Of a stretch of 64,000 nt of DNA, positions 1-64,000 are shown in pieces. How positions within the stretch are numbered: the stretch's first letter is position 1; every line of letters starts with the position of its first letter. Origin of the DNA: an uncultured Alphaproteobacteria bacterium. Lineage in GTDB: Bacteria; Pseudomonadota; Alphaproteobacteria; UBA2966. The stretch covers positions 2,130,001-2,194,000 of the forward strand of contig OY282368.1 of NCBI GenBank assembly GCA_958295725.1. The letters run 5' to 3'. Under the pieces are notes generated by a model. That model was not told where the DNA came from, searched no databases, and saw only the letters and a program-made list of their open reading frames with translations. The position numbers were made by a program, and so were the translations under genes.

Positions 1-579
1 GATCCGGATGGTCAGGCACGCATTGCTCCTCTTGACAGAGATGAGGTCGTGCGTGAAGCTCACCCTCACCTTGATGTTGTCGTTGCTCCCGTGTGGCATG
101 ACCTTGCCATAGGTCTTGTCCGCGCCCGGGTCCGACCTGATCTCGATCTTCTCGATCCCCGGTTCGTTGATCACCGCCAGGGTGAAGACCAGATCGGCCG
201 TGCGGTTGAACCCGTCCGTCGCCCGCAACGTGTAGGTGGTCAACGCCAACGCGCTGGGAGAGATCGCCGGGCGCGTCGTGATCGTCGCCGTAGACGAGTC
301 CAGCGAAAAGTCGCTCGGCAGGGCCGGCGTCACCGAATAGGTGAGGTTGTACACGTCGTCCGCGTTGGCCACCGGCGGCAGCCGGTAGTTCACCGACGCA
401 GCCACGTAGAAGGTGACGGCCGGGGCCGTCACCCCGGAGAAGCTCGGCGCCGGGTAATCCGCCTGGCTCTGCGCCGCGGCCGGCGCCGCGGCGAAGGCCG
501 ACAGGAGGGCGAGGCCCAGGAAGGCCGCGGCGGCGCGGAGGCCTCCGCCCGGCGCGCGCTTCACGCCGCCGCCTCGCAC
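1..579 (-). CDS. Secreted Ig/cadherin-like domain protein, N-terminal part
   Basis: The reading frame is open to the left window edge, so only the N-terminal 190 or so residues are seen and the C-terminus is missing. It starts with a basic stretch, a hydrophobic run (AAAAFLGLALLSAFAAAP) and an AQSQA-type cleavage site, a typical Sec signal peptide. The mature part has the alternating beta-strand pattern of a putative Ig/cadherin-like domain, including the phrase TYTLRATDGFNRTADLVFTL that ends such repeats. GTG at 579 or GTG at 564 can serve as start; both keep the signal peptide. It is probably a large surface or periplasmic adhesin-like protein. No specific ligand can be named. A candidate promoter lies at 727-754. 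Confidence 0.65.
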   Translation of the reverse strand, partial: MRGGGVKRAPGGGLRAAAAFLGLALLSAFAAAPAAAQSQADYPAPSFSGVTAPAVTFYVAASVNYRLPPVANADDVYNLTYSVTPALPSDFSLDSSTATITTRPAISPSALALTTYTLRATDGFNRTADLVFTLAVINEPGIEKIEIRSDPGADKTYGKVMPHGSNDNIKVRVSFTHDLISVKRSNACLTIRI

Positions 580-1030
580 GGGGGAGCCATCATGATGTCC
601 ACCCACTACGCATGGACGCCACCTCGACCGCGGTTCCACACTCGATCCATGACACATCATGGCCCGGCCACATCGACCGCGCCGCCGCCGTGACGAAAAT
701 GCCGCAAGCGCGGCGCACGAAATACGATTATACCTTGTTTCGTGATCGTTTCAGCCTCGAATCGGCACTTCTCTCCAAATCGGGGCGATCGCCGCGCCCC
801 GGCGGCCGATGTCCGCGTCGCCTTCGGACGGGACGACGGCGCCGCCGACACGGGCATGGAGGATCACCGCCGGTGACGGAGAGGCGCCCTTCCTTCCATG
901 AACCCGGCGCATCCGGGGGAAACCCCGAACGTTCCACCGGCCCCCGCCGCGAGCGAGACCGCCGGGACCGGCGTATGCCACCGCCGCGCTGTCGGGCGTG
1001 GGCGGCTAGGAAATGCGTGGCGCGGTTCCT
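580..1030. other. Intergenic gap between secreted protein and integrase
   Basis: No convincing gene is present on either strand; the open frames here are G+C-rich antisense or extension artefacts. Apart from the A+T-rich promoter-like island around 715-755 I see nothing in it. Confidence 0.5.
727..754 (-). promoter_or_regulatory. Candidate sigma-70-type promoter for the secreted protein
   Basis: Read on the minus strand, TATAAT (732-727) is preceded after 16 bases by CTGAAA (754-749), a four-of-six match to TTGACA. It sits in the only A+T-rich island of the 450-base gap and points at the gene starting near 579. Start site is a guess, giving a leader of about 140 bases. Confidence 0.3.
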
Positions 1031-2290
1031 TCACGCCGCGGCCTGATCGGCGGGAGCGTCCGCGTTCATCAGTGCGTCGATCCGGTCCGCGATCCTCTGC
1101 GCCGGCTCGCGGAGCTGCCCCACCGTCCAGTCCGCGGCGTAGCCCTCGGTTACGTCGCCGGGCCGGGCATGGTTGACCAGCCGTTTGGTCAGAGAGCGCG
1201 GCAGCATCAACTCCCGCTCGGCCACCGTGATGAAGCAGTTGCGCAAGGCATGGAACCAGAACCTCGCACCGCCCGCCCGCTCGATGCGGGCGTAGAGGGA
1301 TTGAAGCTCCTCGACGTGGCCCGACGCGCTCGAAGGCGACGGAAACACCCAGGCGTGCAGGTTCGCCGGCATCGCCTCGCCATGCGCCCGGCGCCGCGCG
1401 AGGATCGCGGCGAGTTGCCGCGTGACCGGCAACTCCAGCGGCTCCCCGGTCCTGGTTTCCTCGACCCTGAAGAGACCCGCCGCCATGTTCACCCGCTCCC
1501 AGCGCAGCGGCATGATCTCGCCCCGGCGCATGCCGGTGTAGAGCCCGAACATCAGCAGGTCGCGGTGCACCGGGTTGCGCACTTCCGCCTCGATGCCGGC
1601 GCGCCAGCGCGGCAGCACCTCGGCCGGCGCCGATATCCTGCGGCGCTTCTTGCGATGGTAGCGCCCGCCGCCGGCCAGCCATTGCTCGACGGGATTGCGC
1701 AAGCCGTCGTGATCGACGCAGGGTCTGCGGTAGACCGAGCGCAGGAAGGACATGGTCTGATTGGCGGGCGTCTCTCCGTGCTTCCCGGTGAGGAAAATGA
1801 AGCGGGCTTCGATGTCCCTGCGGGCGATGGCATCGAGCGGGCGGGCGAGCCAGTCGCCGAGATAGAGGCTGGCGTAGCGTCGATAGCTCCGATGGGTTCC
1901 GACGGCCCGGTCGGGCCCGGCGGCCATGTAGTCCTCGATCGCCTCCGCCAGGGTGGGCATGCCGCGCGCCTCGGCGCGCTCCCCGGCGGGATCGTCGCCT
2001 CCGGCGACGCGGCCGAGCAGTTCCTGGGCCATCCGCCTCGCCCTGTCGGGAGCGATGCGGCCGTACCGCCCGATGACGACGCGCTTGTTGGGGGCTTTGC
2101 GCCCGCCGTCTCCGGCGCGGTAGTTGACGATGAAGGACTTGGCGCCGGATGGGTGCACGCGGACGCCGAACCCGGTGAGCTTGTCGTCCCATGCGATCCA
2201 GGGCTTGTCGGCGGCCTGGAGGGCTTCGACGGTCCGCCTGGTCAGGGTCAGCTTGACCTTGGCGACGCGCTTTGCGGGGTGTTGTTGCAT
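1031..2290 (-). CDS. Tyrosine site-specific integrase
   Basis: A 419-residue phage/island-type integrase that would catalyse strand exchange at an attachment site. The N-terminal 100 residues match the Arm-DNA-binding (DUF4102-like) domain, including LTGFGVRVHPSG and the VVIGRYG strand; a SAM-like core-binding domain follows; the C-terminal half is the catalytic domain. The catalytic set is visible: Arg in TGMRRGE (about 255), HALR (His347, Arg350), His374 in LVNHARPGD and the nucleophile Tyr384 in TEGYAADW. Length is normal for the family and the gene looks intact. It starts with ATG; no tRNA abuts it and I could not identify att repeats, so the element it once served is undefined. The neighbouring transposase scrap suggests a worn mobile region. 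Confidence 0.93.
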   Translation of the reverse strand: MQQHPAKRVAKVKLTLTRRTVEALQAADKPWIAWDDKLTGFGVRVHPSGAKSFIVNYRAGDGGRKAPNKRVVIGRYGRIAPDRARRMAQELLGRVAGGDDPAGERAEARGMPTLAEAIEDYMAAGPDRAVGTHRSYRRYASLYLGDWLARPLDAIARRDIEARFIFLTGKHGETPANQTMSFLRSVYRRPCVDHDGLRNPVEQWLAGGGRYHRKKRRRISAPAEVLPRWRAGIEAEVRNPVHRDLLMFGLYTGMRRGEIMPLRWERVNMAAGLFRVEETRTGEPLELPVTRQLAAILARRRAHGEAMPANLHAWVFPSPSSASGHVEELQSLYARIERAGGARFWFHALRNCFITVAERELMLPRSLTKRLVNHARPGDVTEGYAADWTVGQLREPAQRIADRIDALMNADAPADQAAA

Positions 2291-2421
2291 GGGCGCATGG
2301 TAGCGTCCGGCGCGCCGGAGTCAACCCTGTGGTCAACACATGAAAGTAAATCGGGGTGCATTGGAGCATACTTCTGGCTCGTTGGCACGCTGATATATTC
2401 TCATAAGGCAATGAAACATAG

Positions 2422-2709
2422 ATGATATTCCGCATTCCAGCGCGCCCAGGCGTACCGGTGCGCATTAGTGGCAGAGAGGTTCTCAACCTTTCCGCCGGAG
2501 AGCGCGTCCGGGGCACTTTTCACATACAGACGGTGAACAGCCGGCACAGTCAACTGAAGGACTTCCTGTGCCAGTATCGAGGAGTCGCAACCAAGTACCT
2601 CAAGAGCTACCTGAGGTGGTTCCACCTCATCGTGCTGGGCAGCGAGGTCTCCCCGCGAGCCTGCCTCGCCGCCGCGATGGGCGGCTCAAGCATACATAAC
2701 GCTAATTGA
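2422..2709 (+). pseudogene. IS1595/ISXO2-type transposase, C-terminal remnant
   Basis: Only the last part of an ISXO2-like (IS1595 family) transposase is recognisable, from about 2510 on: HIQTVNSRHSQLKDFL, then RGVATKYLKSYLRWF, the hallmark end of the family where the transposase C-terminus pairs HS..LK with RGVxTKYLxxYLxW. The N-terminal helix-turn-helix and the DDE acidic residues are absent, so it is inactive. The surrounding bases (2340-2740) are visibly richer in A+T than the neighbourhood, in keeping with foreign origin. The first 30 codons of the open frame probably are not transposase. Confidence 0.65.
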
Positions 2710-2967
2710 GCCTAAAATTATGAGACTTCATACCTCGAACGCTGTAGATACGCCCGGAAACAGGCGCACCAAGGCCATCCAATCCCGAAACCCGACCCCT
2801 CGCGACACACGATACGGGGACCGGGTTGCCGGGGACTGTCGGGCGAAACCGGACGGAAGGTTAATGCCGAGAGGCGTTCCTGCGCCCGTCGGATCGGGTT
2901 GCCTCGCCCAAGCACGCGTGACACTCTCCGCGCCGCGACCCATGGTTCTGGAATCCCGGCAGCCGGC

Positions 2968-3546
2968 ATGAAACGCGTCACGGATATCGTCGAGTCCTGC
3001 GTGAACGGGCTGGAGGCCGTCTCGGACGCCTTCGACGCGGCGCTCGCGGTCCTCGATCGTCTGGCGCGGTGGCTGGCCATCGCGCTGGTCGGCGTCATCG
3101 CCGTCGCCATGATCCTTCAGGTCTTCTTCCGCTACGTCGTCAATTCCTCTCTGAGCTGGTCGGAGGAGCTCAGCGTCTGGTCTCTGGTCTGGCTGGTGTT
3201 CATCGGCTCCGTCGTCCTGATCCGGGACTGGGAACACATCAACATCCCGACCTTCGTGAACTGGCTTCCCCTCCGGCTGCGCCCGTACGTCATCATCGTC
3301 GCGAAGTGCCTGTCGATCGCGTTCCTGGCGACGATGACGTATCTCGGGTTCGAGATGATCCTGTTCGGGTTCCACGCCGACGCCCCGGTCCTGCATCTTT
3401 CGACCAAGTGGGCCAAACTCTCGATTCCCGTGGGCGGCGCGTTGATGTGCCTGTTCGCCCTGAGCGTTCTGCTGAAGGACCTCGTCCGGCTGTGGCGGCG
3501 GGACTATCGGCACTTCGCCGATCAGGGAAACCCGGGTCTCGAATAG
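2968..3546 (+). CDS. dctQ: TRAP transporter small permease (DctQ)
   Basis: A 192-residue inner-membrane protein with four hydrophobic segments (around 35-60, 75-95, 110-130 and 150-172). It is the small subunit of a tripartite ATP-independent periplasmic transporter. The motif FFRYVVNSSLSWSEELSVWSLVWLVFIGS with the SWSEEL signature and RDWEHINI is typical of the family. ATG at 2968 is chosen because it gives the usual length; an upstream frame extension (to 2899) lacks family similarity. The large permease follows after 32 bases, so the two form an operon. No DctP binding protein is seen on either side, which is unusual; substrate therefore unknown, probably an organic acid. Confidence 0.92.
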   Translation: MKRVTDIVESCVNGLEAVSDAFDAALAVLDRLARWLAIALVGVIAVAMILQVFFRYVVNSSLSWSEELSVWSLVWLVFIGSVVLIRDWEHINIPTFVNWLPLRLRPYVIIVAKCLSIAFLATMTYLGFEMILFGFHADAPVLHLSTKWAKLSIPVGGALMCLFALSVLLKDLVRLWRRDYRHFADQGNPGLE

Positions 3547-3578
3547 CCCGCCATCGCGCGGCTCGACCGGCCTAGATC

Positions 3579-4883
3579 ATGGAACTCGTCGGCACCTGGC
3601 TGTTCCTGCCGTTCGCGGCCCTGCTGGTGATCGGCGTTCCCGTCGCGATTTCGCTGGGCCTCGCCTGCGCCGTGTTCATTTTCTTCTCCGGCTGGGGCCG
3701 TCCGCCGATGCTGCTCGTCACCGAGATGTACGTCGGCGTCGCGCTGTTCGCGCTCCTCGCTCTGCCGATGTTCGTCCTCACGGGAGAGCTCCTCAACCGC
3801 TGCGAGATCACCGAAAAGCTGGTCCGGCTCGCGCAGTTGCTGGTCGGGTGGATCCGCGGCGGGCTGGCGCACGTCAACATCGTGACGTCGATGTTCTTCG
3901 CGGGCATTTCCGGATCGGTGCTGGCGGACGCGGCATCGCTCGGCCCCATCCTCATCCCGGCCATGATCCGCGAGCGGTTCCCGGCCGATTTCTCAGCCGC
4001 CGTGACCGCGTCGAGTGCCGTCATCGGCGCCATCATTCCGCCGAGCACGGTGGCGATCATCATCGGAAGCCAGCTCGAGATCTCCATCGGCGGGTTGTTC
4101 GCCGGCGGAATCGTCCCCGGGGTCCTGGTGGGACTCGCGCTGATGATCACGTCCTGGTTCATCAGCTGGCGCAACGGCTACGGCGAGGTTCGCAAGTTCG
4201 AGGGGCCGGTCGCCATCGTGAAGAGTTCCGGCTCGGCGTTTCCCGCCCTGCTGATCCCGATCATCATTCTCGGCGGCATTCTGGCGGGCATCTTCACGCC
4301 GACCGAGGCCGGCGCGGTCGCGGTGTTCTACACCCTGATCATCGGCGCCTTCTATTACCGCACCCTCGACTGGCCGAAGCTGCGCGCGTCGATGATCGCG
4401 ACGGCCAAGGTCACCGCGTCGGCGCTCCTCATCGTGGCGGTGGCGCTGGTGTTCAGCCGCATCCTGACCTTCTTCCGCATTCCGGAGGAGATCCTCGAGC
4501 TGATCCTTTCCATCTCGACCGACAGGATCGTCATCGCCCTGATCGTCATCGCGTTCTTTCTCGTCATGGGCACGTTCATGGACGCGGTGGCCAACATGAT
4601 CATCCTGGGTCCGTTGTTGATGCCGGTGGCGACGTCGCCGCTCGGTCTCGGCATGGATCCCATTCAGTACGGGCTGTTTCTGGCCGTCGGATTGCTCCTG
4701 GGGCTGATCACGCCACCGCTCGGCCTCCTGCTCTTCATATGCGGACCCATAGCGCGGGTGTCGCTCGAGCGGACGGCGTTCGCCGTCCTACCGTTCCTGG
4801 CGGCGGAGCTCGTCGTGCTCCTGCTCATCGTGTTCGTGAAACCGGTCACCATGGCCATCCCCAACGCGCTCGGGCTGGGATGA
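3579..4883 (+). CDS. dctM: TRAP transporter large permease (DctM)
   Basis: A 434-residue protein with about twelve membrane segments, the transport channel of a TRAP system driven by an ion gradient. Family motifs are visible: LALPMFVLTGELLNR, GISGSVLADAASLGPILIPAM, the SSAVIGAIIPPST loop (substrate/ion path) and FTPTEAGAVAVFY midway, with the repeat-like half around VMGTFMDAVANMIILGPLL and GLITPPLGL. Full length, ATG start. It is co-transcribed with the small permease. Together they would import a carboxylate captured by a periplasmic protein coded elsewhere; the neighbouring PanB-like enzyme might act on the imported compound, but that is inference from position only. Confidence 0.95.
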   Translation: MELVGTWLFLPFAALLVIGVPVAISLGLACAVFIFFSGWGRPPMLLVTEMYVGVALFALLALPMFVLTGELLNRCEITEKLVRLAQLLVGWIRGGLAHVNIVTSMFFAGISGSVLADAASLGPILIPAMIRERFPADFSAAVTASSAVIGAIIPPSTVAIIIGSQLEISIGGLFAGGIVPGVLVGLALMITSWFISWRNGYGEVRKFEGPVAIVKSSGSAFPALLIPIIILGGILAGIFTPTEAGAVAVFYTLIIGAFYYRTLDWPKLRASMIATAKVTASALLIVAVALVFSRILTFFRIPEEILELILSISTDRIVIALIVIAFFLVMGTFMDAVANMIILGPLLMPVATSPLGLGMDPIQYGLFLAVGLLLGLITPPLGLLLFICGPIARVSLERTAFAVLPFLAAELVVLLLIVFVKPVTMAIPNALGLG

Positions 4884-4942
4884 CGTTTCCAGTTGCCGGC
4901 GGCCTCCGTTCGGCATACGGTTCGCGCGGGAATCAACAACGG

Positions 4943-4956
4943 AAAGGAGGTGATCC
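4943..4956 (+). promoter_or_regulatory. Exceptionally long Shine-Dalgarno sequence
   Basis: AAAGGAGGTGATCC is an uninterrupted 14-base complement of the 16S rRNA 3' end, one base before an ATG. Ordinary genes in this window have four to six matching bases. See the small ORF that follows. Confidence 0.6.
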
Positions 4957-4957
4957 G

Positions 4958-5035
4958 ATGTCGAGTGATATGCGCGCCTTGTCGATCGGCCCCGGTGTTC
5001 GTCACGGGCGGAGGAGAAGCCTCTTCGGACGGTGA
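4958..5035 (+). CDS. 25-residue small ORF behind a perfect anti-16S match
   Basis: ATG directly behind the 14-base Shine-Dalgarno stretch opens a 25-codon frame, MSSDMRALSIGPGVRHGRRRS followed by LFGR and a TGA. The peptide is very basic and has no membrane segment. It lies after the TRAP genes and 45 bases before a strong terminator hairpin, so it could be a leader peptide, the last gene of the TRAP transcript or a microprotein. I do not recognise a family. The spacing between the Shine-Dalgarno core (GGAGG) and ATG is 8 bases, which is good for initiation. Translation is likely on sequence grounds, function unknown. Confidence 0.45.
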   Translation: MSSDMRALSIGPGVRHGRRRSLFGR

Positions 5036-5080
5036 CGATACCGGATCGCGCGATCGGGGCCATCGACAGGCCCATTCACG

Positions 5081-5110
5081 GAAAGGCGGCCCGCGGGCCG
5101 CCTTTCTTCT
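5081..5110 (+). terminator. Rho-independent terminator, 12-bp stem
   Basis: A 26-base perfect palindrome (GAAAGGCGGCCC paired with GGGCCGCCTTTC around a GC centre) followed by TTCTTG. Very stable stem; the T tract is interrupted by one C. It would end transcripts from the TRAP/small-ORF unit, or act as an attenuator ahead of the PanB-like gene. Confidence 0.6.
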
Positions 5111-5179
5111 TGCGGAAGGGTAGCGTACCGTTCGGACCTCTTGTCGGACACGCGCGACAGCCCGAAGGAGGCGGATTCC

Positions 5180-6385
5180 ATGGCGTCCATTCCCGACGAC
5201 CCCGTCGTACCGCCGCCCGTTACCGGCGACAGGCCGCTGACGCGCGTCATGAACATGGCCGGGGCCTACGGGCTGCGGAACCATACCGTCAAGAGCATCC
5301 GGGACCTCAAGGGCGTACGGCAGCTCGTCGAGATCTTGCCGTTCTTCCCCGGAGAAGCGGCGGCGGCCGAGGCGGCCGGTATCGACACGATGAAGGTGCG
5401 TTTCTCCCGGGACGAATCCCGGAACGAGCGGCAATCGGCGTTCCATATCCGCGAGGCGGCGCCGCACACGTTCATGAGCTTCGTTTTGCCTCTTACCGAG
5501 GTCACCAGCGAGACCGGGGCCCTGCGCGCCGCGTTCGACGCCATGGAGGCCGGCGCCGACGCGATCATGTGTCAGTTCGGCCTTCCCTTCGTCGAGGTCC
5601 TGGCGAAGGCGGGCGTGCCGGTGCAGGGCCACGTCGGTCTGGTTCCGCGCAAGAGCACCTGGACGGGCGGCCTGCGCGCCGTCGGCAAGACCGTGGACGA
5701 GGCGGTGAATATCCATCGGGACCTGAAGGACCTGGAGAACGCGGGGGCCTGGGCCGCCGAATGCGAGGTCATTCCGGCGCCGATCATGCGCGAGCTCTCC
5801 GCGCGCACGACCCTGGTCACGGCGTCCATCGGCTCCGGCTCCGGCGGCGACATCCAGTTCCTCTTCGCCCAGGACATCCTGGGCGACGGAGAGCCGCCGT
5901 TCCCGCGCCACGCCAAGCGGTATTGCAATCTCCACGAGATGCGACAAGGGCCGGGATTATTGCGCGAAGTGCGAAAATTGTGGGACGAGGAAATGCGGAA
6001 ATTGTGGGCCAAGAGAATGCCGGAATGGTGGGACGAGAAGGCGCTTTCTCGGTTGGCCCCGAGGGACTTGGAATGGGAGTCAGATATGTACGGCCGAGTA
6101 GACGACGATGACCGCTTGATGCAGAAGACACGTGAGGTGATACGGAAGTTGTCGCGCTACCCGATAATGAGCAACGAAAGAGTACTCTCAGATCACTTAG
6201 GCCACATGGGCGACAGCCGCTTCATTCTTGGGCAATACGCGTGGGGTAAAATGCAGGAGATGCGTATCGCCGCCTTCAGGAAATTCGTCGCCGAGGTCCG
6301 GATCGGCGCCTTCCCGGGGCCGGAGCACGTCGTCGACGTGGACCGGGACGTCGTCGACGGCTTTCTCGAGGCCATCGGCGGATAG
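5180..6385 (+). CDS. PanB-like ketopantoate hydroxymethyltransferase paralogue with in-frame insertion
   Basis: A 401-residue protein of the 3-methyl-2-oxobutanoate hydroxymethyltransferase fold. The clearest part is QGHVGLVPRKSTWTGG (about 155-170), equal to the GHVGLTPQ region of PanB, and the C-terminal FRKFVAEVRIGAFPGPEH. The canonical PanB metal-binding motifs (VGDSLG, DMPF) and the EGG glutamate are not visible, so this is probably a paralogue acting on another oxo-acid, not the pantothenate enzyme. ATG at 5180 is preferred: AAGGAGG lies ten bases upstream, while upstream TTG 5141 has none. Residues 253-359 are an insertion of 321 bases flanked by an 8-base direct repeat (GAGATGCG); without it the protein would have the normal family length of about 294. 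Function may or may not survive. Confidence 0.8.
   Translation: MASIPDDPVVPPPVTGDRPLTRVMNMAGAYGLRNHTVKSIRDLKGVRQLVEILPFFPGEAAAAEAAGIDTMKVRFSRDESRNERQSAFHIREAAPHTFMSFVLPLTEVTSETGALRAAFDAMEAGADAIMCQFGLPFVEVLAKAGVPVQGHVGLVPRKSTWTGGLRAVGKTVDEAVNIHRDLKDLENAGAWAAECEVIPAPIMRELSARTTLVTASIGSGSGGDIQFLFAQDILGDGEPPFPRHAKRYCNLHEMRQGPGLLREVRKLWDEEMRKLWAKRMPEWWDEKALSRLAPRDLEWESDMYGRVDDDDRLMQKTREVIRKLSRYPIMSNERVLSDHLGHMGDSRFILGQYAWGKMQEMRIAAFRKFVAEVRIGAFPGPEHVVDVDRDVVDGFLEAIGG
5936..6264 (+). other. 321-bp in-frame insertion in the PanB-like gene, with 8-bp direct repeats
   Basis: GAGATGCG occurs at 5936-5943 and again at 6257-6264, exactly 107 codons apart. Deleting one repeat plus the intervening DNA restores the continuous family sequence LHEMRIAAFRKF. 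The inserted DNA is about 55% G+C by hand count (5941-6240) against roughly two thirds around it. It has no stop codon and contains three degenerate 24-base tandem units from about 5969 on, coding RKLWDEEM, RKLWAKRM and PEWWDEKA. It has no transposase, inverted termini or known family that I can name. Confidence 0.7.
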
Positions 6386-6441
6386 GACCCCGCGACCGGC
6401 TTCGTCCCACGGGTCGTCCGGCGTCGCGGCGGCCGCTGGCC

Positions 6442-7623
6442 TCAGCCGGCGAACGCCGGGATACCCGTTTGCGCGCGGCCGAGGACGAGGGCGTGGATGT
6501 CGTGCGTGCCCTCGAGCGTGTTGACGACTTCCATGTTCATGATGTGGCGGATCACCCCGAACTCGTCGGAGATCCCGTTGCCGCCCAGCATGTCCCGCGC
6601 CGTCCGCGCGATTTCCAACGCCTTTCCCGCGTTGTTGCGCTTCACGAGCGAGATCATCTCCGGCGTCGCGCGCCCTTCGTCGGAAAGCCGGCTGACGCGC
6701 AGCGCCGCTTGCAGGCCCAGGGAGATTTCGGTCTGCATGTCGGCGAGCTTCCTTTGAATCAGTTGGGCCGCCGCCAGCGGCCGTCCGAACTGTTTCCGGT
6801 CGAGCGCGTAACGCCGGGCGGTATGCCAGCAGGATTCCGCGGCTCCCATGACCCCCCAGCCGATGGCGAAGCGGGCGCGGGTGAGGCACGACAGCGGCGC
6901 GCGGAGGCCGCGAGCCAGGGGCAAGCGGTTCTCCTCCGGGACGAGGACATCGTCCATGACGATTTGACCGGTCGGCGACGCGCGCGCCCCGAACTTGCCC
7001 TTTATGGGCGGCGTGTCCAGGCCGGTCATGCCGCGCTCCGCCAGGAAACCGCCGATCTCGCCGTTGTCGTCCCGCGCCCAGACCACCATGACGTGGGCGA
7101 CCGGCGCATGGGTAATCCACGTCTTGGTCCCGTTGAGCCGGTGACCGCCTTCGATAGCACGGGCCCGCGCCTCCATGCCGGACGGGTCGGAGCCGTGACC
7201 GGGTTCCGTCAAGCCGAAACAGCCGAGGATCTCTCCCTTGGCCATCGCCGGCAGAAAGCGTCGTTTCTGCTCTTCGCTGCCGAAGGCGTGTATGGCGCCC
7301 ATGGCGAGGCCGGAGTGCGCGCCCACGGCCATGCGGAACGCCGAATCGACCCGTTCGAGCTCACGGCCCATGATGCCGTAGGCGACGTGGCTCAGACCGG
7401 GGCACCCGTACCCCTCGAGCGTTCCGCCGAGGAACCCCATCTCCCCGAACTCGCGCATGATCCCGGTGTCGAACCGTTCGTGGCGGTTCCACTCCAGGAT
7501 CAGGGGCGCCAGCCGGTCTTGCGCGAACCGGCGGGCGCTGTCCCCGACGAGGCGTTCCTCGTCGTCGAGCTGGTCGTCGAGGAGGAGCGGGTCGCTCCAG
7601 TCGAACGCGGTCCCGGAGGTCAA
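6442..7623 (-). CDS. gcdH: Glutaryl-CoA dehydrogenase (acyl-CoA dehydrogenase family)
   Basis: Flavoenzyme that oxidatively decarboxylates glutaryl-CoA to crotonyl-CoA and passes electrons to ETF. The N-terminus [18 protein letters not shown] and the C-terminal [18 protein letters not shown], carrying the catalytic-base glutamate, are specific to this branch; [14 protein letters not shown] is the FAD-binding strand. The 3'-most gene of the acyl-CoA operon, 23 bases after the thiolase stop. No ATG lies at the family start; TTG at 7623 gives 393 residues, the usual length (about 395), beginning [11 protein letters not shown]. The G+C-rich frame continues far upstream inside the thiolase gene and must not be taken as coding. 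Electrons probably reach the quinone pool through the ETF-QO at 33.8 kb. Confidence 0.93.
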
Positions 7624-7646
7624 CGGGTCAACGGTCGGGTCGTCCG

Positions 7647-8849
7647 TTACACCCGCTCGAGCACGGCGGCGATGCCCTGGCCGACGCCGATGCACATCGA
7701 GACGAGCGCGTAGCGGCCATTCTGGCGTTCGAGCTGGCGGGCGGCCGTCAACGCGAGCCGCGGACCCGAGGCGCCCAGCGGATGGCCGATGGTGATGGCT
7801 CCGCCGTTCGGGTTGACCCGGCTGTCGTCCTCGGCGACACCGAGGCCCTTCAGGCAGGCCAGGACCTGGGCGGCGAAGGCCTCGTTGATCTCGATCACGT
7901 CCATGTCGTCGAGGGTGAGTCCGGCCCGCTCCAGCGCTTTCTTCGCGGCGGGGACCGGGCCGAAACCCATGGTACGCGGCGGCACGCCAGCGACCGCGGA
8001 AGAGACGATGCGGGCGCGCGGCCCGGCGCCCGCCTTCTCGCCCGCTTCGCGGCTGGCGATGATCAGGGCGATCGCGCCGTCGTTGATGCCCGAGGCATTG
8101 CCGGCCGTGGTGACGCCCTCGGGATAGAGGGGCCGGAGCTTGGCGAGGCCCTCGACGGTCGTCTCGGGCCGGGGATGCTCGTCTTCCTCGACGGTGACGT
8201 CGGGCCGCTTCCGCGTTCCGGCGATGGTGACCGGCACGATCTCGTCGTCGAAGAAACCGTCCGCCTTGGCGTCCGCGTATTTCGACTGCGAGGCCGCCGC
8301 GAAAGCGTCGCAGGAATCGCGCGTGAGCTGGAACTCCATCGCCAGGTTGTCGGCGGTCTGCGGCATCGTGTCGTCGCCGTGATCCCGCCCGATCCTCGGG
8401 TTGGGAAAACGCGCGCCGAGCGACGACTCGAACACGTCGAAAGCCTTGGCGTAGGGGGTTTCGGCCTTGCCGACGACGAACGGCGCCCGCGTCATGCTCT
8501 CCACCCCGCCCGCGACGATCACGTCGGCCTCGTCGCAGGTGATCGCGTGCGCGGCCGTGACGATGGCGTTCAGGCCGCTGCCGCAGTTGCGCTGCAATAC
8601 CGTTCCCGGCACCTCGACCGGCAGGCCGGCCAGCAGCGCCGCGTGCCGGGCGACGCAACGACTGTCCTCGCCGGCCTGATTGGCGCAACCGACGTGCACG
8701 TCCTCGATCGAATCGGCGCTGAACGGCGAGTCGTCGACGACACCCTTCATCACCTGACCGAGAAGATCGTCCGGGCGGATGCGCGCAAGGGCGCCGGCGT
8801 TGCGTCCGAAGGCCGAACGGCGTCCGTCGTAGATGTAGGCGTCGAGCAT
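7647..8849 (-). CDS. Acyl-CoA thiolase (3-oxoadipyl-CoA thiolase-like)
   Basis: 400-residue thiolase cleaving a 3-oxoacyl-CoA with CoA. The active-site cysteine sits in [12 protein letters not shown] (about residue 90), the histidine in [14 protein letters not shown] and the second cysteine in SMCIGVGQG near the end; NEAFAAQ is the fourth loop. The N-terminus [25 protein letters not shown] resembles PcaF/PaaJ rather than biosynthetic PhaA. ATG at 8849 is chosen by family length; the frame upstream to 9032 is not conserved. It lies between the 3-hydroxyacyl-CoA dehydrogenase (38 bases) and glutaryl-CoA dehydrogenase. Substrate, from context, is likely a 3-oxo-dicarboxylyl-CoA, but specificity cannot be read from the sequence. 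Confidence 0.93.
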
Positions 8850-8887
8850 GGCGTATGAACCCCTCCTGTTCGATATCGGGTCGCCGC

Positions 8888-10414
8888 TCAGTCCTCGAGC
8901 GTGAGCAGCGATACCCCCAGTCGCGCCCGCCGACGAAGCCAGGGGGTCGGGCGGTAGCGCGGATCGCCCGTGATTCTGTAGACGTTTTCGAGGACTCGCA
9001 AGATCGTGGCCGGACCCACGGCGTCGCCCCATGCCAGCGGCCCGAAGGGATAGGCGAGGGCGAGGGTGACGGCCCGGTCGATGTCCTCGGGCGTCGAGGT
9101 GCGCGCCTGGGCCACCGCGCAGCCGATGTTGACGATCATCGCGACCACCCGCTGGGCCACGAATCCGGGGCCGTCGTTGACGACCGTCGCCGGCGCGTCC
9201 CCGCCGCCGAAGAGCCCGCGCGCGGCGGCGGCGTAATCGGAGGCCGTGACCGGCGTCCGCATCAGGGTCCAGCGGCGCCCGGCGCCGAACAGCGTGTCCA
9301 CCGCGACGGTGCGCCTGGCATCCAGGCCCTGGTCCACGGCCGCCGTGGTGGCGTCATCGCCGATCGGCGTGACCAGGACAAGGGTGTCGTCGGAAGGCCT
9401 CTCGCTTTCCTCGAGCCGGCCCCCCGCATCGAGAACCGGCTTCCTCAGGGTCGCGGCGGCTTCCGGCTCCGCGCCGCTGATCCAGACGGGACGGCCATCG
9501 TAGGCGGGCGCCGCGGGTTCTTCCGGTCCGATGGGGTCGCCGTCAAGATACTCGTAGAACCCCCGGCCCGTCTTGCGGCCCAGAAGGCCGGCTTCGCGCC
9601 GCAGGGACATCATCGGCGAGGGCCGGTACCGGGGCTCGTCGTAGAACTGCCGATAGATCATCTCGGTCGCCGGATGAGTGGTGTCGAGCGCCGTGAGATC
9701 CATGAGCTCGAACGGTCCCATGCGGAACCCGACGCCCTCGCGCAGGATACGGTCGATGTCGTGCCAGCCGGCGACGCCGTCCTCGAAGATGTGCGCCGAC
9801 TCGATGGTGAACCCGCGCCCGATCTGGTTGACGAGAAAGCCGGGCGCGTCGCCGACCCTGACCGGGACCCGGCCCATGCGTTCGCCGAGACCGACCAGGG
9901 TCTCCGCGACCCCGGGGCCGGTGCGCGCGCCCTCGATCACTTCGACGAGCCGCATCAACGGCACCGGGTTGAAGAAGTGCATTCCGGCGATCCGTTCCGG
10001 TTTCCGGCACGACGCCGCGATGAGCGTGACGGAGAGGGACGACGTGTTGGTGGCCAGGATCGCGTCCTCGGCCACGACCGTCTCGAGCTCCGCGAACACT
10101 CGCCGCTTGACTTCCAGGTCCTCGACGACCGCTTCGATGACGACGGCACATGGCGCCAGGCCAGCGGCCGAGTCCACGATCTCGATGTTTCCCCGCGCCG
10201 TTTCCGCGTCCGCGGCCTCCATCCGGCCGCGCTCCACGGCCCGGTCGAGCATCCCGCCGATGAAATCGGCCGCGTTCTTCGCGGCCGTCGCGTCGGCGTC
10301 GAACAGCTTCACGGCGCAGCCGCCAACGGCGGCGACCTGGGCGATGCCGCGGCCCATCGTGCCGGCGCCAATGACGCCGACGATCGGATCGCCGCGTGTC
10401 GTATCGACGGACAC
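8888..10414 (-). CDS. 3-hydroxyacyl-CoA dehydrogenase (PaaH-like, two C-terminal domains)
   Basis: 508-residue NAD-dependent enzyme oxidising 3-hydroxyacyl-CoA. The Rossmann motif [14 protein letters not shown] is at residues 12-25; [20 protein letters not shown] and [10 protein letters not shown] complete the NAD/catalytic domain, with the catalytic His in the last. [11 protein letters not shown] starts the helical domain. A second C-terminal helical domain ([28 protein letters not shown]) makes it the long type found in PaaH/PaaC of the phenylacetate pathway rather than the short FadB2/Hbd type. It begins three bases after the enoyl-CoA hydratase stop, so it is translationally linked. Confidence 0.93.
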
Positions 10415-10417
10415 GGT

Positions 10418-11188
10418 TCATTCTCCCTTGAATCGGGGTGGGCGCTTCTCGATGAAGGCCCGCATTCCCTCGGTCTGATCGTCGGTGTCGAACAGGAATT
10501 CCAGTGAACGGCGTTCCAGGATCAGACCCGTTTCCAATGCCGCATCGGCGCCGGCGAGAACCGCTTCCTTCGTGAAGCGGACGGCGACCGGCGGCAGGGC
10601 GGCGATGGTCGTCGCCAGTTCCAGCGCACGGTGGACGACCCGGTCGTCGGGGACGACCTCGCTCGCGAGGCCCATGTCGCAGGCCTCCCGGCCATCGACC
10701 GGCTCGCCCGTGAGCAACAACTTCATCGCCTTGTACTTGCCGACGGCACGGATGAGGCGTTGCGTCCCGCCGCCACCCGCCATGATCCCGACGCGCACCT
10801 CCGGCTGGCCGAATTTGGCGTTCTCCCCGGCGACGATGATGTCCGCGTGCATGGCCAGTTCGCAGCCGCCGCCGAGCGCGTAGCCGTTCACCGCGGCGAT
10901 GACCGGATGCGGACAGTCGGCGATGATCTTCCAGAGCTGCCGGACGCCGAGAGCCACCCAGTCGCGCGGCCGCATCGTCGACATTTCCTTCAGGTCCGCG
11001 CCGGCGGCGAAGGCGCGCTCGTTCCCCGTGACGACGATACAGCGGACATCGCCGTCGTCGGAAAGCTCGCGAAAGACGGCGACCAGGGCCCTTCGCGTGG
11101 GCATATCCAGAGCGTTCCGGGCTTCCGGCCTGTTGAGCCTCACCAGGGCGACGCCGTTGGCGGGCCGTTCGACGAGGACGAGCGACAT
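10418..11188 (-). CDS. Enoyl-CoA hydratase/isomerase (PaaF-like)
   Basis: 256-residue crotonase-fold enzyme. AFAAGADLKEM (oxyanion-hole strand) and NGYALGGGCELAMHADIIVA with the GGGCE turn are seen; the two catalytic glutamates of true hydratases are present (GCELAM and GQPEVRVGIMAGGGGTQRL), so hydration is the expected reaction. Its ATG overlaps the TAA of the synthetase gene (TAATG), with GGAGGAAGG just upstream, indicating translational coupling. Confidence 0.93.
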   Translation of the reverse strand: MSLVLVERPANGVALVRLNRPEARNALDMPTRRALVAVFRELSDDGDVRCIVVTGNERAFAAGADLKEMSTMRPRDWVALGVRQLWKIIADCPHPVIAAVNGYALGGGCELAMHADIIVAGENAKFGQPEVRVGIMAGGGGTQRLIRAVGKYKAMKLLLTGEPVDGREACDMGLASEVVPDDRVVHRALELATTIAALPPVAVRFTKEAVLAGADAALETGLILERRSLEFLFDTDDQTEGMRAFIEKRPPRFKGE

Positions 11189-13335
11189 TATCCTTCCTCC
11201 CTTGGCGTTCCGTCGACCCGGCGCGGCTCGGTGGAGAGGACCAGCCAATCGACGGCCGTCAGTCCATCCGGTCCGGCGACGACGGGGTTGAGGTCGATTT
11301 CGACGATCTCGGGGCGGTCGACGGCGAACCGGGACAGCGCCACGAGGATGTCCGTGAGCGACTCCATGTCGACGGCCGGTCGGCCGCGCGCGCCGCGCAG
11401 AACCGCCCGGCTCTCGAGGGACTCGATCATCGACGGAACGTCCTCGCGCATGAGCGGGGCCCGCGCGAACGCGACGTCCTTCAGCATTTCGACGAAGACG
11501 CCGCCGAGCCCCAGCATCGCCACGGGGCCGAAGACGGGGTCGCGGCGCACTCCCATGACGAGTTCCGTTCCCGGCCCCGCCATCGGCTGAACGACGACTC
11601 CGTCGATCCGGGCGTCGCCGCGATGCCTGGAGGCCGCGGCGAGGACGTCGGCCGCCGCGGCCCTGACCTCGTCGGTCGAGGCGAGCCCGAGCCGGACGCC
11701 ATCCGTCTCGGACTTGTGCGGAATGTCGGGCGATTCGATCTTCACCACGGCGGGCAGGCCGAGACGCGCGGCGATCACCGCCGCCGCGTCGGCGTCGGCC
11801 GCGAGCTCCGCGTCGACGAGGGGGATGCCGGCGCCCGACAGCAGATGTCGCGCGGCGACGGTCGGGAGCGGGCGGGCGGCGCCGACCCCGTCCGGCCTCG
11901 TCGCGCCGCTGACGGGCCGGGTCGTTCCCCGCAGGCGGCGCAGGGCCTCGCCGTATGCGTGCAGGCCCGCGATGGCGTCGATGGCGCGTTCCGTCGCGCC
12001 GCTCACGAAGATGCCCTCCCCGCGCAGCCTGGCTACCGCCGCCTCCGGCGCCGCGAGCCAGCAGACGACGAACGGCTTCCGCACCGAGCGTTTCAGCTCC
12101 AGGAGCACGTCGATCAGTTCGTCGGCGAACGCGTGCATGAGCTGGAACCAGATCACGGCGATGTCGATCCCGGGGTCCGAGAGCGCGATCTCCACGCTTT
12201 TGGTGAGAACGGCGGGTTCGGCGATGAACTGCGCCGTGAGATCCACCGGATTCCCCGGGATACCGAACGGCGGGATCGTGGCGCGCAACCGCGCCTGCGT
12301 GTCCTCGCCGAGAACGGGGACCTCCAGGCCGAGCTCCTCCGCGCGGTCCGCCATCAGCGCGGCGGCGCCTCCAGACTGCGTGACGATGGCGACCCGGGGG
12401 CCTCGCGGCGGCGCGCAGGCGGTAAAGGCGGAGACGAGATCCAGCATGTGCTCTTCGTTGCGCGCGCGGACGATTCCGTATTGTCGGGCGATGCCGTCGA
12501 ACACCGCGTCCTCCCCGGCCAGCGCGCCGGTATGGGAAGCGGCGGCTCTGACCCCGGCGGCCTTGCGTCCGACCTTGGTGAGGACCAGCGGCTTGCCGAG
12601 CCGGATCGCCTTGCCGGCGAGGCGCAACAGGCTCTCGGGGTTCTTCAGGCCTTCCAGGTAGGCGGCGGCGACCTCGATGCGGTCGTCGTCGAGCAATTGC
12701 TCGAGCACCTCGGTCGACGTGATGTCGGCCTCGTTTCCCGTATTCACGAAATAGCCGAACCCGACCCCCCTGCTTCTGGCGAGCGCCGCGATCCCCGTGC
12801 CGAAGGCGCCGGACTGGCTGGCGAAGGCGACGGGCCCCGCCACGGGCGGTTCGGAGGCGTATTGGCTGAACGTCGCGGTCACCCCGTCGAAGGCGTTGAT
12901 GACGCCGAGGTTGTTGGGTCCGCAGACGCGGATGCCGGTCTCGCGGGCCGTATCCAGCAACTGACGTTCCAGCCGCCGCCCGTCCTCGCCCGTCTCGCCG
13001 AATCCGGCGCCGAAGACGATGGCGGCTCGCGTTCCCTTCCGGCCCAGAGCCTCGATGGCGGCGACCGCGCGCCGGGCCGCCACCGCGACGATCGCCATCT
13101 GGGGCGCTTCGGGAAGCGACTCCACGTCGGGATAGCACTTGAACCCGATGACCTCCTCGCGGTTCGGGTTCACGGGATAGATCCGGCCCCGATAGCCGTC
13201 TCTGCGCAGGTAGTGGAGCGGACGCCCGTTCAGCTTGTTGGCGTCCGCCGTGGCGCCGATGACGGCGATGGACTCCGGCCGGATCAGCGCCTGGATAGCC
13301 GAAGCGTCGAGAGCGTGGGCGCCGGAATCGGTCAT
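11188..13335 (-). CDS. ADP-forming acyl-CoA synthetase (acetate-CoA ligase type, fused subunits)
   Basis: 715-residue fusion of the alpha and beta subunits of NDP-forming acyl-CoA synthetase. The N-terminal CoA-binding domain begins LIRPESIAVIGATADANKLNGRPL; GPNNLGVINAF and the succinyl-CoA-ligase-like SHTGALAGEDAVF with the phospho-histidine follow; the C-terminal third is an ATP-grasp domain (PAVVKIESPDIPHKSETDGVRLGL, then IDLNPVVAGPDGLTAVDW). It would activate a free acid with ATP and CoA, feeding the four downstream enzymes. It is the first gene of the operon. ATG 13335 is preferred because the family begins shortly after it; the frame extends to 13527 without similarity. Confidence 0.9.
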   Translation of the reverse strand: MTDSGAHALDASAIQALIRPESIAVIGATADANKLNGRPLHYLRRDGYRGRIYPVNPNREEVIGFKCYPDVESLPEAPQMAIVAVAARRAVAAIEALGRKGTRAAIVFGAGFGETGEDGRRLERQLLDTARETGIRVCGPNNLGVINAFDGVTATFSQYASEPPVAGPVAFASQSGAFGTGIAALARSRGVGFGYFVNTGNEADITSTEVLEQLLDDDRIEVAAAYLEGLKNPESLLRLAGKAIRLGKPLVLTKVGRKAAGVRAAASHTGALAGEDAVFDGIARQYGIVRARNEEHMLDLVSAFTACAPPRGPRVAIVTQSGGAAALMADRAEELGLEVPVLGEDTQARLRATIPPFGIPGNPVDLTAQFIAEPAVLTKSVEIALSDPGIDIAVIWFQLMHAFADELIDVLLELKRSVRKPFVVCWLAAPEAAVARLRGEGIFVSGATERAIDAIAGLHAYGEALRRLRGTTRPVSGATRPDGVGAARPLPTVAARHLLSGAGIPLVDAELAADADAAAVIAARLGLPAVVKIESPDIPHKSETDGVRLGLASTDEVRAAAADVLAAASRHRGDARIDGVVVQPMAGPGTELVMGVRRDPVFGPVAMLGLGGVFVEMLKDVAFARAPLMREDVPSMIESLESRAVLRGARGRPAVDMESLTDILVALSRFAVDRPEIVEIDLNPVVAGPDGLTAVDWLVLSTEPRRVDGTPREEG

Positions 13336-13684
13336 CGCGGGGTGGATCGTGGAGCTGCGGTCGGGCCGCGGCCACCCAGGGCGAAAGGGGCGGACGCCAC
13401 GGCACCATACCGGAGTGCCGCACCGCCGCTCAACCGCGCGAGTGGATGAACCCGTCGTCAAGGTCGTCGCGTGGACGCGCCGTCCCGGCATGGCGATCCG
13501 CACAATCCGCACACCCTCGGGTCCCATGGGACGTTCCGGTCTGTACCCACGACATGTTGTGCTTTGGCGCCACGAATATCGATATATGGTATCTCGCCGA
13601 CGCTTCTTTCACGGGGAAGTGCGAATGTTCACGGGGAAGTGCGAATGACGGCGCTTCTACCGCGGGAGCCGCGCCGCCGCCGCG
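13336..13684. other. Intergenic gap with a 20-bp tandem repeat
   Basis: Leader of the acyl-CoA operon (minus strand) and downstream side of the SDR gene. The only structure I see is an exact 20-base tandem duplication at 13608-13647. No gene is supported. Confidence 0.5.
13608..13647. repeat. Exact 20-bp tandem repeat, two copies
   Basis: TTCACGGGGAAGTGCGAATG occurs twice head to tail (13608-13627, 13628-13647) with no mismatch, between the acyl-CoA operon promoter region and the 3' end of the SDR gene. It could be a duplicated operator or a chance slippage product. Confidence 0.75.
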
Positions 13685-14413
13685 TCACCAGGGTTCGATC
13701 CACGGCCGGAGGTCGAGCTCGAAGGTCCAGGCGCTTCGCGGCTGGCGGTGGAGGTTCCAGTAATTCTCCGCGATGGCGTCGGGGTCCAGGATTCCGTCGC
13801 GGTCCTTCAGGGCGTACCGTTCCGGGAACATCTCCTGGATCCACTTGGTGTCGACCGCCCCGTCGATCACGACATGGGCGACGTGGATGCCTCGCGGCCC
13901 GAGCTCCCGCGCCATGCTCTGGGCCAGGGCACGGAGACCGTGCTTCGCGCCGGCGAATGCCGCGAACCCGCTACCCCCGCGCACGCCCGCGGTCGCGCCC
14001 GTGAAGATGATCGTGCCGCGCTCCCGCTCGACCATGCGGCGGGCGACCTCCCGTCCCATCAGGAAACCGGAGAAGCAGCCCATCTCCCACACCTTGTAGT
14101 AGACCCGGGCGGTCGTCTCCGTGACGGGAAACCGGACGTTCCCTCCGATGTTGTGCACGGCCGCCTCGATCGGCCCGATGTCCCGTTCGATGGTCTCGAC
14201 GAGATCGACCACGCGGTCTTCCCGGCGGCAGTCGCACGCGAACGGCGTCGCCTTCCCCCCTTCCGATTCGATACGCGCGACAAGGGGTCCGAGCTGGTCG
14301 CCGTTACGGCGGGCGACGCAGGCCGTGTATCCCTCTCTCGCGAAGCGGCGCGCCACCGCGCCGCCCGTCGCGTCCCCGGCTCCCACCACCAGCACAACTT
14401 TGGTATCGGTCAT
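13685..14413 (-). CDS. SDR-family oxidoreductase lacking the catalytic tyrosine
   Basis: 242-residue short-chain dehydrogenase fold. The cofactor motif appears as VGAGDATGGAVARRFA at the N-terminus, a variant of TGxxxGxG, and HNIGGN replaces NNAG. The usual YxxxK is FAGAK: the lysine is kept but the tyrosine is phenylalanine, which should abolish or change normal SDR chemistry. The block ALAQSMARELGPRGIHVAHVVIDG is typical of a conserved proteobacterial subgroup with this same feature, so the change looks inherited rather than a local mutation. Monocistronic, with a tRNA gene upstream. Substrate unknown. Confidence 0.85.
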   Translation of the reverse strand: MTDTKVVLVVGAGDATGGAVARRFAREGYTACVARRNGDQLGPLVARIESEGGKATPFACDCRREDRVVDLVETIERDIGPIEAAVHNIGGNVRFPVTETTARVYYKVWEMGCFSGFLMGREVARRMVERERGTIIFTGATAGVRGGSGFAAFAGAKHGLRALAQSMARELGPRGIHVAHVVIDGAVDTKWIQEMFPERYALKDRDGILDPDAIAENYWNLHRQPRSAWTFELDLRPWIEPW

Positions 14414-14509
14414 CGCGGAATACCACTGTCCCGGAACGAATCGCGCCGCGCCGCTCCGCCGGTGGCCGCCAAGGTGGGACGGCGAATGGCGACCACTGCC
14501 TCGAAGGCT

Positions 14510-14586
14510 TGGTAGCGGAGGAGGGACTCGAACCCCCGACACGCGGATTATGATTCCGCTGCTCTAACCGGCTGAGCTACTCCGCC
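14510..14586 (-). tRNA. tRNA-Met (CAT), CCA encoded
   Basis: On the minus strand the cloverleaf closes: acceptor GGCGGAG pairs with CTCCGCT-type 3' arm, D arm AGCTCAGCCGGTTAGAGC, anticodon stem-loop with ATCATAA (anticodon CAT), T arm GGGGGTTCGAGTCCCTC and encoded CCA. The body matches the alphaproteobacterial elongator tRNA-Met, not initiator tRNA (no CCC/GGG run before the loop) and not the tRNA-Ile2 body. 77 bases. Confidence 0.95.
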
Positions 14587-14688
14587 GTTCGAGGGTCACA
14601 GCGTACATCGGCGTGTAGTCGGGACTCCGCGGCCTGTCAAGTGAAAGGCGCGCGCGGCGCATCGGCTCGGGTTCCGCCCCGGACGGGC

Positions 14689-15888
14689 CTATCCCCGGCG
14701 CACGCCCCACTCGAAGAAACACCACGCCGCCACCGAACTGAAGACCATGACGGCGACGAGCGGCCCCGCCGTTTCCATGAGCAGGAATCCGACCGCGTAG
14801 GATATCCCCGCGCCGACCGCCATCTGCGAGAACCCCGAGAGTCCGGACGCGGTCCCCGCCCGGGCGGGATCGACGCTGACGGCGCTCGAGATTCCGTTGG
14901 GAATGCTCATGCCGTTTCCGAAAGCGACGATCGACATGCCGCCGAACAGGGTCGCCGGCAGCACCATGTCGTTGAGGTAGAAGGCGCCCAGCACGGCTAC
15001 GCCGACCAGCGAGACCGCGGTGCCGATGGCGATCATGCGGTCGGGGCCGACCCGCTCCGACATGCGGCCGGCGACGAGGTTCCCCAGCATGTAGACCGCG
15101 GAAGCGACGGCGAACCACAGGCCGTACTCGCCGGCGGACCGGTGCAACAGCTCGATCATGACGTAGGGAGCGCCCGCGATGAACGCGTAGAACACGCCCG
15201 AGTTGAACGCGACTTGAAAGGCATAGCCGTGAAAACGCCGACGACCCAGGAGGGCCGTCACGCCCTCCCAAACGCCACGCTGGGGCACGGAACCCTTCCG
15301 TGGCGTATGCGTTTCGTTCAACAGCAGGAAGCAGGCCGCGAGCGTCAGCACGCCGACGGCGACCATGAACACGAAGCCGGCGCGCCATCCGAACCAGTCG
15401 TCGAGAAATCCGCCGACCGTCGGCGCCATCAATGGGGCGACCACCATGGCCATGGTGACGTAAGCCAGAACACTGGCCGCGCGGGCGCGGTCGTAAACGT
15501 CGCGGATAATGGCCCGGCTGATCACGATGCCGGAACACCCGCCCACGGCCTGAAGGACGCGGCCGGCGATCAACGTTTCGATGGTCGGCGCGGCGACGCA
15601 GGCGACGCTTCCCACGAGGTACAGGACGAGACCCGCGAGCAGCGCGGGGCGACGCCCGAAGCGATCCGAGAGCGGCCCGTAACCGAGCTGCGCCACACCG
15701 AGACCCACGAGATAGAACGACAACGTGAGCTGCGCCGTGTCGTAACCGGTGTCGTACACGCGCATCAGTCCCGGCATCGACGGCAGGAAGATGTTCAGCG
15801 ACGTCGGTCCGAGGCCGGCGATGACGATGAGGACGGCGATCGGCGGCAAGCGCGGCGGGACCGCCGCCTGGGACGTCTCGGTGCGCAT
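14689..15888 (-). CDS. Bcr/CflA-type MFS drug efflux transporter
   Basis: 399-residue inner-membrane antiporter with twelve predicted helices. GPTSLNIFLPSMPGL in helix 1 and the loop 2-3 motif GYGPLSDRFGRRPALL are the Bcr/CflA (DHA1) signature; the motif-C-like MVVAPLMAPTVGGFLDDWFGWR follows in helix 5. It would export drugs or metabolites with proton uptake. It lies 26 bases downstream of mnmA on the same strand, so both may share a transcript. ATG start; full length. Confidence 0.92.
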   Translation of the reverse strand: MRTETSQAAVPPRLPPIAVLIVIAGLGPTSLNIFLPSMPGLMRVYDTGYDTAQLTLSFYLVGLGVAQLGYGPLSDRFGRRPALLAGLVLYLVGSVACVAAPTIETLIAGRVLQAVGGCSGIVISRAIIRDVYDRARAASVLAYVTMAMVVAPLMAPTVGGFLDDWFGWRAGFVFMVAVGVLTLAACFLLLNETHTPRKGSVPQRGVWEGVTALLGRRRFHGYAFQVAFNSGVFYAFIAGAPYVMIELLHRSAGEYGLWFAVASAVYMLGNLVAGRMSERVGPDRMIAIGTAVSLVGVAVLGAFYLNDMVLPATLFGGMSIVAFGNGMSIPNGISSAVSVDPARAGTASGLSGFSQMAVGAGISYAVGFLLMETAGPLVAVMVFSSVAAWCFFEWGVRRG

Positions 15889-15914
15889 CCGCGGGAAGAC
15901 CGGGAGCGCCGGGG

Positions 15915-17069
15915 TCAGTGGCCGGAGGAACGGGAGATCCAGCCGCCTCCCAGGACGCGGTTCCCGTCGTAGAAGACGGCGGCCTGCCCCGGTGCGATCC
16001 CGGCCTCCGGGCGATCCAGCGTGACGCGGCCCCCACCGGCCGCGTCCGCGACGACCGCCGCCGGCGTCGGTGTGTGCGTGGATCGCACCTTGACCGCGAT
16101 ACGGACCCTTTCGCCCGCCGCCGGTGGGTTCCGGAGCCAGTTGACGTCCCGGACCCCGAACTCCGACTCCAGCAGCGCCTCGCGGGGTCCGACCACGACC
16201 CGGTGAGATTCCGGTTCGAGGCGGACCACGTAGAGCGGTTCGGCCTGACCGCCCACCCCGAGACCGCGACGCTGACCGACGGTGAATCCGATCACGCCGT
16301 CGTGCCGGCCCACCGCATGTCCGTCCACGTGGACGATGTCTCCTGGCTCGATCGCTCCCGGGCGGAGCCTGGCGACGGCATCCGCGTAGGAGCCGTGGGG
16401 CACGAAACAGATGTCCTGGCTATCGGGCTTGGCGGCGACGGGCAGGTTGAAACGGTCGGCGAGGCCGCGAGTTTGCTCCTTGTCGAGACCGCCGAGCGGA
16501 AAGCGCAGGTACGCGAGTTGTTCGCGCGTGGTGGCGAACAGGAAGTAGCTCTGGTCGCGCGCGAGATCGGTCGGCCGGCGCATCTCGGGACCGGCGGGTC
16601 CGGAAACGCGTCGCGCGTAATGCCCGGTCGCCAGGGCCGTGGCGCCGAGGTCCCGCGCCACGGCGAGGAGATCGCGGAACTTCACCGTCTGGTTGCAGCG
16701 GACGCACGGGATCGGCGTCTCCCCCGCGAGGTAGGTATCGGCGAAGTCGTCGATGACGCTCTCGCGGAAGCGATCCTCGTAGTCGAGCACGTAGTGCGGA
16801 ACGTCGAGGGACTCGGCCACGCGGCGGGCATCGCGGATGTCCTGTCCGGCGCAACAGGCGCCCTTGCGGCCCGCGGCCGCGCCGTGGTCGTAGAGCTGCA
16901 GAGTGATCCCGACGACCTCGCACCCTCGAGCCTTGCAGATAGCGGCCGTCACCGAGGAGTCGACCCCTCCCGACATCGCCACCACCACGCGCGCGCCCGC
17001 CGCGACGTCGATCTCCGGCAGGGGAGCGGCCGCCGCTTCGGATGCGGGTATCGAGTCGACGATCGCCAT
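15915..17069 (-). CDS. mnmA: tRNA-specific 2-thiouridylase MnmA
   Basis: 384-residue ATP-dependent enzyme that thiolates U34 of tRNA Lys, Glu and Gln. The PP-loop [11 protein letters not shown] is at residues 32-42; [11 protein letters not shown] carries the catalytic cysteine and SQDICFV the second cysteine that receives the sulfur; [21 protein letters not shown] begins the C-terminal beta-barrel. Full length. An N-terminal extension of about 25 residues precedes the PP-loop domain, common in alphaproteobacteria. ATG at 17069; a weaker internal start is possible. Confidence 0.97.
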
Positions 17070-17195
17070 GTCCGCACTATAGGCTTGGGCGGGCGGCGCG
17101 CAACGCCGGGTTCGGCGGCGGTTTCAATGACGGTTCCAGTCCGGCCGGAACCGCCCTGCCATACCGGCGACCAGCCGCCGCAACGGGAGGACACC

Positions 17196-18080
17196 GTGGC
17201 CGAACCCGAAGTCGAATGCATCTGGAAGGGACCCGACATCCTGGGCGAGGGACCGATCTGGAACTGGAAGGAGAACGCGCTCTACTGGGTCGACAGCGAC
17301 CGGCCGGCCGTGCGTCGCCTCGATCCGGCGACCGACGAGGTGACGACCTGGGACATGCCGGAGACCATCGGCTCCATGGTGTTCCGCGAAAAAGGCGGCA
17401 TCGTTGCGGGATTGTGGAAGAGAGGCTTCAGCTTCATCGATCTGGATACCGGCGCCGTCACGCCGATCGCCGACCCCGACCCCGACAATCCGATCACCCG
17501 CCTCAACGACGGCAAGTGCGACCGGGCCGGGCGTTACTGGAGCGGGACCATGGACACGACGTTCAACGACAGGTTGGGAAAGCTGGTGCGGCTCGACACC
17601 GATCTCACGTGCACGGTGATGGACGAAGGGTTCTTCGTCACCAACGGAATCGCCTGGAGTCCCGACGATGGGACCATGTACTATTCCGACTCTCGAGGGC
17701 GCACGGTCTACGCCTACGACTTCGACATCGCCACCGGCGATGTCGCCAATCGGCGGGATTTCATCTCCCGAGAGGGCGAGGACGGGCGCATCGACGGCGC
17801 CACCGTCGACGGCGACGGCTGTTACTGGGCCGCGCACATCAACGGTTGGGAGGTCGCCCAATACGACCCGGACGGACAGCCGATGCGGACGATACCGGTG
17901 CCGGTCCGTTATCCGACCATGTGCACGTTCGGTGGGCGCGACCTCGATGTCCTCTACGTGACGTCCCTGTCCTGGGAGATCGAGCCCGGCGACAACGAGG
18001 CTTCTCCGCTGGCCGGCGCCCTGTTCGCCATCCGGGGAACGGGCGCGACCGGCATCCGCGAGGAGTTCTTCGCGGGATAG
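17196..18080 (+). CDS. SMP-30/gluconolactonase-family lactonase
   Basis: 294-residue six-bladed beta-propeller of the regucalcin/gluconolactonase family, hydrolysing sugar or related lactones with a divalent metal. The metal ligands can be placed: Glu in GEGPIWNWKENALYWVD near the start, Asn in RLNDGKCDRAGRYWSGTMD, Asn in FVTNGIAWSPDDGTMYYSDS and Asp in GATVDGDGCYWAAHI. GTG at 17196 is chosen because GGGAGG lies five bases upstream and family similarity begins within a few residues; the open frame runs on far upstream across mnmA antisense. Divergent from mnmA. No sugar-acid genes adjoin, so the substrate is open. Confidence 0.9.
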   Translation: MAEPEVECIWKGPDILGEGPIWNWKENALYWVDSDRPAVRRLDPATDEVTTWDMPETIGSMVFREKGGIVAGLWKRGFSFIDLDTGAVTPIADPDPDNPITRLNDGKCDRAGRYWSGTMDTTFNDRLGKLVRLDTDLTCTVMDEGFFVTNGIAWSPDDGTMYYSDSRGRTVYAYDFDIATGDVANRRDFISREGEDGRIDGATVDGDGCYWAAHINGWEVAQYDPDGQPMRTIPVPVRYPTMCTFGGRDLDVLYVTSLSWEIEPGDNEASPLAGALFAIRGTGATGIREEFFAG

Positions 18081-18308
18081 CGAAGACCTCTCCCGCCACG
18101 GAGGCGCGCGGCCCCGGCAAAATCCGCGATCGTCGACAATCGAGAGAATTTTCGGCACGACTATCGCCGGGCCTGCCCGGCGTCGCGGCGCAGCGCCGTC
18201 GGGGAAAGCGCCGTTTCAGCCAGGATCTTCAGGTCATCGCCTTCTCGCGCGCGGCCGCGCCTCGCGGAAGCTCCATCGGCGCCACGGGTCGCTCGCGCCC
18301 GCTCCACG

Positions 18309-18504
18309 AGCCATGCAGAAAACGCATGGCTGGTCTGAAGATTTTCAGTCTACCAACGATCTTCCACCGGGACCATATTCATGACGTCCCGGGCGCTTCG
18401 CCCGAGACGGGTCGAGTTGGCCTCCAACATTCGACCGATTTACGTCTCCCAGACGTAATGCCTCCCTGTTACAATTGCCGGGCCCATGCGGCCCGGCGTT
18501 TTTT
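18309..18504 (+). ncRNA. Candidate structured small RNA ending in a terminator
   Basis: The 475-base gap between two plus-strand genes holds a chain of hairpins: AGCCATGC/GCATGGCT (18309-18331), CTGAA/TTCAG (18335-18348), CGGGCG/CGCCCG (18390-18404), a long GGTCGA-GTTGG / CCAAC-TCGACC stem with CCT loop (18410-18436), TACGTCT/AGACGTA (18441-18457), then a terminator with six T. Loops and linkers repeat the CU-rich words CCTCC, CTCCC and CCTCCC, as in alphaproteobacterial trans-acting sRNAs of the suhB/alpha-r kind that mask Shine-Dalgarno sequences. The family resemblance is from memory and unverified. The 5' end is unknown and could be as late as about 18385. Confidence 0.45.
18477..18504 (+). 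terminator. Rho-independent terminator with T6
   Basis: GCCGGGCC pairs with GGCCCGGC across a five-base CATGC loop, then G and six T. It ends the candidate small RNA, or transcription from the SMP-30 gene 400 bases upstream. Confidence 0.75.
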
Positions 18505-18555
18505 CGCCCCGGCTTCGTTTCTGTTCCGCGCGCCATGCGCCGATTGGAGGCATCG

Positions 18556-19176
18556 ATGAGGACCCTCGACTGGTATTTCGACTTTCTCTCGGGTTTCGCC
18601 TATTTGCAACTGAAGCAGTTGAAGGACCTGCCCGGCGATATCTCGATCTCCTGCCGGCCCATGTTGTTCGCGGGACTGCTGCGGCACCACGAAACCAAGG
18701 GTCCGGCTCAGATTCCCCGGAAGCGCGTATACACCTACCGCCATTGGGTATGGCAGGCGAGACAGGCGAACGTTCCCTTCCGCATGCCGCCCAACCATCC
18801 GTTCCCGCCCCTGCCGCCGCTGCGCCTCGCCATCGCCCTCGGGAACGACGTCTCGGCGATCGAGACGATATTCGATCACATCTGGCGAGACGGAGAGGAC
18901 GTCGGCGACCCCCAGGGTTGGGCCCGGTTGACGGACAAGCTGGGCGTCGACGACGCCGGGGCGCTGATCGACGACCAGGGAGTCAAGGACCGGCTCCGGG
19001 AGAACACGGAAGCGGCCGTCGAGCTCGGCCTTTTCGGCGTGCCGACGGCCGTCGTCGACGGCGAGCTCTTCTGGGGACAGGACTCGACGCCGATGCTGTT
19101 CGCCTATCTCGAGAACCCGAACCTGTTCGAGGACGACGAAATGTCCAGGGTGGCGAACCTGCCGAGCGGCGTCTAG
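18556..19176 (+). CDS. DsbA-family / 2-hydroxychromene-2-carboxylate isomerase-like protein
   Basis: 206-residue thioredoxin-fold protein of the HCCA isomerase/kappa-GST group. The N-terminal WYFDFLSGFAYLQ equals the family's DFxSPYxYL, with serine where DsbA has its CxxC, so it is not a disulfide oxidase. FGVPTAVVDGELFWGQD near the end is the second family hallmark (cis-proline and GQDR-like loop). It is likely glutathione-dependent, isomerising aromatic-pathway or related compounds. ATG at 18556 has GGAGG five bases upstream. Single gene, just behind the terminator. Confidence 0.85.
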   Translation: MRTLDWYFDFLSGFAYLQLKQLKDLPGDISISCRPMLFAGLLRHHETKGPAQIPRKRVYTYRHWVWQARQANVPFRMPPNHPFPPLPPLRLAIALGNDVSAIETIFDHIWRDGEDVGDPQGWARLTDKLGVDDAGALIDDQGVKDRLRENTEAAVELGLFGVPTAVVDGELFWGQDSTPMLFAYLENPNLFEDDEMSRVANLPSGV

Positions 19177-19203
19177 CGCGGAGAACGGACGAGGCGACCG
19201 GCG

Positions 19204-20190
19204 CTACATGAACAGCCGCTCGCCTTCCATGCCGTCGTAAAGCTGGGCGACGAACTCGCCGTAACCGTTGTAAATCACCGTCGGAATCCTGCCGCTCGCT
19301 CCGAGCACGCGTTCCGTCGCCTGGCTCCAACGGGGATGGGGAACCTCGGGATTGACGTTCGCCCAGAAGCCGTACTCCCGACCCTGAACCTCCTCCCAGA
19401 ACGTTCTCGGCCGCTTGTCCGTAAACGTGAGCCGGTCGATCGACTTGAGCGACTTGAAGCCGTACTTCCACGGAACGGCGAGCCGGAGCGGCGCGCCGTG
19501 CTGCTTCGCCAGCGGCTTGCCGTAGGCGCCCGTCACCATGAACGCGAGATCGTTCGTCGCCTCGGCCATGGTCAGTCCTTCGATGTAGGGCCAGGGATAC
19601 CAGTGCTGCCGTTGGCCCGGGGCCATCTCCGGCTTGTTGAACGTCGCCATCTCGACGTACCGCGCGCCGCTCAGGGGCTTGGCGATCTCCACCAGCGTCC
19701 GGAGCGGGAATCCCGCCCACGGCGCGATCATCGACCAGGCCTCGACGCAGCGGTGACGGTAAACCCTCTCCTCCAGCGATACCTTCGCCAGCAGGTCGTC
19801 GATCCCGATCGTGAACTCCTTCTCGACCATGCCCTCGATGCGGATCTCCCACGGCCTGATCTCCAACCGCTGCGCCGAGCGCCAGATTTCCTTGTGGGAT
19901 CCGTACTCGTAGAAGTTGTTGTACGTGCCGTTGGTCTTCTCGTCCGTGATATCGCGTTCGACACGGTATTTCGGGTTGCGCGCGACCGGATAAAGCCCGG
20001 ACGACGGATCATCCCGCTGCGCGGCCGCCCACGGCATCTCGGCCGACGCCGGCCGGGCCAGCAAGCCCGCCCCTGCCAGGATACCGCCCGCCGCGAGTCC
20101 CTTCATGAGCCGGCGCCGGTCGAGAAAAGCGTCTTCGGGCGTCGCCGCCGCTTCCGGGAGCTCCCAGCCCTCGCGAATCTTGATCAACAT
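19204..20190 (-). CDS. msrP: Periplasmic methionine sulfoxide reductase molybdo-subunit MsrP
   Basis: 328-residue molybdopterin protein that repairs oxidised methionines in the periplasm. A twin-arginine signal is clear (DRRRLMKGLAAGG, followed by a hydrophobic run). The molybdenum-binding cysteine lies in RHRCVEAWSM, and PWKYGFKSLKSI and GAPLRLAVPWKYG are typical. Full length. ATG at 20190 has GGAGG seven bases upstream. The haem membrane partner MsrQ is normally next door but neither side carries it; the electron donor must be coded elsewhere. Confidence 0.95.
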   Translation of the reverse strand: MLIKIREGWELPEAAATPEDAFLDRRRLMKGLAAGGILAGAGLLARPASAEMPWAAAQRDDPSSGLYPVARNPKYRVERDITDEKTNGTYNNFYEYGSHKEIWRSAQRLEIRPWEIRIEGMVEKEFTIGIDDLLAKVSLEERVYRHRCVEAWSMIAPWAGFPLRTLVEIAKPLSGARYVEMATFNKPEMAPGQRQHWYPWPYIEGLTMAEATNDLAFMVTGAYGKPLAKQHGAPLRLAVPWKYGFKSLKSIDRLTFTDKRPRTFWEEVQGREYGFWANVNPEVPHPRWSQATERVLGASGRIPTVIYNGYGEFVAQLYDGMEGERLFM

Positions 20191-20258
20191 CCCTGCCTCC
20201 TGAATTCGTCCGCGCGAATGACACCCCCGACATAAGGGCCGCCGGTCCCGGCCACAAG

Positions 20259-21116
20259 TCACACCTGCGTGATGTCGGCCGACCGCGCGCCGCCGCCTCG
20301 CGCATCGTCGAAAGCGACCGTCACCCGCCCGAACTCCCCGAAATCGGCGACCGCCGTATCCCCGGCATCGGCATAGGCCAACCCGGTGGCGAGCCCGGTC
20401 GCGACGACCTCTCCGGCGCGGAGACCCATCCCCATGCCGGAAAGATGGTTGGCGAGCCAGAGGAGCGCGTTCACCGGGTGCCCGAGGACGTTGCCGCCGC
20501 TTCCGCGCGTGACGGGCTTTCCATTGATGGCCAGGGTCACCTCGCGCGACGCCAGATCCTCGCGGCGCCAGTCGGCGGCCGGCTCGCCCAGGACCAGGCC
20601 TCCGGACAGCATGTTGTCGGCGACGAGGCTCGGAACCCCGACGGCCGTCCAGTCCCGATACGCCGTATCCACGATCTCGATCAGCGGAATCATCGCGTCG
20701 ACGGCGTCGGTCACGGCCTCGGCGTCGAACGGCGCCCCCGACGAAGGCAAATCCCTGCCGAGACGGAACCCGAACTCGGGCTCGACGAGGCGCATGAAGT
20801 ACTTGCCGCCGTCGAGCGTGACCGGGCTCCGGTCGACCCTGCCGGCCATGACCCGCCCGCGACAGGGCTCGTCGGCCTTCAGGGTCCGCCGGGCGACGTC
20901 GCTCGTGCAGCTCAGCTTCCAGCCGACGGACTCCCCGCCCCAGGCTTCGACCAGGCGGTCCTGGATCGCGTATGCCTCGGCGAGCGTCCCGGGCGCCAGG
21001 TCCGGCGGCAACGCCTCCAGCTGTTCGCGGCGGCGATACGCCGTGGCCAACAGGCTCGCGGCACGCGCCGCCGCTCCATCCATGACGCTCGCCGTTCCCC
21101 GGTCTTCCGGCGTCAC
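20259..21116 (-). CDS. 2-oxopent-4-enoate hydratase-like protein (FAH superfamily)
   Basis: About 285 residues of the MhpD/fumarylacetoacetase-fold hydratase and decarboxylase family. AYAIQDRLVEAWGGESVGWKLSCTS, the EPEFGFRLGRDLP strand with the metal-binding Glu-x-Glu, and HPVNALLWLANHL are visible. It would hydrate 2-hydroxypenta-2,4-dienoate or decarboxylate 4-oxalocrotonate in meta-cleavage pathways, but no ring-cleavage genes are near. GTG at 21116 overlaps the TGA of the upstream EF-G-like gene (GTGA); ATG at 21083 is the alternative. C-terminal residues after GRVTVAF look family-atypical but short. Confidence 0.85.
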   Translation of the reverse strand: MTPEDRGTASVMDGAAARAASLLATAYRRREQLEALPPDLAPGTLAEAYAIQDRLVEAWGGESVGWKLSCTSDVARRTLKADEPCRGRVMAGRVDRSPVTLDGGKYFMRLVEPEFGFRLGRDLPSSGAPFDAEAVTDAVDAMIPLIEIVDTAYRDWTAVGVPSLVADNMLSGGLVLGEPAADWRREDLASREVTLAINGKPVTRGSGGNVLGHPVNALLWLANHLSGMGMGLRAGEVVATGLATGLAYADAGDTAVADFGEFGRVTVAFDDARGGGARSADITQV

Positions 21117-23134
21117 CCCGCCGCGTAGGTTTCCACGACCTCGTCCGCGAGACGCCCGTGCAGCTCCTGCAGGCGGTCGAACTTCCAGGTGAAGGTGCCG
21201 ACCCCGGACGTGAGCGAGCGTATCTCGATGATCAGGTCATGCATCTCGGATTGCGGCAACTGCGCCGACAGGATGTCCCAGCCCTGCCAACCCGGACGGG
21301 CGTCGAAACCCAGGATCTGTCCGCGCCGGCTGCTCACCACGCCGTTGACCCGCGACGTGAGCTCGGAGGGCGCCGAGATGTCGACGTGCAGAATCGGCTC
21401 CAGAAGCACCGGGTCGCACTTGGGCAATCCCTCCAACATGGCCATGCGGCCCGCCGTCTTGAACGCCAGTTCGGAGCTGTCGACCGAGTGATGCTGTCCG
21501 TCCGTCAGGGTCACCGACAGGTCGACCACGGGAAAGCCGAGCGGTCCCTTGCCCAGGAAATCCTGGACGCCGGCCTCGACGGCGGGAATGAACTGGCGCG
21601 GCACGGCGCCGCCCACCACCTTGTCGTCGAACTGGAAGCCGGAGCCGCGCGGCAACGGCTTGATATCGACGTGCACGTCGCCGAACTGGCCATGGCCGCC
21701 GGTCTGCTTCTTGTAGCGCGCGTGCTGCGAGATCCCCTTGCGGATCGCCTCCTTGTACGGGACCTTCGGACGCTCCACCTTGACCGAAAGGCCCGAACGG
21801 TTCCTCAGCCGGTCCGCGGCCACGCGCAGGTGCATTTCTCCCTGTCCCCACAGCAGCCACTGATTGGTGTCGTCCTCGTGTTCGAACCGCAGCGACGGAT
21901 CCTCGTCCATCAGCTTGGTCACGGCGCCCGAGACCTTGACCTCGTCGTTGCGGTCCGCGGCCGTCATGGCCAGCGCGTAGACGGGCTGCGGCACCGGCGC
22001 CCGGGGGAGCTGCGCCACGTCTTTCGAGGGCGACAGCGTCGCGCCGGCGACGGCCCGTTCGAGACGGCCCAGCCCGACGATGTCGCCGGCGACGGCCTCC
22101 GTCAGCTTGTCCGTCTGTCGACCCAGGAGACGGAACAGGCCCGCAACGCGCTCGTCGCCGAGCGTCATCCCGTCCGCCACCCGGCCCCGCCACACCCGGG
22201 CGACCGACAGCTTTCCGCCATGCTGGGTGTTGACGGACTTGAGGATCTGCACCAGGGGCTCGCCGCCGGGCTCGACCCCCGCCCGCTCGGCGGCGGCGTT
22301 CGCGGCCGGCGCTTCGTGCCGTAACGCCTTCAGCAGCCGGGTGACGCCGGCCCCCTGCTCGGCCATCCCGAACAGGATGGGCGCCACGTGTCCGTCCCGG
22401 GTGATGGCGGACAGGTGATCGTAGGCGGCGTCCCGTTCGGGATCGACATCCTCGAGAAGCTGCTCCATCAACGTGTCGTCGAAGTCGGCCAGCTTCTCCA
22501 GCATCTCGTATCGGGCCCGGGCCACGTCGTCGGCCATGTCGCCGGGAATGTCGCGGGGTTCCGACGCCGCGCCGGGCTTGTAGGCGAAGGCCCGAAGGCT
22601 CGGCAGGTCGACGTAGCCGGTCACCGCCTCGCCGTCGACGATGGGCAGCTGCCGCGGCACGAGGGGCTTTTCCGCGGCCTCCTGCAAGGCCGTCACGAGG
22701 TCGCCGACCGGACCCGAGGCACGATCCATCTTGTTGACGAAGATGAAATGAGGCAGGCCCATGTCGCTTAGCCGGCGCAGCACGGGCATCATCATGATCG
22801 CCTTGTCCGCTTCCGGCTCGCACACGACGACGGCCGCGTCGGCGCCCATGAGCGCGTTGGCGCCGTCCTGCCAGAATTCGATGGAGCCCGGACAATCGAG
22901 AAACGTCAGGACGTCGCCGAGATAGGTGGTCGTCGCGACGTTGATCTCCGTGCTCATCCGCCGGTCGCGCGCCTCGGGACTCGCGTCGCCGACGGTATTG
23001 CCCTCCTTCGCGCTCCCTTTTCGGTGGATCGCGCCCGTGGCGAACAGAATCGCCTCGAGCAGCGTCGTCTTGCCGGAGGTGTATGGACCGACGAGCGCCA
23101 CGGATCGCGGTCCGGTATCGGTGCTCCCGCTCAT
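21113..23134 (-). CDS. Elongation factor G-like GTPase (EF-G paralogue)
   Basis: 673-residue translational GTPase with the five-domain layout of EF-G. The P-loop is GPYTSGKTT (residues 16-24), the G3 motif DCPGS replaces canonical DTPGH, G4 is NKMD. The histidine normally needed for ribosome-triggered GTP hydrolysis (H of PGH) is serine here. Domain IV carries YKKQTGGHGQFGDVHVDI and domain V VVSSRRGQILGFDARPGW. This is the EF-G-like subgroup common in alphaproteobacteria beside true fusA, of unsettled role; probably not the main translocase. It overlaps the hydratase gene by four bases. Confidence 0.9.
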   Translation of the reverse strand: MSGSTDTGPRSVALVGPYTSGKTTLLEAILFATGAIHRKGSAKEGNTVGDASPEARDRRMSTEINVATTTYLGDVLTFLDCPGSIEFWQDGANALMGADAAVVVCEPEADKAIMMMPVLRRLSDMGLPHFIFVNKMDRASGPVGDLVTALQEAAEKPLVPRQLPIVDGEAVTGYVDLPSLRAFAYKPGAASEPRDIPGDMADDVARARYEMLEKLADFDDTLMEQLLEDVDPERDAAYDHLSAITRDGHVAPILFGMAEQGAGVTRLLKALRHEAPAANAAAERAGVEPGGEPLVQILKSVNTQHGGKLSVARVWRGRVADGMTLGDERVAGLFRLLGRQTDKLTEAVAGDIVGLGRLERAVAGATLSPSKDVAQLPRAPVPQPVYALAMTAADRNDEVKVSGAVTKLMDEDPSLRFEHEDDTNQWLLWGQGEMHLRVAADRLRNRSGLSVKVERPKVPYKEAIRKGISQHARYKKQTGGHGQFGDVHVDIKPLPRGSGFQFDDKVVGGAVPRQFIPAVEAGVQDFLGKGPLGFPVVDLSVTLTDGQHHSVDSSELAFKTAGRMAMLEGLPKCDPVLLEPILHVDISAPSELTSRVNGVVSSRRGQILGFDARPGWQGWDILSAQLPQSEMHDLIIEIRSLTSGVGTFTWKFDRLQELHGRLADEVVETYAAG

Positions 23135-23327
23135 GGATCATGCCTCGATGCGCCGCGCCGGCCCGAAGCCCGTCGTGAACCCGGAGACCGGGGCGGCATG
23201 GTGTCCTTCCCTGATCCGCCATGTTTTCAAGCGCGCGCCGGCCACGCAAGGGAAAAACCGCTCCGAAATCGCTCCCGCCCGCCGGTTCCTCCGGCCGCCG
23301 AACCGCAGGAGCCCCCGGGGGACCGGC

Positions 23328-24933
<1,606 letters not shown>

Positions 24934-25107
24934 GCCCTCAAGGATAGGACGTCGCGGATCCGGGCGCAAGCGCGACGGACCGGTTCCCCTTTACCTGCCG
25001 ACGCACCCCTCGCACCCTGTTCCGGAACCATGCCCGGAACGCGCGAAGTGTGCAAGAGAAAATTCCTTTACCGGCCCGATCCCGCTCGCTCTTACCCGTT
25101 CGATCAT

Positions 25108-25430
25108 ATCCAAGCCGCCTCGGCGCTATCCGTTCGACTCGCCGCGATAGCGTCAACCGCGTCACCGCCTCGAAAACTCGGCGATTTGACCGCGCAGTCG
25201 AACGCAGCATCATGGGGCGATTCATACCATGCCGCAACCCCGCCTCGGCGCCATCTCGAAAACGCCGCCATGCGCGGCGGGCGTGGAATCGATGGCGGAA
25301 GACGACGGCGCACGCCCTGGAGCCGTCCGGCGGTGAGTCCTCCGCACCGCTCACCAAGCCGAATCACGATCGGAAAATCGACCGGGGGGCGCGGCCCCCC
25401 GGACCCCCCACGAGGTAAGGAGGTAAGGAT
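25108..25430. other. Non-coding stretch downstream of FGE copy A
   Basis: 323 bases also present as copy B at 28061-28376. Open frames here shift between the copies because of one- and nine-base indels, so it is not protein-coding. It holds the hairpin at 25382-25402 and otherwise no structure that I recognise. Confidence 0.55.
25382..25402 (-). other. GC hairpin 28 bases after the FGE stop, copy A (DGR-type target hairpin)
   Basis: CCGGGGGG pairs with CCCCCCGG around a five-base loop, about 28 bases past the stop codon of the variable gene. In studied DGRs a short hairpin or cruciform just downstream of the variable repeat is needed for retrohoming. The same hairpin follows copy B at 28328-28348. 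Confidence 0.6.
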
Positions 25431-26408
25431 TCAAGGGGCGAGCGTCCGGGCCACGCGGAAGCCGTAGTTGTCGGTCCGGGCTCCGGTGTCGTACCTGCCG
25501 CGGTTCGCCGACCGGAGGTACCTCGGATCGTCGCCCCAGGACCCACCGCGCAAAACGCGCCGACCGCAATCCCCCGACCCCCACGCGCGCCCGTCCGACG
25601 GCGCGCCCGCGTAGCTCCCGTTCCAGCAGTCCTCCACCCACTCCCACACGTTCCCGTGCACATCGTGCAAACCCCACCCGTTCGCCTTGAAGGACCCCAC
25701 AGGCGCCGTCCGCGCATAGCCGTCATCGCATCCCGCCGCCCAATGGAAGCCCGTACTCCCGTCCGGTCCGTCCGCGTAGCGGCACTGACCCGACGCGCTT
25801 TCTCCCCACGAATACCGCGTCGTCGTCCCCGCACGCGCCGCGTACTCCCACTCCGCCTCGCTCAACAGGCGATACTCCTCACCCGTCTTCTCCGACAACC
25901 ACGCGACATAGGCGCGCGCGTCGTCCCAACTCACGCACACGACCGGATCCCGATCCGTCTGCGAAAAACCCGGAGACCGCCAGTTCCGACCCGAACGCGA
26001 CTCCCATTCCCCGCTTTCCCAGGTCCAGCAGGAACTCACCGGATCGTGACCCGTCGCAGACACGAAACGCGCGAACTCGCCCCGCGTCACCTCGTACACC
26101 CCCACCGCGAACGGCTCCGCGATCGTCACGCTGTGCACCGGGCCTTCGAAGTCGTACCGACCCTTCTCCGAGGAAGGCGACCCCATCATGAAGCTCCCCG
26201 CCGGAACCACCACCATCTCCGGGCACGCTGGACATTCCCGGAACGTCTCGCCGTCCGCCCACCGCGAGCCCGCCTCTCTTCGATCCTCCGCAGCCTCCGC
26301 ACGCGCCATGCCCACCAGCTTCATGCCTCCCAGAAGCGCCAGAACCGCCAGCCGTTCCTGCGCCTCGCGGATCGCCCGGCCGGGCGCCGAACGCCTCGCG
26401 CCCGACAA
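25431..26408 (-). CDS. FGE/sulfatase-modifying-fold protein, N-terminally truncated copy A (DGR-type variable protein)
   Basis: 325 codons from TTG 26408; no ATG until the MKLVG codons, about 30 residues in. It has the whole FGE-sulfatase (C-type-lectin-like) domain, from MVVVPAGSFMMGSPSSE through VSWDDARAYVAWLSEKTGEEYRL, EWEYAARAGT and NVWEWVEDCW to RRVLRGGSW...GFRVARTLAP. Compared with copy B it lacks signal peptide and Sel1 repeats: similarity stops at 26378. The cysteines that make true formylglycine-generating enzyme catalytic are not at their places after RGGSW; the region is instead the variable patch. It starts seven bases after the 161-residue gene, so it could be read from that transcript as a cytosolic protein, or be a pseudogene that still receives diversification. 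Confidence 0.75.
   Translation of the reverse strand: MSGARRSAPGRAIREAQERLAVLALLGGMKLVGMARAEAAEDRREAGSRWADGETFRECPACPEMVVVPAGSFMMGSPSSEKGRYDFEGPVHSVTIAEPFAVGVYEVTRGEFARFVSATGHDPVSSCWTWESGEWESRSGRNWRSPGFSQTDRDPVVCVSWDDARAYVAWLSEKTGEEYRLLSEAEWEYAARAGTTTRYSWGESASGQCRYADGPDGSTGFHWAAGCDDGYARTAPVGSFKANGWGLHDVHGNVWEWVEDCWNGSYAGAPSDGRAWGSGDCGRRVLRGGSWGDDPRYLRSANRGRYDTGARTDNYGFRVARTLAP
25467..25535 (-). repeat. DGR-type variable repeat, copy A
   Basis: Codons differing from copy B, in reading order (A/B): GGC/CTC, GAC/AGC, TAC/GAC, CGG/CGA, AAC/TTC, GGC/AGC, AGG/TGG, ACC/TCC, GCC/GAC, ACC/TTC, AAC/TGC. Sixteen differences in 69 bases, while flanking sequence is nearly identical. Almost all sit in the first two positions of codons ending in C, as expected if an AAC-rich template were mutated only at adenines. 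Confidence 0.8.
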
Positions 26409-26414
26409 CCCCGG

Positions 26415-26900
26415 TCAAGGCAACGAAAGCCGCTTTCTCGGTCCCTGGATGACGCTTTGGCTGAGTCGGCGGGCTTGAGGGGAGTTCCGGGGAATTTTGA
26501 CGTTGCTGCTGGCGATCCAGACGAAGCGGATATCGGGGTCGGCGCGATCGGTCATCTGCTTGAGGCGCCCGGCTCCGTCCTCCAACCAATCCCGCAACCA
26601 TTGCAGTTTTGCGAGAACTGCGGACACTTCCTTCGTCGTCGCCGAATGGACCTCGATCCAGACCGCCTGTTCCCGCCCTCCCGCCGCCGGCCGATAGCCG
26701 AGACCGTAATCCCAACGCGGGTCGTTGGCGTGACCGGGATGCCTCGCGAGCGCCGAGTCCAGATAGATGCTCCCCGTCAACCGTCGTGGATCCTCGCAGG
26801 TCACGAGCCCCTTGTGCCTGTTCTCCAGCGCCCGTATGCCGGTGCAGTATGCACCGTTCACCGGGGGCGGCTCGGCCTGCACGGCCTTTTTGAAGGTCAT
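26415..26900 (-). CDS. 161-residue partner of the AAA ATPase, unknown family
   Basis: Starts MTFKKAVQAE and overlaps the ATPase stop by the ATGA arrangement, so the two are translated together. Notable stretches: GLVTCEDPRRLTGSIYLDSAL, HANDPRWDYGLGY, VWIEVHSATTKEVSAVLAKLQWLRDWL and RFVWIASSNVKI. The spaced D (LDSAL), E-V-H and K within a beta-strand pattern is faintly like a PD-(D/E)xK nuclease core, but this is a guess; I do not recognise the family with certainty. Pairing of an OLD/ABC-type ATPase with a small conserved effector is common in antiphage systems. Full-length by appearance. Confidence 0.7.
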   Translation of the reverse strand: MTFKKAVQAEPPPVNGAYCTGIRALENRHKGLVTCEDPRRLTGSIYLDSALARHPGHANDPRWDYGLGYRPAAGGREQAVWIEVHSATTKEVSAVLAKLQWLRDWLEDGAGRLKQMTDRADPDIRFVWIASSNVKIPRNSPQARRLSQSVIQGPRKRLSLP

Positions 26901-28060
26901 GTCCCCTCGGGCCGCGCACGGCCGGCGACCTCGGCGACGACGTCCCCGACCCTGCCGGAGAACTCCGTCAGGCCGCCCCATCCGCCTTCGGCGGCGTCCT
27001 CGGAACCGGGATCGAGGCCGGATATGTCGCGAACCGCGCCATCGCGTCCGAAGTAGTAGACTTTGAATACGCTCTCGAGCGCGCAAGCGGCCAGCCTGTT
27101 GGTCTTGGGAGTGCCGGGGAGTCCGAGAAGTTTCCGTACGTCTCCGGGCGTTCCCCCGTGATCCTGGAAGAACCGCAGCGCCCAAACGATGTCGAGGACA
27201 TGGGGCGAATGGGTGGAGAGGCAAATCCGGTAGCCGCGCGACCGCAGCTCCATGACGAGATTCAACACGGCGCCGATCCCGTTCGGATGCAGCCCCATCT
27301 CCAACTCCTCGATCACGACCCATTCGAGACTGCCGCGAGTCGGCACTTTCGACGGCGGCAAGAGCCAGTAGAGCCCGAGCAGCAGCGGCACGAACTCACG
27401 CTGCCCGGCCGACCAGACCAGATACGGCAAACCACGGCCGTCGCCTCGATTCAAGACCAGCCGGCCCTGATGTTCAGACGTATCCTTGCGCAAACCGAAA
27501 CCGGCGAAAATATGTTCTTCCAAAGGTCTTCGCAGGACCTCCGTCAACTGTTGCCGGCGCGGGAAAACATTTCCATCGAGACCGATTTCCCTTTGCACGA
27601 TTCCGTGAATCTTTTCGCTGAAATCACGGAGAACGAACGGGTCTCCGGCTCTGAAATCGGTGAAAGGGCGAGTCGTACCATCGCGCAAGCTCATGACCCG
27701 CTGCGCGGGAATGTAAAACATCTTCTCCGGACCGGTGGCCCGGCCCCGACGGGTGTAAGCCGACAGTCGAGTCGGTTTTCTTTCCTGGCCCAAGAGCAGG
27801 CGGCTTCTCTCGTCGGACCAGATCGACTCCATACCCTCCCCGAAATACAGATCGAGGAACTTCCCGGTATATCCAGGTTGCGCCAAGCCGAAATCCCGCA
27901 TGGTCTCGTGAATCGCGGGTTTGTCCACGAGCAGTTTCAGGAGTTGCAGGATTATGCTCTTTCCGGTGGCCTGAGGCCCCACGAACACCGTCAGGTCGCC
28001 GAACCTTATGTCGGCTTCCTCTACCGGCCCGATCCCGCTCGCTCTTACCCGTTCGATCAT
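26897..28060 (-). CDS. AAA/ABC-type ATPase (RecF/OLD-like, no TOPRIM)
   Basis: 387 residues. FGDLTVFVGPQATGKSIILQLLKLL is the Walker A P-loop near the N-terminus, preceded by the beta-strand layout of RecF/SMC-type ATPases. WSAGQREFVPLLLGLYWLLP resembles the ABC signature region, EWVVIEELEMGLHP is the Walker B with EE, and CLSTHSPHVLDI the H-loop. No TOPRIM or nuclease domain follows, unlike OLD proteins. ATG 28060 preferred over TTG 28066. Overlaps the 161-residue gene. Its first dozen codons are also found, cut off, at 25.1 kb. Likely the sensor/motor half of a two-gene defence or toxin system; this role is inference. Confidence 0.8.
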   Translation of the reverse strand: MIERVRASGIGPVEEADIRFGDLTVFVGPQATGKSIILQLLKLLVDKPAIHETMRDFGLAQPGYTGKFLDLYFGEGMESIWSDERSRLLLGQERKPTRLSAYTRRGRATGPEKMFYIPAQRVMSLRDGTTRPFTDFRAGDPFVLRDFSEKIHGIVQREIGLDGNVFPRRQQLTEVLRRPLEEHIFAGFGLRKDTSEHQGRLVLNRGDGRGLPYLVWSAGQREFVPLLLGLYWLLPPSKVPTRGSLEWVVIEELEMGLHPNGIGAVLNLVMELRSRGYRICLSTHSPHVLDIVWALRFFQDHGGTPGDVRKLLGLPGTPKTNRLAACALESVFKVYYFGRDGAVRDISGLDPGSEDAAEGGWGGLTEFSGRVGDVVAEVAGRARPEGT

Positions 28061-28376
28061 ATCCAAGCCGCCTCGGCGCTATCCGTTCGACTCGCCGCGA
28101 TAGCGTCGACCGCCTCGAAAACTCGGCGATTTGACCGCGCAGTCGAACGCAGCATCATGGGGCGATTCATACCATGCCGCAACCCCGCGGTCGGCGCTAT
28201 CTCGAAAACGCCGCCATGCGCGGCGGGCGTGGAATCGATGGCGGAAGACGACGGCGCACGCCCTGGAGCCGTCCGGCGGTGAGTCCTCCGCACCGCTCAC
28301 CAGGCCGAATCGCGATCGGAAAATCGGCCGGGGGGCGCGGCCCCCCGGACCCCCCACGAGGTAAGGAGGTAAGGAT
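28061..28376. other. Non-coding stretch between FGE copy B and ATPase
   Basis: 316 bases, copy of 25108-25430, with the hairpin at 28328-28348. It acts as downstream region of the variable gene and leader of the ATPase gene. No gene seen. Confidence 0.55.
28328..28348 (-). other. GC hairpin downstream of FGE copy B
   Basis: Identical in arms, loop and distance from the stop codon to the hairpin behind copy A (8-bp stem CCGGGGGG/CCCCCCGG, five-base loop). Confidence 0.6.
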
Positions 28377-29780
28377 TCAAGGGGCGAGCGTCCGGGCCAC
28401 GCGGAAGCCGTAGCAGTCGAACCGGTCTCCGGAGTCGTACCAGCTGCGGAACGCCGATCGGAGGTCCCTCGGATCGCTGAGCCAGGACCCACCGCGCAAA
28501 ACGCGCCGACCGCACTCCCCCGACCCCCACGCGCGCCCGTCCGACGGCGCGCCCGCGTAGCTCCCGTTCCAGCAATCCTCCACCCATTCCCACACGTTCC
28601 CGTGCACGTCGTGCAAACCCCACCCGTTCGCCGCGAAACTCCCCACCGGAGACGTCCGCGCATAACCGTCATCGCATTCCACCGCCCAATCGAAGCCCGT
28701 ACTCCCGTCCGCTCCGTTCGCGTAGCGGCACTGACCCGACGCGCTTTCTCCCCACGAATACCGCGTCGTCGTCCCCGCACGCGCCGCATACTCCCACTCC
28801 GACTCGCTCAACAGGCGATACTCCTCACCCGTCTTCTCCGACAACCACGCGACATAGGCGCGCGCGTCGTCCCAACTCACGCACACGACCGGATCCCGAT
28901 CCGTCTGCGAAAAACCCGGAGACCGCCAGTTCCGACCCGAACGCAACTTCCCTTCCCCGCTTTCCCAGGTCCAGCAGGAGCTCCCCGTATCGTGACCCGT
29001 CGCCGACACGAAACGCGCGAACTCGCCCCGCGTCACCTCGTACACCCCCACCGCGAACGGCTCCGCGATCGTCACAGGGTGAACCGGGCCTTCGTCGTCG
29101 TCCCGACCCTCCTCCGAGGAAGGCGACCCCATCATGAACGATCCCGCCGGAACCACAACCATCTCCGGGCAGACGTCACATTCCCGGAACGTCTCGCCGT
29201 CCGCCCATCGCGAGCCCGCCTCTCTTCGATCCTCCGCAGCCTCCGCACGCGCCATGCCCACCAACTTCTTGCCTCCCAGAAGCGCCAGAAGCGCCAGCCG
29301 TTCCTGCGCCTCGCGGATCGCCCGAGGCGGCGGCGGGCCCGCGTCCGAAGCCGGAGGCGCGGCAGCGGCGGCGGTTTCCGCCTCGGGCGAGGCCCCGCCG
29401 GGCCGCCACGCGGCCGCACGCTCCTGCGCCGCCGCGACCTGCGCCGGAGTCATCCGCGCCGCCAGCGCGTCGCGCTCCTCCACCGCTTCCATGGCGCCGC
29501 GACTCGCCGCCAGGTTGAACCACTTGTGCGCCTCGACGTAGTTCTGCGGCGCGCCGAGGCCCTGGAGGCGCAACCGCCCGAGCGCCAGCATCGCCCGCCG
29601 GTCGCCGGCGTCCGCCGCGGCGCGCCATTCGGCCAGCGCCGCTGCCGGGTCGCCCGCGTCCCATGCCTTCCGCCCCGCCTCGTAGTCCGCCCGCGCCGGC
29701 GCCGCGAACGCCAGCGCCACGGCCACGACCGCCGCCACGACGAGGCCGGCCGCTCCGCCGGGGCGGTCGGGCCGTTTCAT
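28377..29780 (-). CDS. Secreted Sel1-FGE-fold protein, copy B (DGR-type variable protein)
   Basis: About 467 residues. A signal peptide (MKRPDRPGGAAGLVVAAVVA, cleavage near ARADYEAG) precedes two Sel1-like repeats (around 35-105: DPAAALAEWRAAADAGDRRA, NYVEAHKWFNLAASRGA), an Ala/Pro linker and the FGE-sulfatase domain (from MVVVPAGSF). The domain ends RRVLRGGSW-variable-GFRVARTLAP. The catalytic cysteines of formylglycine-generating enzyme are absent, so the fold serves as a display scaffold, as in DGR target proteins of this type. Export plus a hypervariable ligand patch suggests binding of external partners. ATG 29780 fits the signal peptide; ATG 29807 in frame is the alternative. It follows a DUF1640 gene by about 40 bases. 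Confidence 0.85.
   Translation of the reverse strand: MKRPDRPGGAAGLVVAAVVAVALAFAAPARADYEAGRKAWDAGDPAAALAEWRAAADAGDRRAMLALGRLRLQGLGAPQNYVEAHKWFNLAASRGAMEAVEERDALAARMTPAQVAAAQERAAAWRPGGASPEAETAAAAAPPASDAGPPPPRAIREAQERLALLALLGGKKLVGMARAEAAEDRREAGSRWADGETFRECDVCPEMVVVPAGSFMMGSPSSEEGRDDDEGPVHPVTIAEPFAVGVYEVTRGEFARFVSATGHDTGSSCWTWESGEGKLRSGRNWRSPGFSQTDRDPVVCVSWDDARAYVAWLSEKTGEEYRLLSESEWEYAARAGTTTRYSWGESASGQCRYANGADGSTGFDWAVECDDGYARTSPVGSFAANGWGLHDVHGNVWEWVEDCWNGSYAGAPSDGRAWGSGECGRRVLRGGSWLSDPRDLRSAFRSWYDSGDRFDCYGFRVARTLAP
28413..28481 (-). repeat. DGR-type variable repeat, copy B
   Basis: Counterpart of 25467-25535; see there for the codon comparison. Invariant codons between the variable ones (W, DPR, L, SA, R, YD, G, R, D, YGFRVARTLAP) are the same in both. 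Confidence 0.8.
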
Positions 29781-29823
29781 GCGGCCGGGGCCGTGATGAC
29801 CGAACATGATCCCGGCGCCCCGC

Positions 29824-30090
29824 CTACGGCAGCAGCTTCACGAGCGCCACGATGGCGGCGACGACAACGCCGGCCTGCATCCACATGGCACGGTAGAGGT
29901 CGGCGCGAAGGTTGGCGATCTCGGTCTTGAGGCCGGCGCGAAGGCTGGCGGTCTCGGTCTTGAGGTCGGCGCGAAGGCTGGCGACGCCTTCGGCGATCGC
30001 GTCGCGGACGGCTTCGGCCTGGGCTTCGTCGACTCCGGCCGCCTTGAGCCGGCGCGCGCAGGTAAGCGTGTCGAACGCGGCCGTGGTCAT
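29824..30090 (-). CDS. DUF1640 (CCDC90-like) small coiled-coil membrane protein, copy 2
   Basis: 88 residues from ATG 30090. Same DUF1640 head as copy 1, then an extended coiled coil built from 11-residue units (LRADLKTETAS, LRAGLKTEIAN, LRADLYRAMWM) and a C-terminal membrane helix ([14 protein letters not shown]). The 11-residue period is coded by 33-base direct repeats at 29900-29986. It lies just upstream of FGE copy B in the same direction and may be co-transcribed. Function unknown. Confidence 0.78.
   Translation of the reverse strand: MTTAAFDTLTCARRLKAAGVDEAQAEAVRDAIAEGVASLRADLKTETASLRAGLKTEIANLRADLYRAMWMQAGVVVAAIVALVKLLP
29900..29986 (-). repeat. 33-bp tandem repeats coding a hendecad coiled coil
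   Basis: Two full 33-base units (29900-29932, 29933-29965) and a partial third, differing at a few positions, all in frame inside the DUF1640 gene. Copy number may vary between strains. Confidence 0.7.
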
Positions 30091-30232
30091 GCTCTCAAGG
30101 ATAGGACGTCGCGGACCCGGGCGCAAGCGCGACGGACCGGTTCCCCTTTAATCCTGCCGACGCACTCTCCGCATCCTGTTCCGGAACCATGCCCGGAACG
30201 CGCGAAGTGTGCAAGAGAAAAATTTCTTTTCC
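30028..30232 (-). repeat. Segmental duplication, DUF1640 head and leader, copy 2
   Basis: Partner of 24863-25070. Confidence 0.75.
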
Positions 30233-30292
30233 GGTAAATTTTTTGTGATCGAGTCGGAGAGGCGGCCACGGACGCCCGTCGGACGTCGGACG

Positions 30293-31117
30293 TCATCCGT
30301 TCTTCCGTTCCAGCAGGAACCGCACGATCGTCTCGACGTTCTCGGCGGAGTCGTAGACGTCGTGCGCGGCCTCCCCCTCGACCACGATGGACCGCGAGCC
30401 CGGACGGCCGTCCATGAAATCCCCGCAGTTCCCCTGCTGTCCACGCGCGCGGTCCGCGCCGTACCACGGATCCCCGGACCTGACGACGGCGAGGACGGGG
30501 ACACGCGGCGGCGCGGCGATGCCCTCGACGATGGCGGCCCCGTGGCACGTCCACTGGGTGACGACCCGGGCGCGGAACTCGCCGCCCCGGTAGAGCGCGG
30601 CGGCGACGCCGCCTTCCGACGCGCCGACGAGGAACAGGTTGTCGCGGTCGATCCAGTCCAGCGCCGCCATCCGGTCCAGCGCGAAGGCGATCTCGGTCTG
30701 CCGGAAGTCGTAGACGAACCTGTTGAAGCCGCCGGTCCGCGTTTCCGGGTCGCATTGCAGGGGCCGGAACCGGCGCGCCATGCTGTCCGGGGCGATGACC
30801 GCGAACCCCGCTTCGGCCAGGCGCTCGAAGAACGCGAGGTTCCCGATCCCCGTGCAACCGTGCATGTAGAGCACGGTGGGGAGGCGAACGCCGCGCGCGT
30901 GGCGCGCGGTCCACTCGCGCATCCCGGGCGCGTTCATCCTGGTGAGGGCCGGCCCCGCGGTCCCCGTCGGCGGAAGGGCGACCACGGCCTCGCCCCACGT
31001 GCGTTCGATGTCGGAACGCCCGTCGAGGAACGCCCCGCCCGCGCATCCGGAGAGCAGGCCCAGCGCCGCCACGGCGGCGAGGGCGCGTCCCGCCGCGGTC
31101 CGCTCCGGCGTTCTCAT
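30293..31117 (-). CDS. Lipoprotein alpha/beta hydrolase (dienelactone hydrolase-like)
   Basis: 274 residues. A lipoprotein signal ends in LLSGC, so the mature protein would be tethered to a membrane from the periplasmic side. The body is an alpha/beta hydrolase: LYMHGCTGIG is the oxyanion strand, FLVGASEGGVAAALY the nucleophile elbow with Ser in GASEGG, and GEAAHDVYD supplies the histidine. Substrate not evident. ATG at 31117 overlaps the ispE stop (ATGA), so it is the last member of the TPR-ispE-hydrolase chain. Confidence 0.85.
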   Translation of the reverse strand: MRTPERTAAGRALAAVAALGLLSGCAGGAFLDGRSDIERTWGEAVVALPPTGTAGPALTRMNAPGMREWTARHARGVRLPTVLYMHGCTGIGNLAFFERLAEAGFAVIAPDSMARRFRPLQCDPETRTGGFNRFVYDFRQTEIAFALDRMAALDWIDRDNLFLVGASEGGVAAALYRGGEFRARVVTQWTCHGAAIVEGIAAPPRVPVLAVVRSGDPWYGADRARGQQGNCGDFMDGRPGSRSIVVEGEAAHDVYDSAENVETIVRFLLERKNG

Positions 31118-32007
31118 CGGACGGCAGGTCCCAGCATCCGTCCCTCCCTCACCCACCAGGCCGGACGGGCCGCCGCCACTTCGGCCGCGGCGGACTTCGC
31201 CGCGTCCGCATCGGCGAACAGGCCGAAACAGGTGGCTCCGCTCCCGGACATGCGCGCCAGAAGACATCCGTCGAGCCCGCGCAGCGCGTCGATGACGTCC
31301 GCGACCCGGGGCGCCAGCCGGACCGCCGCGCCCTCCAGGTCGTTGGAGCGCCGCGAGAGAAGGTCGGCCATGACGACGGCGTCGGCGGGCGGGTCGCGAA
31401 ACCGCGCTTCGGCGGACCGCGCGGGGCCGTGGCGTCGGAACACCTCCTCCGTCGCCAGGGGAACGCCGGGATTGACGAGCACGAGCCAGGCGTCCGGCAA
31501 CGCCGGAGCCGGGTCGAGGATATCCCCGATTCCGCCGACATAGACCGGCGAACGGCTCAGGCACGCGGGAACGTCGGCCCCCAACCCCTCGGCGACGGCC
31601 CGGAGCCGACTTTCGGAAACGTCCAGGTCCCACAGCTCGCGGAGCGCCCACAGCGTGGCGGCCGCGTCCGACGAACCGCCGCCGAGCCCGGCCGCGACGG
31701 GCAGGTTCTTGCGCAGGACGAGCGACGCGCCCGCGTCGCCGCCCGACAACGCCGCCAACGCACGGGCCGCCAGGACGACGAGATTCGCGTCCCGGCCGAC
31801 GGCATCGAGTTGCCGGGCGAACGGCCCGGTCAGCGTCAGTCCCGGACGGGCCGCCGGCGACGCCTCGATCTCGTCGAAGACGTCGGCGAACACGATCAGG
31901 CTGTCGATATCGTGATATCCGTCCGGGCGAAGATTCAGCACGTGCAGGTAAAGGTTGACCTTGGCGGGAGCCCGGCGGCGGACGGATATGCCCTCGCCGC
32001 GCGTCAA
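31114..32007 (-). CDS. ispE: 4-diphosphocytidyl-2-C-methyl-D-erythritol kinase
   Basis: 297-residue GHMP kinase of the non-mevalonate isoprenoid pathway, phosphorylating CDP-methylerythritol. APAKVNLYLHVLNLRPDGYHDIDSL at the start, PVAAGLGGGSSDAAATLWAL (ATP-binding GHMP motif, about residues 100-120) and RMSGSGATCFGLF near the end are all present. No ATG is available; TTG at 32007 overlaps the TGA of the TPR gene (TTGA) and gives the normal length. The open frame upstream lies within the TPR gene. Confidence 0.95.
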   Translation of the reverse strand: MTRGEGISVRRRAPAKVNLYLHVLNLRPDGYHDIDSLIVFADVFDEIEASPAARPGLTLTGPFARQLDAVGRDANLVVLAARALAALSGGDAGASLVLRKNLPVAAGLGGGSSDAAATLWALRELWDLDVSESRLRAVAEGLGADVPACLSRSPVYVGGIGDILDPAPALPDAWLVLVNPGVPLATEEVFRRHGPARSAEARFRDPPADAVVMADLLSRRSNDLEGAAVRLAPRVADVIDALRGLDGCLLARMSGSGATCFGLFADADAAKSAAAEVAAARPAWWVREGRMLGPAVR

Positions 32008-33749
32008 TCGCCGTAGCCCCCGTCCGGGAAGTCCGGAGCGTCCGGTTCCGAAACCGGCGGCAGACCCTTTTCCAGCTTTTCCCGTATCTTCGGAACGGCC
32101 TCGGGCCCGGGTTCCAGAGTGAGCGCGCGCCGCCACTGGAAAGTCGCCTCCAGCTCCCGGCCGACGCGCCACAACGCGTCGCCCAGATGGTCGTTGATGA
32201 CGGGGTCCTCGGGACGCAGGCCGACGGCGCGCTCCAGTTGCCCGACGGCGTCGTCGAACCTTCCGAGCCGGTAGAGGGCCCACCCCAGGCTATCGACGAT
32301 GTATCCGTCGGTCGGCCGCAACTCGACCGCCTTCTCGACCATCGCCCGGGCCCGCTCGAGGCGCTCTCCCCGGTCGATCCAGGAATAACCCAGGTAGTTC
32401 AGCACCAGCGGCTGGTCCGGCTTGAGATCGAGCGCCCGGAGGAAATCCGGCTCCGCCTTGCTCCACCGGTTCGATCGCTCGTAGGCGATCGCCCGCGAAT
32501 AGTGCAGGGTCCAGTGCCGCTCCCGCAGTTCGTCGACCCGCCGGATCGCGCGGCTGTACGCGGCGGCGGCGGCCTCGTACTCCTCGCGCGCCCGGAGGAT
32601 GTCACCGAGCGCGACCAGGGCGTCGATACGCTCCGGGCGTTCCTCCTCGAGTCGACGGAGCAGGTCCACGGCGGCGGGCAACTCGTCCATGTCGTCCAGA
32701 TTGAACGCCGTGCGCAAGCGCGCGGTCCAGCCGTGGGGAGACCCGGCGTCGATGCGCGCGTAGAGTTCGTTGGCCGCCGCATGGCGCTCGTCGCGCTCCA
32801 TGACGCGACCGACGAGGAACAGCGCGACCGGCATGTCCGGCTTCAACGCCAAGGCCAGCCAGGCATAGACGAGCGCCAGGTCGCGGGCGTTCCGCCCCGA
32901 CAGGCCGGCGGCGATTCCGTGGAAGGCTTCCGCGATTCCTTCCCTGGCGTCGGCGATCGCCGGCGCTGGCGAGCGTCCGCTCTCCGCCCTCTCCAGGGCC
33001 GAGAGGACCGGAAGGTTTCCCGGTTCCCGGGCCAGGAAGTCGCGGTACAGTCCGATCGCGTCCCGCCGCCGTCCGGCGCGCTCGAGAAACGTGCCGAAGG
33101 CCTCCACCACGCGAAGCGATCCGCCTTCCAGGGCGTCGATCGTCCGGCGGTAGGCATCCTCCGCCGCCGGCGTCCGGCCCAGGAAGTCGTTGACGAGAGC
33201 CTCGTGATAGGTCCGGAACGGCGCGTGCCCCTTCGTCTCCGTGAGCGACGCCAGCGTCTCGAGGGCTTCGTCCCCGCGTCCGCCGTCGACCAGGGACCAG
33301 GCCTCGACAAGCGGCACGACGAGCGCGTTCACGCGCGCTCGGGACGCTTCCCGCAGGACGACGAGCGCCCGGTCGGTCTCGCCCCTGGCGATATGCTCGA
33401 CGGCGATGACCTGCCTCGCCAGGCTGGACTGCCCGCCGGCCTTCTCGATCCTGTGGGCCAGGGCCGCCGCGCTCTCGAAGCGGCCGTCCGCCAACGTCAG
33501 GAGAAAGGCGCGGTTCAGGATGTCGGGGTTGTCGGGGTCCCGCCGGAGGACGTGTTCGTAGTATCGGGACGCCGACGCGGTATCGCCGATGGAACGGGCG
33601 TACCGGCCCGCGAGATACTGGCCGAAGGCGGACCCCTCTCCGGCCGGCACCCAGGCGCCGGTCGTCGCTTGCGTCGGGACCGCCGGAGTCGCCAGGACCG
33701 TGGCGGCGACGACGGCCGCTCCCAGTCTCCCGTGAACCATCGTCGTCAC
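32004..33749 (-). CDS. Exported TPR-repeat protein
   Basis: 581 residues with a signal peptide (cleavage near PTQATTGAW) and many tetratricopeptide repeats over the entire mature part, for example ARSIGDTASASRYYEHVLRRDPDNPDILNRA and RPTDGYIVDSLGWALYRLGRFDDAVGQLERA. The last repeats, with LNYLGYSWIDRG, are typical of the alphaproteobacterial TPR protein that sits beside ispE. Likely a periplasmic or envelope scaffold; partner unknown. Starts 79 bases after ETF-QO on the same strand. Confidence 0.9.
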   Translation of the reverse strand: MTTMVHGRLGAAVVAATVLATPAVPTQATTGAWVPAGEGSAFGQYLAGRYARSIGDTASASRYYEHVLRRDPDNPDILNRAFLLTLADGRFESAAALAHRIEKAGGQSSLARQVIAVEHIARGETDRALVVLREASRARVNALVVPLVEAWSLVDGGRGDEALETLASLTETKGHAPFRTYHEALVNDFLGRTPAAEDAYRRTIDALEGGSLRVVEAFGTFLERAGRRRDAIGLYRDFLAREPGNLPVLSALERAESGRSPAPAIADAREGIAEAFHGIAAGLSGRNARDLALVYAWLALALKPDMPVALFLVGRVMERDERHAAANELYARIDAGSPHGWTARLRTAFNLDDMDELPAAVDLLRRLEEERPERIDALVALGDILRAREEYEAAAAAYSRAIRRVDELRERHWTLHYSRAIAYERSNRWSKAEPDFLRALDLKPDQPLVLNYLGYSWIDRGERLERARAMVEKAVELRPTDGYIVDSLGWALYRLGRFDDAVGQLERAVGLRPEDPVINDHLGDALWRVGRELEATFQWRRALTLEPGPEAVPKIREKLEKGLPPVSEPDAPDFPDGGYGD

Positions 33750-33828
33750 CGCGACACTCTCGTCATCGTCGTATCGGTCTCGCCCCGCGTCCGTCGGCCC
33801 GGACGCACGCGCCCCGGTTCCCGCGCCT

Positions 33829-35484
33829 TCACATGTTGGGATAATTGGGGCCGCCGCCGCCTTCGGGCGTCACCCAGTCGATGTTCTGGCTGGGGTCCTT
33901 GATGTCGCACGTCTTGCAGTGCACGCAGTTCTGCGCGTTTATCTGGAGGCGCGGCGCGCCTTCGTCCCGGCCCACGATCTCGTAGACTCCCGCCGGGCAA
34001 TAGCGCTCTTCGGGCGCGTCGTACTCGGCCAGGTTGACCTCGATGGGAACGCGCTCGTCCTTCAGGGTCAGGTGCGCCGGCTGGTCTTCCTCGTGGTTCG
34101 TGTTCGACAGGAATACGGACGAAAGCCGGTCGAACGCGATCTTGCCGTCCGGCTTCGGATACTCGATCCGCGGGCAGTCCGCGGCCTTCCCGAGGCGCGT
34201 GTGATCGGGGAGGTGGCGGAACGTCCACGGCGCGCGGCCCCGCAGTATCTTGAGGTCGAGGCCTCCGTACAGCATCCCGAACAGGAGTCCCCGGCGGAAC
34301 GCGGGTCGGAAATTGCGGGCGCGGCACAGTTCGTCGTGGACCCAGGACTCCCGGTAGCGCCGGGGATAAGCCTCCAGCGTATCTCCGCCGCGTCCCTCCT
34401 GGATCGCCTCGAAGACGGATTCCGCCGCCATCGCTCCGCTTTTCATCGCCGTGTGGCTGCCCTTGATCCTGGGCACGTTCACGAAGCCCGCGGCACAACC
34501 CAGCAACGCGCCGCCCGGGAACGCCAGATCGGGGACGGACTGAAACCCGCCTTCGTTGATGGCGCGGGCGCCATAGGCGATGCGCCGTCCCCCTTCCAGC
34601 ACGGGACGAATGGCGGGATGGGTCTTGAACCGCTGGAATTCCTCGAACGGAGAGAGATACGGGTTTTCGTAGTCGAGGCCGACGACGAATCCCACGGACA
34701 CCATGTTGTCTTCCAGATGGTAGAGGAAGCTGCCGCCGTAGGTCCGCGAGTCCATGGGCCAGCCGGCGGAATGTACGACGAGTCCCCGCTCGTGCCGGTC
34801 CGGCTCCACTTCCCACAGTTCCTTGATGCCGATGCCGTAGGTCTGGGGATCCGCGCCTTCGCGCAGCCGGAACCGCTCGGACAGGACCTTGGTCAGCGAG
34901 CCGCGGCAGCCTTCGGCGAACAGTGTGTACCTGGCGTGAAGTTCCATGCCGGGCTGGAACTCGGGCTTCCGGGCGCCGTCCCTGGCGACTCCCATGTCGC
35001 CGGTGGCGACGCCCTTGACCCCGCCCCGGTCGTCGTAGACCACCTCGGCCGCCGCGAACCCGGGGAATATCTCGACTCCCAGCTCCTCCGCCCGCCCGGC
35101 CAGCCACCGGCACAGATTCCCCAGGCTGACGATGTAGTTGCCGTGGTTGTCGAGTTGCGGCGGCAGGAGGAAATTCGGGATCCGGAAGGCGCTTCCCTCG
35201 GTGAGAAACAGGAACCGCTCCGCCGTCACGGGTGTGTTCAGCGGCGCGCCCCGGTCCTTCCAGTCGGGCAGGAGCTCGTCGAGGGCCCGGGGATCGAGAA
35301 CGGCGCCGGACAGGATATGGGCTCCGACCTCCGAACCCTTCTCCAGGATGCAGACACCGAGATCGACGCCATGCGCGGCGCAGAGCTGCTTCAGCCGGAT
35401 CGCGGCGCTCAGACCCGAGGGTCCCGCGCCGACGATCACCACGTCGAATTCCATCGAGTCCCGTTCTCGCGCCTCTTCGGCCAT
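33829..35484 (-). CDS. Electron transfer flavoprotein-ubiquinone oxidoreductase
   Basis: 551-residue membrane-surface flavoprotein passing electrons from ETF to ubiquinone. FAD-binding [16 protein letters not shown] near residue 20; the middle has [11 protein letters not shown] and the quinone-side helix region; the C-terminal 4Fe-4S domain shows CPAGVYEI and [19 protein letters not shown] with four cysteines in total. ATG 35484 has GGAGG five bases upstream; 35496 and 35454 are in-frame alternatives. It would serve the acyl-CoA dehydrogenases such as the GcdH at 6.4 kb. ETF itself (etfAB) is not in the window. Confidence 0.96.
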
Positions 35485-35599
35485 GCCGGCCTCCATTTCC
35501 GCCGTGAAACCCCGGTATACGCGCGCGCGACAAGAAGGGTCAATCGCGCGCGGTGACCTCGTTCAGACAGAAGTGAAACGCGGTCCTTGAAAGAAGGGT

Positions 35600-36053
35600 G
35601 GGAGTCTCCGACGCCGTTAGGGAAGGTCTGATCAAGCTGCCTGGTTATGCGGAGGGAGTATTCCCGAGGCCCGATGGGGCTTGGGGAAGCGCCATCGAGG
35701 CTCGGAACCCCCGGTTTCGATGCCCCGGCGGCGGTTTCCGTACCGCCCGGACGGGTCGCTTCCGCCTTACGCCAGCGCCAGATGGCGCTCGCCGATCATC
35801 AGGTTGGCGAAGCCCGGCAGAAGCGCGATCCGTTGCCTGTTCTTCGCCAGCCCCCGGTAGCGCACCCTGGCGTAGCCGAAGCGCCGCTTGAGATACAGGA
35901 AGGGATGCTCGACCTTGGCACGCACCGACGCCCTGGCCCGCTCGCACGCCGGACCAGCCCGTGGGGCAGGGAGCGGGAGTTGGCGAGGCTGAGGAGTTGA
36001 GATCTCTGCTCGTGGTTCAGAACGATGGGTTCGATTGGACGACCGCGGGGCAT
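35600..36053 (-). pseudogene. Fused scraps of IS630- and IS5-family transposases
   Basis: From 36053 the frame reads MPRGRPIEPIVLNHEQRSQL then LANSRSLPHGLVRRA, the N-terminus of an IS630-type transposase, ending near 35943. From there a different frame continues RASVRAKVEHPFLYLKRRFG and RYRGLAKNRQRIALLPGFANLM to 35767, the C-terminus of an IS5-type transposase. The two families cannot come from one gene: two broken elements have been joined. GGAAGGTCTGATCAAGCTGC near 35620 looks like the end of an IS5-type element. Nothing here should be functional. Confidence 0.7.
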
Positions 36054-36112
36054 GGCCAGACTCCTGATGGGAAACCAGCCACAAATATACCAGTTACTTC
36101 TGGGCCATAATA

Positions 36113-37030
36113 CTAGTTGTTGTTTTGAGCTTGTTGTCTTTCGTATTCGAGTATGGGGCGAAGGGTCTCATCTTGATCAGTTTGATTTTTTTTAACAAGA
36201 TCCAGAATTTCATATAGAACTTCATAATACTCTGGGCAGTTGTTTTCGTTCAGGTCCTGGCAGGATTCCTGGTTGAGGATGCTGAGCCTTTTTTGCTCTA
36301 AAGGCTTAAGAGCCTCGGCCAAGTCCGCATAGAGCCGGCAACCCTCTGTAATGCTGTTATAATAAATGGGGTTGAAGTATTGTTTGCGGGGGAGGTGTTG
36401 GCATTCTCTTCCATGCTCAAGCATTTTATCCAGGCTGTCCAAGGTGTAGGGGTTGTATTCCGGGTAGGTATTTTCATTTCTGTCCCCCTCATAGCCTGGG
36501 GACTGCAAGAGCCGCCGATTATGTGTTCCAAGAACGCCATTCATGAACTTGTTACTATATAAAAATGACAATGAATAACTGGCGTTTAGCTCCATTTGAT
36601 CTACGACTTCATAGTATCTTTGCAAATTGTCGTGGGCGTCAGGGTAGCGGGGGTCCAAGTTGATCAAAAAGAGGACTTTATAGTAATCCTCAATGACTTT
36701 ATTTATATTATCTACATCTAACTGGCCATCAAATTTCCCGTCGGTTTCAGTATATAGGGCGATCATAAAAGCGGCGGGGACCCATTCATGCTGATTCACA
36801 AGACGATGCATGTATCTTAAGGCCTCAAAGTCGTTTTCCCCTTTTACCAAAAGACAGCGGGCATAGAAATACTCGTAATCCTTATCGTCCGGCTCCATAT
36901 TATAGTTTTTTTCTGCTTTCTCGTAATCAGTACAGTGAAGATACCCCCGTATATATTCGGTGGCAAAGCCTTGAGAGCCTGAAGCCAGAAGGGCGGAGAC
37001 GAGAACGGCTTTCATGAACGTCCTGAACAT
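36113..37030 (-). CDS. A+T-rich secreted protein of unknown function
   Basis: 305 residues with a signal peptide (MFRTFMKAVLVSALLASGS, cleavage near GFATEYI). The rest is acidic, rich in Tyr, Asn and Asp, with helix-pair spacing like TPR/Sel1 (YEYFYARCLLVKGENDFEAL, WVPAAFMIALYTETDGKFD) but no clear family. Hand-counted lines are 28-45% G+C against about two thirds elsewhere, and codons such as TTA, ATA and AAT abound: a recent arrival from an A+T-rich genome. AGGAGG lies seven bases before ATG. It sits between transposase scraps and an intact insertion sequence. Confidence 0.7.
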   Translation of the reverse strand: MFRTFMKAVLVSALLASGSQGFATEYIRGYLHCTDYEKAEKNYNMEPDDKDYEYFYARCLLVKGENDFEALRYMHRLVNQHEWVPAAFMIALYTETDGKFDGQLDVDNINKVIEDYYKVLFLINLDPRYPDAHDNLQRYYEVVDQMELNASYSLSFLYSNKFMNGVLGTHNRRLLQSPGYEGDRNENTYPEYNPYTLDSLDKMLEHGRECQHLPRKQYFNPIYYNSITEGCRLYADLAEALKPLEQKRLSILNQESCQDLNENNCPEYYEVLYEILDLVKKNQTDQDETLRPILEYERQQAQNNN

Positions 37031-37173
37031 CGGTTCCTCCTCGGGAGATGTCGCGGAGCCTCCCGGGCCGCGCCGCGCCGCCGGGACGGTTCTCCCGTTC
37101 CACGAGGAAAAGGATACGCCGGGCCGCGTCCGCGCGCAACGTCACAATGTTCTCGTGTCGTTAACAGAGGATA

Positions 37174-37192
37174 TGACCGGATTATGTACCAA
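37174..37192 (+). repeat. Left terminal inverted repeat of the ISNCY-type element
   Basis: 19 bases, perfect reverse complement of 38522-38540. Confidence 0.85.
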
Positions 37193-37238
37193 CTGATCTG
37201 TCCGGTTTTAGAACGTATTCAGGCCAAGGAGGGACTGG

Positions 37239-38414
37239 ATGCGTCGGACGGAGCAGCGACAGGGACTGAGATTGATGAAGTTCGAGGAGGTTTACGGTCG
37301 CACCCATCGGGGTGTGTTGAGCCAAGGCGAGGCGGCGGAGGTTCTGGGTGTTTCGGAACGGACCTTCCGGCGCTGGCGCGACCGCTACGAGGCGGAGGGG
37401 GCGGAGGGGTTGTACGACCGCCGTCTGGGCCGGGTCTCGGCGCGCCGCGCCGGCGTGGACGAGGTGGCGCGGGTTCTGGCGTTGTTCGACACCCGCTACT
37501 GGGACTTCAACGCCAAGCATTTTCACGAGAAGCTGGTCACCGCGCACGGCATCAAGCGCAGCTACAACTGGGTTCGGCTGACCTTGCAGGCTCATGGCCG
37601 CAGGCGCGCGGCGCCCCGGCGCGGCGCCCACCGGCGCAAGCGGCCGCGCCGGGCACTGCCCGGCATGATGCTGCATCAGGACGGCTCGCGCCATGAGTGG
37701 GCACCCGGTCGGGAGTGGGACCTGATCGTCACCCTGGACGACGCCACCAGCGAGGTCTACTCGGCCTTCTTCGTCACCGAGGAGGGCACCATGTCGAGCT
37801 TCCGGGCGCTCCGCGAGGTGATCCGCGAGCGCGGACTGTTCTGTTCGCTCTACACCGACCGCGGCAGCCACTACTGGCGCACCCCCGAGGCCGGCGGCAA
37901 GGTGGACAAGGACACTCCGACCCAGGTCGGTCGCGCGCTTCACCAACTCGGCATCGAGCACATCGCCGCCTACTCGCCCGAGGCCAGGGGGCGCTCGGAG
38001 CGCATGTTCGCCACCGTGCAGAAGCGCCTGCCCCAGGAACTCAGGCTCGCCGGCATCACCGACATGGCCGAGGCCAACCGCTTCCTCGAGGAGGTCTACC
38101 TGCCGGACCACAACAGACGCTTCGCGACCCCGCCCGAGGCCGAGGGTTCGGCCTTCGTGCCCTTCGCCGGCGCCTTGGAAGACATCCTCTGCGTCCAGGA
38201 GGACCGCACCGTGTCAGGCGACAACACCGTGCGCTACAAGGGACGCAGCCTGCAGATCCCCGCCGGGCGACATCGCCACCACTACGTCAAGGTCAAGGTC
38301 CGGGTGCACGAGTACCCCGACGACACCCTCGCCGTCTTCCACGGACCCAGGCGCCTCGCTCACTACCAAGCCGACGGAACCCCGCTCGAAACCCAAACCC
38401 GCAAGGCCGCGTGA
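37239..38414 (+). CDS. ISNCY-family DDE transposase
   Basis: 391 residues. An N-terminal helix-turn-helix (LSQGEAAEVLGVSERTFRRWRDRYEAEGAEGLYDRRLGR) precedes an rve-type DDE catalytic core: the acidic residues are placed in LIVTLDDATSEVYSAFF, SLYTDRGSHYW and the glutamate in YSPEARGRSERMF. A C-terminal beta-domain (TVRYKGRSLQIPAG) is typical of the ISNCY group. Intact, so the element may be mobile. ATG at 37239; a second ATG at 37275 (MKFEEVYG) is possible. Confidence 0.92.
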   Translation: MRRTEQRQGLRLMKFEEVYGRTHRGVLSQGEAAEVLGVSERTFRRWRDRYEAEGAEGLYDRRLGRVSARRAGVDEVARVLALFDTRYWDFNAKHFHEKLVTAHGIKRSYNWVRLTLQAHGRRRAAPRRGAHRRKRPRRALPGMMLHQDGSRHEWAPGREWDLIVTLDDATSEVYSAFFVTEEGTMSSFRALREVIRERGLFCSLYTDRGSHYWRTPEAGGKVDKDTPTQVGRALHQLGIEHIAAYSPEARGRSERMFATVQKRLPQELRLAGITDMAEANRFLEEVYLPDHNRRFATPPEAEGSAFVPFAGALEDILCVQEDRTVSGDNTVRYKGRSLQIPAGRHRHHYVKVKVRVHEYPDDTLAVFHGPRRLAHYQADGTPLETQTRKAA

Positions 38415-38521
38415 CCCGCTTCGACGCAACCCGCCGGCGCCCTGTGGACAAGTGGACAGCCGCCCCGCGCCTGACCACTTCCCCACAGGGCCAACAACCC
38501 CAACAGAAGCGGTCAATCCAT

Positions 38522-38540
38522 TTGGTACATAATCCGGTCA
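38522..38540 (-). repeat. Right terminal inverted repeat of the ISNCY-type element
   Basis: 19 bases, perfect partner of 37174-37192. Confidence 0.85.
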
Positions 38541-38546
38541 ACTCAA

Positions 38547-38584
38547 AATGTTCTCGACACGTCACAATGTTCTCGACACGTCAT
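38547..38584. repeat. 19-bp direct repeat, two tandem copies
   Basis: AATGTTCTCGACACGTCA plus one base occurs at 38547 and 38566, head to tail. A related single copy, CACAATGTTCTCGTGTCG, stands on the other side of the IS at 37143. Probably the ends of another, now lost, mobile element. Confidence 0.7.
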
Positions 38585-38736
38585 GGGGCTCTCCTTCACG
38601 CTGTCCGTTCGACACCAACGGCGTCGGAGACCCCCGCCCTTCTTTCAAGGGCCGCGTCTCACATCTGTCCGAACGAGGTCACCGATGGCCGACAGGGACC
38701 TCCGCGCCGCCCTCCGGATCCGCAGGCGCTCGACGT

Positions 38737-38822
38737 TCAGGCGTCCACCGGCTCGCCGTAGCCTCCGCCGCCGGCGGTCGAGAGGACGATCTTCTCGCCC
38801 CTCTTCAGGCGGTAGTGCCCGC
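38737..38822 (-). pseudogene. Hydantoinase B / N-methylhydantoinase, last 27 codons
   Basis: The minus frame reads HYRLKRGEKIVLSTAGGGGY followed by GEPVDA and a stop, the glycine-rich end of HyuB-type hydantoinases. Everything upstream is replaced by the ankyrin-type fragment in another frame, so this is a 3' remnant only. Confidence 0.6.
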
Positions 38823-38948
38823 GGCCCTCACTTCGGAAGCAGTCCCGCCCCTCGCCGCCACGAACAGATCGTCCGTCGGGTCGGCGTAAACGGGAGCGGC
38901 CGCGGCCAGAGCCAAGGCGAATGTCAGGGCAGTGCGGATGGCCAGCAT
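38823..38948 (-). pseudogene. Ankyrin-repeat secreted protein, N-terminal remnant
   Basis: ATG 38948 opens MLAIRTALTFALALAAAAPV with a signal peptide, then ADPTDDLFVAARGGTASEVRAA, the way exported ankyrin-repeat proteins begin. It breaks off at the first repeat (expected LxxGADPN) exactly where the hydantoinase remnant starts, so a deletion has joined two unrelated genes. Confidence 0.55.
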
Positions 38949-38999
38949 GGCGGTTCCTTCCGGTTCGGGTTGCAGGGGGTTCACCTTAGCCTGCATCTA

Positions 39000-39615
39000 C
39001 CGATTACGCCGGTTCATGCGCCTGTGGCGGGCAGGCTCCCGACAGGTCAGTAAAGAGAATGTTCGGATACGCGCGGCGGCGACCCAATCATCAAGAAAGC
39101 CGAAGAGAACCGTCGGTCGGAATGGCAGACGGTCCTGTTGGGGAACGGCGCAGTCGATGGCGCGGAGCCGCGCGAGCGAAATCTGGCGCTGGCCGTTGTT
39201 CTGCATTTTGCCTGATCGAGACCATGGCAACCTGCCCTTTCCGTTGTAGACGACTTCGAGGGAGCGGTCCCGGTCCAGGCAACAGACGAGGAGATGGTCC
39301 GGTTCTGCCCGTAGCGCCACGCCGCGCGCGCCCTGGGTGAACTTGATCCGACCCTTCGGCCGTCGCCAGTAATGGCGTCGTGATCGGGGGTGGAGGCCGG
39401 CAGGAGCTCAAGGCCGAACATTCGGGCGGCGATTACCCGCCGATGCTGCCCATCAGGTGCCCGTCTGGCGTGAACTTGCGGCCGGGAAACAGCAGTTCCA
39501 GGCGATCGACGATGGGATAGAGCGAGGCGAGCAACCCACCAACCTCTGTCCAGTGGCCGGGGTTGGCCGCGATTTCCGAGGGTGCGGTGCGCAGGGAAGC
39601 GTCGGTACGGGACAC
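39000..39615 (-). pseudogene. Frameshifted DUF6998-like hypothetical gene
   Basis: Three pieces in different frames join into one familiar small protein: LASLYPIVDRLELLFPGRKF and TPDGHLMGSIG (ending 39433), VIAARMFGLELLPASTPDHD then AITGDGRRV (about 39435-39355), and ALRAEPDHLLVCCLDRDRSL, EVVYNGKGRLPW, NGQRQISLARLRAID (about 39345-39110). At least two frameshifts separate them. The family label is from memory. It is dead as written unless the sequence has errors. Confidence 0.6.
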
Positions 39616-39783
39616 AAGTCTACGCCTCCACGACTTCGGGTTACCTGCCCTCGCCCGAGTCATCGATTGAGGCCGGCGGCGATTCCGGGGTGATCATGGA
39701 GATATCCCGGCGGATTTCCGTTAAGCTCGCGGGGAGACGGGTTCCCTCGACCGTCATCGCCCGACCACGCGAGTCACGACACG

Positions 39784-40623
39784 TTGCCGACCCGAGCCGA
39801 GCTCCTCGATCTACTGCGCTGGCACGTCGATGCCGGTGTGGACGAGGCTGTCGGCGACGCCCCGACGGACCATTTCAAGGCGGAGCCCGACCCGGCGGCG
39901 GCGCGACGGGAGAGTGCCGCCGACCGCACGCGCGCGCCATCCGACCCATCTTCCTCCGCGTCGCCGAAGCGCGGAGCGAACGTCCCGCTTTCTCTGGAAA
40001 GCCCGGCGGCGGCGAAGGGAAGCGCGGACCTTCTCGCGAACGAGGCCTCGACGCTCGCGGAACTCAGGGACGCCATGGGGCGGTTCGAGGGCTGCTCGCT
40101 CAAACACACGGCCATGAACCTGGTGTTCGGCGACGGCAATCCCGACGCGGACGTGATGTTCATCGGCGAGGCGCCGGGGGCCGACGAGGACCGCGAGGGC
40201 CTGCCCTTCGTCGGGGTCAGCGGGCGACTCCTCGACAGGATGATCGCGGCGATCGGACTGGACAGGACATCGGCCTACATCACGAACATTCTGCCGTGGC
40301 GCCCGCCGGGAAACAGGAAGCCGACGACGAACGAAGTCACCGTCTGCCTGCCGTTCATCCGGCGTCATATCGCTCTGGTGGCGCCGCGGGTCCTGGTCCT
40401 GGTCGGGGGCACATCCACCAGCGCCCTCCTGGACCGGCCGGAAGGGATCACGAGGCTGCGGGGCCGGTGGCTCATCTACCGCGACGACGACTCGGGCGGC
40501 GAGTTCGAGATCCCGTGCATGCCCATCTACCATCCCGCCTATCTGCTGCGGCAGGCGGCGCTCAAGCGGGACGCCTGGCGCGACCTCCTGGCGATACAGG
40601 AACGCCTCCGGTCCATGGAGTGA
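39784..40623 (+). CDS. Uracil-DNA glycosylase, family 4-like
   Basis: 279 residues of the UDG/SPO1-polymerase-related family that removes uracil from DNA. The catalytic motif GEAPGADEDREGLPFVGVSG lies at about 129-148, ITNILPWRPPGNRKPT follows and the C-terminal HPAYLLRQ loop carries the active-site histidine. The N-terminal LLRWHVDAGVDEAVGD and variable linker are typical of alphaproteobacterial members. Of the cluster cysteines I can place one in EGCSLK and one in TVCLPFI. TTG at 39784 is the only start that keeps the conserved N-terminus. First gene of a run with the transglycosylase and moaB. Confidence 0.92.
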   Translation: MPTRAELLDLLRWHVDAGVDEAVGDAPTDHFKAEPDPAAARRESAADRTRAPSDPSSSASPKRGANVPLSLESPAAAKGSADLLANEASTLAELRDAMGRFEGCSLKHTAMNLVFGDGNPDADVMFIGEAPGADEDREGLPFVGVSGRLLDRMIAAIGLDRTSAYITNILPWRPPGNRKPTTNEVTVCLPFIRRHIALVAPRVLVLVGGTSTSALLDRPEGITRLRGRWLIYRDDDSGGEFEIPCMPIYHPAYLLRQAALKRDAWRDLLAIQERLRSME

Positions 40624-40706
40624 CGACGACGCCGGAGACGGTTCGCGCGGCCACGCGCCGCGCCCGCCGGCTTGCCGGGAGTCGCCGCATCCGCTATGAA
40701 GCCGGC

Positions 40707-42527
40707 ATGTCGAGAGTGGTCCTTTACGCGTCCCTGTTCGTCACGACCCAAATCGTCGCTCCGGTCGCCTCGGCGACCGTCGAGGATGCGGATCCGTTCG
40801 TCACGGAGGCGGCGGCGGACACGTTCGATACCGGAATCCTCGGCCCGAAAGACGCCGCCCGCTATCGACGCATCTTCGAGCTTCAGAAAGACGGCGACTG
40901 GAAAGCGGCGGACAGGGAAATCGCCAGGCTCGACGACCGCCTCCTGATGGGCCATGTGCTCTATCAGCGGTACATGCATCCCACGAAATACCGCTCCGGG
41001 TTCAAGGAGCTCTCGGCCTGGATGAAGCGATACGCCGATCATCCGGGCGCCCGCCGCGTCTATCGCCTGGCGCGCAAACGGCAACCCGCGCACGCCCGGG
41101 CGCCGGGACGACCCGTGCGGCCGAACGGCGGCACGGCGGCGGAGGCCGGAGCCGCCGATACCGGGGAATACCTCTCGCCGCGCAAGAGGAACGCCGCGGC
41201 ACGCCGCGAGGCGCGGCGTCTCCAGGCACACATCCGGAGCCACATCCGCAGCGGCCGGCTGGCGACGGCGGTCAAGCATCTCAAGAGCCGCGCGTACCGC
41301 GATCTCCTCGACGAAACGGAAGTCGCCATCCTCCAGGCCGGCATCGCCGGGGGATACTTCCGTCACGGCCACGACGAGAGTGCGTCCGCCCTGGCCTCGG
41401 AGAGCGCCGGGCGGGCACGGACCTACGAGCCGACGGTCGACAGGTACGCGGGCCTGTCGGCCTGGCGCCTGGGCCGGCGAACCGATGCGGCCGTCCATTT
41501 CGGCGCCCTCGCCGAATCCCGGACGGCGTCCGAGAGAGAGATCGCGTTCGGCGCGTTCTGGGCTGCGCGGGCACATCTCGCAAGCCGAAGTCCGGAGCGC
41601 GCGACACGCTATCTGCGCATCGCCGCCGAGCGCCCCCGCACCTTCTACGGACAGCTCGCGCGCCGGCTCCTGGACGAGCGCGGAACCTTGACCTGGGACG
41701 CTCCGGTCCTGTCTCCCGCGGATTACGACGAGCTGAAGGACAGCGCCCATGTGCGGCGGGCCGTGGCCTTGCGGCAGGCCGGCCGGCTCTATTGGGCCGA
41801 GCGCGAGCTGCGCGCCGCGTTCATCGGGGCGCCGGCCGACGCCCGCGAGGCCATGCTGGCGCTCGCGGTCCGGCTGAAGCTGCCGGGCGCGGAGGTGCAT
41901 CTGGCCCGGGCCATTCTGACGTCCGGCGGCGACGCCTACGACGGCGCGCTGTTTCCCCTGCCGCCGTGGGAGCCGGAGAGCGGTTTCAAGATCGATCGCG
42001 CCGTCCTGTTCGCCCTGATGCGGCAGGAGTCCGGATTCAACAGCCGGGCGCAGAGCGGCGCCGGGGCCCGGGGGCTGATGCAACTGATGCCGCGGACGGC
42101 CAGTTTCATCGCCCGCGACCGGAGCCTTCGCGGACGCAACAAGCGGAAGTTGTTCACGCCGGAATACAACGTCCATCTCGGCCAGAAATATCTTCTGCAC
42201 CTCATGACCGAACACGAATTCCTGGACAACCTCGTGCTCGTGATCGCGGCCTACAACGGCGGGCCGGGCAACATCAGGAAGTGGCAACGCCGGATCGGGA
42301 AATCGGACGATCCGCTGATGTTCATCGAGAGCCTGCCCTCGCGCGAAACCCGGGGGTTCGTGCGGCGCGTGTTCACGAACATCTGGCTCTACCGCGCCCG
42401 GCTGGAACAGCCCGCCCCCTCGCTGGACGCGCTCGCGGCGGGACGCTGGCCGATCTACCGGAGCCTCGACTCGCGGATCGAGACGGCGGCCGGAGACCGG
42501 GAAACGAACGATGTCCACTGGGATTGA
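40707..42527 (+). CDS. Soluble lytic murein transglycosylase
   Basis: 606 residues. A signal sequence ([20 protein letters not shown]) exports it to the periplasm. A long alpha-helical superhelical region precedes the catalytic lysozyme-like SLT domain: [25 protein letters not shown] with catalytic Glu near 439, and [13 protein letters not shown]. It cleaves peptidoglycan between MurNAc and GlcNAc, forming 1,6-anhydro ends. ATG 40707 gives the signal peptide; upstream frame is artefact. It overlaps moaB by 17 bases. Confidence 0.93.
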
Positions 42528-43059
42528 CGAGGCCCGGCCGTTCGTCCCCGTGGGGATCGCCGTGGCGACCGTATCGGACACGCGGACCCTGGAAGACGAC
42601 AGGTCGGGAAACGTCCTGGCGGAGCGTCTCCAGGCCGCCGGGCACCGCCTGGCCGACCGGGACATCGTGAAGGACGACTTCGACGCCATCGCGGCGCGGC
42701 TTCGCGCCTGGATCGCGGACCCGGACGTCGACGTCGTCATCGCCACCGGCGGCACGGGCGTCACCGGGCGGGACGTGACCCCGGAAGCCTTTCAATCGGT
42801 CTTCGAGAAGGAGATCGCCGGCTTCGGCGAGGTCTTCCGGATGCTGTCCTACGACAAGATCGGCACGTCGACGATCCAGTCGCGGGCGACCGCGGGCGTC
42901 GCCGGCGGCACCTACCTGTTCGCCGTCCCCGGATCGCCCGGCGCGTGCAGGGACGCCTGGGACGGGATCCTGGCCTCCCAGCTCGACTACCGGCACAGAC
43001 CGTGCAACTTCGTCGAGCTGATGGACCGCCTGCTCGAGAAGGAGGCCGTCGGCGCCTGA
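42511..43059 (+). CDS. moaB: Molybdenum cofactor biosynthesis protein MoaB
   Basis: 182-residue MogA/MoaB-fold protein that adenylylates molybdopterin. [34 protein letters not shown] and [15 protein letters not shown] are the family's substrate-binding loops. It may support molybdoenzymes such as the MsrP at 19.2 kb. ATG start inside the end of the transglycosylase gene. Confidence 0.95.
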
Positions 43060-43077
43060 CGCGCCGGACGCGCGGCT

Positions 43078-43704
43078 CTATCCGCCGAGCAGCCGGGGAC
43101 CGCCCAAGGAGTCCAGATCCGCGCCGGTGTCCACATCGCGCAGCGTCTCGAGCATGCCCACGCGCCAGACGGCCGGAAACGTCGCGAGGGTGTCCCTCAG
43201 GGCATGGGGACCGGACCAGCGGACGTCCCGGAACAGGCGTGGCGCCCGGCGTCCCGGAGAGGCCGGCCGCCGGGAGAACCCGACGAGCCAGTATCCGCCG
43301 TCGTGGGCGGGACCGACGACGGCGTCGTGCGTCTCCAGCGCCTCGAAGGCGGAACGGACCCGCCGCGCCGTGATCCCGGGGACGTCGCTGCCGACGATGA
43401 CGACGGGTCCGCGGGACGCGGCGTGCAGGACTCGCGCCATGCGCGAACCCAGATCCCCGGAACCCTGGGGAACGCGCGGGACCCCTCGCGGCCAGAACCG
43501 GCCACGGCGGGCGAAACCGTCGGGCGTGACGACGAGGCGCAGGTCGACGCCGCGAAGGGAGCGCAGTTCGGCGATCAGCCGGGCGGTCTCGCTCCGGTAG
43601 TAGCGCCACGCGGCATAGTCGCCCACGTCGCGAGCGAGCCGCCGCTTGACGGCGCCGATCCGGGGCGCCCGCGCGAATATCGCCACGTGGCGGGCGGGCC
43701 GCAT
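43078..43704 (-). CDS. TIGR04282-type (DUF2064) glycosyltransferase-like protein
   Basis: 208 residues with the nucleotidyl/glycosyltransferase-A start ARHVAIFARAPRIGAVKRRLARDVG, the VIVGSDVPGI strand holding the acidic metal-binding position, and VVGPAHDGGYWLVG. The family often pairs with the TIGR04283 glycosyltransferase that lies nine bases upstream here, so the two likely work together. Substrate unknown. Convergent with moaB. Confidence 0.9.
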   Translation of the reverse strand: MRPARHVAIFARAPRIGAVKRRLARDVGDYAAWRYYRSETARLIAELRSLRGVDLRLVVTPDGFARRGRFWPRGVPRVPQGSGDLGSRMARVLHAASRGPVVIVGSDVPGITARRVRSAFEALETHDAVVGPAHDGGYWLVGFSRRPASPGRRAPRLFRDVRWSGPHALRDTLATFPAVWRVGMLETLRDVDTGADLDSLGGPRLLGG

Positions 43705-43713
43705 TCCGGGACG

Positions 43714-44409
43714 CTACCCGTAGAAGCGGGCGATCGTGCCCGGCGCCACGCCCAGGGAGTAGAGCGCGAGGCAGAACAGGTTGCGTGCGCCCCGGCGGAC
43801 ATAGCCGTCCCGGCGGTAGCGCGCCGCCGACGTCACCGCCCGCGCCGGAAGGACGACGAGACGGCGCGCGCCGATGCGCCGCACCATATCGACGTCCTCC
43901 ATCAGCGGCATCGGGCGATACCCGCCGACCTCGTCGTAGAGCGTCCGCGAGATCAGCAGGCCCTGGTCCCCGTACGGCAAGGCGGCGACACGGGCGCGCA
44001 ACGCCACCAGCCGCTCCAGGACGCGGGCCGGAACGGACGGGTCGTCGAGGGCGAACGAAAAGGCGGCGGCGCGACCGGGTTCCCCCTCCCCGGCCATCAG
44101 CTCGTGGGCCGCCCGCTCCCAGCCCGCCATCAGCCGGGTGTCCGCGTGAAGAAACAGGAGCCACGGAGCGCGGGCGGCCCTGGCGCCGGCCGCGAGCTGC
44201 CGACCCCGGCCCGGCGCCCCGCGCTCGACCCGCGCCCCGGACGCCACGGCGATATCGACGGTGCGGTCCGTCGAGCCGCCGTCGCTGACGACGACGGCGC
44301 GGACGAGGCCATCCGCACGGGCGTCGGACAGGCCGCCGAGCGTCGCGCCGAGCGTCGCCGCGGCGTTCAACGTCGGGATCACGACGTCGATTTCGGGACC
44401 GTCGCGCAC
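43714..44409 (-). CDS. TIGR04283-type family 2 glycosyltransferase
   Basis: 231 residues, GT-A fold: IDVVIPTLNAAATLGATL at the start, VVSDGGSTDRTVDIA, and LLFLHADTRL with the HAD metal-binding triad; MEDVDMVRRI further on. GTG at 44409 lies inside the end of the amidotransferase gene, a 31-base overlap. Forms a cassette with the DUF2064 protein. Confidence 0.9.
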   Translation of the reverse strand: MRDGPEIDVVIPTLNAAATLGATLGGLSDARADGLVRAVVVSDGGSTDRTVDIAVASGARVERGAPGRGRQLAAGARAARAPWLLFLHADTRLMAGWERAAHELMAGEGEPGRAAAFSFALDDPSVPARVLERLVALRARVAALPYGDQGLLISRTLYDEVGGYRPMPLMEDVDMVRRIGARRLVVLPARAVTSAARYRRDGYVRRGARNLFCLALYSLGVAPGTIARFYG

Positions 44410-45113
44410 AGACCGAGAAAGTTGCGATAGAGCCGTTCCGCGTCGGCGTTGAATGCCGGAAGGCGCGCCGCGACCTCGTCGCCGAGGGCGCGCAGGGCGC
44501 CCGGCCCCAGGGTGCGCTCGAGCGCCTCGCGGTAAGCGGGGACCTCGCCCCATTCGGGAACGGTCCGGGACGTCTGCTCGACGTGGTACTGGATGCCGTA
44601 GGCGGTGTCGCCCACGGCGAAGGCCTGCGCGCCGCAGAGCGGCGATTCGCAGAGCACCCTGGCGCCCGCCGGAGGGTCGGCAACCTCGTAGGAATGCCAC
44701 TGGAGGCAGCGGAGGGTCGGCGCGAAGCCGTCGAACAGGGGATCGTCCCGTCCGGCGGCCGTCAGACCGACCTCCATGACCCCGACCTCCGGGGCCGCCA
44801 TGGGCGCGACGGCGCCGCCGAGCGCGTCGGCCAGCAACTGGGCGCCCAGACAGACGCCGAGGAACGGCATGTCGAGTTCCAGCACGGCGCGCCGGATGGC
44901 CCGCTTTTCGTCGACGAGCCAGGGATAATCGTCCTCCTGCCAGGTATCCATGGGACCGCCCATGACCCAGAGCATGTCGAACCCGGCGAGGTCCGGGATC
45001 GGCTCGCCCGCGTCCAGTTCGACGGCTCGCCATTCATGCCCGTCGGCGGCGAGGAACTCCCGGAACACGCCGGGATGCTCCACGGGGATGTGCTGAAAGA
45101 CGCAGACGCGCAT
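44379..45113 (-). CDS. Class I glutamine amidotransferase (GMP synthase-like)
   Basis: 244 residues of the stand-alone GATase1 family. MRVCVFQHIPVEHPGVF opens it, LWVMGGPMDTWQED forms the oxyanion loop, FLGVCLGAQLLADALGG carries the nucleophile Cys, QWHSYEV and YGIQYHVEQTSR provide His and Glu. It lacks a synthetase domain, so it may act on glutamine-like or gamma-glutamyl compounds. A second paralogue lies at 48.7 kb. Confidence 0.9.
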   Translation of the reverse strand: MRVCVFQHIPVEHPGVFREFLAADGHEWRAVELDAGEPIPDLAGFDMLWVMGGPMDTWQEDDYPWLVDEKRAIRRAVLELDMPFLGVCLGAQLLADALGGAVAPMAAPEVGVMEVGLTAAGRDDPLFDGFAPTLRCLQWHSYEVADPPAGARVLCESPLCGAQAFAVGDTAYGIQYHVEQTSRTVPEWGEVPAYREALERTLGPGALRALGDEVAARLPAFNADAERLYRNFLGLCATVPKSTS

Positions 45114-45358
45114 GAGCCGAGCGTAGCATCGGCGGCGGGTGCGTTCATACTCCTCCCCGATCAGGGGAGGGAGAGGCAGGGCGCGACCAGAGGATGCGCG
45201 GACCGCCACGCCGGGACGGCCGCCCACGCGACGCCGCCGGGCGAAAGCCCCCTCCCCCGCCGGAGGTTCGGCGGAAGATCGGGGCGTGAACGCCACGTCC
45301 GGACAGTCGAAAATTCGTTCTTGATTCGTTCGCGACCGCGGGGTATGCTCCCCGCACG

Positions 45359-46489
45359 ATGGAACGGGACATCGCGCCAACGCTCGGGAACGGGGCCGTG
45401 CATGGGGACGGACGGCGTGGCCGGGGAGCCGTCACCAACCCCACGGGACGGTTCGAGGCCGAACGCCGGGTCCCGCGCGATTCGCACTGGGCGTTCGACG
45501 ACGACGGCTGGGGCGGCGCGGACGAGGCGCCGCCGCCGTTGCGGACGACGGTCACCGAGGAGACCTGCCGCACGATCATCGCCCGCAACGATTCGCCCGA
45601 CGTGCCCTTCCGCGCGTCCATCAACCCGTACCGGGGCTGCGAGCACGGCTGCATCTACTGTTACGCCCGGCCGACCCACGCCTATTACGGGTTGTCGCCG
45701 GGGCTCGACTTCGAGAGCCGCCTGTTCGTCAAACCGGACGCCGTCGCCGTCCTGCGGCGCGAGCTCGCGCGTCCCGACTACCGGTGCGAGGTCATCGCGC
45801 TCGGCACCAACACCGACTGCTACCAGCCGCTGGAGCGGGAACGGCGCATCACGCGCGGCATCCTCGAGCTGCTGTCGGCGTGCGACCATCCCGTGGGCAT
45901 CGTCACCAAGTCCCATCTCGTCACTCGCGACGTCGATCTTCTGGCGCCGATGGCCGGGAAGGGCCTGGCGCGGGTGCAGGTCTCGGTCACCACGCTCGAC
46001 CGCAAGCTCGCCCGCCGCATGGAACCCAGGGCCGCGACCCCGTCCCGGCGCCTCGACGCCATCCGACGGCTCACGGCGGCCGGTATTCCCGTGGGCGTCC
46101 TCGTCTCGCCGATAATTCCGGGCCTGACCGATTCGGAACTCGACCGTATCCTCGCCGCGGCGCGGGACGCCGGCGCCACCAGTGCCGGCCACCTGCTCGT
46201 GCGCCTTCCGCACGAGGTGAAGGACCTGTTCCGCGAATGGCTGAGCGAAGCCGTGCCCGAACGCGCCTCGCGAGTCATGTCGCTGATCCACGACGTGCGC
46301 GGCGGGCGCGACAACGACCCGCGGTTCGGATCGCGCATGAAGGGAAGCGGGCCTTACGCGGAAGCGATCGCGAGGCGCTTCGAGCTGGCGATCCGGCGGC
46401 TCGGCCTCGACGAGCGGCGGACCGGCCTCGACACCACGTTGTTCCGCCCGCCGGAACGGGACGAGGCGCAGATGTCGCTGCGGCTGTAA
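45359..46489 (+). CDS. PA0069-family radical SAM protein
   Basis: 376 residues. The [4Fe-4S]/SAM motif is CEHGCIYCYARPTHAYYG (CxxxCxxC, about 98-105), preceded by SINPYRG. The family (SplB-like fold) is widespread and of unproven function. ATG at 45359, right after a 245-base gap with no feature. Full length by comparison with remembered members (350-380). Confidence 0.9.
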   Translation: MERDIAPTLGNGAVHGDGRRGRGAVTNPTGRFEAERRVPRDSHWAFDDDGWGGADEAPPPLRTTVTEETCRTIIARNDSPDVPFRASINPYRGCEHGCIYCYARPTHAYYGLSPGLDFESRLFVKPDAVAVLRRELARPDYRCEVIALGTNTDCYQPLERERRITRGILELLSACDHPVGIVTKSHLVTRDVDLLAPMAGKGLARVQVSVTTLDRKLARRMEPRAATPSRRLDAIRRLTAAGIPVGVLVSPIIPGLTDSELDRILAAARDAGATSAGHLLVRLPHEVKDLFREWLSEAVPERASRVMSLIHDVRGGRDNDPRFGSRMKGSGPYAEAIARRFELAIRRLGLDERRTGLDTTLFRPPERDEAQMSLRL

Positions 46490-46604
46490 CCGCGCGCGAA
46501 GGAACGGGAGGGACAGACCCTACCGCCTGGAACCGAAGCCGGTTTCGTTGCATGGTGTCGGTCGGCGTTCGACCTCGGGAGGTCTCCGCGATGGGACGAG
46601 ACAC

Positions 46605-46808
46605 GTGAAGACCGTCGTCGGCGTCCTCGTCGCCGCCGGCCTCGGCGTCACCCTGATCGTCATGGGGGCGGGCATGGTCGGCATGTTCAGGGGCGGGGAG
46701 TTCAACCGGAAGTACGGCAACGTCCTGATGCGCTGCCGCGTCGCCGCGCAGGCGACGACGGTGGCCCTTCTCGCGCTCTGGTTCTTCTACGACGATCTCT
46801 TCACGTGA
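46605..46808 (+). CDS. Twin-transmembrane HIG1-type protein
   Basis: 67 residues with two hydrophobic helices (VGVLVAAGLGVTLIVMGAGM and TTVALLALWFFY) around a basic loop GGEFNRKYGNVLMRCRV, the alphaproteobacterial hypoxia-induced-protein-like domain. GTG at 46605; no ATG in frame fits. Located nine bases before the adenosyltransferase, an order conserved in alphaproteobacteria, where etfBA usually follows; here it does not. Confidence 0.85.
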   Translation: MKTVVGVLVAAGLGVTLIVMGAGMVGMFRGGEFNRKYGNVLMRCRVAAQATTVALLALWFFYDDLFT

Positions 46809-46817
46809 GGGGGCGGC

Positions 46818-47384
46818 ATGGTCAAGCTCACCAGGATCTACACGCGGGGCGGCGACGGGGGAAAAACGTCGCTGGGCGACGGGACGCGGTTGCCGAAGAA
46901 CGCCGTCCGCGTCGCCGCCTACGGCACCACCGACGAGGCCAACGCCGCGGTGGGCTTGGCGCGGCTGCATACCGAGGGCCCGGCCGACGAGATGCTGGCC
47001 CGCATCCAGGACGACCTGTTCGATCTCGGCGCCGACCTCTGCACGCCGGGCGACGATCCCGCGGAGAGCGGCGCGGCCCTCCGCGTCACCGGGTCCCAGG
47101 TCGCCCGGCTGGAGAGCGAGATCGACGAGATGAACGGCGACCTCGCGCCGCTTGCCTCGTTCGTCCTGCCCGGGGGCTCGGCGGCGGCGGCCCATCTCCA
47201 CCTCGCCCGCACGATCACCCGCCGGGCGGAGCGCCTCATGGTCGCGCTCGCGGAGACCGAACCCGTCAACCCGCGGGCGATCGCGTTCGTCAACCGCCTG
47301 TCCGACCACCTGTTCGTCCTCGCGCGGCATCTGAACGACAAGGGACGGAAGGACGTTCTCTGGCGCCCCGGAGCCAACCGGTGA
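46818..47384 (+). CDS. Cob(I)yrinic acid a,c-diamide adenosyltransferase, PduO type
   Basis: 188 residues converting cob(I)alamin to adenosylcobalamin with ATP. The N-terminal ATP loop is TRIYTRGGDGGKTSLGDGTRL; YGTTDEANAAVGLARL and LPGGSAAAAHLHLARTITRRAER (helix with the catalytic Arg) are diagnostic of MMAB/PduO. ATG 46818. Confidence 0.95.
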   Translation: MVKLTRIYTRGGDGGKTSLGDGTRLPKNAVRVAAYGTTDEANAAVGLARLHTEGPADEMLARIQDDLFDLGADLCTPGDDPAESGAALRVTGSQVARLESEIDEMNGDLAPLASFVLPGGSAAAAHLHLARTITRRAERLMVALAETEPVNPRAIAFVNRLSDHLFVLARHLNDKGRKDVLWRPGANR

Positions 47385-47650
47385 ACGCCCGGTTGTCGCG
47401 GTGGGCGGCGGCGTCGGGGAGCTTCTTCTCGTAGAGACCCACGCAACCCCGTGGAGCGCTTCAATCGTGGCCAGCCGATATCGACTCCCAGCCACGGACC
47501 CGTGAGCCGTGGAATCCGGCGCAAGCTCCAACGATTTGCGCGTCCGGGGCCGGACACTATATTTTCGGCAAATGCGTTCGCATCGAGGGAGGTTGGCGCG
47601 GTCTCTCCGGGACTGGCTGTCGCAAGCCGAGGATCGGCAATGAGCATCCG
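47385..47650. other. Gap before the persulfide dioxygenase
   Basis: 266 bases without a convincing gene. An A+T-rich patch (CACTATATTTTCGGC, about 47557) could hold the promoter of the dioxygenase gene; nothing more is evident. Confidence 0.4.
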
Positions 47651-48688
47651 ATGATCTTCCGGCAGCTCTTCGACGCCGAATCGAGCACCTACACCTATAT
47701 CCTGGCGAGCCGCCGGGGCGGCGGGGCCGTGATCGTCGATCCCGTGCTCGATCGGGTGGACCAGTACCTCCGTGTCCTCGGCGAGCTCGGCTGCCGGCTC
47801 GTCAAGGCCGTGGACACCCACGTGCACGCGGACCACATCACCGGCCTCGGCGCGCTGCGCGACCGCACCCGGTGTGTCACGGTCATGGGGGACCGGAGCT
47901 CGGCCGACGTCGTGGCCATGCGCGTTCGGGAAGGCGAGACCATCGACGTGGACGGGCTGTCGCTGGATGTCCTCTACACCCCCGGCCACACGGACGACTC
48001 CTACAGCTTCGTGCTGGGCGGCCGCGTCTTCACGGGGGACACGCTGCTCATCCGCGGCACGGGCCGCACCGATTTCCAGAACGGGGATCCCCGTGCCCAG
48101 TACGATTCCATCTTCAACAAGCTGTTGAGGCTCCCGGACGAAACGCTGGTGTACCCGGCGCACGACTACAAGGGGGAGACGGTCAGCACCATCGGCGAGG
48201 AGAGGGCCTGCAACCCCCGCCTGCGGGTGTCTTCCGTCGACGAATACGTCGACATCATGAACGGGCTGAACCTGACCGACCCGAAGATGATCGGCGTCGC
48301 GGTCCCGGCCAACCGGCGGATCGGCGCCCCGCAAAGGGACGACGAGGACCCGTCGTGGGCGCTGAGCCCCGGGGACGCCATGCCCCTGATCGACAAGACC
48401 GACACGTTGCTGGTCGATCTGCGGGAAGACGCCGAACGGGCGCGGGACGGCGCGATCCCCAATTCCGTCCACGCGCCCTACGGGGCCCTCGACCGTTTCG
48501 TCGGGCCCAGCGGGATTCTGCGCCACGAGGCTGCCCGGGGCGGCAAGCGAATCGTCTTCTACTGCGCCTTCGGCGAGCGTTCGGCGCTCGCCGTCGAGAC
48601 TGCCCGCGAAGCCGGGATCGACGACGCGCGCCACATCGTCGGCGGCATCGACGCGTGGGCCTCGGCGGGCGGGGCGGTGGAGCGTTGA
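47651..48688 (+). CDS. Persulfide dioxygenase-rhodanese fusion (MBL fold)
   Basis: 345 residues. Residues 1-240 are an ETHE1-like metallo-beta-lactamase domain: THVHADHITG with iron-binding histidines, TPGHTDDSY, FTGDTLLIRGTGRTDFQ and YPAHDYKG. Residues 250-345 are a rhodanese domain with catalytic Cys in FYCAFGERSA. Fusions of this layout oxidise glutathione persulfide to sulfite and pass sulfane sulfur to thiol acceptors, detoxifying sulfide. ATG 47651. No SQR or repressor gene adjoins. Confidence 0.93.
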   Translation: MIFRQLFDAESSTYTYILASRRGGGAVIVDPVLDRVDQYLRVLGELGCRLVKAVDTHVHADHITGLGALRDRTRCVTVMGDRSSADVVAMRVREGETIDVDGLSLDVLYTPGHTDDSYSFVLGGRVFTGDTLLIRGTGRTDFQNGDPRAQYDSIFNKLLRLPDETLVYPAHDYKGETVSTIGEERACNPRLRVSSVDEYVDIMNGLNLTDPKMIGVAVPANRRIGAPQRDDEDPSWALSPGDAMPLIDKTDTLLVDLREDAERARDGAIPNSVHAPYGALDRFVGPSGILRHEAARGGKRIVFYCAFGERSALAVETAREAGIDDARHIVGGIDAWASAGGAVER

Positions 48689-48719
48689 GCGGCCGGCGAA
48701 CGCTCCGGCAAGGACCGGA

Positions 48720-49472
48720 TCAGGGCGCTCCCGCGTCCGGCCGGGCGATCGAGGCGGGCGCGCCGACGGCCGCCACGGCGTCGGCGGTCGGTCGGCCGCG
48801 AAGCCAAGTGGCGAGGAACCCGCGCGTCCAGCGCACGACGCTCCGCTCGTGGCGCCGCCGGCCCCGCATCTGCTCTTCCGGCGACTGGGCGCCGAGCCGT
48901 TTCTTCCAGGTGTCGCCGGACGTCCAGCGGCGCATGATCCTGTGCGTCACTTCGGGATGGAACTGAAGCGCGTAGGCGTTGCCGGACCGGTATGCCTGGT
49001 TCTCGAACCGTTCGCTGCTGGCGAGATGTTCCGCGCCATGGGGCAGCTCCATGCCCTCACGGTGCCATTGGTACATATGGGTGACGTCCCGGAAAAGAGA
49101 CGCGCCGACTTTCGTGGGCCGCACGCGATAGTAGCCGACCTCGGCCAGCCCCTCGGGATGAGGCCGCACGGCGCCCCCGAGCGCCCGGGTGAGAAGCTGG
49201 CCGCCGAGGCAGATGCCGAGAAAGGGTTTGTCCGACTCCAGAACCGTCGGAATCCAGTCGATCTCCGCGCGGATGAAGTCGGTGTCATCGTTGGCGCTCA
49301 TCGGTCCGCCGAAGATCACGGCGCCCGCGTGCCCGTCCATCGTTTCGGGAAGCGGGTCGCCTCCGCTGGGGCGCCGGATGTCGAGCGCATGGCCCATGGC
49401 GCGCAGAACGCGCGCCACCCGGCCGGGATCGGATCTCTCCTGATGGACGACGAGCAACACGGGATCGGTCAT
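48720..49472 (-). CDS. Class I glutamine amidotransferase, second paralogue
   Basis: 250 residues, GATase1 domain: VIFGGPMSANDD, FLGICLGGQLLTRALGG with nucleophile Cys, QWHREGMELP and ALQFHPEVTH with His and Glu. The C-terminal tail (KKRLGAQSPEEQMRGRRRH..) is longer and basic. Same fold as the gene at 44.4 kb but well diverged, so an old duplication or separate origin. ATG at 49472. Confidence 0.9.
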   Translation of the reverse strand: MTDPVLLVVHQERSDPGRVARVLRAMGHALDIRRPSGGDPLPETMDGHAGAVIFGGPMSANDDTDFIRAEIDWIPTVLESDKPFLGICLGGQLLTRALGGAVRPHPEGLAEVGYYRVRPTKVGASLFRDVTHMYQWHREGMELPHGAEHLASSERFENQAYRSGNAYALQFHPEVTHRIMRRWTSGDTWKKRLGAQSPEEQMRGRRRHERSVVRWTRGFLATWLRGRPTADAVAAVGAPASIARPDAGAP

Positions 49473-49621
49473 GGCGCCGGGACCATACAGGGCGATGCGG
49501 ACGGACCGCAATACACTGTCCTGGTTCAGGACGTATGAGACGGAGGGGGTTCTTCGGCTGTGTGTCTGGCAAGATACTGGACGAGGGGGTTATCCGTCGC
49601 CCGCCGGACCGGGCCGACTCG

Positions 49622-50281
49622 TCACACGACTTCGTCGGAACGCGATGTCGTCTCCCCATAGCGTTTGAGGGCCGGCTGCCGCAGCCCCTCGTAGAGACCG
49701 TCGACCCTCCGGTTGATGACGCGACCCTCGCGTTCGAACAGGCTGTTACCCCGGGAGTCGCTCTCGACGAGGAAGGGGCCGAAATTCTCCACATCGAGCA
49801 CCCACATCGCCTGCGCGATGCCGAGCTCTTTCAGCCAGTGCACATCGATGACTCGCCTGATGCCCCGGCCCAGCAAGGCGCCGGTCCCGTAACCGACCGT
49901 GGACAGATAAATCGCCCCGTTCGGAACGAAGTGCGCGCGGTAGTCCTCTTCCGTCATGCCGCCCTTGCCGATGACGACCCGGCAACCGGACATCCCGAAC
50001 CACTGCGAGAGCCAGCGAGAGAAACGAAAACTGGCCGTCGCCGTCACCGCGCCGAGGTTGTACGTGCCGTCGTCGTTGACCGACGCGGCCGGGGAGCAGT
50101 GGAAGTTCGCGTTGCCCAGGGAGCGGAAGGGGACCGGGGGTTCCAGTCCCTCGTCCAGGACCCGTTTGTAGAGACCCTCGCGGCCCGTGTAGACGACGCC
50201 GTCGAGATAGACCGCCGTGCCCAGCTCGAGCCCGTCCAGGGCTCCATCGGTCAGCGGGAGCTCGATCCGTCTGGTTTTCAC
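49622..50281 (-). CDS. Class I fumarase / tartrate dehydratase-type hydro-lyase, beta subunit
   Basis: 219 residues equal to the C-terminal swivelling domain of FumA or to TtdB. ELPLTDGALDGLELGTAVYLDGVVYTGREGLYKR at the start and GKGGMTEEDY with the conserved Gly-rich loop are seen. GTG at 50281 overlaps the TGA of the alpha-subunit gene. It completes the active site of the alpha subunit. Last gene of the SDH-like operon. Fumarate/malate is the default substrate; tartrate or another hydroxy-dicarboxylate is possible. Confidence 0.88.
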   Translation of the reverse strand: MKTRRIELPLTDGALDGLELGTAVYLDGVVYTGREGLYKRVLDEGLEPPVPFRSLGNANFHCSPAASVNDDGTYNLGAVTATASFRFSRWLSQWFGMSGCRVVIGKGGMTEEDYRAHFVPNGAIYLSTVGYGTGALLGRGIRRVIDVHWLKELGIAQAMWVLDVENFGPFLVESDSRGNSLFEREGRVINRRVDGLYEGLRQPALKRYGETTSRSDEVV

Positions 50282-51249
50282 AGTGCCACCGCCGCGCCGA
50301 GGGCGGGCGCCCCGGCCTCCCAGTCCACGCCGCTTCGCCGGTGGTAGGGCGTGAACCATCGCGGGTCGGTCCGGTAGGCGATCCCGCCGTCCGCGCCGAC
50401 GCGCGCCACCGCCCGGCGGGACGACAGGCAGAAGCTGTGCACGCTCATCGGCATACCGCCGGTGTGGGTGTAGGCCACCTCGATGTGGCAGTCGACCACC
50501 ATCGACTTCCCGACGAATCCCATGGGGCCCATGCCGATGTCGTTGCCTATCTCGATCAGCTCTTTCTCGAGCGCCGCGATCTCCGGATCCGGGCTGCGGT
50601 CGCCCACGACCCGCAGACATGCCGCCTGCTTCCCGATGGCCATCGCCGTGTCCTTGCTCCCCCCGAGACCGATCCCGACGATGGCCGGCTGACAGGCGAG
50701 ACCGCGCCGCCCGAATTCGAGCATCACGTCGAGGAAGAACCTCTTGATCCCGTCGATGCCGTCGCCCGGAAAGAGCATGCGGTAGTCGGTGCCGAACAGG
50801 CCCCCCTTGTGCACCGTCGTTATGTCGATCCAGTCGGTATCGGGCTCGAAGGAGTATTCGATCTCCGGAGCGAGAATACCGACATTGTTGTCGTGGTCGA
50901 TACGGGACAGCGGATGGACGCGGTTGGGCCGGAGCGGGATGTCCCGGGTCGCCTGGGCCGTCGCCCGGCGCAACGTCTGCTCGAGCGCGACCATCCCGCC
51001 CTCGATACGCGCCTCGTTGCCCGCCTTCACGTAGTAGCGCGGCAGCCCGGTGTCGGCGCACATGGCCCGGCGGTCCTCTTCCGCCACGTCCCAGTTCTCG
51101 CACATCGCCTCGAGAACGAACCGGCTGAGCTCGTTTTCCTCCTCCCCGACCATCTTCCGGATCCCGGACCTGTAGTCCTCGGGGATCACGATGGCGGCCC
51201 GGCGCATGATCTCCAGCGCGGCTTCGCCGATGACATCCTGTCGGATCAT
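50278..51249 (-). CDS. Class I fumarase / tartrate dehydratase-type hydro-lyase, alpha subunit
   Basis: 323 residues carrying the [4Fe-4S] site. MCADTGLPRYYVKAG has the first ligand cysteine; GIGLGGSKDTAMAIGKQA and GMGPMGFVGKSMVVDCHIEVAYTHTGGMP, with further cysteines and active-site residues, follow. Length matches TtdA or archaeal FumA-alpha. It begins 46 bases after the flavoprotein stop. Oxygen sensitivity of such clusters suggests low-oxygen use. Confidence 0.9.
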   Translation of the reverse strand: MIRQDVIGEAALEIMRRAAIVIPEDYRSGIRKMVGEEENELSRFVLEAMCENWDVAEEDRRAMCADTGLPRYYVKAGNEARIEGGMVALEQTLRRATAQATRDIPLRPNRVHPLSRIDHDNNVGILAPEIEYSFEPDTDWIDITTVHKGGLFGTDYRMLFPGDGIDGIKRFFLDVMLEFGRRGLACQPAIVGIGLGGSKDTAMAIGKQAACLRVVGDRSPDPEIAALEKELIEIGNDIGMGPMGFVGKSMVVDCHIEVAYTHTGGMPMSVHSFCLSSRRAVARVGADGGIAYRTDPRWFTPYHRRSGVDWEAGAPALGAAVAL

Positions 51250-51295
51250 TGTCGAACCCCTGTCGTTCCCGGCCGACGGCCCCCGCCGGACGCGC

Positions 51296-53044
51296 CTATG
51301 CCGCGGCCGTTTCCGCCTCTTCGCGTATGAGCGTTTCTCCCGGCCTGACCCGGGAGAATTCCACCGGCGCGGTTCCGACGCCAATGCGCTCGCCGTCCAG
51401 TCGCGCGGTGGTGAAGTACGATGTCGCGAGGTCGCCTTCCTCCGGGAAATCGTCGCGGAAATGGGCGCCGCGCGAGTTCTCCCGCGCCAGGGCGGCTTCG
51501 ACGATGACCCGGCTCACGAGGATGAGGCTGTCGAGGTTGAGCCAGTCGTGCCATGTCAGGTTGAACGCGCGGTCCGACGTCGCCACGCCGGTCTCCGCGA
51601 GTTCCTCGCCGAGCCCGGACAAGGCCTCGCGCGCGCGGTGCAGGCGTTCCGGATCGCGGATGATCCCCGCATCGTCCCACATGATGTCCTCGAGCCGCTC
51701 CCGCATGTCGAGCAGGTCGCCCCGGGGTTTGGCGAACGGGCGCAGGCCGTGCGCGACCGCGGCGTCGATCGCCGACCGGTCCGGGTCGGCGAACGCGCCG
51801 CTCTTCTCGACCCAGGGACCCATCGTGTCGCCGGCGATCCCGCCGAACACGGTGGAGTTGGCGACGCCGTTGCCGCCGAGCCGGTTGGCGCCGTGAACGC
51901 CGCCGGTGTCCTCGCCGGCGGCGAACAGCCCTTCCAGGGACGTCCGGCACGAGGTATCGAACACGACTCCGCCCATGATGTAGTGCGCTGTCGGAACGAC
52001 CTCCACGAGGCCGCCCGCGAGGTCGAACCCGCAGTCGGCGCAGCGCTCGACCATGCCCTTGAACTGCCGGCGCACGAGATCGCGGTCCAGGTGCCGCATG
52101 GTGATGAACAGGCCGTCGTTGGGTCCCGTCCGTCCCTGCCGCATCTCCTCGAACATGGCGCGGCTCACGATGTCCCGGGTCGCGCGCTCTCCCCGGGGAT
52201 CGTAGCTCGTCATGAAACGTTCGTGGTTCCCGTTCAGCAGATGGCCGCCGGCGCCGCGCAGCCCCTCCTCGATGATGGTTCCCGTGATCCGGGTGTCCCG
52301 GCCCGCGATCAGCCCGGTCGGATGGAACTGGACCATTTCCATGTCACGAAGCGTCAGGCCCGCGCGCAGCGCCATCGCCATCCCGTCGCAGGTCTTGTCG
52401 CCCGACGGCGTGTGGTAGCGGTACATCGTCGGCCCGCCGCCCGCCGCGAGCAGCACCGCCTTCGCCTGGACGAAGTGGAAGCGCCCGTCGCGGACATCGA
52501 CCAGGAGCACGCCGGAGATCCGGCCGCCGTCACGCGCCGGAATCAGCGCGATGGCGCGGTGTTCCTCCATCCGGTCGATGCGCCGGGCCCACGTCTGCTC
52601 GGCCAGCCGGTTGATGATCTCGATGCCCGTGAGGTCGCCCTTGTGCACCGTCCTGTCGTAGGTCTGGCCCGCGAACGCCTTCAGGTGGACCGAGCCGTCC
52701 GCGTTGCGATCGAAGAAGCAGCCGAGCTCGTTCTCGAGCTCGTGGATACGCTCGATGGCCGTCGTGATCAGGGTCCAGGCGAGGTCCTGATCGTTGAGCC
52801 ACTTTCCGCCCTCGACGGTGTCCATGAAATGGCGCTCGACCGAATCGCCGGTCCCGATCGCGACGTTGTAGCCGCCCTGCACCATCCGCGTGCAGCCGCA
52901 CTTCCCCAGCAGGCCCTTGACCGCCACTGTGATATCCAGATCCGGCGCCGCCTTGTGGGCGTGGAGCGCGGCGAACAGCCCGGCGCCGCCGCTTCCCAGG
53001 ATCAGGATGTCGGTCTTGCGGTAGGCGACTGTGTTGTCGGTCAT
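51296..53044 (-). CDS. Succinate dehydrogenase/fumarate reductase-like flavoprotein subunit
   Basis: 582 residues of the FrdA/SdhA/NadB superfamily. FAD-binding ILILGSGGAGLFAALHAHK is at the start, MVQFHPTGLI in the middle and NGVANSTVFGGIAG later. At the position where SdhA/FrdA carry the FAD-anchoring histidine (SHT before the AQGG/AEGG motif) this protein has KCGCTRMVQGG, so the flavin is probably not covalently bound. It couples with the FeS subunit and two anchors of the operon. Substrate may be succinate or a related dicarboxylate. Confidence 0.9.
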   Translation of the reverse strand: MTDNTVAYRKTDILILGSGGAGLFAALHAHKAAPDLDITVAVKGLLGKCGCTRMVQGGYNVAIGTGDSVERHFMDTVEGGKWLNDQDLAWTLITTAIERIHELENELGCFFDRNADGSVHLKAFAGQTYDRTVHKGDLTGIEIINRLAEQTWARRIDRMEEHRAIALIPARDGGRISGVLLVDVRDGRFHFVQAKAVLLAAGGGPTMYRYHTPSGDKTCDGMAMALRAGLTLRDMEMVQFHPTGLIAGRDTRITGTIIEEGLRGAGGHLLNGNHERFMTSYDPRGERATRDIVSRAMFEEMRQGRTGPNDGLFITMRHLDRDLVRRQFKGMVERCADCGFDLAGGLVEVVPTAHYIMGGVVFDTSCRTSLEGLFAAGEDTGGVHGANRLGGNGVANSTVFGGIAGDTMGPWVEKSGAFADPDRSAIDAAVAHGLRPFAKPRGDLLDMRERLEDIMWDDAGIIRDPERLHRAREALSGLGEELAETGVATSDRAFNLTWHDWLNLDSLILVSRVIVEAALARENSRGAHFRDDFPEEGDLATSYFTTARLDGERIGVGTAPVEFSRVRPGETLIREEAETAAA

Positions 53045-53090
53045 CCCGGATGTCCGTCTTCGGGCGGCGGCCCGGCCGAGGCCTCTTCGG

Positions 53091-53462
53091 TCAAGGCGCG
53101 TTCATAAGAAACAGGAGCCCGCAGGCGGCCGCAATACCCAGGGTGATCGCGACGATCGACTTCTGCCAGTCGCGCCACTCCAGGAACTCGAGCGCCAGCA
53201 GCCGCAGGCCTCCGGCCAGGTGTCCCGCGAGCAACAGGACGAGCAACGCCTCGCCGCCCTTGACGAGCGGGTTTTCGGTCCATTCGAGGAAGGCGTCGAA
53301 GCGCGCGGCTTCCCGGACGGCGAGCGAGAGCGTGTAGAGATGCACGGGAACGAAAACGGCCAACGCCAGTCCCGACGCCCGGTGAAGGACGAAGGCCCAG
53401 TAGACCGGGTGATTGCGCGACGCGATGGCGTACTTCATGCCGCCCATGCCGGCGCTCCTCAT
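53091..53462 (-). CDS. SDH-like membrane anchor subunit 2 (cytochrome b-like)
   Basis: About 123 residues with three membrane helices. HPVYWAFVLHRASGLALAVFVPVHLY has the two histidines and the HRxSG motif of SdhC/FrdC-type cytochrome b anchors; LLVLLLAGHLAGGLRLLALEF has another haem-ligand-like histidine. ATG 53462 overlaps the stop of the other anchor (ATGA); ATG in GGMKYA is an alternative. Confidence 0.85.
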   Translation of the reverse strand: MRSAGMGGMKYAIASRNHPVYWAFVLHRASGLALAVFVPVHLYTLSLAVREAARFDAFLEWTENPLVKGGEALLVLLLAGHLAGGLRLLALEFLEWRDWQKSIVAITLGIAAACGLLFLMNAP

Positions 53463-53794
53463 AGCAACGCTCCCACGGCGCGAACGCCCAGAACAACGAT
53501 GAGGGCGCAGAACAGGAGCGCCGCGACATCGAGCGACCTGCCCTTCCAGGGCGTCATTTCCCGGACGATCGAGCGGACGCCGATCGGCGCGTGAACGGCC
53601 ACGGCCGCCACGAAGAGGCCGTATACGCTTCCCCAGACCGCGCTGTCCTCGGTCCGCGACAGGATCTCTTCCGCCGACAGCCCGCCCCGGATGGCGTAGA
53701 TCATGGTCGCGAGGTGGACGACCACGAGCGGCGCGAGCACGAACGCGCTCCCTCGCTGGGCGACGTACAGCCAGGCCTCCAGCCGGCCGGTCAC
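53459..53794 (-). CDS. SDH-like membrane anchor subunit 1
   Basis: 111 residues, three hydrophobic helices. LYVAQRGSAFVLAPLVVVHLATMIYAIRGG and AVAVHAPIGVRSIVREMTPWKG are anchor-like, each with a conserved histidine. GTG 53794 overlaps the TGA of the FeS gene (GTGA). With the next gene it would hold haem/quinone sites. Confidence 0.82.
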   Translation of the reverse strand: MTGRLEAWLYVAQRGSAFVLAPLVVVHLATMIYAIRGGLSAEEILSRTEDSAVWGSVYGLFVAAVAVHAPIGVRSIVREMTPWKGRSLDVAALLFCALIVVLGVRAVGALL

Positions 53795-54528
53795 AACTCG
53801 CCCCGCAACAGGGACTTGACCGTCTCGCGTTTCAGCCCGGCGATGGCGGCCGTCGGGTTCAGGCCCTTCGGACAATACGACATGCAGGCCTGGTGGCTGT
53901 GGCACTGATGGCAGCCCGCGTCTCCCGCCGCGGCCGCCAGGTGCTCGCGGCGCGCGCCGTCGCGCGAATCGTTGACCAGCGTCCACACGCGGTTGAGCGC
54001 GGCGGGGCCCAGGTAGTCGGAATTCCACGCGACGACGTCGCAGGCCGCGTAGCACACGCCGCAGCCGATGCATTCGATACCGGCGTCGGCCGCCTGCCGT
54101 TCGCGCGAGCCGGGCGGCACGCGGGCGAACGTCCGCCTGTTGTCGGCGTCCGACGGGACGAACCGGCCGGTCGCGCGTTGCCACTTGTCGAAGAACGGCG
54201 CCATGTCGACCGCGAGGTCGCGGATGACCGGCATGTTGCGAAGCGGCCCGATGCGGACGCGCCCGTTCCCGGCCACGCGGTCGACGCGCGTGCGGCAGGT
54301 CCAGCGGGGGATGCCGTTCACCGTCATGGCGCACGAGCCGCACATGCCGACGCGGCACGCGAACCGGTACGACAGGGTGGGATCGATCCGGCGCTGGACA
54401 TGGGAGACGACGTCCAGGACCGTCTGGTTCTCCCGTCGGGCCACGCGGTAGGGGACGAACTCGCCCGATTCCCGGCCGCGCCAGATCTCGACGACGAGCT
54501 CCGGTTCGGGGGGCTCCCGACCGCTCAT
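53791..54528 (-). CDS. SDH/FRD-like iron-sulfur subunit
   Basis: 245 residues. Plant-type [2Fe-2S] ligands are in CRVGMCGSCAMTVNG and the next WTCRT; the [4Fe-4S] set in ECIGCGVCYAACDV; the [3Fe-4S] set in CHQCHSHQACMSYCPKGLNP. It wires the flavoprotein to the membrane anchors. First gene of the six-gene operon; ATG at 54528. Confidence 0.92.
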   Translation of the reverse strand: MSGREPPEPELVVEIWRGRESGEFVPYRVARRENQTVLDVVSHVQRRIDPTLSYRFACRVGMCGSCAMTVNGIPRWTCRTRVDRVAGNGRVRIGPLRNMPVIRDLAVDMAPFFDKWQRATGRFVPSDADNRRTFARVPPGSRERQAADAGIECIGCGVCYAACDVVAWNSDYLGPAALNRVWTLVNDSRDGARREHLAAAAGDAGCHQCHSHQACMSYCPKGLNPTAAIAGLKRETVKSLLRGEL

Positions 54529-54657
54529 CGCGGGCCGCTTCCCCGCGCGTCGCCCGTCGTTTCCGTCACCGGACGAGAGACCATCGCCGCGCACCTCCTT
54601 CGCGCGGAAACTGCCATGCGCCCGTCTCCGTGACAAGGGACGCGAGATGTCGGCCTG

Positions 54658-55338
54658 TCACGAGCCCCGCTTCAAGGGAGTCGCCAGCACATTGTACACG
54701 TGCTGGTAACGGATTTCGAGCGCACGGGCGATGTCGCTCCTGCTCCAGCCCTTGGCGTCGAGGGCCCTGATTTTGGCGCTCTTGGTCGGGAGCGCCGAGA
54801 TCTCTTTCGGGATCTCCCGCGCTTCCTTGGAGGCGCCTTGGGGGCGGAGGCCTTGTTCCGGGCCGTGCGCCGCCGTCGGCGGCCCCTCGGCGCCGTACCG
54901 CACGACGCGGGCGAGCGCGCGCAACCGCTCGGTCGCTTGCGCGTCCATCTGCTCCACGAGCCGCGTCATGGTGTCGAGCGCCCGCCAGGCATCGTCGTCC
55001 GCCATGTCGAGAGGGCCCTTGTGCGCCCACTTGTTGCGGGTCGCGATCAGCTCGTTGACCCAGGTCCGGTGCTCGCGGCCGAGCTTGCGCCGGAACAACT
55101 CGTTCCACTGCACGTCGATCAGGATCAGGCAGCGGCTGGCGTCGAGCGCCGGGATCAGCGCGTCGTCCTCGCCGCCCGGCGGCAGGCCCCGCTTCTGGTC
55201 GTCGTAGAGGACGCGGCGCACGCCCTGGTCCCACCACTCGTCGGCGTAGCGTGCCCGTAGCTCGGCGGCAACGTAGGGCGCGAGCACCCCGGTCAGGATG
55301 TCGAGCCCCTCGGTGACGCGCAGATAGTTGGTAGTCAT
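54658..55338 (-). CDS. Swt1-family HEPN protein with C-terminal helix-turn-helix
   Basis: 226 residues. The N-terminal part is a Swt1-type HEPN domain: TNYLRVTEGLDILTGVLAPYV, LIDVQWNELFRRKL, and the RNase-like HEPN motif in ATRNKWAHKG (RxxxxH). The C-terminus KIRALDAKGWSRSDIARALE has the look of a DNA-binding helix-turn-helix. Such HEPN domains are found with DUF499/DUF1156 restriction-like gene clusters; the helicase at the right window edge might belong to one, 8 kb away, but the link is weak. A role as a toxin-like RNase or regulator is inferred. Confidence 0.8.
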   Translation of the reverse strand: MTTNYLRVTEGLDILTGVLAPYVAAELRARYADEWWDQGVRRVLYDDQKRGLPPGGEDDALIPALDASRCLILIDVQWNELFRRKLGREHRTWVNELIATRNKWAHKGPLDMADDDAWRALDTMTRLVEQMDAQATERLRALARVVRYGAEGPPTAAHGPEQGLRPQGASKEAREIPKEISALPTKSAKIRALDAKGWSRSDIARALEIRYQHVYNVLATPLKRGS

Positions 55339-55382
55339 CGTATCTCCCCGTTACTCGCGATCCATCGCCTGGACCCGACCTC

Positions 55383-56066
55383 CTAACGCGGCCTGGGGGA
55401 CCACGCTTCCGCCCGCTCCCGGCCCTCCCGGATCTCGGCTTGCGTCATCTTGCGCTCGAGGGCGCGCACGAACGCATGAGCGAAGATCTCGCCCCTGCGC
55501 GCGGCGATGGAGGCCCACATGTAGGCCTCGGCGAGGTCCTTGCGCACGCCCAGTCCCTCGCCGAAGATCACGCTGGCGGCGATCTGCGCCGACTTCTCGC
55601 CCTGCTCGGCCGCCTTCACGATCCAGCGCGCCGCCTTCTCGTCGTCCTGCGGGACGCCCCGGCCGTCCCGGTACAGGTTCCCCAGTTTCATGCTGGCCTT
55701 GGAGTGGCCGGCATCGGCGGCCCGCCGGTACCAGTCGATGGCGGTGGCGTAGTCCCTGGGCACGCCGTCGCCTCGCGCATACATCGCGCCCAGTTCGTAT
55801 TGGGCGTTGGCGTCTCCCTGGTTCGCGGCCTTCAGGTACCAGTCCCTGGCGGCGTTCGGGTCCCGCTCCACGCCCAGGCCCCGGTGGTAGAGATGACCGA
55901 TATTGAACTGGGCGGCCGGGCTCCCCCGGTCCGCCAGGGGCCGCCAGTTCCTGTACGCCGCCGCGTAGTCTCCCTCCTCGTAGGCGACGACGCCCAGCGC
56001 GTACCCGGCCAGCGCCGGCGGGGTCGCCGCCAGGAGGAACATGAACCCCAGTATCGGACGCCACAT
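55383..56066 (-). CDS. Exported Sel1-repeat protein
   Basis: 227 residues. Signal peptide MWRPILGFMFLLAATPPALA, then five or so Sel1 repeats (for example NIGHLYHRGLGVERDPNAARDWYLKAANQGDANAQYELGAMYARGDG). Likely a periplasmic protein-binding scaffold. ATG 56066 puts the signal at the N-terminus; the frame extends to 56087. It resembles the Sel1 part of the FGE-fold protein at 28.4 kb in kind, not in detail. Confidence 0.88.
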   Translation of the reverse strand: MWRPILGFMFLLAATPPALAGYALGVVAYEEGDYAAAYRNWRPLADRGSPAAQFNIGHLYHRGLGVERDPNAARDWYLKAANQGDANAQYELGAMYARGDGVPRDYATAIDWYRRAADAGHSKASMKLGNLYRDGRGVPQDDEKAARWIVKAAEQGEKSAQIAASVIFGEGLGVRKDLAEAYMWASIAARRGEIFAHAFVRALERKMTQAEIREGRERAEAWSPRPR

Positions 56067-56167
56067 CGCGCCCCGAGTGTACTCCAAGTCGGGCGCCCGC
56101 CGATGCGCCCGGTCGATGTGCTACAAGAGCCGCGCCACGCCGGTCGCCGGCGACGCGGGAGGAGGCG

Positions 56168-57313
56168 ATGGGGCCTCTCGAGGGGATCAGGATCGTCGAG
56201 TTCGCGGGTCTGGGACCGGCGCCGTTCTGCGCCATGCTGCTCGCCGACCTGGGCGCCGGGATCGTCAGGATCGATCGCCGGCAGGCCCTCGCCGGACGGA
56301 TCGACCACGATCCCCGGACGCAGGTCATGAACCGGGGGCGGCGATCCATCGCCGTCGATCTCAAGAATCCGGCCGGCCGGGACGCCGTCCTTCGCCTGAT
56401 CGACCGGGCGGAGGCGCTGATCGAAGGCTATCGTCCCGGCGTCATGGAGCGGCTCGGGCTCGGTCCGGACGTCTGCATGGAGCGGAACGCCCGCCTGGTC
56501 TACGGGCGCATGACCGGCTGGGGACAGGAAGGACCTCTCGCCTCGGCGCCCGGTCACGACATCAACTACATCGCCCTGACCGGCGCGCTGCACGCGATCG
56601 GCCGCGAGGGCGGGCCGCCGACGCCGCCGCTCAATCTCGTGGGCGACTTCGGCGGCGGCGCCTACCTCGCGATGGGGATCCTGGCCGCGCTACTCGAGGC
56701 GCGGACGTCGGGAAGGGGGCAGGTCGTGGACGCCGCCATGATCGACGCCGCGGCCTCGATGATGGCCTACGTCTTCGGCTTCCGCGCCGCCGGCGCCTGG
56801 GTGGACGCGCGCGGCCGCAATTACCTGGATACGGGCGCGCCGTTCTACGACGCCTACGAGACCGGGGACGGCAGGTGGATCGCCATCGGCTCCGTGGAGG
56901 CGAAGTTCTGGGAGCGGACGTGGCGCCTTCTCGGTCTCGACGTCGAGCGAATGCCCCCCCAGCACGACCGCGACGCCTGGGCGGGAACGAAGGAGACGGT
57001 CGCGGCGGCCGTCCGCCGGAAGACGCGGGACGAATGGATGCGGATCTTCGACGGCGAGGAAGTCTGCGTCGCGCCCGTCCTCTCGCTGTCGGAGGTGGCC
57101 GATCACCCGCATATCGCCGCCCGCGGGACCGTCGCCGATGTCGACGGCGTCGTTCAGCCCGCCCCCGCGCCCCGGTTCAGCCGCACCGGGGCGGAGATCG
57201 GCGGCCCGCCGCCCGCGCGGGGCGAGCACAGCGACGAGGTCCTGCGCGACTGGGGTTTCGACGAATCGGAGATCTCGGCGTTGAAGGAGAGCGGGGCGGT
57301 CCTCCAGGGCTAG
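56168..57313 (+). CDS. CaiB/BaiF-type CoA transferase (alpha-methylacyl-CoA racemase-like)
   Basis: 381 residues. LEGIRIVEFAGLGPAPFCAMLLADLGA starts it; GRMTGWGQEGPLASAPGHDINYIALTGALHAIGR carries the His-Asp pattern of AMACR-type racemases, and NLVGDFGGGAYLAMGILAAL follows. Most likely racemises 2-methylacyl-CoA thioesters before beta-oxidation. ATG 56168 with GGAGG upstream. Confidence 0.9.
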   Translation: MGPLEGIRIVEFAGLGPAPFCAMLLADLGAGIVRIDRRQALAGRIDHDPRTQVMNRGRRSIAVDLKNPAGRDAVLRLIDRAEALIEGYRPGVMERLGLGPDVCMERNARLVYGRMTGWGQEGPLASAPGHDINYIALTGALHAIGREGGPPTPPLNLVGDFGGGAYLAMGILAALLEARTSGRGQVVDAAMIDAAASMMAYVFGFRAAGAWVDARGRNYLDTGAPFYDAYETGDGRWIAIGSVEAKFWERTWRLLGLDVERMPPQHDRDAWAGTKETVAAAVRRKTRDEWMRIFDGEEVCVAPVLSLSEVADHPHIAARGTVADVDGVVQPAPAPRFSRTGAEIGGPPPARGEHSDEVLRDWGFDESEISALKESGAVLQG

Positions 57314-57327
57314 TCCTTGAGGCGCGC

Positions 57328-58134
57328 CTACTCGGCCGCCCGGTTCATCTGCCGGGGCCCGGCGAAGCTGAGATGCGCGCGCAACGCCTCGGTCTCGAAC
57401 ACGTTGCCCGGCAGCACGTTGGCGATGTTCACGTCCGGCCCGAATTCGTCGATCAGGAATTTCTTGAGGAAGATCACCTCGGTCGTCGTGGTTCCCTTGA
57501 TCCACGCGCCGGGGAGCTCGAAGAACACCTTGCCGACGTCCAGCCCATTGGCCAGGTCGCCGATCAGCGGCTTGTTGGGCTCTCCGTCCTCGACCAGCTC
57601 GGCAGCCTCGACGAGGACGACGTCCGCGCCCGCATCGAAGAACTCGTTGGCCTGCTCGATCAGGGTCTCGGCGGTCGTCACGTCGTGCTTCGATCCGACC
57701 TCTCCATGAACGTGCAGCCCGCGGTCGACGGCGATCTCCGTGATCTCGCGACGGTCCTGGCTCGACAGCGGCACCACGTTGTCGGAAACCTCGATGGCGC
57801 CGACGCCGAGGCGTTTCGCCTCCTCGCAGTAGGGCTTCACCCCTTCGAGGCCCTGGGTGCCGAACACGAACTCGAGGAACTGGCCGCCGAGAAAGGGCTC
57901 TATCCCGTGATCCTCGTAGATCGAGATCTTTCGCCGCAAGTAGTCCTCTTCGTAGAGGCGGGCCGTGCCGACGACGAACTTGGCGATGTCCACGTAGGGC
58001 GCGACCAGGCCCAGGAGGTCTTCCTGCTCGCGAACGGGGATGCCCCAGTCCATCATCATCGTCCGGCCCCTGTCGCGCGGTTTCGTCGTGCTGCGGTCGG
58101 GGGGCAGCGGGATCATCGAGAATGCCTGGGCCAT
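57328..58134 (-). CDS. ComA-family phosphosulfolactate synthase-like protein
   Basis: 268 residues, TIM-barrel of the ComA family that adds sulfite to phosphoenolpyruvate. MDWGIPVREQEDLLGLVAPYVDIAKFVVGTARL near the start, FLGGQFLEFVF, EVSDNVVPLS and VLVEAAELV are recognisable. In archaea ComA begins coenzyme M synthesis; bacterial members also serve sulfolactate or have unproven roles. No ComB/ComC seen here. Convergent with the CoA transferase. Confidence 0.87.
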   Translation of the reverse strand: MAQAFSMIPLPPDRSTTKPRDRGRTMMMDWGIPVREQEDLLGLVAPYVDIAKFVVGTARLYEEDYLRRKISIYEDHGIEPFLGGQFLEFVFGTQGLEGVKPYCEEAKRLGVGAIEVSDNVVPLSSQDRREITEIAVDRGLHVHGEVGSKHDVTTAETLIEQANEFFDAGADVVLVEAAELVEDGEPNKPLIGDLANGLDVGKVFFELPGAWIKGTTTTEVIFLKKFLIDEFGPDVNIANVLPGNVFETEALRAHLSFAGPRQMNRAAE

Positions 58135-58283
58135 GTCCGTCCCTTTCGATTGCCTTCGGCCTCGCCCGTCCGGGCGCGTGGGTTTCCGGCGGCATCATAT
58201 TGGGGACGGCGTCGGCTGTCATGGACATCGCCGGCTTCCGTCGGGATAATCCCGCTCGCTGCCGCCAGCCGTTCGAGGCCGAC

Positions 58284-58778
58284 GTGACCCGCGACCTTCT
58301 TCTGGCCGTCCTGATACTGGCCGTCTGTTCGGCGCGGAGTCCCGCCGCGTCGGGACACGAGGCCGTGGCCGGCGACATCGCGATCGCCCACCCGTGGGCG
58401 CGGGCCTCGCTGTCGGTGAAAGCGCGAAACGGCACGGCCTACCTCGCGGTGCGCAACTCCGGATCCCGGACCGAGCGCCTGACCGGCGCGTCGACCTACA
58501 TCGCGGATCGCGCGGAGCTGCACGCCCACGAGACGGAGGGGAGCGTGATCAGGATGCGCCGCGTCGAGGCCATCGAGATTCCGGCCGGTGGAACGGTCGA
58601 GCTCGCGCCCGGCGGCCCGCACGTCATGCTGATGGGGCTCCGGACGCCGCTGGTGAAGGGCATGACCTTTCCTCTGACGCTCGTGTTCGAATCGGCGGGA
58701 GAAGTCGACGTCGATGTCGTCATCGAGGCCGCCGCGACGCGACGGGGAGAAACGGGTCACGGCGGACACGCGAAATAG
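58284..58778 (+). CDS. Periplasmic copper chaperone PCu(A)C
   Basis: 164 residues. Signal peptide (TRDLLLAVLILAVCSARSPA) then AHPWARASLSVKARNGTAYLAVRN; the copper motif Hx..M..H.M is spread over LHAHETEGSVIRMRRVEAIEIP and PGGPHVMLMGL. It delivers Cu(I), for example to cytochrome oxidase. GTG 58284 gives the cleanest signal; the frame runs further upstream. Confidence 0.88.
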   Translation: MTRDLLLAVLILAVCSARSPAASGHEAVAGDIAIAHPWARASLSVKARNGTAYLAVRNSGSRTERLTGASTYIADRAELHAHETEGSVIRMRRVEAIEIPAGGTVELAPGGPHVMLMGLRTPLVKGMTFPLTLVFESAGEVDVDVVIEAAATRRGETGHGGHAK

Positions 58779-58806
58779 GGCGCCGGCCACTGCTCGACGG
58801 AACCCG

Positions 58807-60369
58807 ATGGTGCTCAGGCTGATCGACTATTTCGACCGCGGCGTCTCGCTGGACCCGGAGCGGGACTGCCTCGTCCAGGACGACCGAAGCCTCGCGTTCG
58901 GCGAGGTCCAGCGGCTCACGCACAGGATCGGCAACGCTCTCATCGCCGCAGGGATCACCAGGGGCCATCAGGCCGCCGTCTACAGCCCGAACGACGCCAT
59001 GGCGTTCGTCTGCGTGCTGGGGATCCTGCGGGCGGGCGCGGCGTGGGTGCCGATCAACGCGCGCGGCGCGCTGGCGGAGAACGTCCACATCCTTCGCGAC
59101 AGCGGTTGCGAGCTCCTCTTCTATCACGGCGCGTTCGAGGAACGGGTGTCCGAGATCCGGGACCGCGCGCCCGGTATCCGCGCGTTCGTCCGCGTGGACC
59201 GCCGGGGCGACGGCGCGCCGTCGCTCGACGACTGGATCGCCGGCCACGACGACCGCGCGCCCCATGTCCCTTGCGGCCCGCGCGACTACGCGGCCATCCG
59301 GTATACCGGGGGCACCACGGGCGTTCCCAAGGGCGTTCCCCTCACTCACCTCAACTTCGCCTTCATGCTCGCCAACGCCTCGGCCGCCATGCCTTACGAG
59401 GACCCGCCCGTCTATCTCGCGGCGGCGCCGATGACGCACGTGGCAGGGGCGATGTCGTTGATGCTGCTGCCGCACGGCGCGACGATCGTCGTCGTCGAGC
59501 GGCCCGACCCCGAGGTCATGATGGAGGCGATCGAGAAGCGCCGGGTGACGACGGTGTTCCTGCCGCCCACCGCGATCTACACGTGGCTGGCCCATCCCGG
59601 GGCGCGCGACCGCGATTACTCGAGCCTCAGGTATTTCCACTACGCGGCGTCGCCGATGTCTCCGGACAAGCTCAGGGAGGCCATCGAGGTCTTCGGACCC
59701 GTCATGTCGCAGTCCTACGGGCAGACGGAGTCGCCCTTCATCAGCACCTATTTCTCGAAGCGGGACCATGCGGAAGCCTGCCGCGACCCCGCCAAGGCGC
59801 ACCGTCTGCGCAGCGCCGGCCGGCCGAGCCTCTTCACGGCGGTCGAGATCATGGACGACGGCGGCGGTATCCTGGAGTCTGGCGAGGTCGGCGAAATCGT
59901 GACGCGCGGCGGGATCGTCATGGACGGCTACTACAAGCGCCCGGACGCGACCGCGGAGGTCTCCGCGCACGGTTGGCATCACACGAACGACATCGGCTAC
60001 AAGGACGAGGATGGATACGTCTATATCGTCGACCGCAAGCGGGACATGATCGTTTCCGGCGGGTTCAACGTCTGGCCGAGCGAGATCGAGAACGCGATCC
60101 TGACGCTCCCGGAGGTTCGCGACTGCGCGGTGATCGGGGTTCCGGACGAGAAGTGGGGCGAGGCCGTCAAGGCGGTCGTCGAGCTCAAGCCGGGGCGGCG
60201 CGTCTCCGGGGACGATGTCGTCTCGCTGTGCAGGGACAGGCTGGGCGGCGTGAAGGCGCCGAAGACCGTGGAGTTCTGGGACGAGCTGCCGCGGAGCGCG
60301 GTCGGCAAGGTCCTGAAGAAGGACATCCGCGAGCAGTTCTGGGCCGGCCGGGAACGCCGCGTGGGCTGA
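58807..60369 (+). CDS. AMP-forming acyl-CoA synthetase
   Basis: 520-residue ANL-family ligase. The P-loop-like YTGGTTGVPKGVPLTH (about 180-195), AASPMSPDKL, SYGQTESPF, GWHHTNDIGYKDEDGYVYIVDRKRDMIVSGGFNVWPSEIE and the C-terminal catalytic lysine in PRSAVGKVLKKDI are all in place. It activates a carboxylic acid to acyl-CoA. ATG 58807, 28 bases after the chaperone. Confidence 0.93.
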   Translation: MVLRLIDYFDRGVSLDPERDCLVQDDRSLAFGEVQRLTHRIGNALIAAGITRGHQAAVYSPNDAMAFVCVLGILRAGAAWVPINARGALAENVHILRDSGCELLFYHGAFEERVSEIRDRAPGIRAFVRVDRRGDGAPSLDDWIAGHDDRAPHVPCGPRDYAAIRYTGGTTGVPKGVPLTHLNFAFMLANASAAMPYEDPPVYLAAAPMTHVAGAMSLMLLPHGATIVVVERPDPEVMMEAIEKRRVTTVFLPPTAIYTWLAHPGARDRDYSSLRYFHYAASPMSPDKLREAIEVFGPVMSQSYGQTESPFISTYFSKRDHAEACRDPAKAHRLRSAGRPSLFTAVEIMDDGGGILESGEVGEIVTRGGIVMDGYYKRPDATAEVSAHGWHHTNDIGYKDEDGYVYIVDRKRDMIVSGGFNVWPSEIENAILTLPEVRDCAVIGVPDEKWGEAVKAVVELKPGRRVSGDDVVSLCRDRLGGVKAPKTVEFWDELPRSAVGKVLKKDIREQFWAGRERRVG

Positions 60370-60409
60370 CGCCCGGCAGCGGACGAGCGGCGAACGGACG
60401 GAAGGACGG

Positions 60410-61273
60410 ATGAGCGGCATCAAGGCCAGATGGGAGTTGATCCTGCTCCCGCCGCTCGCGCTCACGGTGGTTCTGCTGGTCGCGTCGCAGTTCATCTTCA
60501 TCAAGGGCAGCTTCCACAGGGACCTCGGCTACGGCGACCTCTCGACGACCTACGAGCTCGTCAACTACCTCAGGGCCTTCTCCGATCCCTACTACCTGAA
60601 CGTCCTGCTGCTCTCGATCAACATCTCGGCCGCGGCGACCGTCCTCACCATGGTCTGCGCGACGCCCGTCGCCTACATCATCGCGCGCATGACGTCCCGC
60701 TGGGCGATGCTGTTCCTGGCCCTGGTGGTGGTCGCGCAGTTCGTGACCATCGCCATCAAGGTCCTGGGGCTCATCGTGCTGTTCAGCCCCGACGGGATCG
60801 TCAACCGCGTGTTCCTGGCGCTCGGCCTGATCGAGGAGACGTTCACCATCCTCGGCACTTACGCCGGGGTCGTCACCGGGCTCATGTACTACTCGCTCGG
60901 CTTCGCGGTGCTGCTGATCTACAGCATCGTCCTGACCATTCCCCGGAGCCTCGAGGAAGCGGCCCAGATTCACGGCGCGGGACGGATCGACGTCTACCGG
61001 CGGATCATCCTGCCCCTGACGACGCCGGGAATCGTCGTCTGCTCGCTGATGGTCTTCAACATCAGCATCGGCGGCTTCGCGTCGACGGCGCTCATCGGCG
61101 CCGGCAAGATCGTGACCCTGCCGGTCATCGTGCAGCAGAGCGTCATCGTGAACACGAACTACGGCATGGGGGCGGCGCTGGCCGTCGTCCTGCTCGGCGC
61201 CGTGGTGCTCATCAACCTGTTCTCGGTGGCGCTGGTGAAGCGTTTCCGCCGCGGCCAGGCGATCACGGTCTGA
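60410..61273 (+). CDS. ABC transporter permease (PotB type)
   Basis: 287 residues, six membrane helices. The EAA loop IPRSLEEAAQIHGAGRIDVYRRIILPLTTPG (about 181-205) contacts an ATPase. First permease of a spermidine/putrescine-type importer. ATG 60410; 40 bases after the synthetase, so possibly the same transcript. Confidence 0.93.
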   Translation: MSGIKARWELILLPPLALTVVLLVASQFIFIKGSFHRDLGYGDLSTTYELVNYLRAFSDPYYLNVLLLSINISAAATVLTMVCATPVAYIIARMTSRWAMLFLALVVVAQFVTIAIKVLGLIVLFSPDGIVNRVFLALGLIEETFTILGTYAGVVTGLMYYSLGFAVLLIYSIVLTIPRSLEEAAQIHGAGRIDVYRRIILPLTTPGIVVCSLMVFNISIGGFASTALIGAGKIVTLPVIVQQSVIVNTNYGMGAALAVVLLGAVVLINLFSVALVKRFRRGQAITV

Positions 61274-61289
61274 GGCGGGACGACGCGCG

Positions 61290-62123
61290 ATGTCGAGCTC
61301 CCGCGCGCGCGCCAGGCTGGTCTCGACCGGCTCGCGGTCTCTGGTTCTCGCCGCGGTCTACGTCTTCCTGTTCTCGCCGATCGTCATCGTCGCGGCCTCC
61401 TCGTTCGACTACGGGGAGCGGGCCTACGTGGTGTTCCCGCCGGAGCGTTTCACCTTCGACGCCTATCTCAACATCCCCGACTACATCGTCGACGGCATCT
61501 ACCTGAGCGTCACGGTCGGGCTCGCGGCGGCGCTCGGCGCCTCGGCGATCGGCATCCCGGCGGCGCTGGGCCTCGTGCGCGGCAACATCGTGGGCAAGTC
61601 CGCGATCATGACGTTGTTCCGCGTGCCCTTGCAGATTCCGGGCGTGGTCATGGGCCTCGCCTTCCTGCAGGCCTACTACGCCATCGGCGCCGCGACCGGA
61701 TGGTACGCCAACGGGACGTTCGTCGGACTCGCCATCGCCCACATATTCGCGGCGACGCCGTTCGTCGTCGGGGCCGTCGCGCCGGTGCTCCAGCGCTTCC
61801 AGCCGACGCTGGAGGAAGCCGCGCAAACGCTCGGGGCCAGCCGGTGGACGACCTTCCGGCGGATCACCCTGCCGTTGATCGCTCCCGGCGTCTTCGCCGG
61901 CAGCCTGTATGCGTTCATGGTGTCGTTCGGCGATGTTCCCATCGCCATATTCCTGTCCAAGCCGGGGACGTCGACCTTCCCGGTCGAGGTCTTTCTCGCG
62001 CTCGAGCAGGAATTCGACACGACGGTGCTCGCCGCGTCGACCGTCGTCGTCGTCTTTTCCCTGATCGTGCTGCTCGTCATTCAGCGGTTCAGCGGCCTCG
62101 ACGTCTTCGTCCGCACGAGGTGA
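61290..62123 (+). CDS. ABC transporter permease (PotC type)
   Basis: 277 residues, six helices, EAA loop LEEAAQTLGASRWTTFRRITLPLIAPG. Partner of the PotB-type permease, 16 bases downstream of it. ATG 61290. Confidence 0.93.
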   Translation: MSSSRARARLVSTGSRSLVLAAVYVFLFSPIVIVAASSFDYGERAYVVFPPERFTFDAYLNIPDYIVDGIYLSVTVGLAAALGASAIGIPAALGLVRGNIVGKSAIMTLFRVPLQIPGVVMGLAFLQAYYAIGAATGWYANGTFVGLAIAHIFAATPFVVGAVAPVLQRFQPTLEEAAQTLGASRWTTFRRITLPLIAPGVFAGSLYAFMVSFGDVPIAIFLSKPGTSTFPVEVFLALEQEFDTTVLAASTVVVVFSLIVLLVIQRFSGLDVFVRTR

Positions 62124-62265
62124 ACGCCGCGCGTCCGGCCGTTCCGGCGCGGCGGTTGGACGACGCGGCGTCGCGGGACTAGAGTCCCCCTGCGTTCGGG
62201 AATCGTCGGCGTCCGTCTCGTGGTGCTTGGCGTGTGGCCGGACGAGCACCACAGGGAGGAACAGC

Positions 62266-63339
62266 ATGAATTCCAGGACAGCAATCCGGTTGTCGGCCGC
62301 CGGCCTCGTCGCCGCGAGCCTGGCGACCGCCGGCGCGGGACCGGCCCTCGCCGGCATGTTCGATGGCGTCGAAGTCCGCGTCGCGAGCTTCGGCGGCAAA
62401 TGGCGCAACCTGATCGAGTCGACGGTCGGCGAGGCCTTCGCCGCGGAAGGCGGCAAGATGGTCTACGTCGCCGGGTCGCCGAGCCCCCATTTCGGCAAGC
62501 TGGTGGCGTCGCGCGGCGCCGAGCCGCCGTTCGACCTGATGGAAACGACGGACGACTTCCTGCCGCCGCTGTTGGCGAAGGGCTACCTCGACGAGATCGA
62601 CTACGGCAGGGTTCCCAACGCCTCGGCGCTGGCCGAACGGGACCGGTCGAAGCACTGGGTGAAGACCTGGACCACCCAGTCGGCCATCATCTACAACACC
62701 GAGAAGTTCGAGGAGCACGGCATTCCGGCGCCGAGGAAGTACGCGGACCTGAAGCATCCCAAGCTCCAGGGCAAGATATCGGTGCCCGACATCGCCGGCG
62801 GCGGCGTGATGCCCTGTCTCGTCGGCATGGCCCTGGAGGGCGGCGGCGACGAATCCAACATCGACCCGGCGCTCGACCTGATCGCCAGCCTCGAGGTCAA
62901 GGCCTTCTGGAAGTCGAACTCGGCGCTCCGCACCCTGCTCAAGAGCGGGGACGTCTGGGCCGCCTGCGCCGGCGTCCACACCATGGGCCGTCTTCTGGGC
63001 GCGGCGCCGTTGTGGGCGACGCACGTCGAGGTCAAGCCCGGCGTCTTCGGCGTGCTCAAGCAGGGGTGGCTGGTCAAGATCAAGGGCGGCAAGAACGACG
63101 CGGCCCGCGACTGGATCGTCAACCGGTTCATCAGCAAGCAACACCAGCGCGGCGTCATGAAGGGCTGGCTGCTGTCCTCGCGGGAGGACGTCCTCGCCGA
63201 CTACGCCTCGGAACCCGGCATGGACTTCATGCGGCTGAAGCCCGACGAGGTCGCGAACATGTACTCGATCGATTTCTCGAAGGTCGACCGCACGGTCTAC
63301 ACGGAGAAGTGGAACCGCAAGGTGAGCGCAGGCTCCTGA
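62266..63339 (+). CDS. ABC transporter substrate-binding protein (PotD/PotF type)
   Basis: 357 residues. Signal peptide (SAAGLVAASLATAGAGPALA) and periplasmic-binding fold: VRVASFGGKWRNLIES, WTTQSAIIYNTEKFEEHGIP and AARDWIVNRFISKQHQ. Captures a polyamine-like or other small organic substrate for the two permeases. AGGGAGG lies seven bases before ATG. The ATP-binding subunit is absent downstream, where a helicase gene begins instead. Confidence 0.92.
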   Translation: MNSRTAIRLSAAGLVAASLATAGAGPALAGMFDGVEVRVASFGGKWRNLIESTVGEAFAAEGGKMVYVAGSPSPHFGKLVASRGAEPPFDLMETTDDFLPPLLAKGYLDEIDYGRVPNASALAERDRSKHWVKTWTTQSAIIYNTEKFEEHGIPAPRKYADLKHPKLQGKISVPDIAGGGVMPCLVGMALEGGGDESNIDPALDLIASLEVKAFWKSNSALRTLLKSGDVWAACAGVHTMGRLLGAAPLWATHVEVKPGVFGVLKQGWLVKIKGGKNDAARDWIVNRFISKQHQRGVMKGWLLSSREDVLADYASEPGMDFMRLKPDEVANMYSIDFSKVDRTVYTEKWNRKVSAGS

Positions 63340-63418
63340 CCCGGACGCGTTTCGGATACCGGCGCTCCGCCCGGCGGCGGGGCGCCGTTCCGTCCGGCGG
63401 CGGCCGGAGGCTTCGGCC

Positions 63419-64000
63419 ATGACGGACCGTTTCTTCGACCGCCCGGTTCTCAACTCGCCCTACGACTACCCCACGCGCCACTGGGAGCTGGACGGGAACG
63501 GCCAGCCGACGAACCGGACCGTCGACCGTCGCCGCCGCGTCTCGTTCGTCACGCCGATCCCGAAGCCGAGGAAGCGCAAGGGGAGCCAGAGCGAGCTGGT
63601 GTTCGACGAGGGCGCGCGAGAGCTCGCCACCGAAAGCCAGCAATACGACCTGACGGAGATCATCGGCAGCGTTCGCCACGCGGTCGACGAATGGCGGGCG
63701 CTGCCGGAGGCCCGGTGGCGGGTGACGCCGGAGACCGCCCGGCTGCTCCGCCACTGGCGCCGCCATCGCTTCGCCGACTTCCGGCCCTTCTTCTGCCAGG
63801 TCGAGGCGGTGGAGACCGCGATCTGGCTGACCGAGGTCGCGCCGACCCTCGGCAACGCCGGGCGGCGGTTCCTCGACCATCTCGGGGCGGCGAACGAGCA
63901 GGCGAACCCGGCGCTCTCCCGGCTGGCGCTCAAGCTCGCCACCGGCGCCGGCAAGACCGTCGTCATGGCGATGCTGATCGCCTGGCAGACGGTCAACGCG
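63419..64000 (+). CDS. DEAD/DEAH restriction-type helicase, N-terminal part
   Basis: The frame is open to the right window edge; 194 codons are seen. It starts MTDRFFDRPVLNSPYDYPTR and ends just after the Walker A LALKLATGAGKTVVMAMLIA. RPFFCQVEAVETAIWLTE is the Q-motif-like segment preceding it. This is the start of the BPTD_3080-like family of type III-restriction-related helicases that accompany DUF1156 methyltransferase/DUF499 clusters. It probably opens a defence island lying to the right. Confidence 0.88.
   Translation, partial: MTDRFFDRPVLNSPYDYPTRHWELDGNGQPTNRTVDRRRRVSFVTPIPKPRKRKGSQSELVFDEGARELATESQQYDLTEIIGSVRHAVDEWRALPEARWRVTPETARLLRHWRRHRFADFRPFFCQVEAVETAIWLTEVAPTLGNAGRRFLDHLGAANEQANPALSRLALKLATGAGKTVVMAMLIAWQTVNA

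Follow-up and report, generated by a model that had tools for sequence, protein, structure and literature searches.

The AbcR small RNAs have been studied in rhizobia, Agrobacterium and Brucella, and SorX and SorY have been studied in Rhodobacter; the two have been treated as separate stories. The Cuckoo/CcsR RNAs carry CCUCCUCCC loops and lie behind a DUF1127/ccaF1 gene. AbcR1 and AbcR2 are described as RNAs of 121 and 114 nt (PMC8844928). Motif M1 (CUCCCA) lies in the first AbcR hairpin and motif M2 (GUUCCC) between hairpins, and both are described as being used for target control (PMC5461406). A VtlR/LsrB box of the form GCAT-N3-TG-N3-T is described in PMC7486931 and PMC8844928; in the promoter of S. 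meliloti abcR1 it spans -61 to -49. Additionally, Agrobacterium vtlR is described as following trxB (PMC7486931), and a cysteine redox switch has been described for LsrB (PMC8844928). SorX of R. sphaeroides is reported to be cut from the 3' UTR of ompR-1 (PMC8625941).

We describe here a locus that looks like a counterpart, in many other Alphaproteobacteria, of the rhizobial AbcR RNAs. It lies in a stretch of 64,000 nucleotides from an uncultured alphaproteobacterium, which we call the window. A sequence-only reading had proposed that a structured small RNA with CU-rich anti-Shine-Dalgarno segments begins at 18309 and ends at a T6 terminator, in a gap without genes. Our results suggest that 18309-18504 very probably holds a real regulatory RNA of about 120 bases, with a predicted start near 18385 instead of at 18309. 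Three things speak for the proposed RNA: it is deeply conserved, a predicted operator precedes it, and some of its pairs show compensatory changes. The gap is also as described, as we found no convincing gene between 18080 and 18556; the long open reading frame that spans it was rejected, being a GC-rich gene read through in another frame. The region and its downstream neighbours are as follows.

18309-18504, plus strand: candidate sRNA region, in the intergenic gap from an upstream stop at 18080 to a downstream start at 18556
18556-19176, plus strand: DsbA-like / 2-hydroxychromene-2-carboxylate isomerase-like gene, named from our reading of its sequence
19204-20262, minus strand: msrP, protein-methionine-sulfoxide reductase catalytic subunit (NCBIfam NF003767, 409.8 bits, cut-off 207)

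The upstream neighbour in the window, judged by its sequence, is presumably SMP-30/gluconolactonase-like. NCBIfam gave no match for the isomerase-like gene at 18556-19176. By eye, such a gene also lies 3' of the sRNA in the relatives G001 and G002 (loci L213 and L214), and an msrP-like gene is next in line in G002 too (L214, 3583-4569). The window's genome also contains an hfq gene.

Within the candidate region, we predict an RNA with the following parts.

18385-18504, plus strand: predicted sRNA of about 120 nt, its 5' end estimated to within a few bases
18386-18408, plus strand: hairpin 1, GC-rich and without a CU motif (fold and consensus of 8 relatives)
18410-18436, plus strand: hairpin 2, with GCCUCCAAC at its top (fold)
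18440-18458, plus strand: hairpin 3, UUACGUCUCCCAGACGUAA, with CUCCCA, the AbcR motif M1, at 18446-18451 (fold)
18459-18476, plus strand: single-stranded linker UGCCUCCCUGUUACAAUU, a second anti-Shine-Dalgarno segment, unpaired in the window fold
18477-18504, plus strand: intrinsic terminator, stem 18477-18497 and U tail, a likely Hfq site (terminator scan and fold)

The RNA is predicted to have four hairpins, including the terminator, a CUCCCA loop and a single-stranded GCCUCCCUGUU linker. The row of stable hairpins in the earlier reading is borne out by the fold of 18309-18504 on the plus strand: its energy is -85.9 kcal/mol, 200 dinucleotide shuffles average -58.0 (z -6.0), and not one of them is as stable. 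Four of the hairpins fall within 18385-18504, but the first of the row, 18309-18331, is best read as a DNA operator, as predicted below. The stretch 18386-18504 alone folds at -57.8 kcal/mol (z -6.7). The reverse strand of 18309-18504 folds equally well (z -6.3); thus, the strand is not given by folding and rests on the T6 terminator and the homologues. This terminator was confirmed as a 9-pair stem followed by TTTTTT ending at 18504, with one found in the region against 0.6 expected in shuffles. The repeated CU-rich motifs are present, as CUCC at 18422, 18446 and 18462, but three copies do not exceed chance expectation: the shuffles average 1.19, and 9.7% of 2000 mononucleotide shuffles have at least three. 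The weight is carried by the placement and conservation of the CUCC motifs.

A DNA search matched 23 of 61 related genomes, and most of these matches fall at query positions 150-215, which hold hairpin 3, the linker and the terminator. Spread on plasmids was considered and rejected; a distant search of plasmids returned a single record, Tistrella pTM3. A pattern scan of genome contigs gave at least 119 stretches, and the genera among the matches listed include Azospirillum, Thalassospira, Magnetovibrio, Kiloniella, Nisaea, Reyranella, Belnapia and Roseomonas. The search pattern behind these named loci already specifies most of hairpin 3 and the linker, so that invariance there is partly built in. 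From 124 selected cores, 55 were aligned (alignment A1), and a covariance model, R1, was built from those 55 sequences. R1, which covers the 3' module, matched 68 of 142 alphaproteobacterial genomes at E<=1e-3 and 54 at E<=1e-10; the window's genome has a single copy. For distribution and linkage we rely on this class sample of 142 genomes and not on the named loci. Rfam at its gathering thresholds gave no match at the locus, nor at the sRNA in 20 homologous loci, and we consider it very probable that this is a widely conserved sRNA family, as predicted here, that is not in Rfam at cut-off. The sole Rfam match above cut-off within the window is a tRNA gene at 14513-14586 on the minus strand. 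At three loci (L027 of Thalassospira australica, L110 and L112), two sRNA copies stand in tandem at a spacing of about 370 bases, and each copy has a dyad, an arrangement that recalls AbcR1/AbcR2.

The structure is conserved unevenly. The consensus fold of 8 close relatives retains hairpin 1, hairpin 3 and the terminator, and hairpin 2 is absent from it. At least one double-sided, pair-keeping change was found in 9 of the 21 predicted pairs of hairpin 1 and the terminator in these relatives. Four of the eight predicted pairs of hairpin 1 have at least one, as do five pairs of the terminator, where the alignment is ragged. Hairpin 3 is near-invariant in A1, most rows of which were collected with a pattern fixing much of it; as it hardly varies, it is uninformative by covariation. 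Directly 5' of hairpin 3, a hairpin of changing sequence occurs in 100 of 133 loci (77 distinct) among the matches listed, against 30.4 in shuffles. In the linker, CCUCCCUG is invariant in A1, although the search required it in most rows, and at least 7 of its 8 bases are unpaired in only 50 of 133 loci (simple MFE fold; among the matches listed).

These data bear on whether the gap holds a mere transcription terminator with chance hairpins in GC-rich DNA. GC-rich hairpins are common here and the CUCC count is within chance, but the z-scores of -6.0 and -6.7, the near-invariant module in many families and its linkage to vtlR (see below) make this explanation hardly credible, and we favour a dedicated sRNA. 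Two further elements precede its predicted start.

18313-18336, plus strand: predicted VtlR/LsrB operator, in which the dyad ATGC-N7-GCAT (18313-18327) overlaps the box GCAT-N3-TG-N3-T (18324-18336)
18374-18379, plus strand: predicted -10 element CATATT, placed by its offset from the dyad

The first hairpin, together with the weak next one (to about 18368), is most likely promoter DNA upstream of the predicted start. The sequence GCATGGCTGGTCT, comprising the right half of the dyad and the bases that follow, fits the published VtlR/LsrB box. The window box at 18324-18336 matches exactly, and its distance fits a start near 18385, as does the predicted -10 site. At the S. meliloti locus (L216), a dyad and box of this kind precede the first ar15 copy and share 17 of 24 bases with the window; the ar15 match starts 61 bases further downstream. 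In the published S. meliloti promoter of abcR1, the box starts at -61. Counting 61 bases from the window box in the same way gives the predicted start of 18385, and the -10 element at 18374-18379 agrees with it.

The operator signature recurs among homologues. We compared 134 distinct loci with enough flanking DNA, from 144 copies, with mononucleotide shuffles. Among the matches listed, the exact dyad ATGCR-N5-YGCAT is present in 80 of the 134 loci against 0.1 in shuffles, and the exact published box in only 30 against 1.96; thus, as a signature for this group, the dyad serves better than the box. The extended pattern ATGCRN5YGCATRGC is unique in the 3.67-Mb genome, its sole occurrence being at 18313-18330. 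A -10-like hexamer follows the dyad at an offset of 41-49 in 42 of the 80 dyad-bearing loci among the matches listed (10.75 in shuffles). No convincing -35 box was seen before the window's own -10 element or in the homologous loci, where the best match is mostly 2-3 of 6 bases; a poor -35 is expected for an activator-dependent promoter. A generic sigma-70 scan of the region found no promoter.

The RNA is linked to the gene for the regulator that this operator suggests. In 40 of the 54 strong-hit class genomes, vtlR and the RNA share a strand and the RNA follows less than 1 kb behind the gene. Fifty of the 54 have vtlR somewhere, including ten in which the kilobase before the RNA lacks it; in the other four vtlR was not found at E<=1e-60. 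Among the matches listed, vtlR lies within 1.5 kb upstream of 90 of 124 named copies and is missing from 17; a further 17 had less than 1 kb of upstream sequence to examine. The exact dyad occurs in only 8 of 20 copies without an adjacent vtlR, the window's own copy included (among the matches listed). In the window's genome, trxB-vtlR is at 0.695 Mb, 1.45 Mb from the site at 2.148 Mb that holds the RNA together with the isomerase-like gene and msrP. As vtlR, the RNA and the isomerase-like gene are together in G001 and G002, the block was split between vtlR and the operator in the window's genome. The operator stayed with the sRNA after its separation from trxB-vtlR.

We identify the LysR-type regulator as VtlR/LsrB on two grounds. 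Its gene comes after trxB in G001, in G002 and in the window's genome, where NCBIfam confirmed trxB, and the protein of the window's genome shares 51% identity with the one annotated as VtlR in R. leguminosarum. NCBIfam had no VtlR model to name the regulator of the window's genome. This protein agrees with S. meliloti LsrB at 46/65 of its first residues, compared with 50% identity over the whole length. VtlR contains no cysteine in the window's genome (L206, 2012-2905, near 695.4-696.3 kb), G001 and G002 (L213, L214) or Azospirillum (L221). S. meliloti LsrB, in contrast, has three cysteines, and R. leguminosarum VtlR also differs from the cysteine-free proteins. The LsrB cysteine redox switch therefore cannot work in VtlR of the window's genus, and the signal sensed must differ.

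The position behind vtlR also raises the question of whether the RNA is of the SorX type, processed from the 3' UTR of an upstream transcript and lacking a VtlR-driven promoter of its own. The best Rfam match is indeed to SorX, although only from hairpin 3 to the terminator, R. sphaeroides SorX is cut from such a 3' UTR, and vtlR is just upstream on the same strand in most homologues. However, the SorX score is below cut-off, and a conserved operator with a -10 at a fixed distance lies between vtlR and the RNA. In the window, the upstream gene is a different one (presumably SMP-30/gluconolactonase-like), yet operator and RNA are kept. We regard 3' UTR processing as unlikely. The downstream side suggests another possibility, a cis-acting 5' leader or attenuator of the isomerase-like gene, which follows in G001 and G002 as well. 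A strong terminator precedes that gene, however, and other genes take its position elsewhere: an MFS transporter is annotated behind vtlR in Azospirillum (L221), and arsR is there in the S. meliloti and Rhizobium counterparts. Some loci also have two tandem copies, and we find a cis-acting role very unlikely. An sRNA transcribed from its own promoter remains our preferred reading.

Of the class genomes, 22 have vtlR without an R1 match, and the region behind vtlR was inspected in 13 of them. By eye, some of these regions have the dyad or CU-rich hairpins (e.g. L196-L198), and neither was seen in others (e.g. L192, L194, L195 and L204). At L186 (G055:C3:147200-148300), two different CUCCCA RNAs stand in tandem behind vtlR; the first is a weak ar14 match (28.7 bits, cut-off 58.8) and the second was found by R1. 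On a Microvirga ossetica plasmid (L223, 1108-1178), a suhB/MmgR match above cut-off (52.9 bits) is found a short way upstream of a VtlR-like gene, with transposases around.

The comparison with described RNA families gives a mixed picture. The covariance search proposed in the earlier reading, against suhB and alpha-r models, did not place the RNA: suhB/MmgR (RF00519) scored 21.2 bits against a cut-off of 41, so membership was rejected, and ar15 (RF02345, cut-off 40 bits) was not among the matches with E<=10 in 18080-18600. As a positive control, the S. meliloti ar15 copies scored 110.2 and 106.5 bits, and Shinella and Rhizobium records served likewise. Scans of 142 and 385 class genomes with ar15 gave 0 matches, a count that carries no weight, since the control gave no signal in them either. 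S. meliloti, Shinella and R. leguminosarum each have two ar15 copies, the tandem AbcR1/2, behind vtlR (97-127 bits). The best Rfam match is SorX (RF02784), at 39.4 bits and E 4e-8, below the cut-off of 46.6 and covering only hairpin 3 to the terminator. The SorX-like RNAs behind vtlR score 49.3 bits in Paracoccus and 53.6 in Octadecabacter, over the cut-off of 46.6, and R1 picks up both (E 1e-8 and 5e-8, respectively). The AbcR copies of S. meliloti and Rhizobium are missed by R1, which gives 10.2 bits (E 0.14) in Shinella. Thus, kinship with SorX is by sequence, whereas kinship with AbcR is only in place, promoter, size and the CUCCCA loop. G036 has a SorY-like RNA behind vtlR (62.1 bits, cut-off 111) and two SorX copies elsewhere.

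The window RNA shares with AbcR1/2 (ar15; Rhizobiaceae and Brucella) the place behind trxB-vtlR/lsrB, which holds for the family and is split in the window's genome, and the VtlR/LsrB box 61 bases before the start, here predicted. They also share CUCCCA in a hairpin, a single-stranded CU-rich linker, a terminator, and tandem copies in some genomes. Unlike AbcR1/2, the window RNA is unmatched by the ar15 model, has different hairpins and usually occurs as one copy. The CUCCCA hairpin is at the 5' end in AbcR and in the 3' half, as the third hairpin, here; the linker has GUUCCC in AbcR and CCUCCCUG / GCCUCCCUGUU here. With SorX and SorY (RF02784, RF02651; Rhodobacterales), the window RNA is similar over hairpin 3, the linker and the terminator, and SorX- or SorY-like copies share the place behind vtlR in Paracoccus, Octadecabacter and G036. 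It differs in falling below both cut-offs, in that R. sphaeroides SorX comes from the ompR-1 3' UTR (PMC8625941), and in that the Paracoccus and Octadecabacter copies, when aligned to R1, lack most of hairpin 3. The suhB/MmgR RNAs are alike in having a hairpin, a CUCCCU linker and a terminator, and Rfam clan CL00108 includes both suhB/MmgR and ar15. The BjrC1505 (RF02356) consensus has CCUCCCuGUuA before its terminator; membership was rejected at 16.5 bits (E 1.2, cut-off 50). BjrC1505 is above cut-off at other loci of G055 and G126, both of which also have a vtlR-linked R1 match. On comparison of sequences and models, the best reading is that the RNA is AbcR-like in predicted design, place and promoter, SorX-like in its 3' part, and no ar15 member by the Rfam model.

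The window family takes the arrangement of regulator, operator and RNA into the Rhodospirillales and other orders, with a reach that includes Azospirillum, Thalassospira, Magnetovibrio, relatives of Roseomonas, and Reyranella. Our literature search found no paper on an AbcR sRNA in the Rhodospirillales, and none that joins CCUCCCUG with an sRNA and Shine-Dalgarno. Searches joining most of LsrB, VtlR, AbcR, SorY, Azospirillum and Rhodobacter found only Agrobacterium work. In the available part of an Azospirillum sRNA paper (PMC7685610), AbcR appears only in reference titles, and a window-type RNA may already be among its sRNA candidates. It is possible that the trxB-vtlR-sRNA locus is ancestral to most Alphaproteobacteria, and that AbcR1/2, the SorX/SorY-like RNAs and the window family are its lineage forms. 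The operator would then have been kept and the RNA remodelled, with the cysteine switch gained in rhizobia or lost elsewhere; we consider this history evenly balanced between true and false. R1 and the promoter signature can be used for annotating the RNA.

Based on the conserved sequence and structure, the operator, the vtlR linkage, and the presence of vtlR and hfq in the genome, we propose that the locus encodes a VtlR-activated trans-acting sRNA of about 120 nt that represses mRNAs, aided by Hfq, through Shine-Dalgarno pairing. We think this model is likely to be correct; transcription, VtlR binding, Hfq binding and targets are its inferred parts. The LysR-type VtlR/LsrB would activate the sRNA promoter through the dyad and box, and transcription from about 18385 to the RNA's own terminator would yield the trans-acting RNA. 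The CUCCCA loop and the CCUCCCUG linker may then pair with the Shine-Dalgarno regions of several mRNAs, probably in an Hfq-dependent manner, with Hfq assisting the pairing of sRNA and mRNA. This pairing would lower the translation and stability of the target mRNAs, as AbcR1/2 do with transporter mRNAs. Hfq-aided Shine-Dalgarno pairing appears the most likely action because CUCCCA is present exactly and the linker holds CCUCCCUG.

A scan of the genome for targets found 31 CAGGGAGG-N3-12-ATG sites, against 13 for the reversed pattern (one seed). Thirty of the 31 sites were given loci, which led to 25 candidate ORFs; 20 of these were scanned with Pfam, and L249-L253 were left out. Solute-binding proteins (TctC, DctP and SBP) account for 3 of the 20 scanned ORFs. 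This is a weak hint, and a lead only, that solute-binding proteins are among the predicted candidate targets. One of the three is in the window itself, where CAGGGAGG-N6-ATG at 62252-62268 on the plus strand (L237) precedes a periplasmic solute-binding protein gene (PF13343); judged by this site, its mRNA is a possible target of the sRNA.
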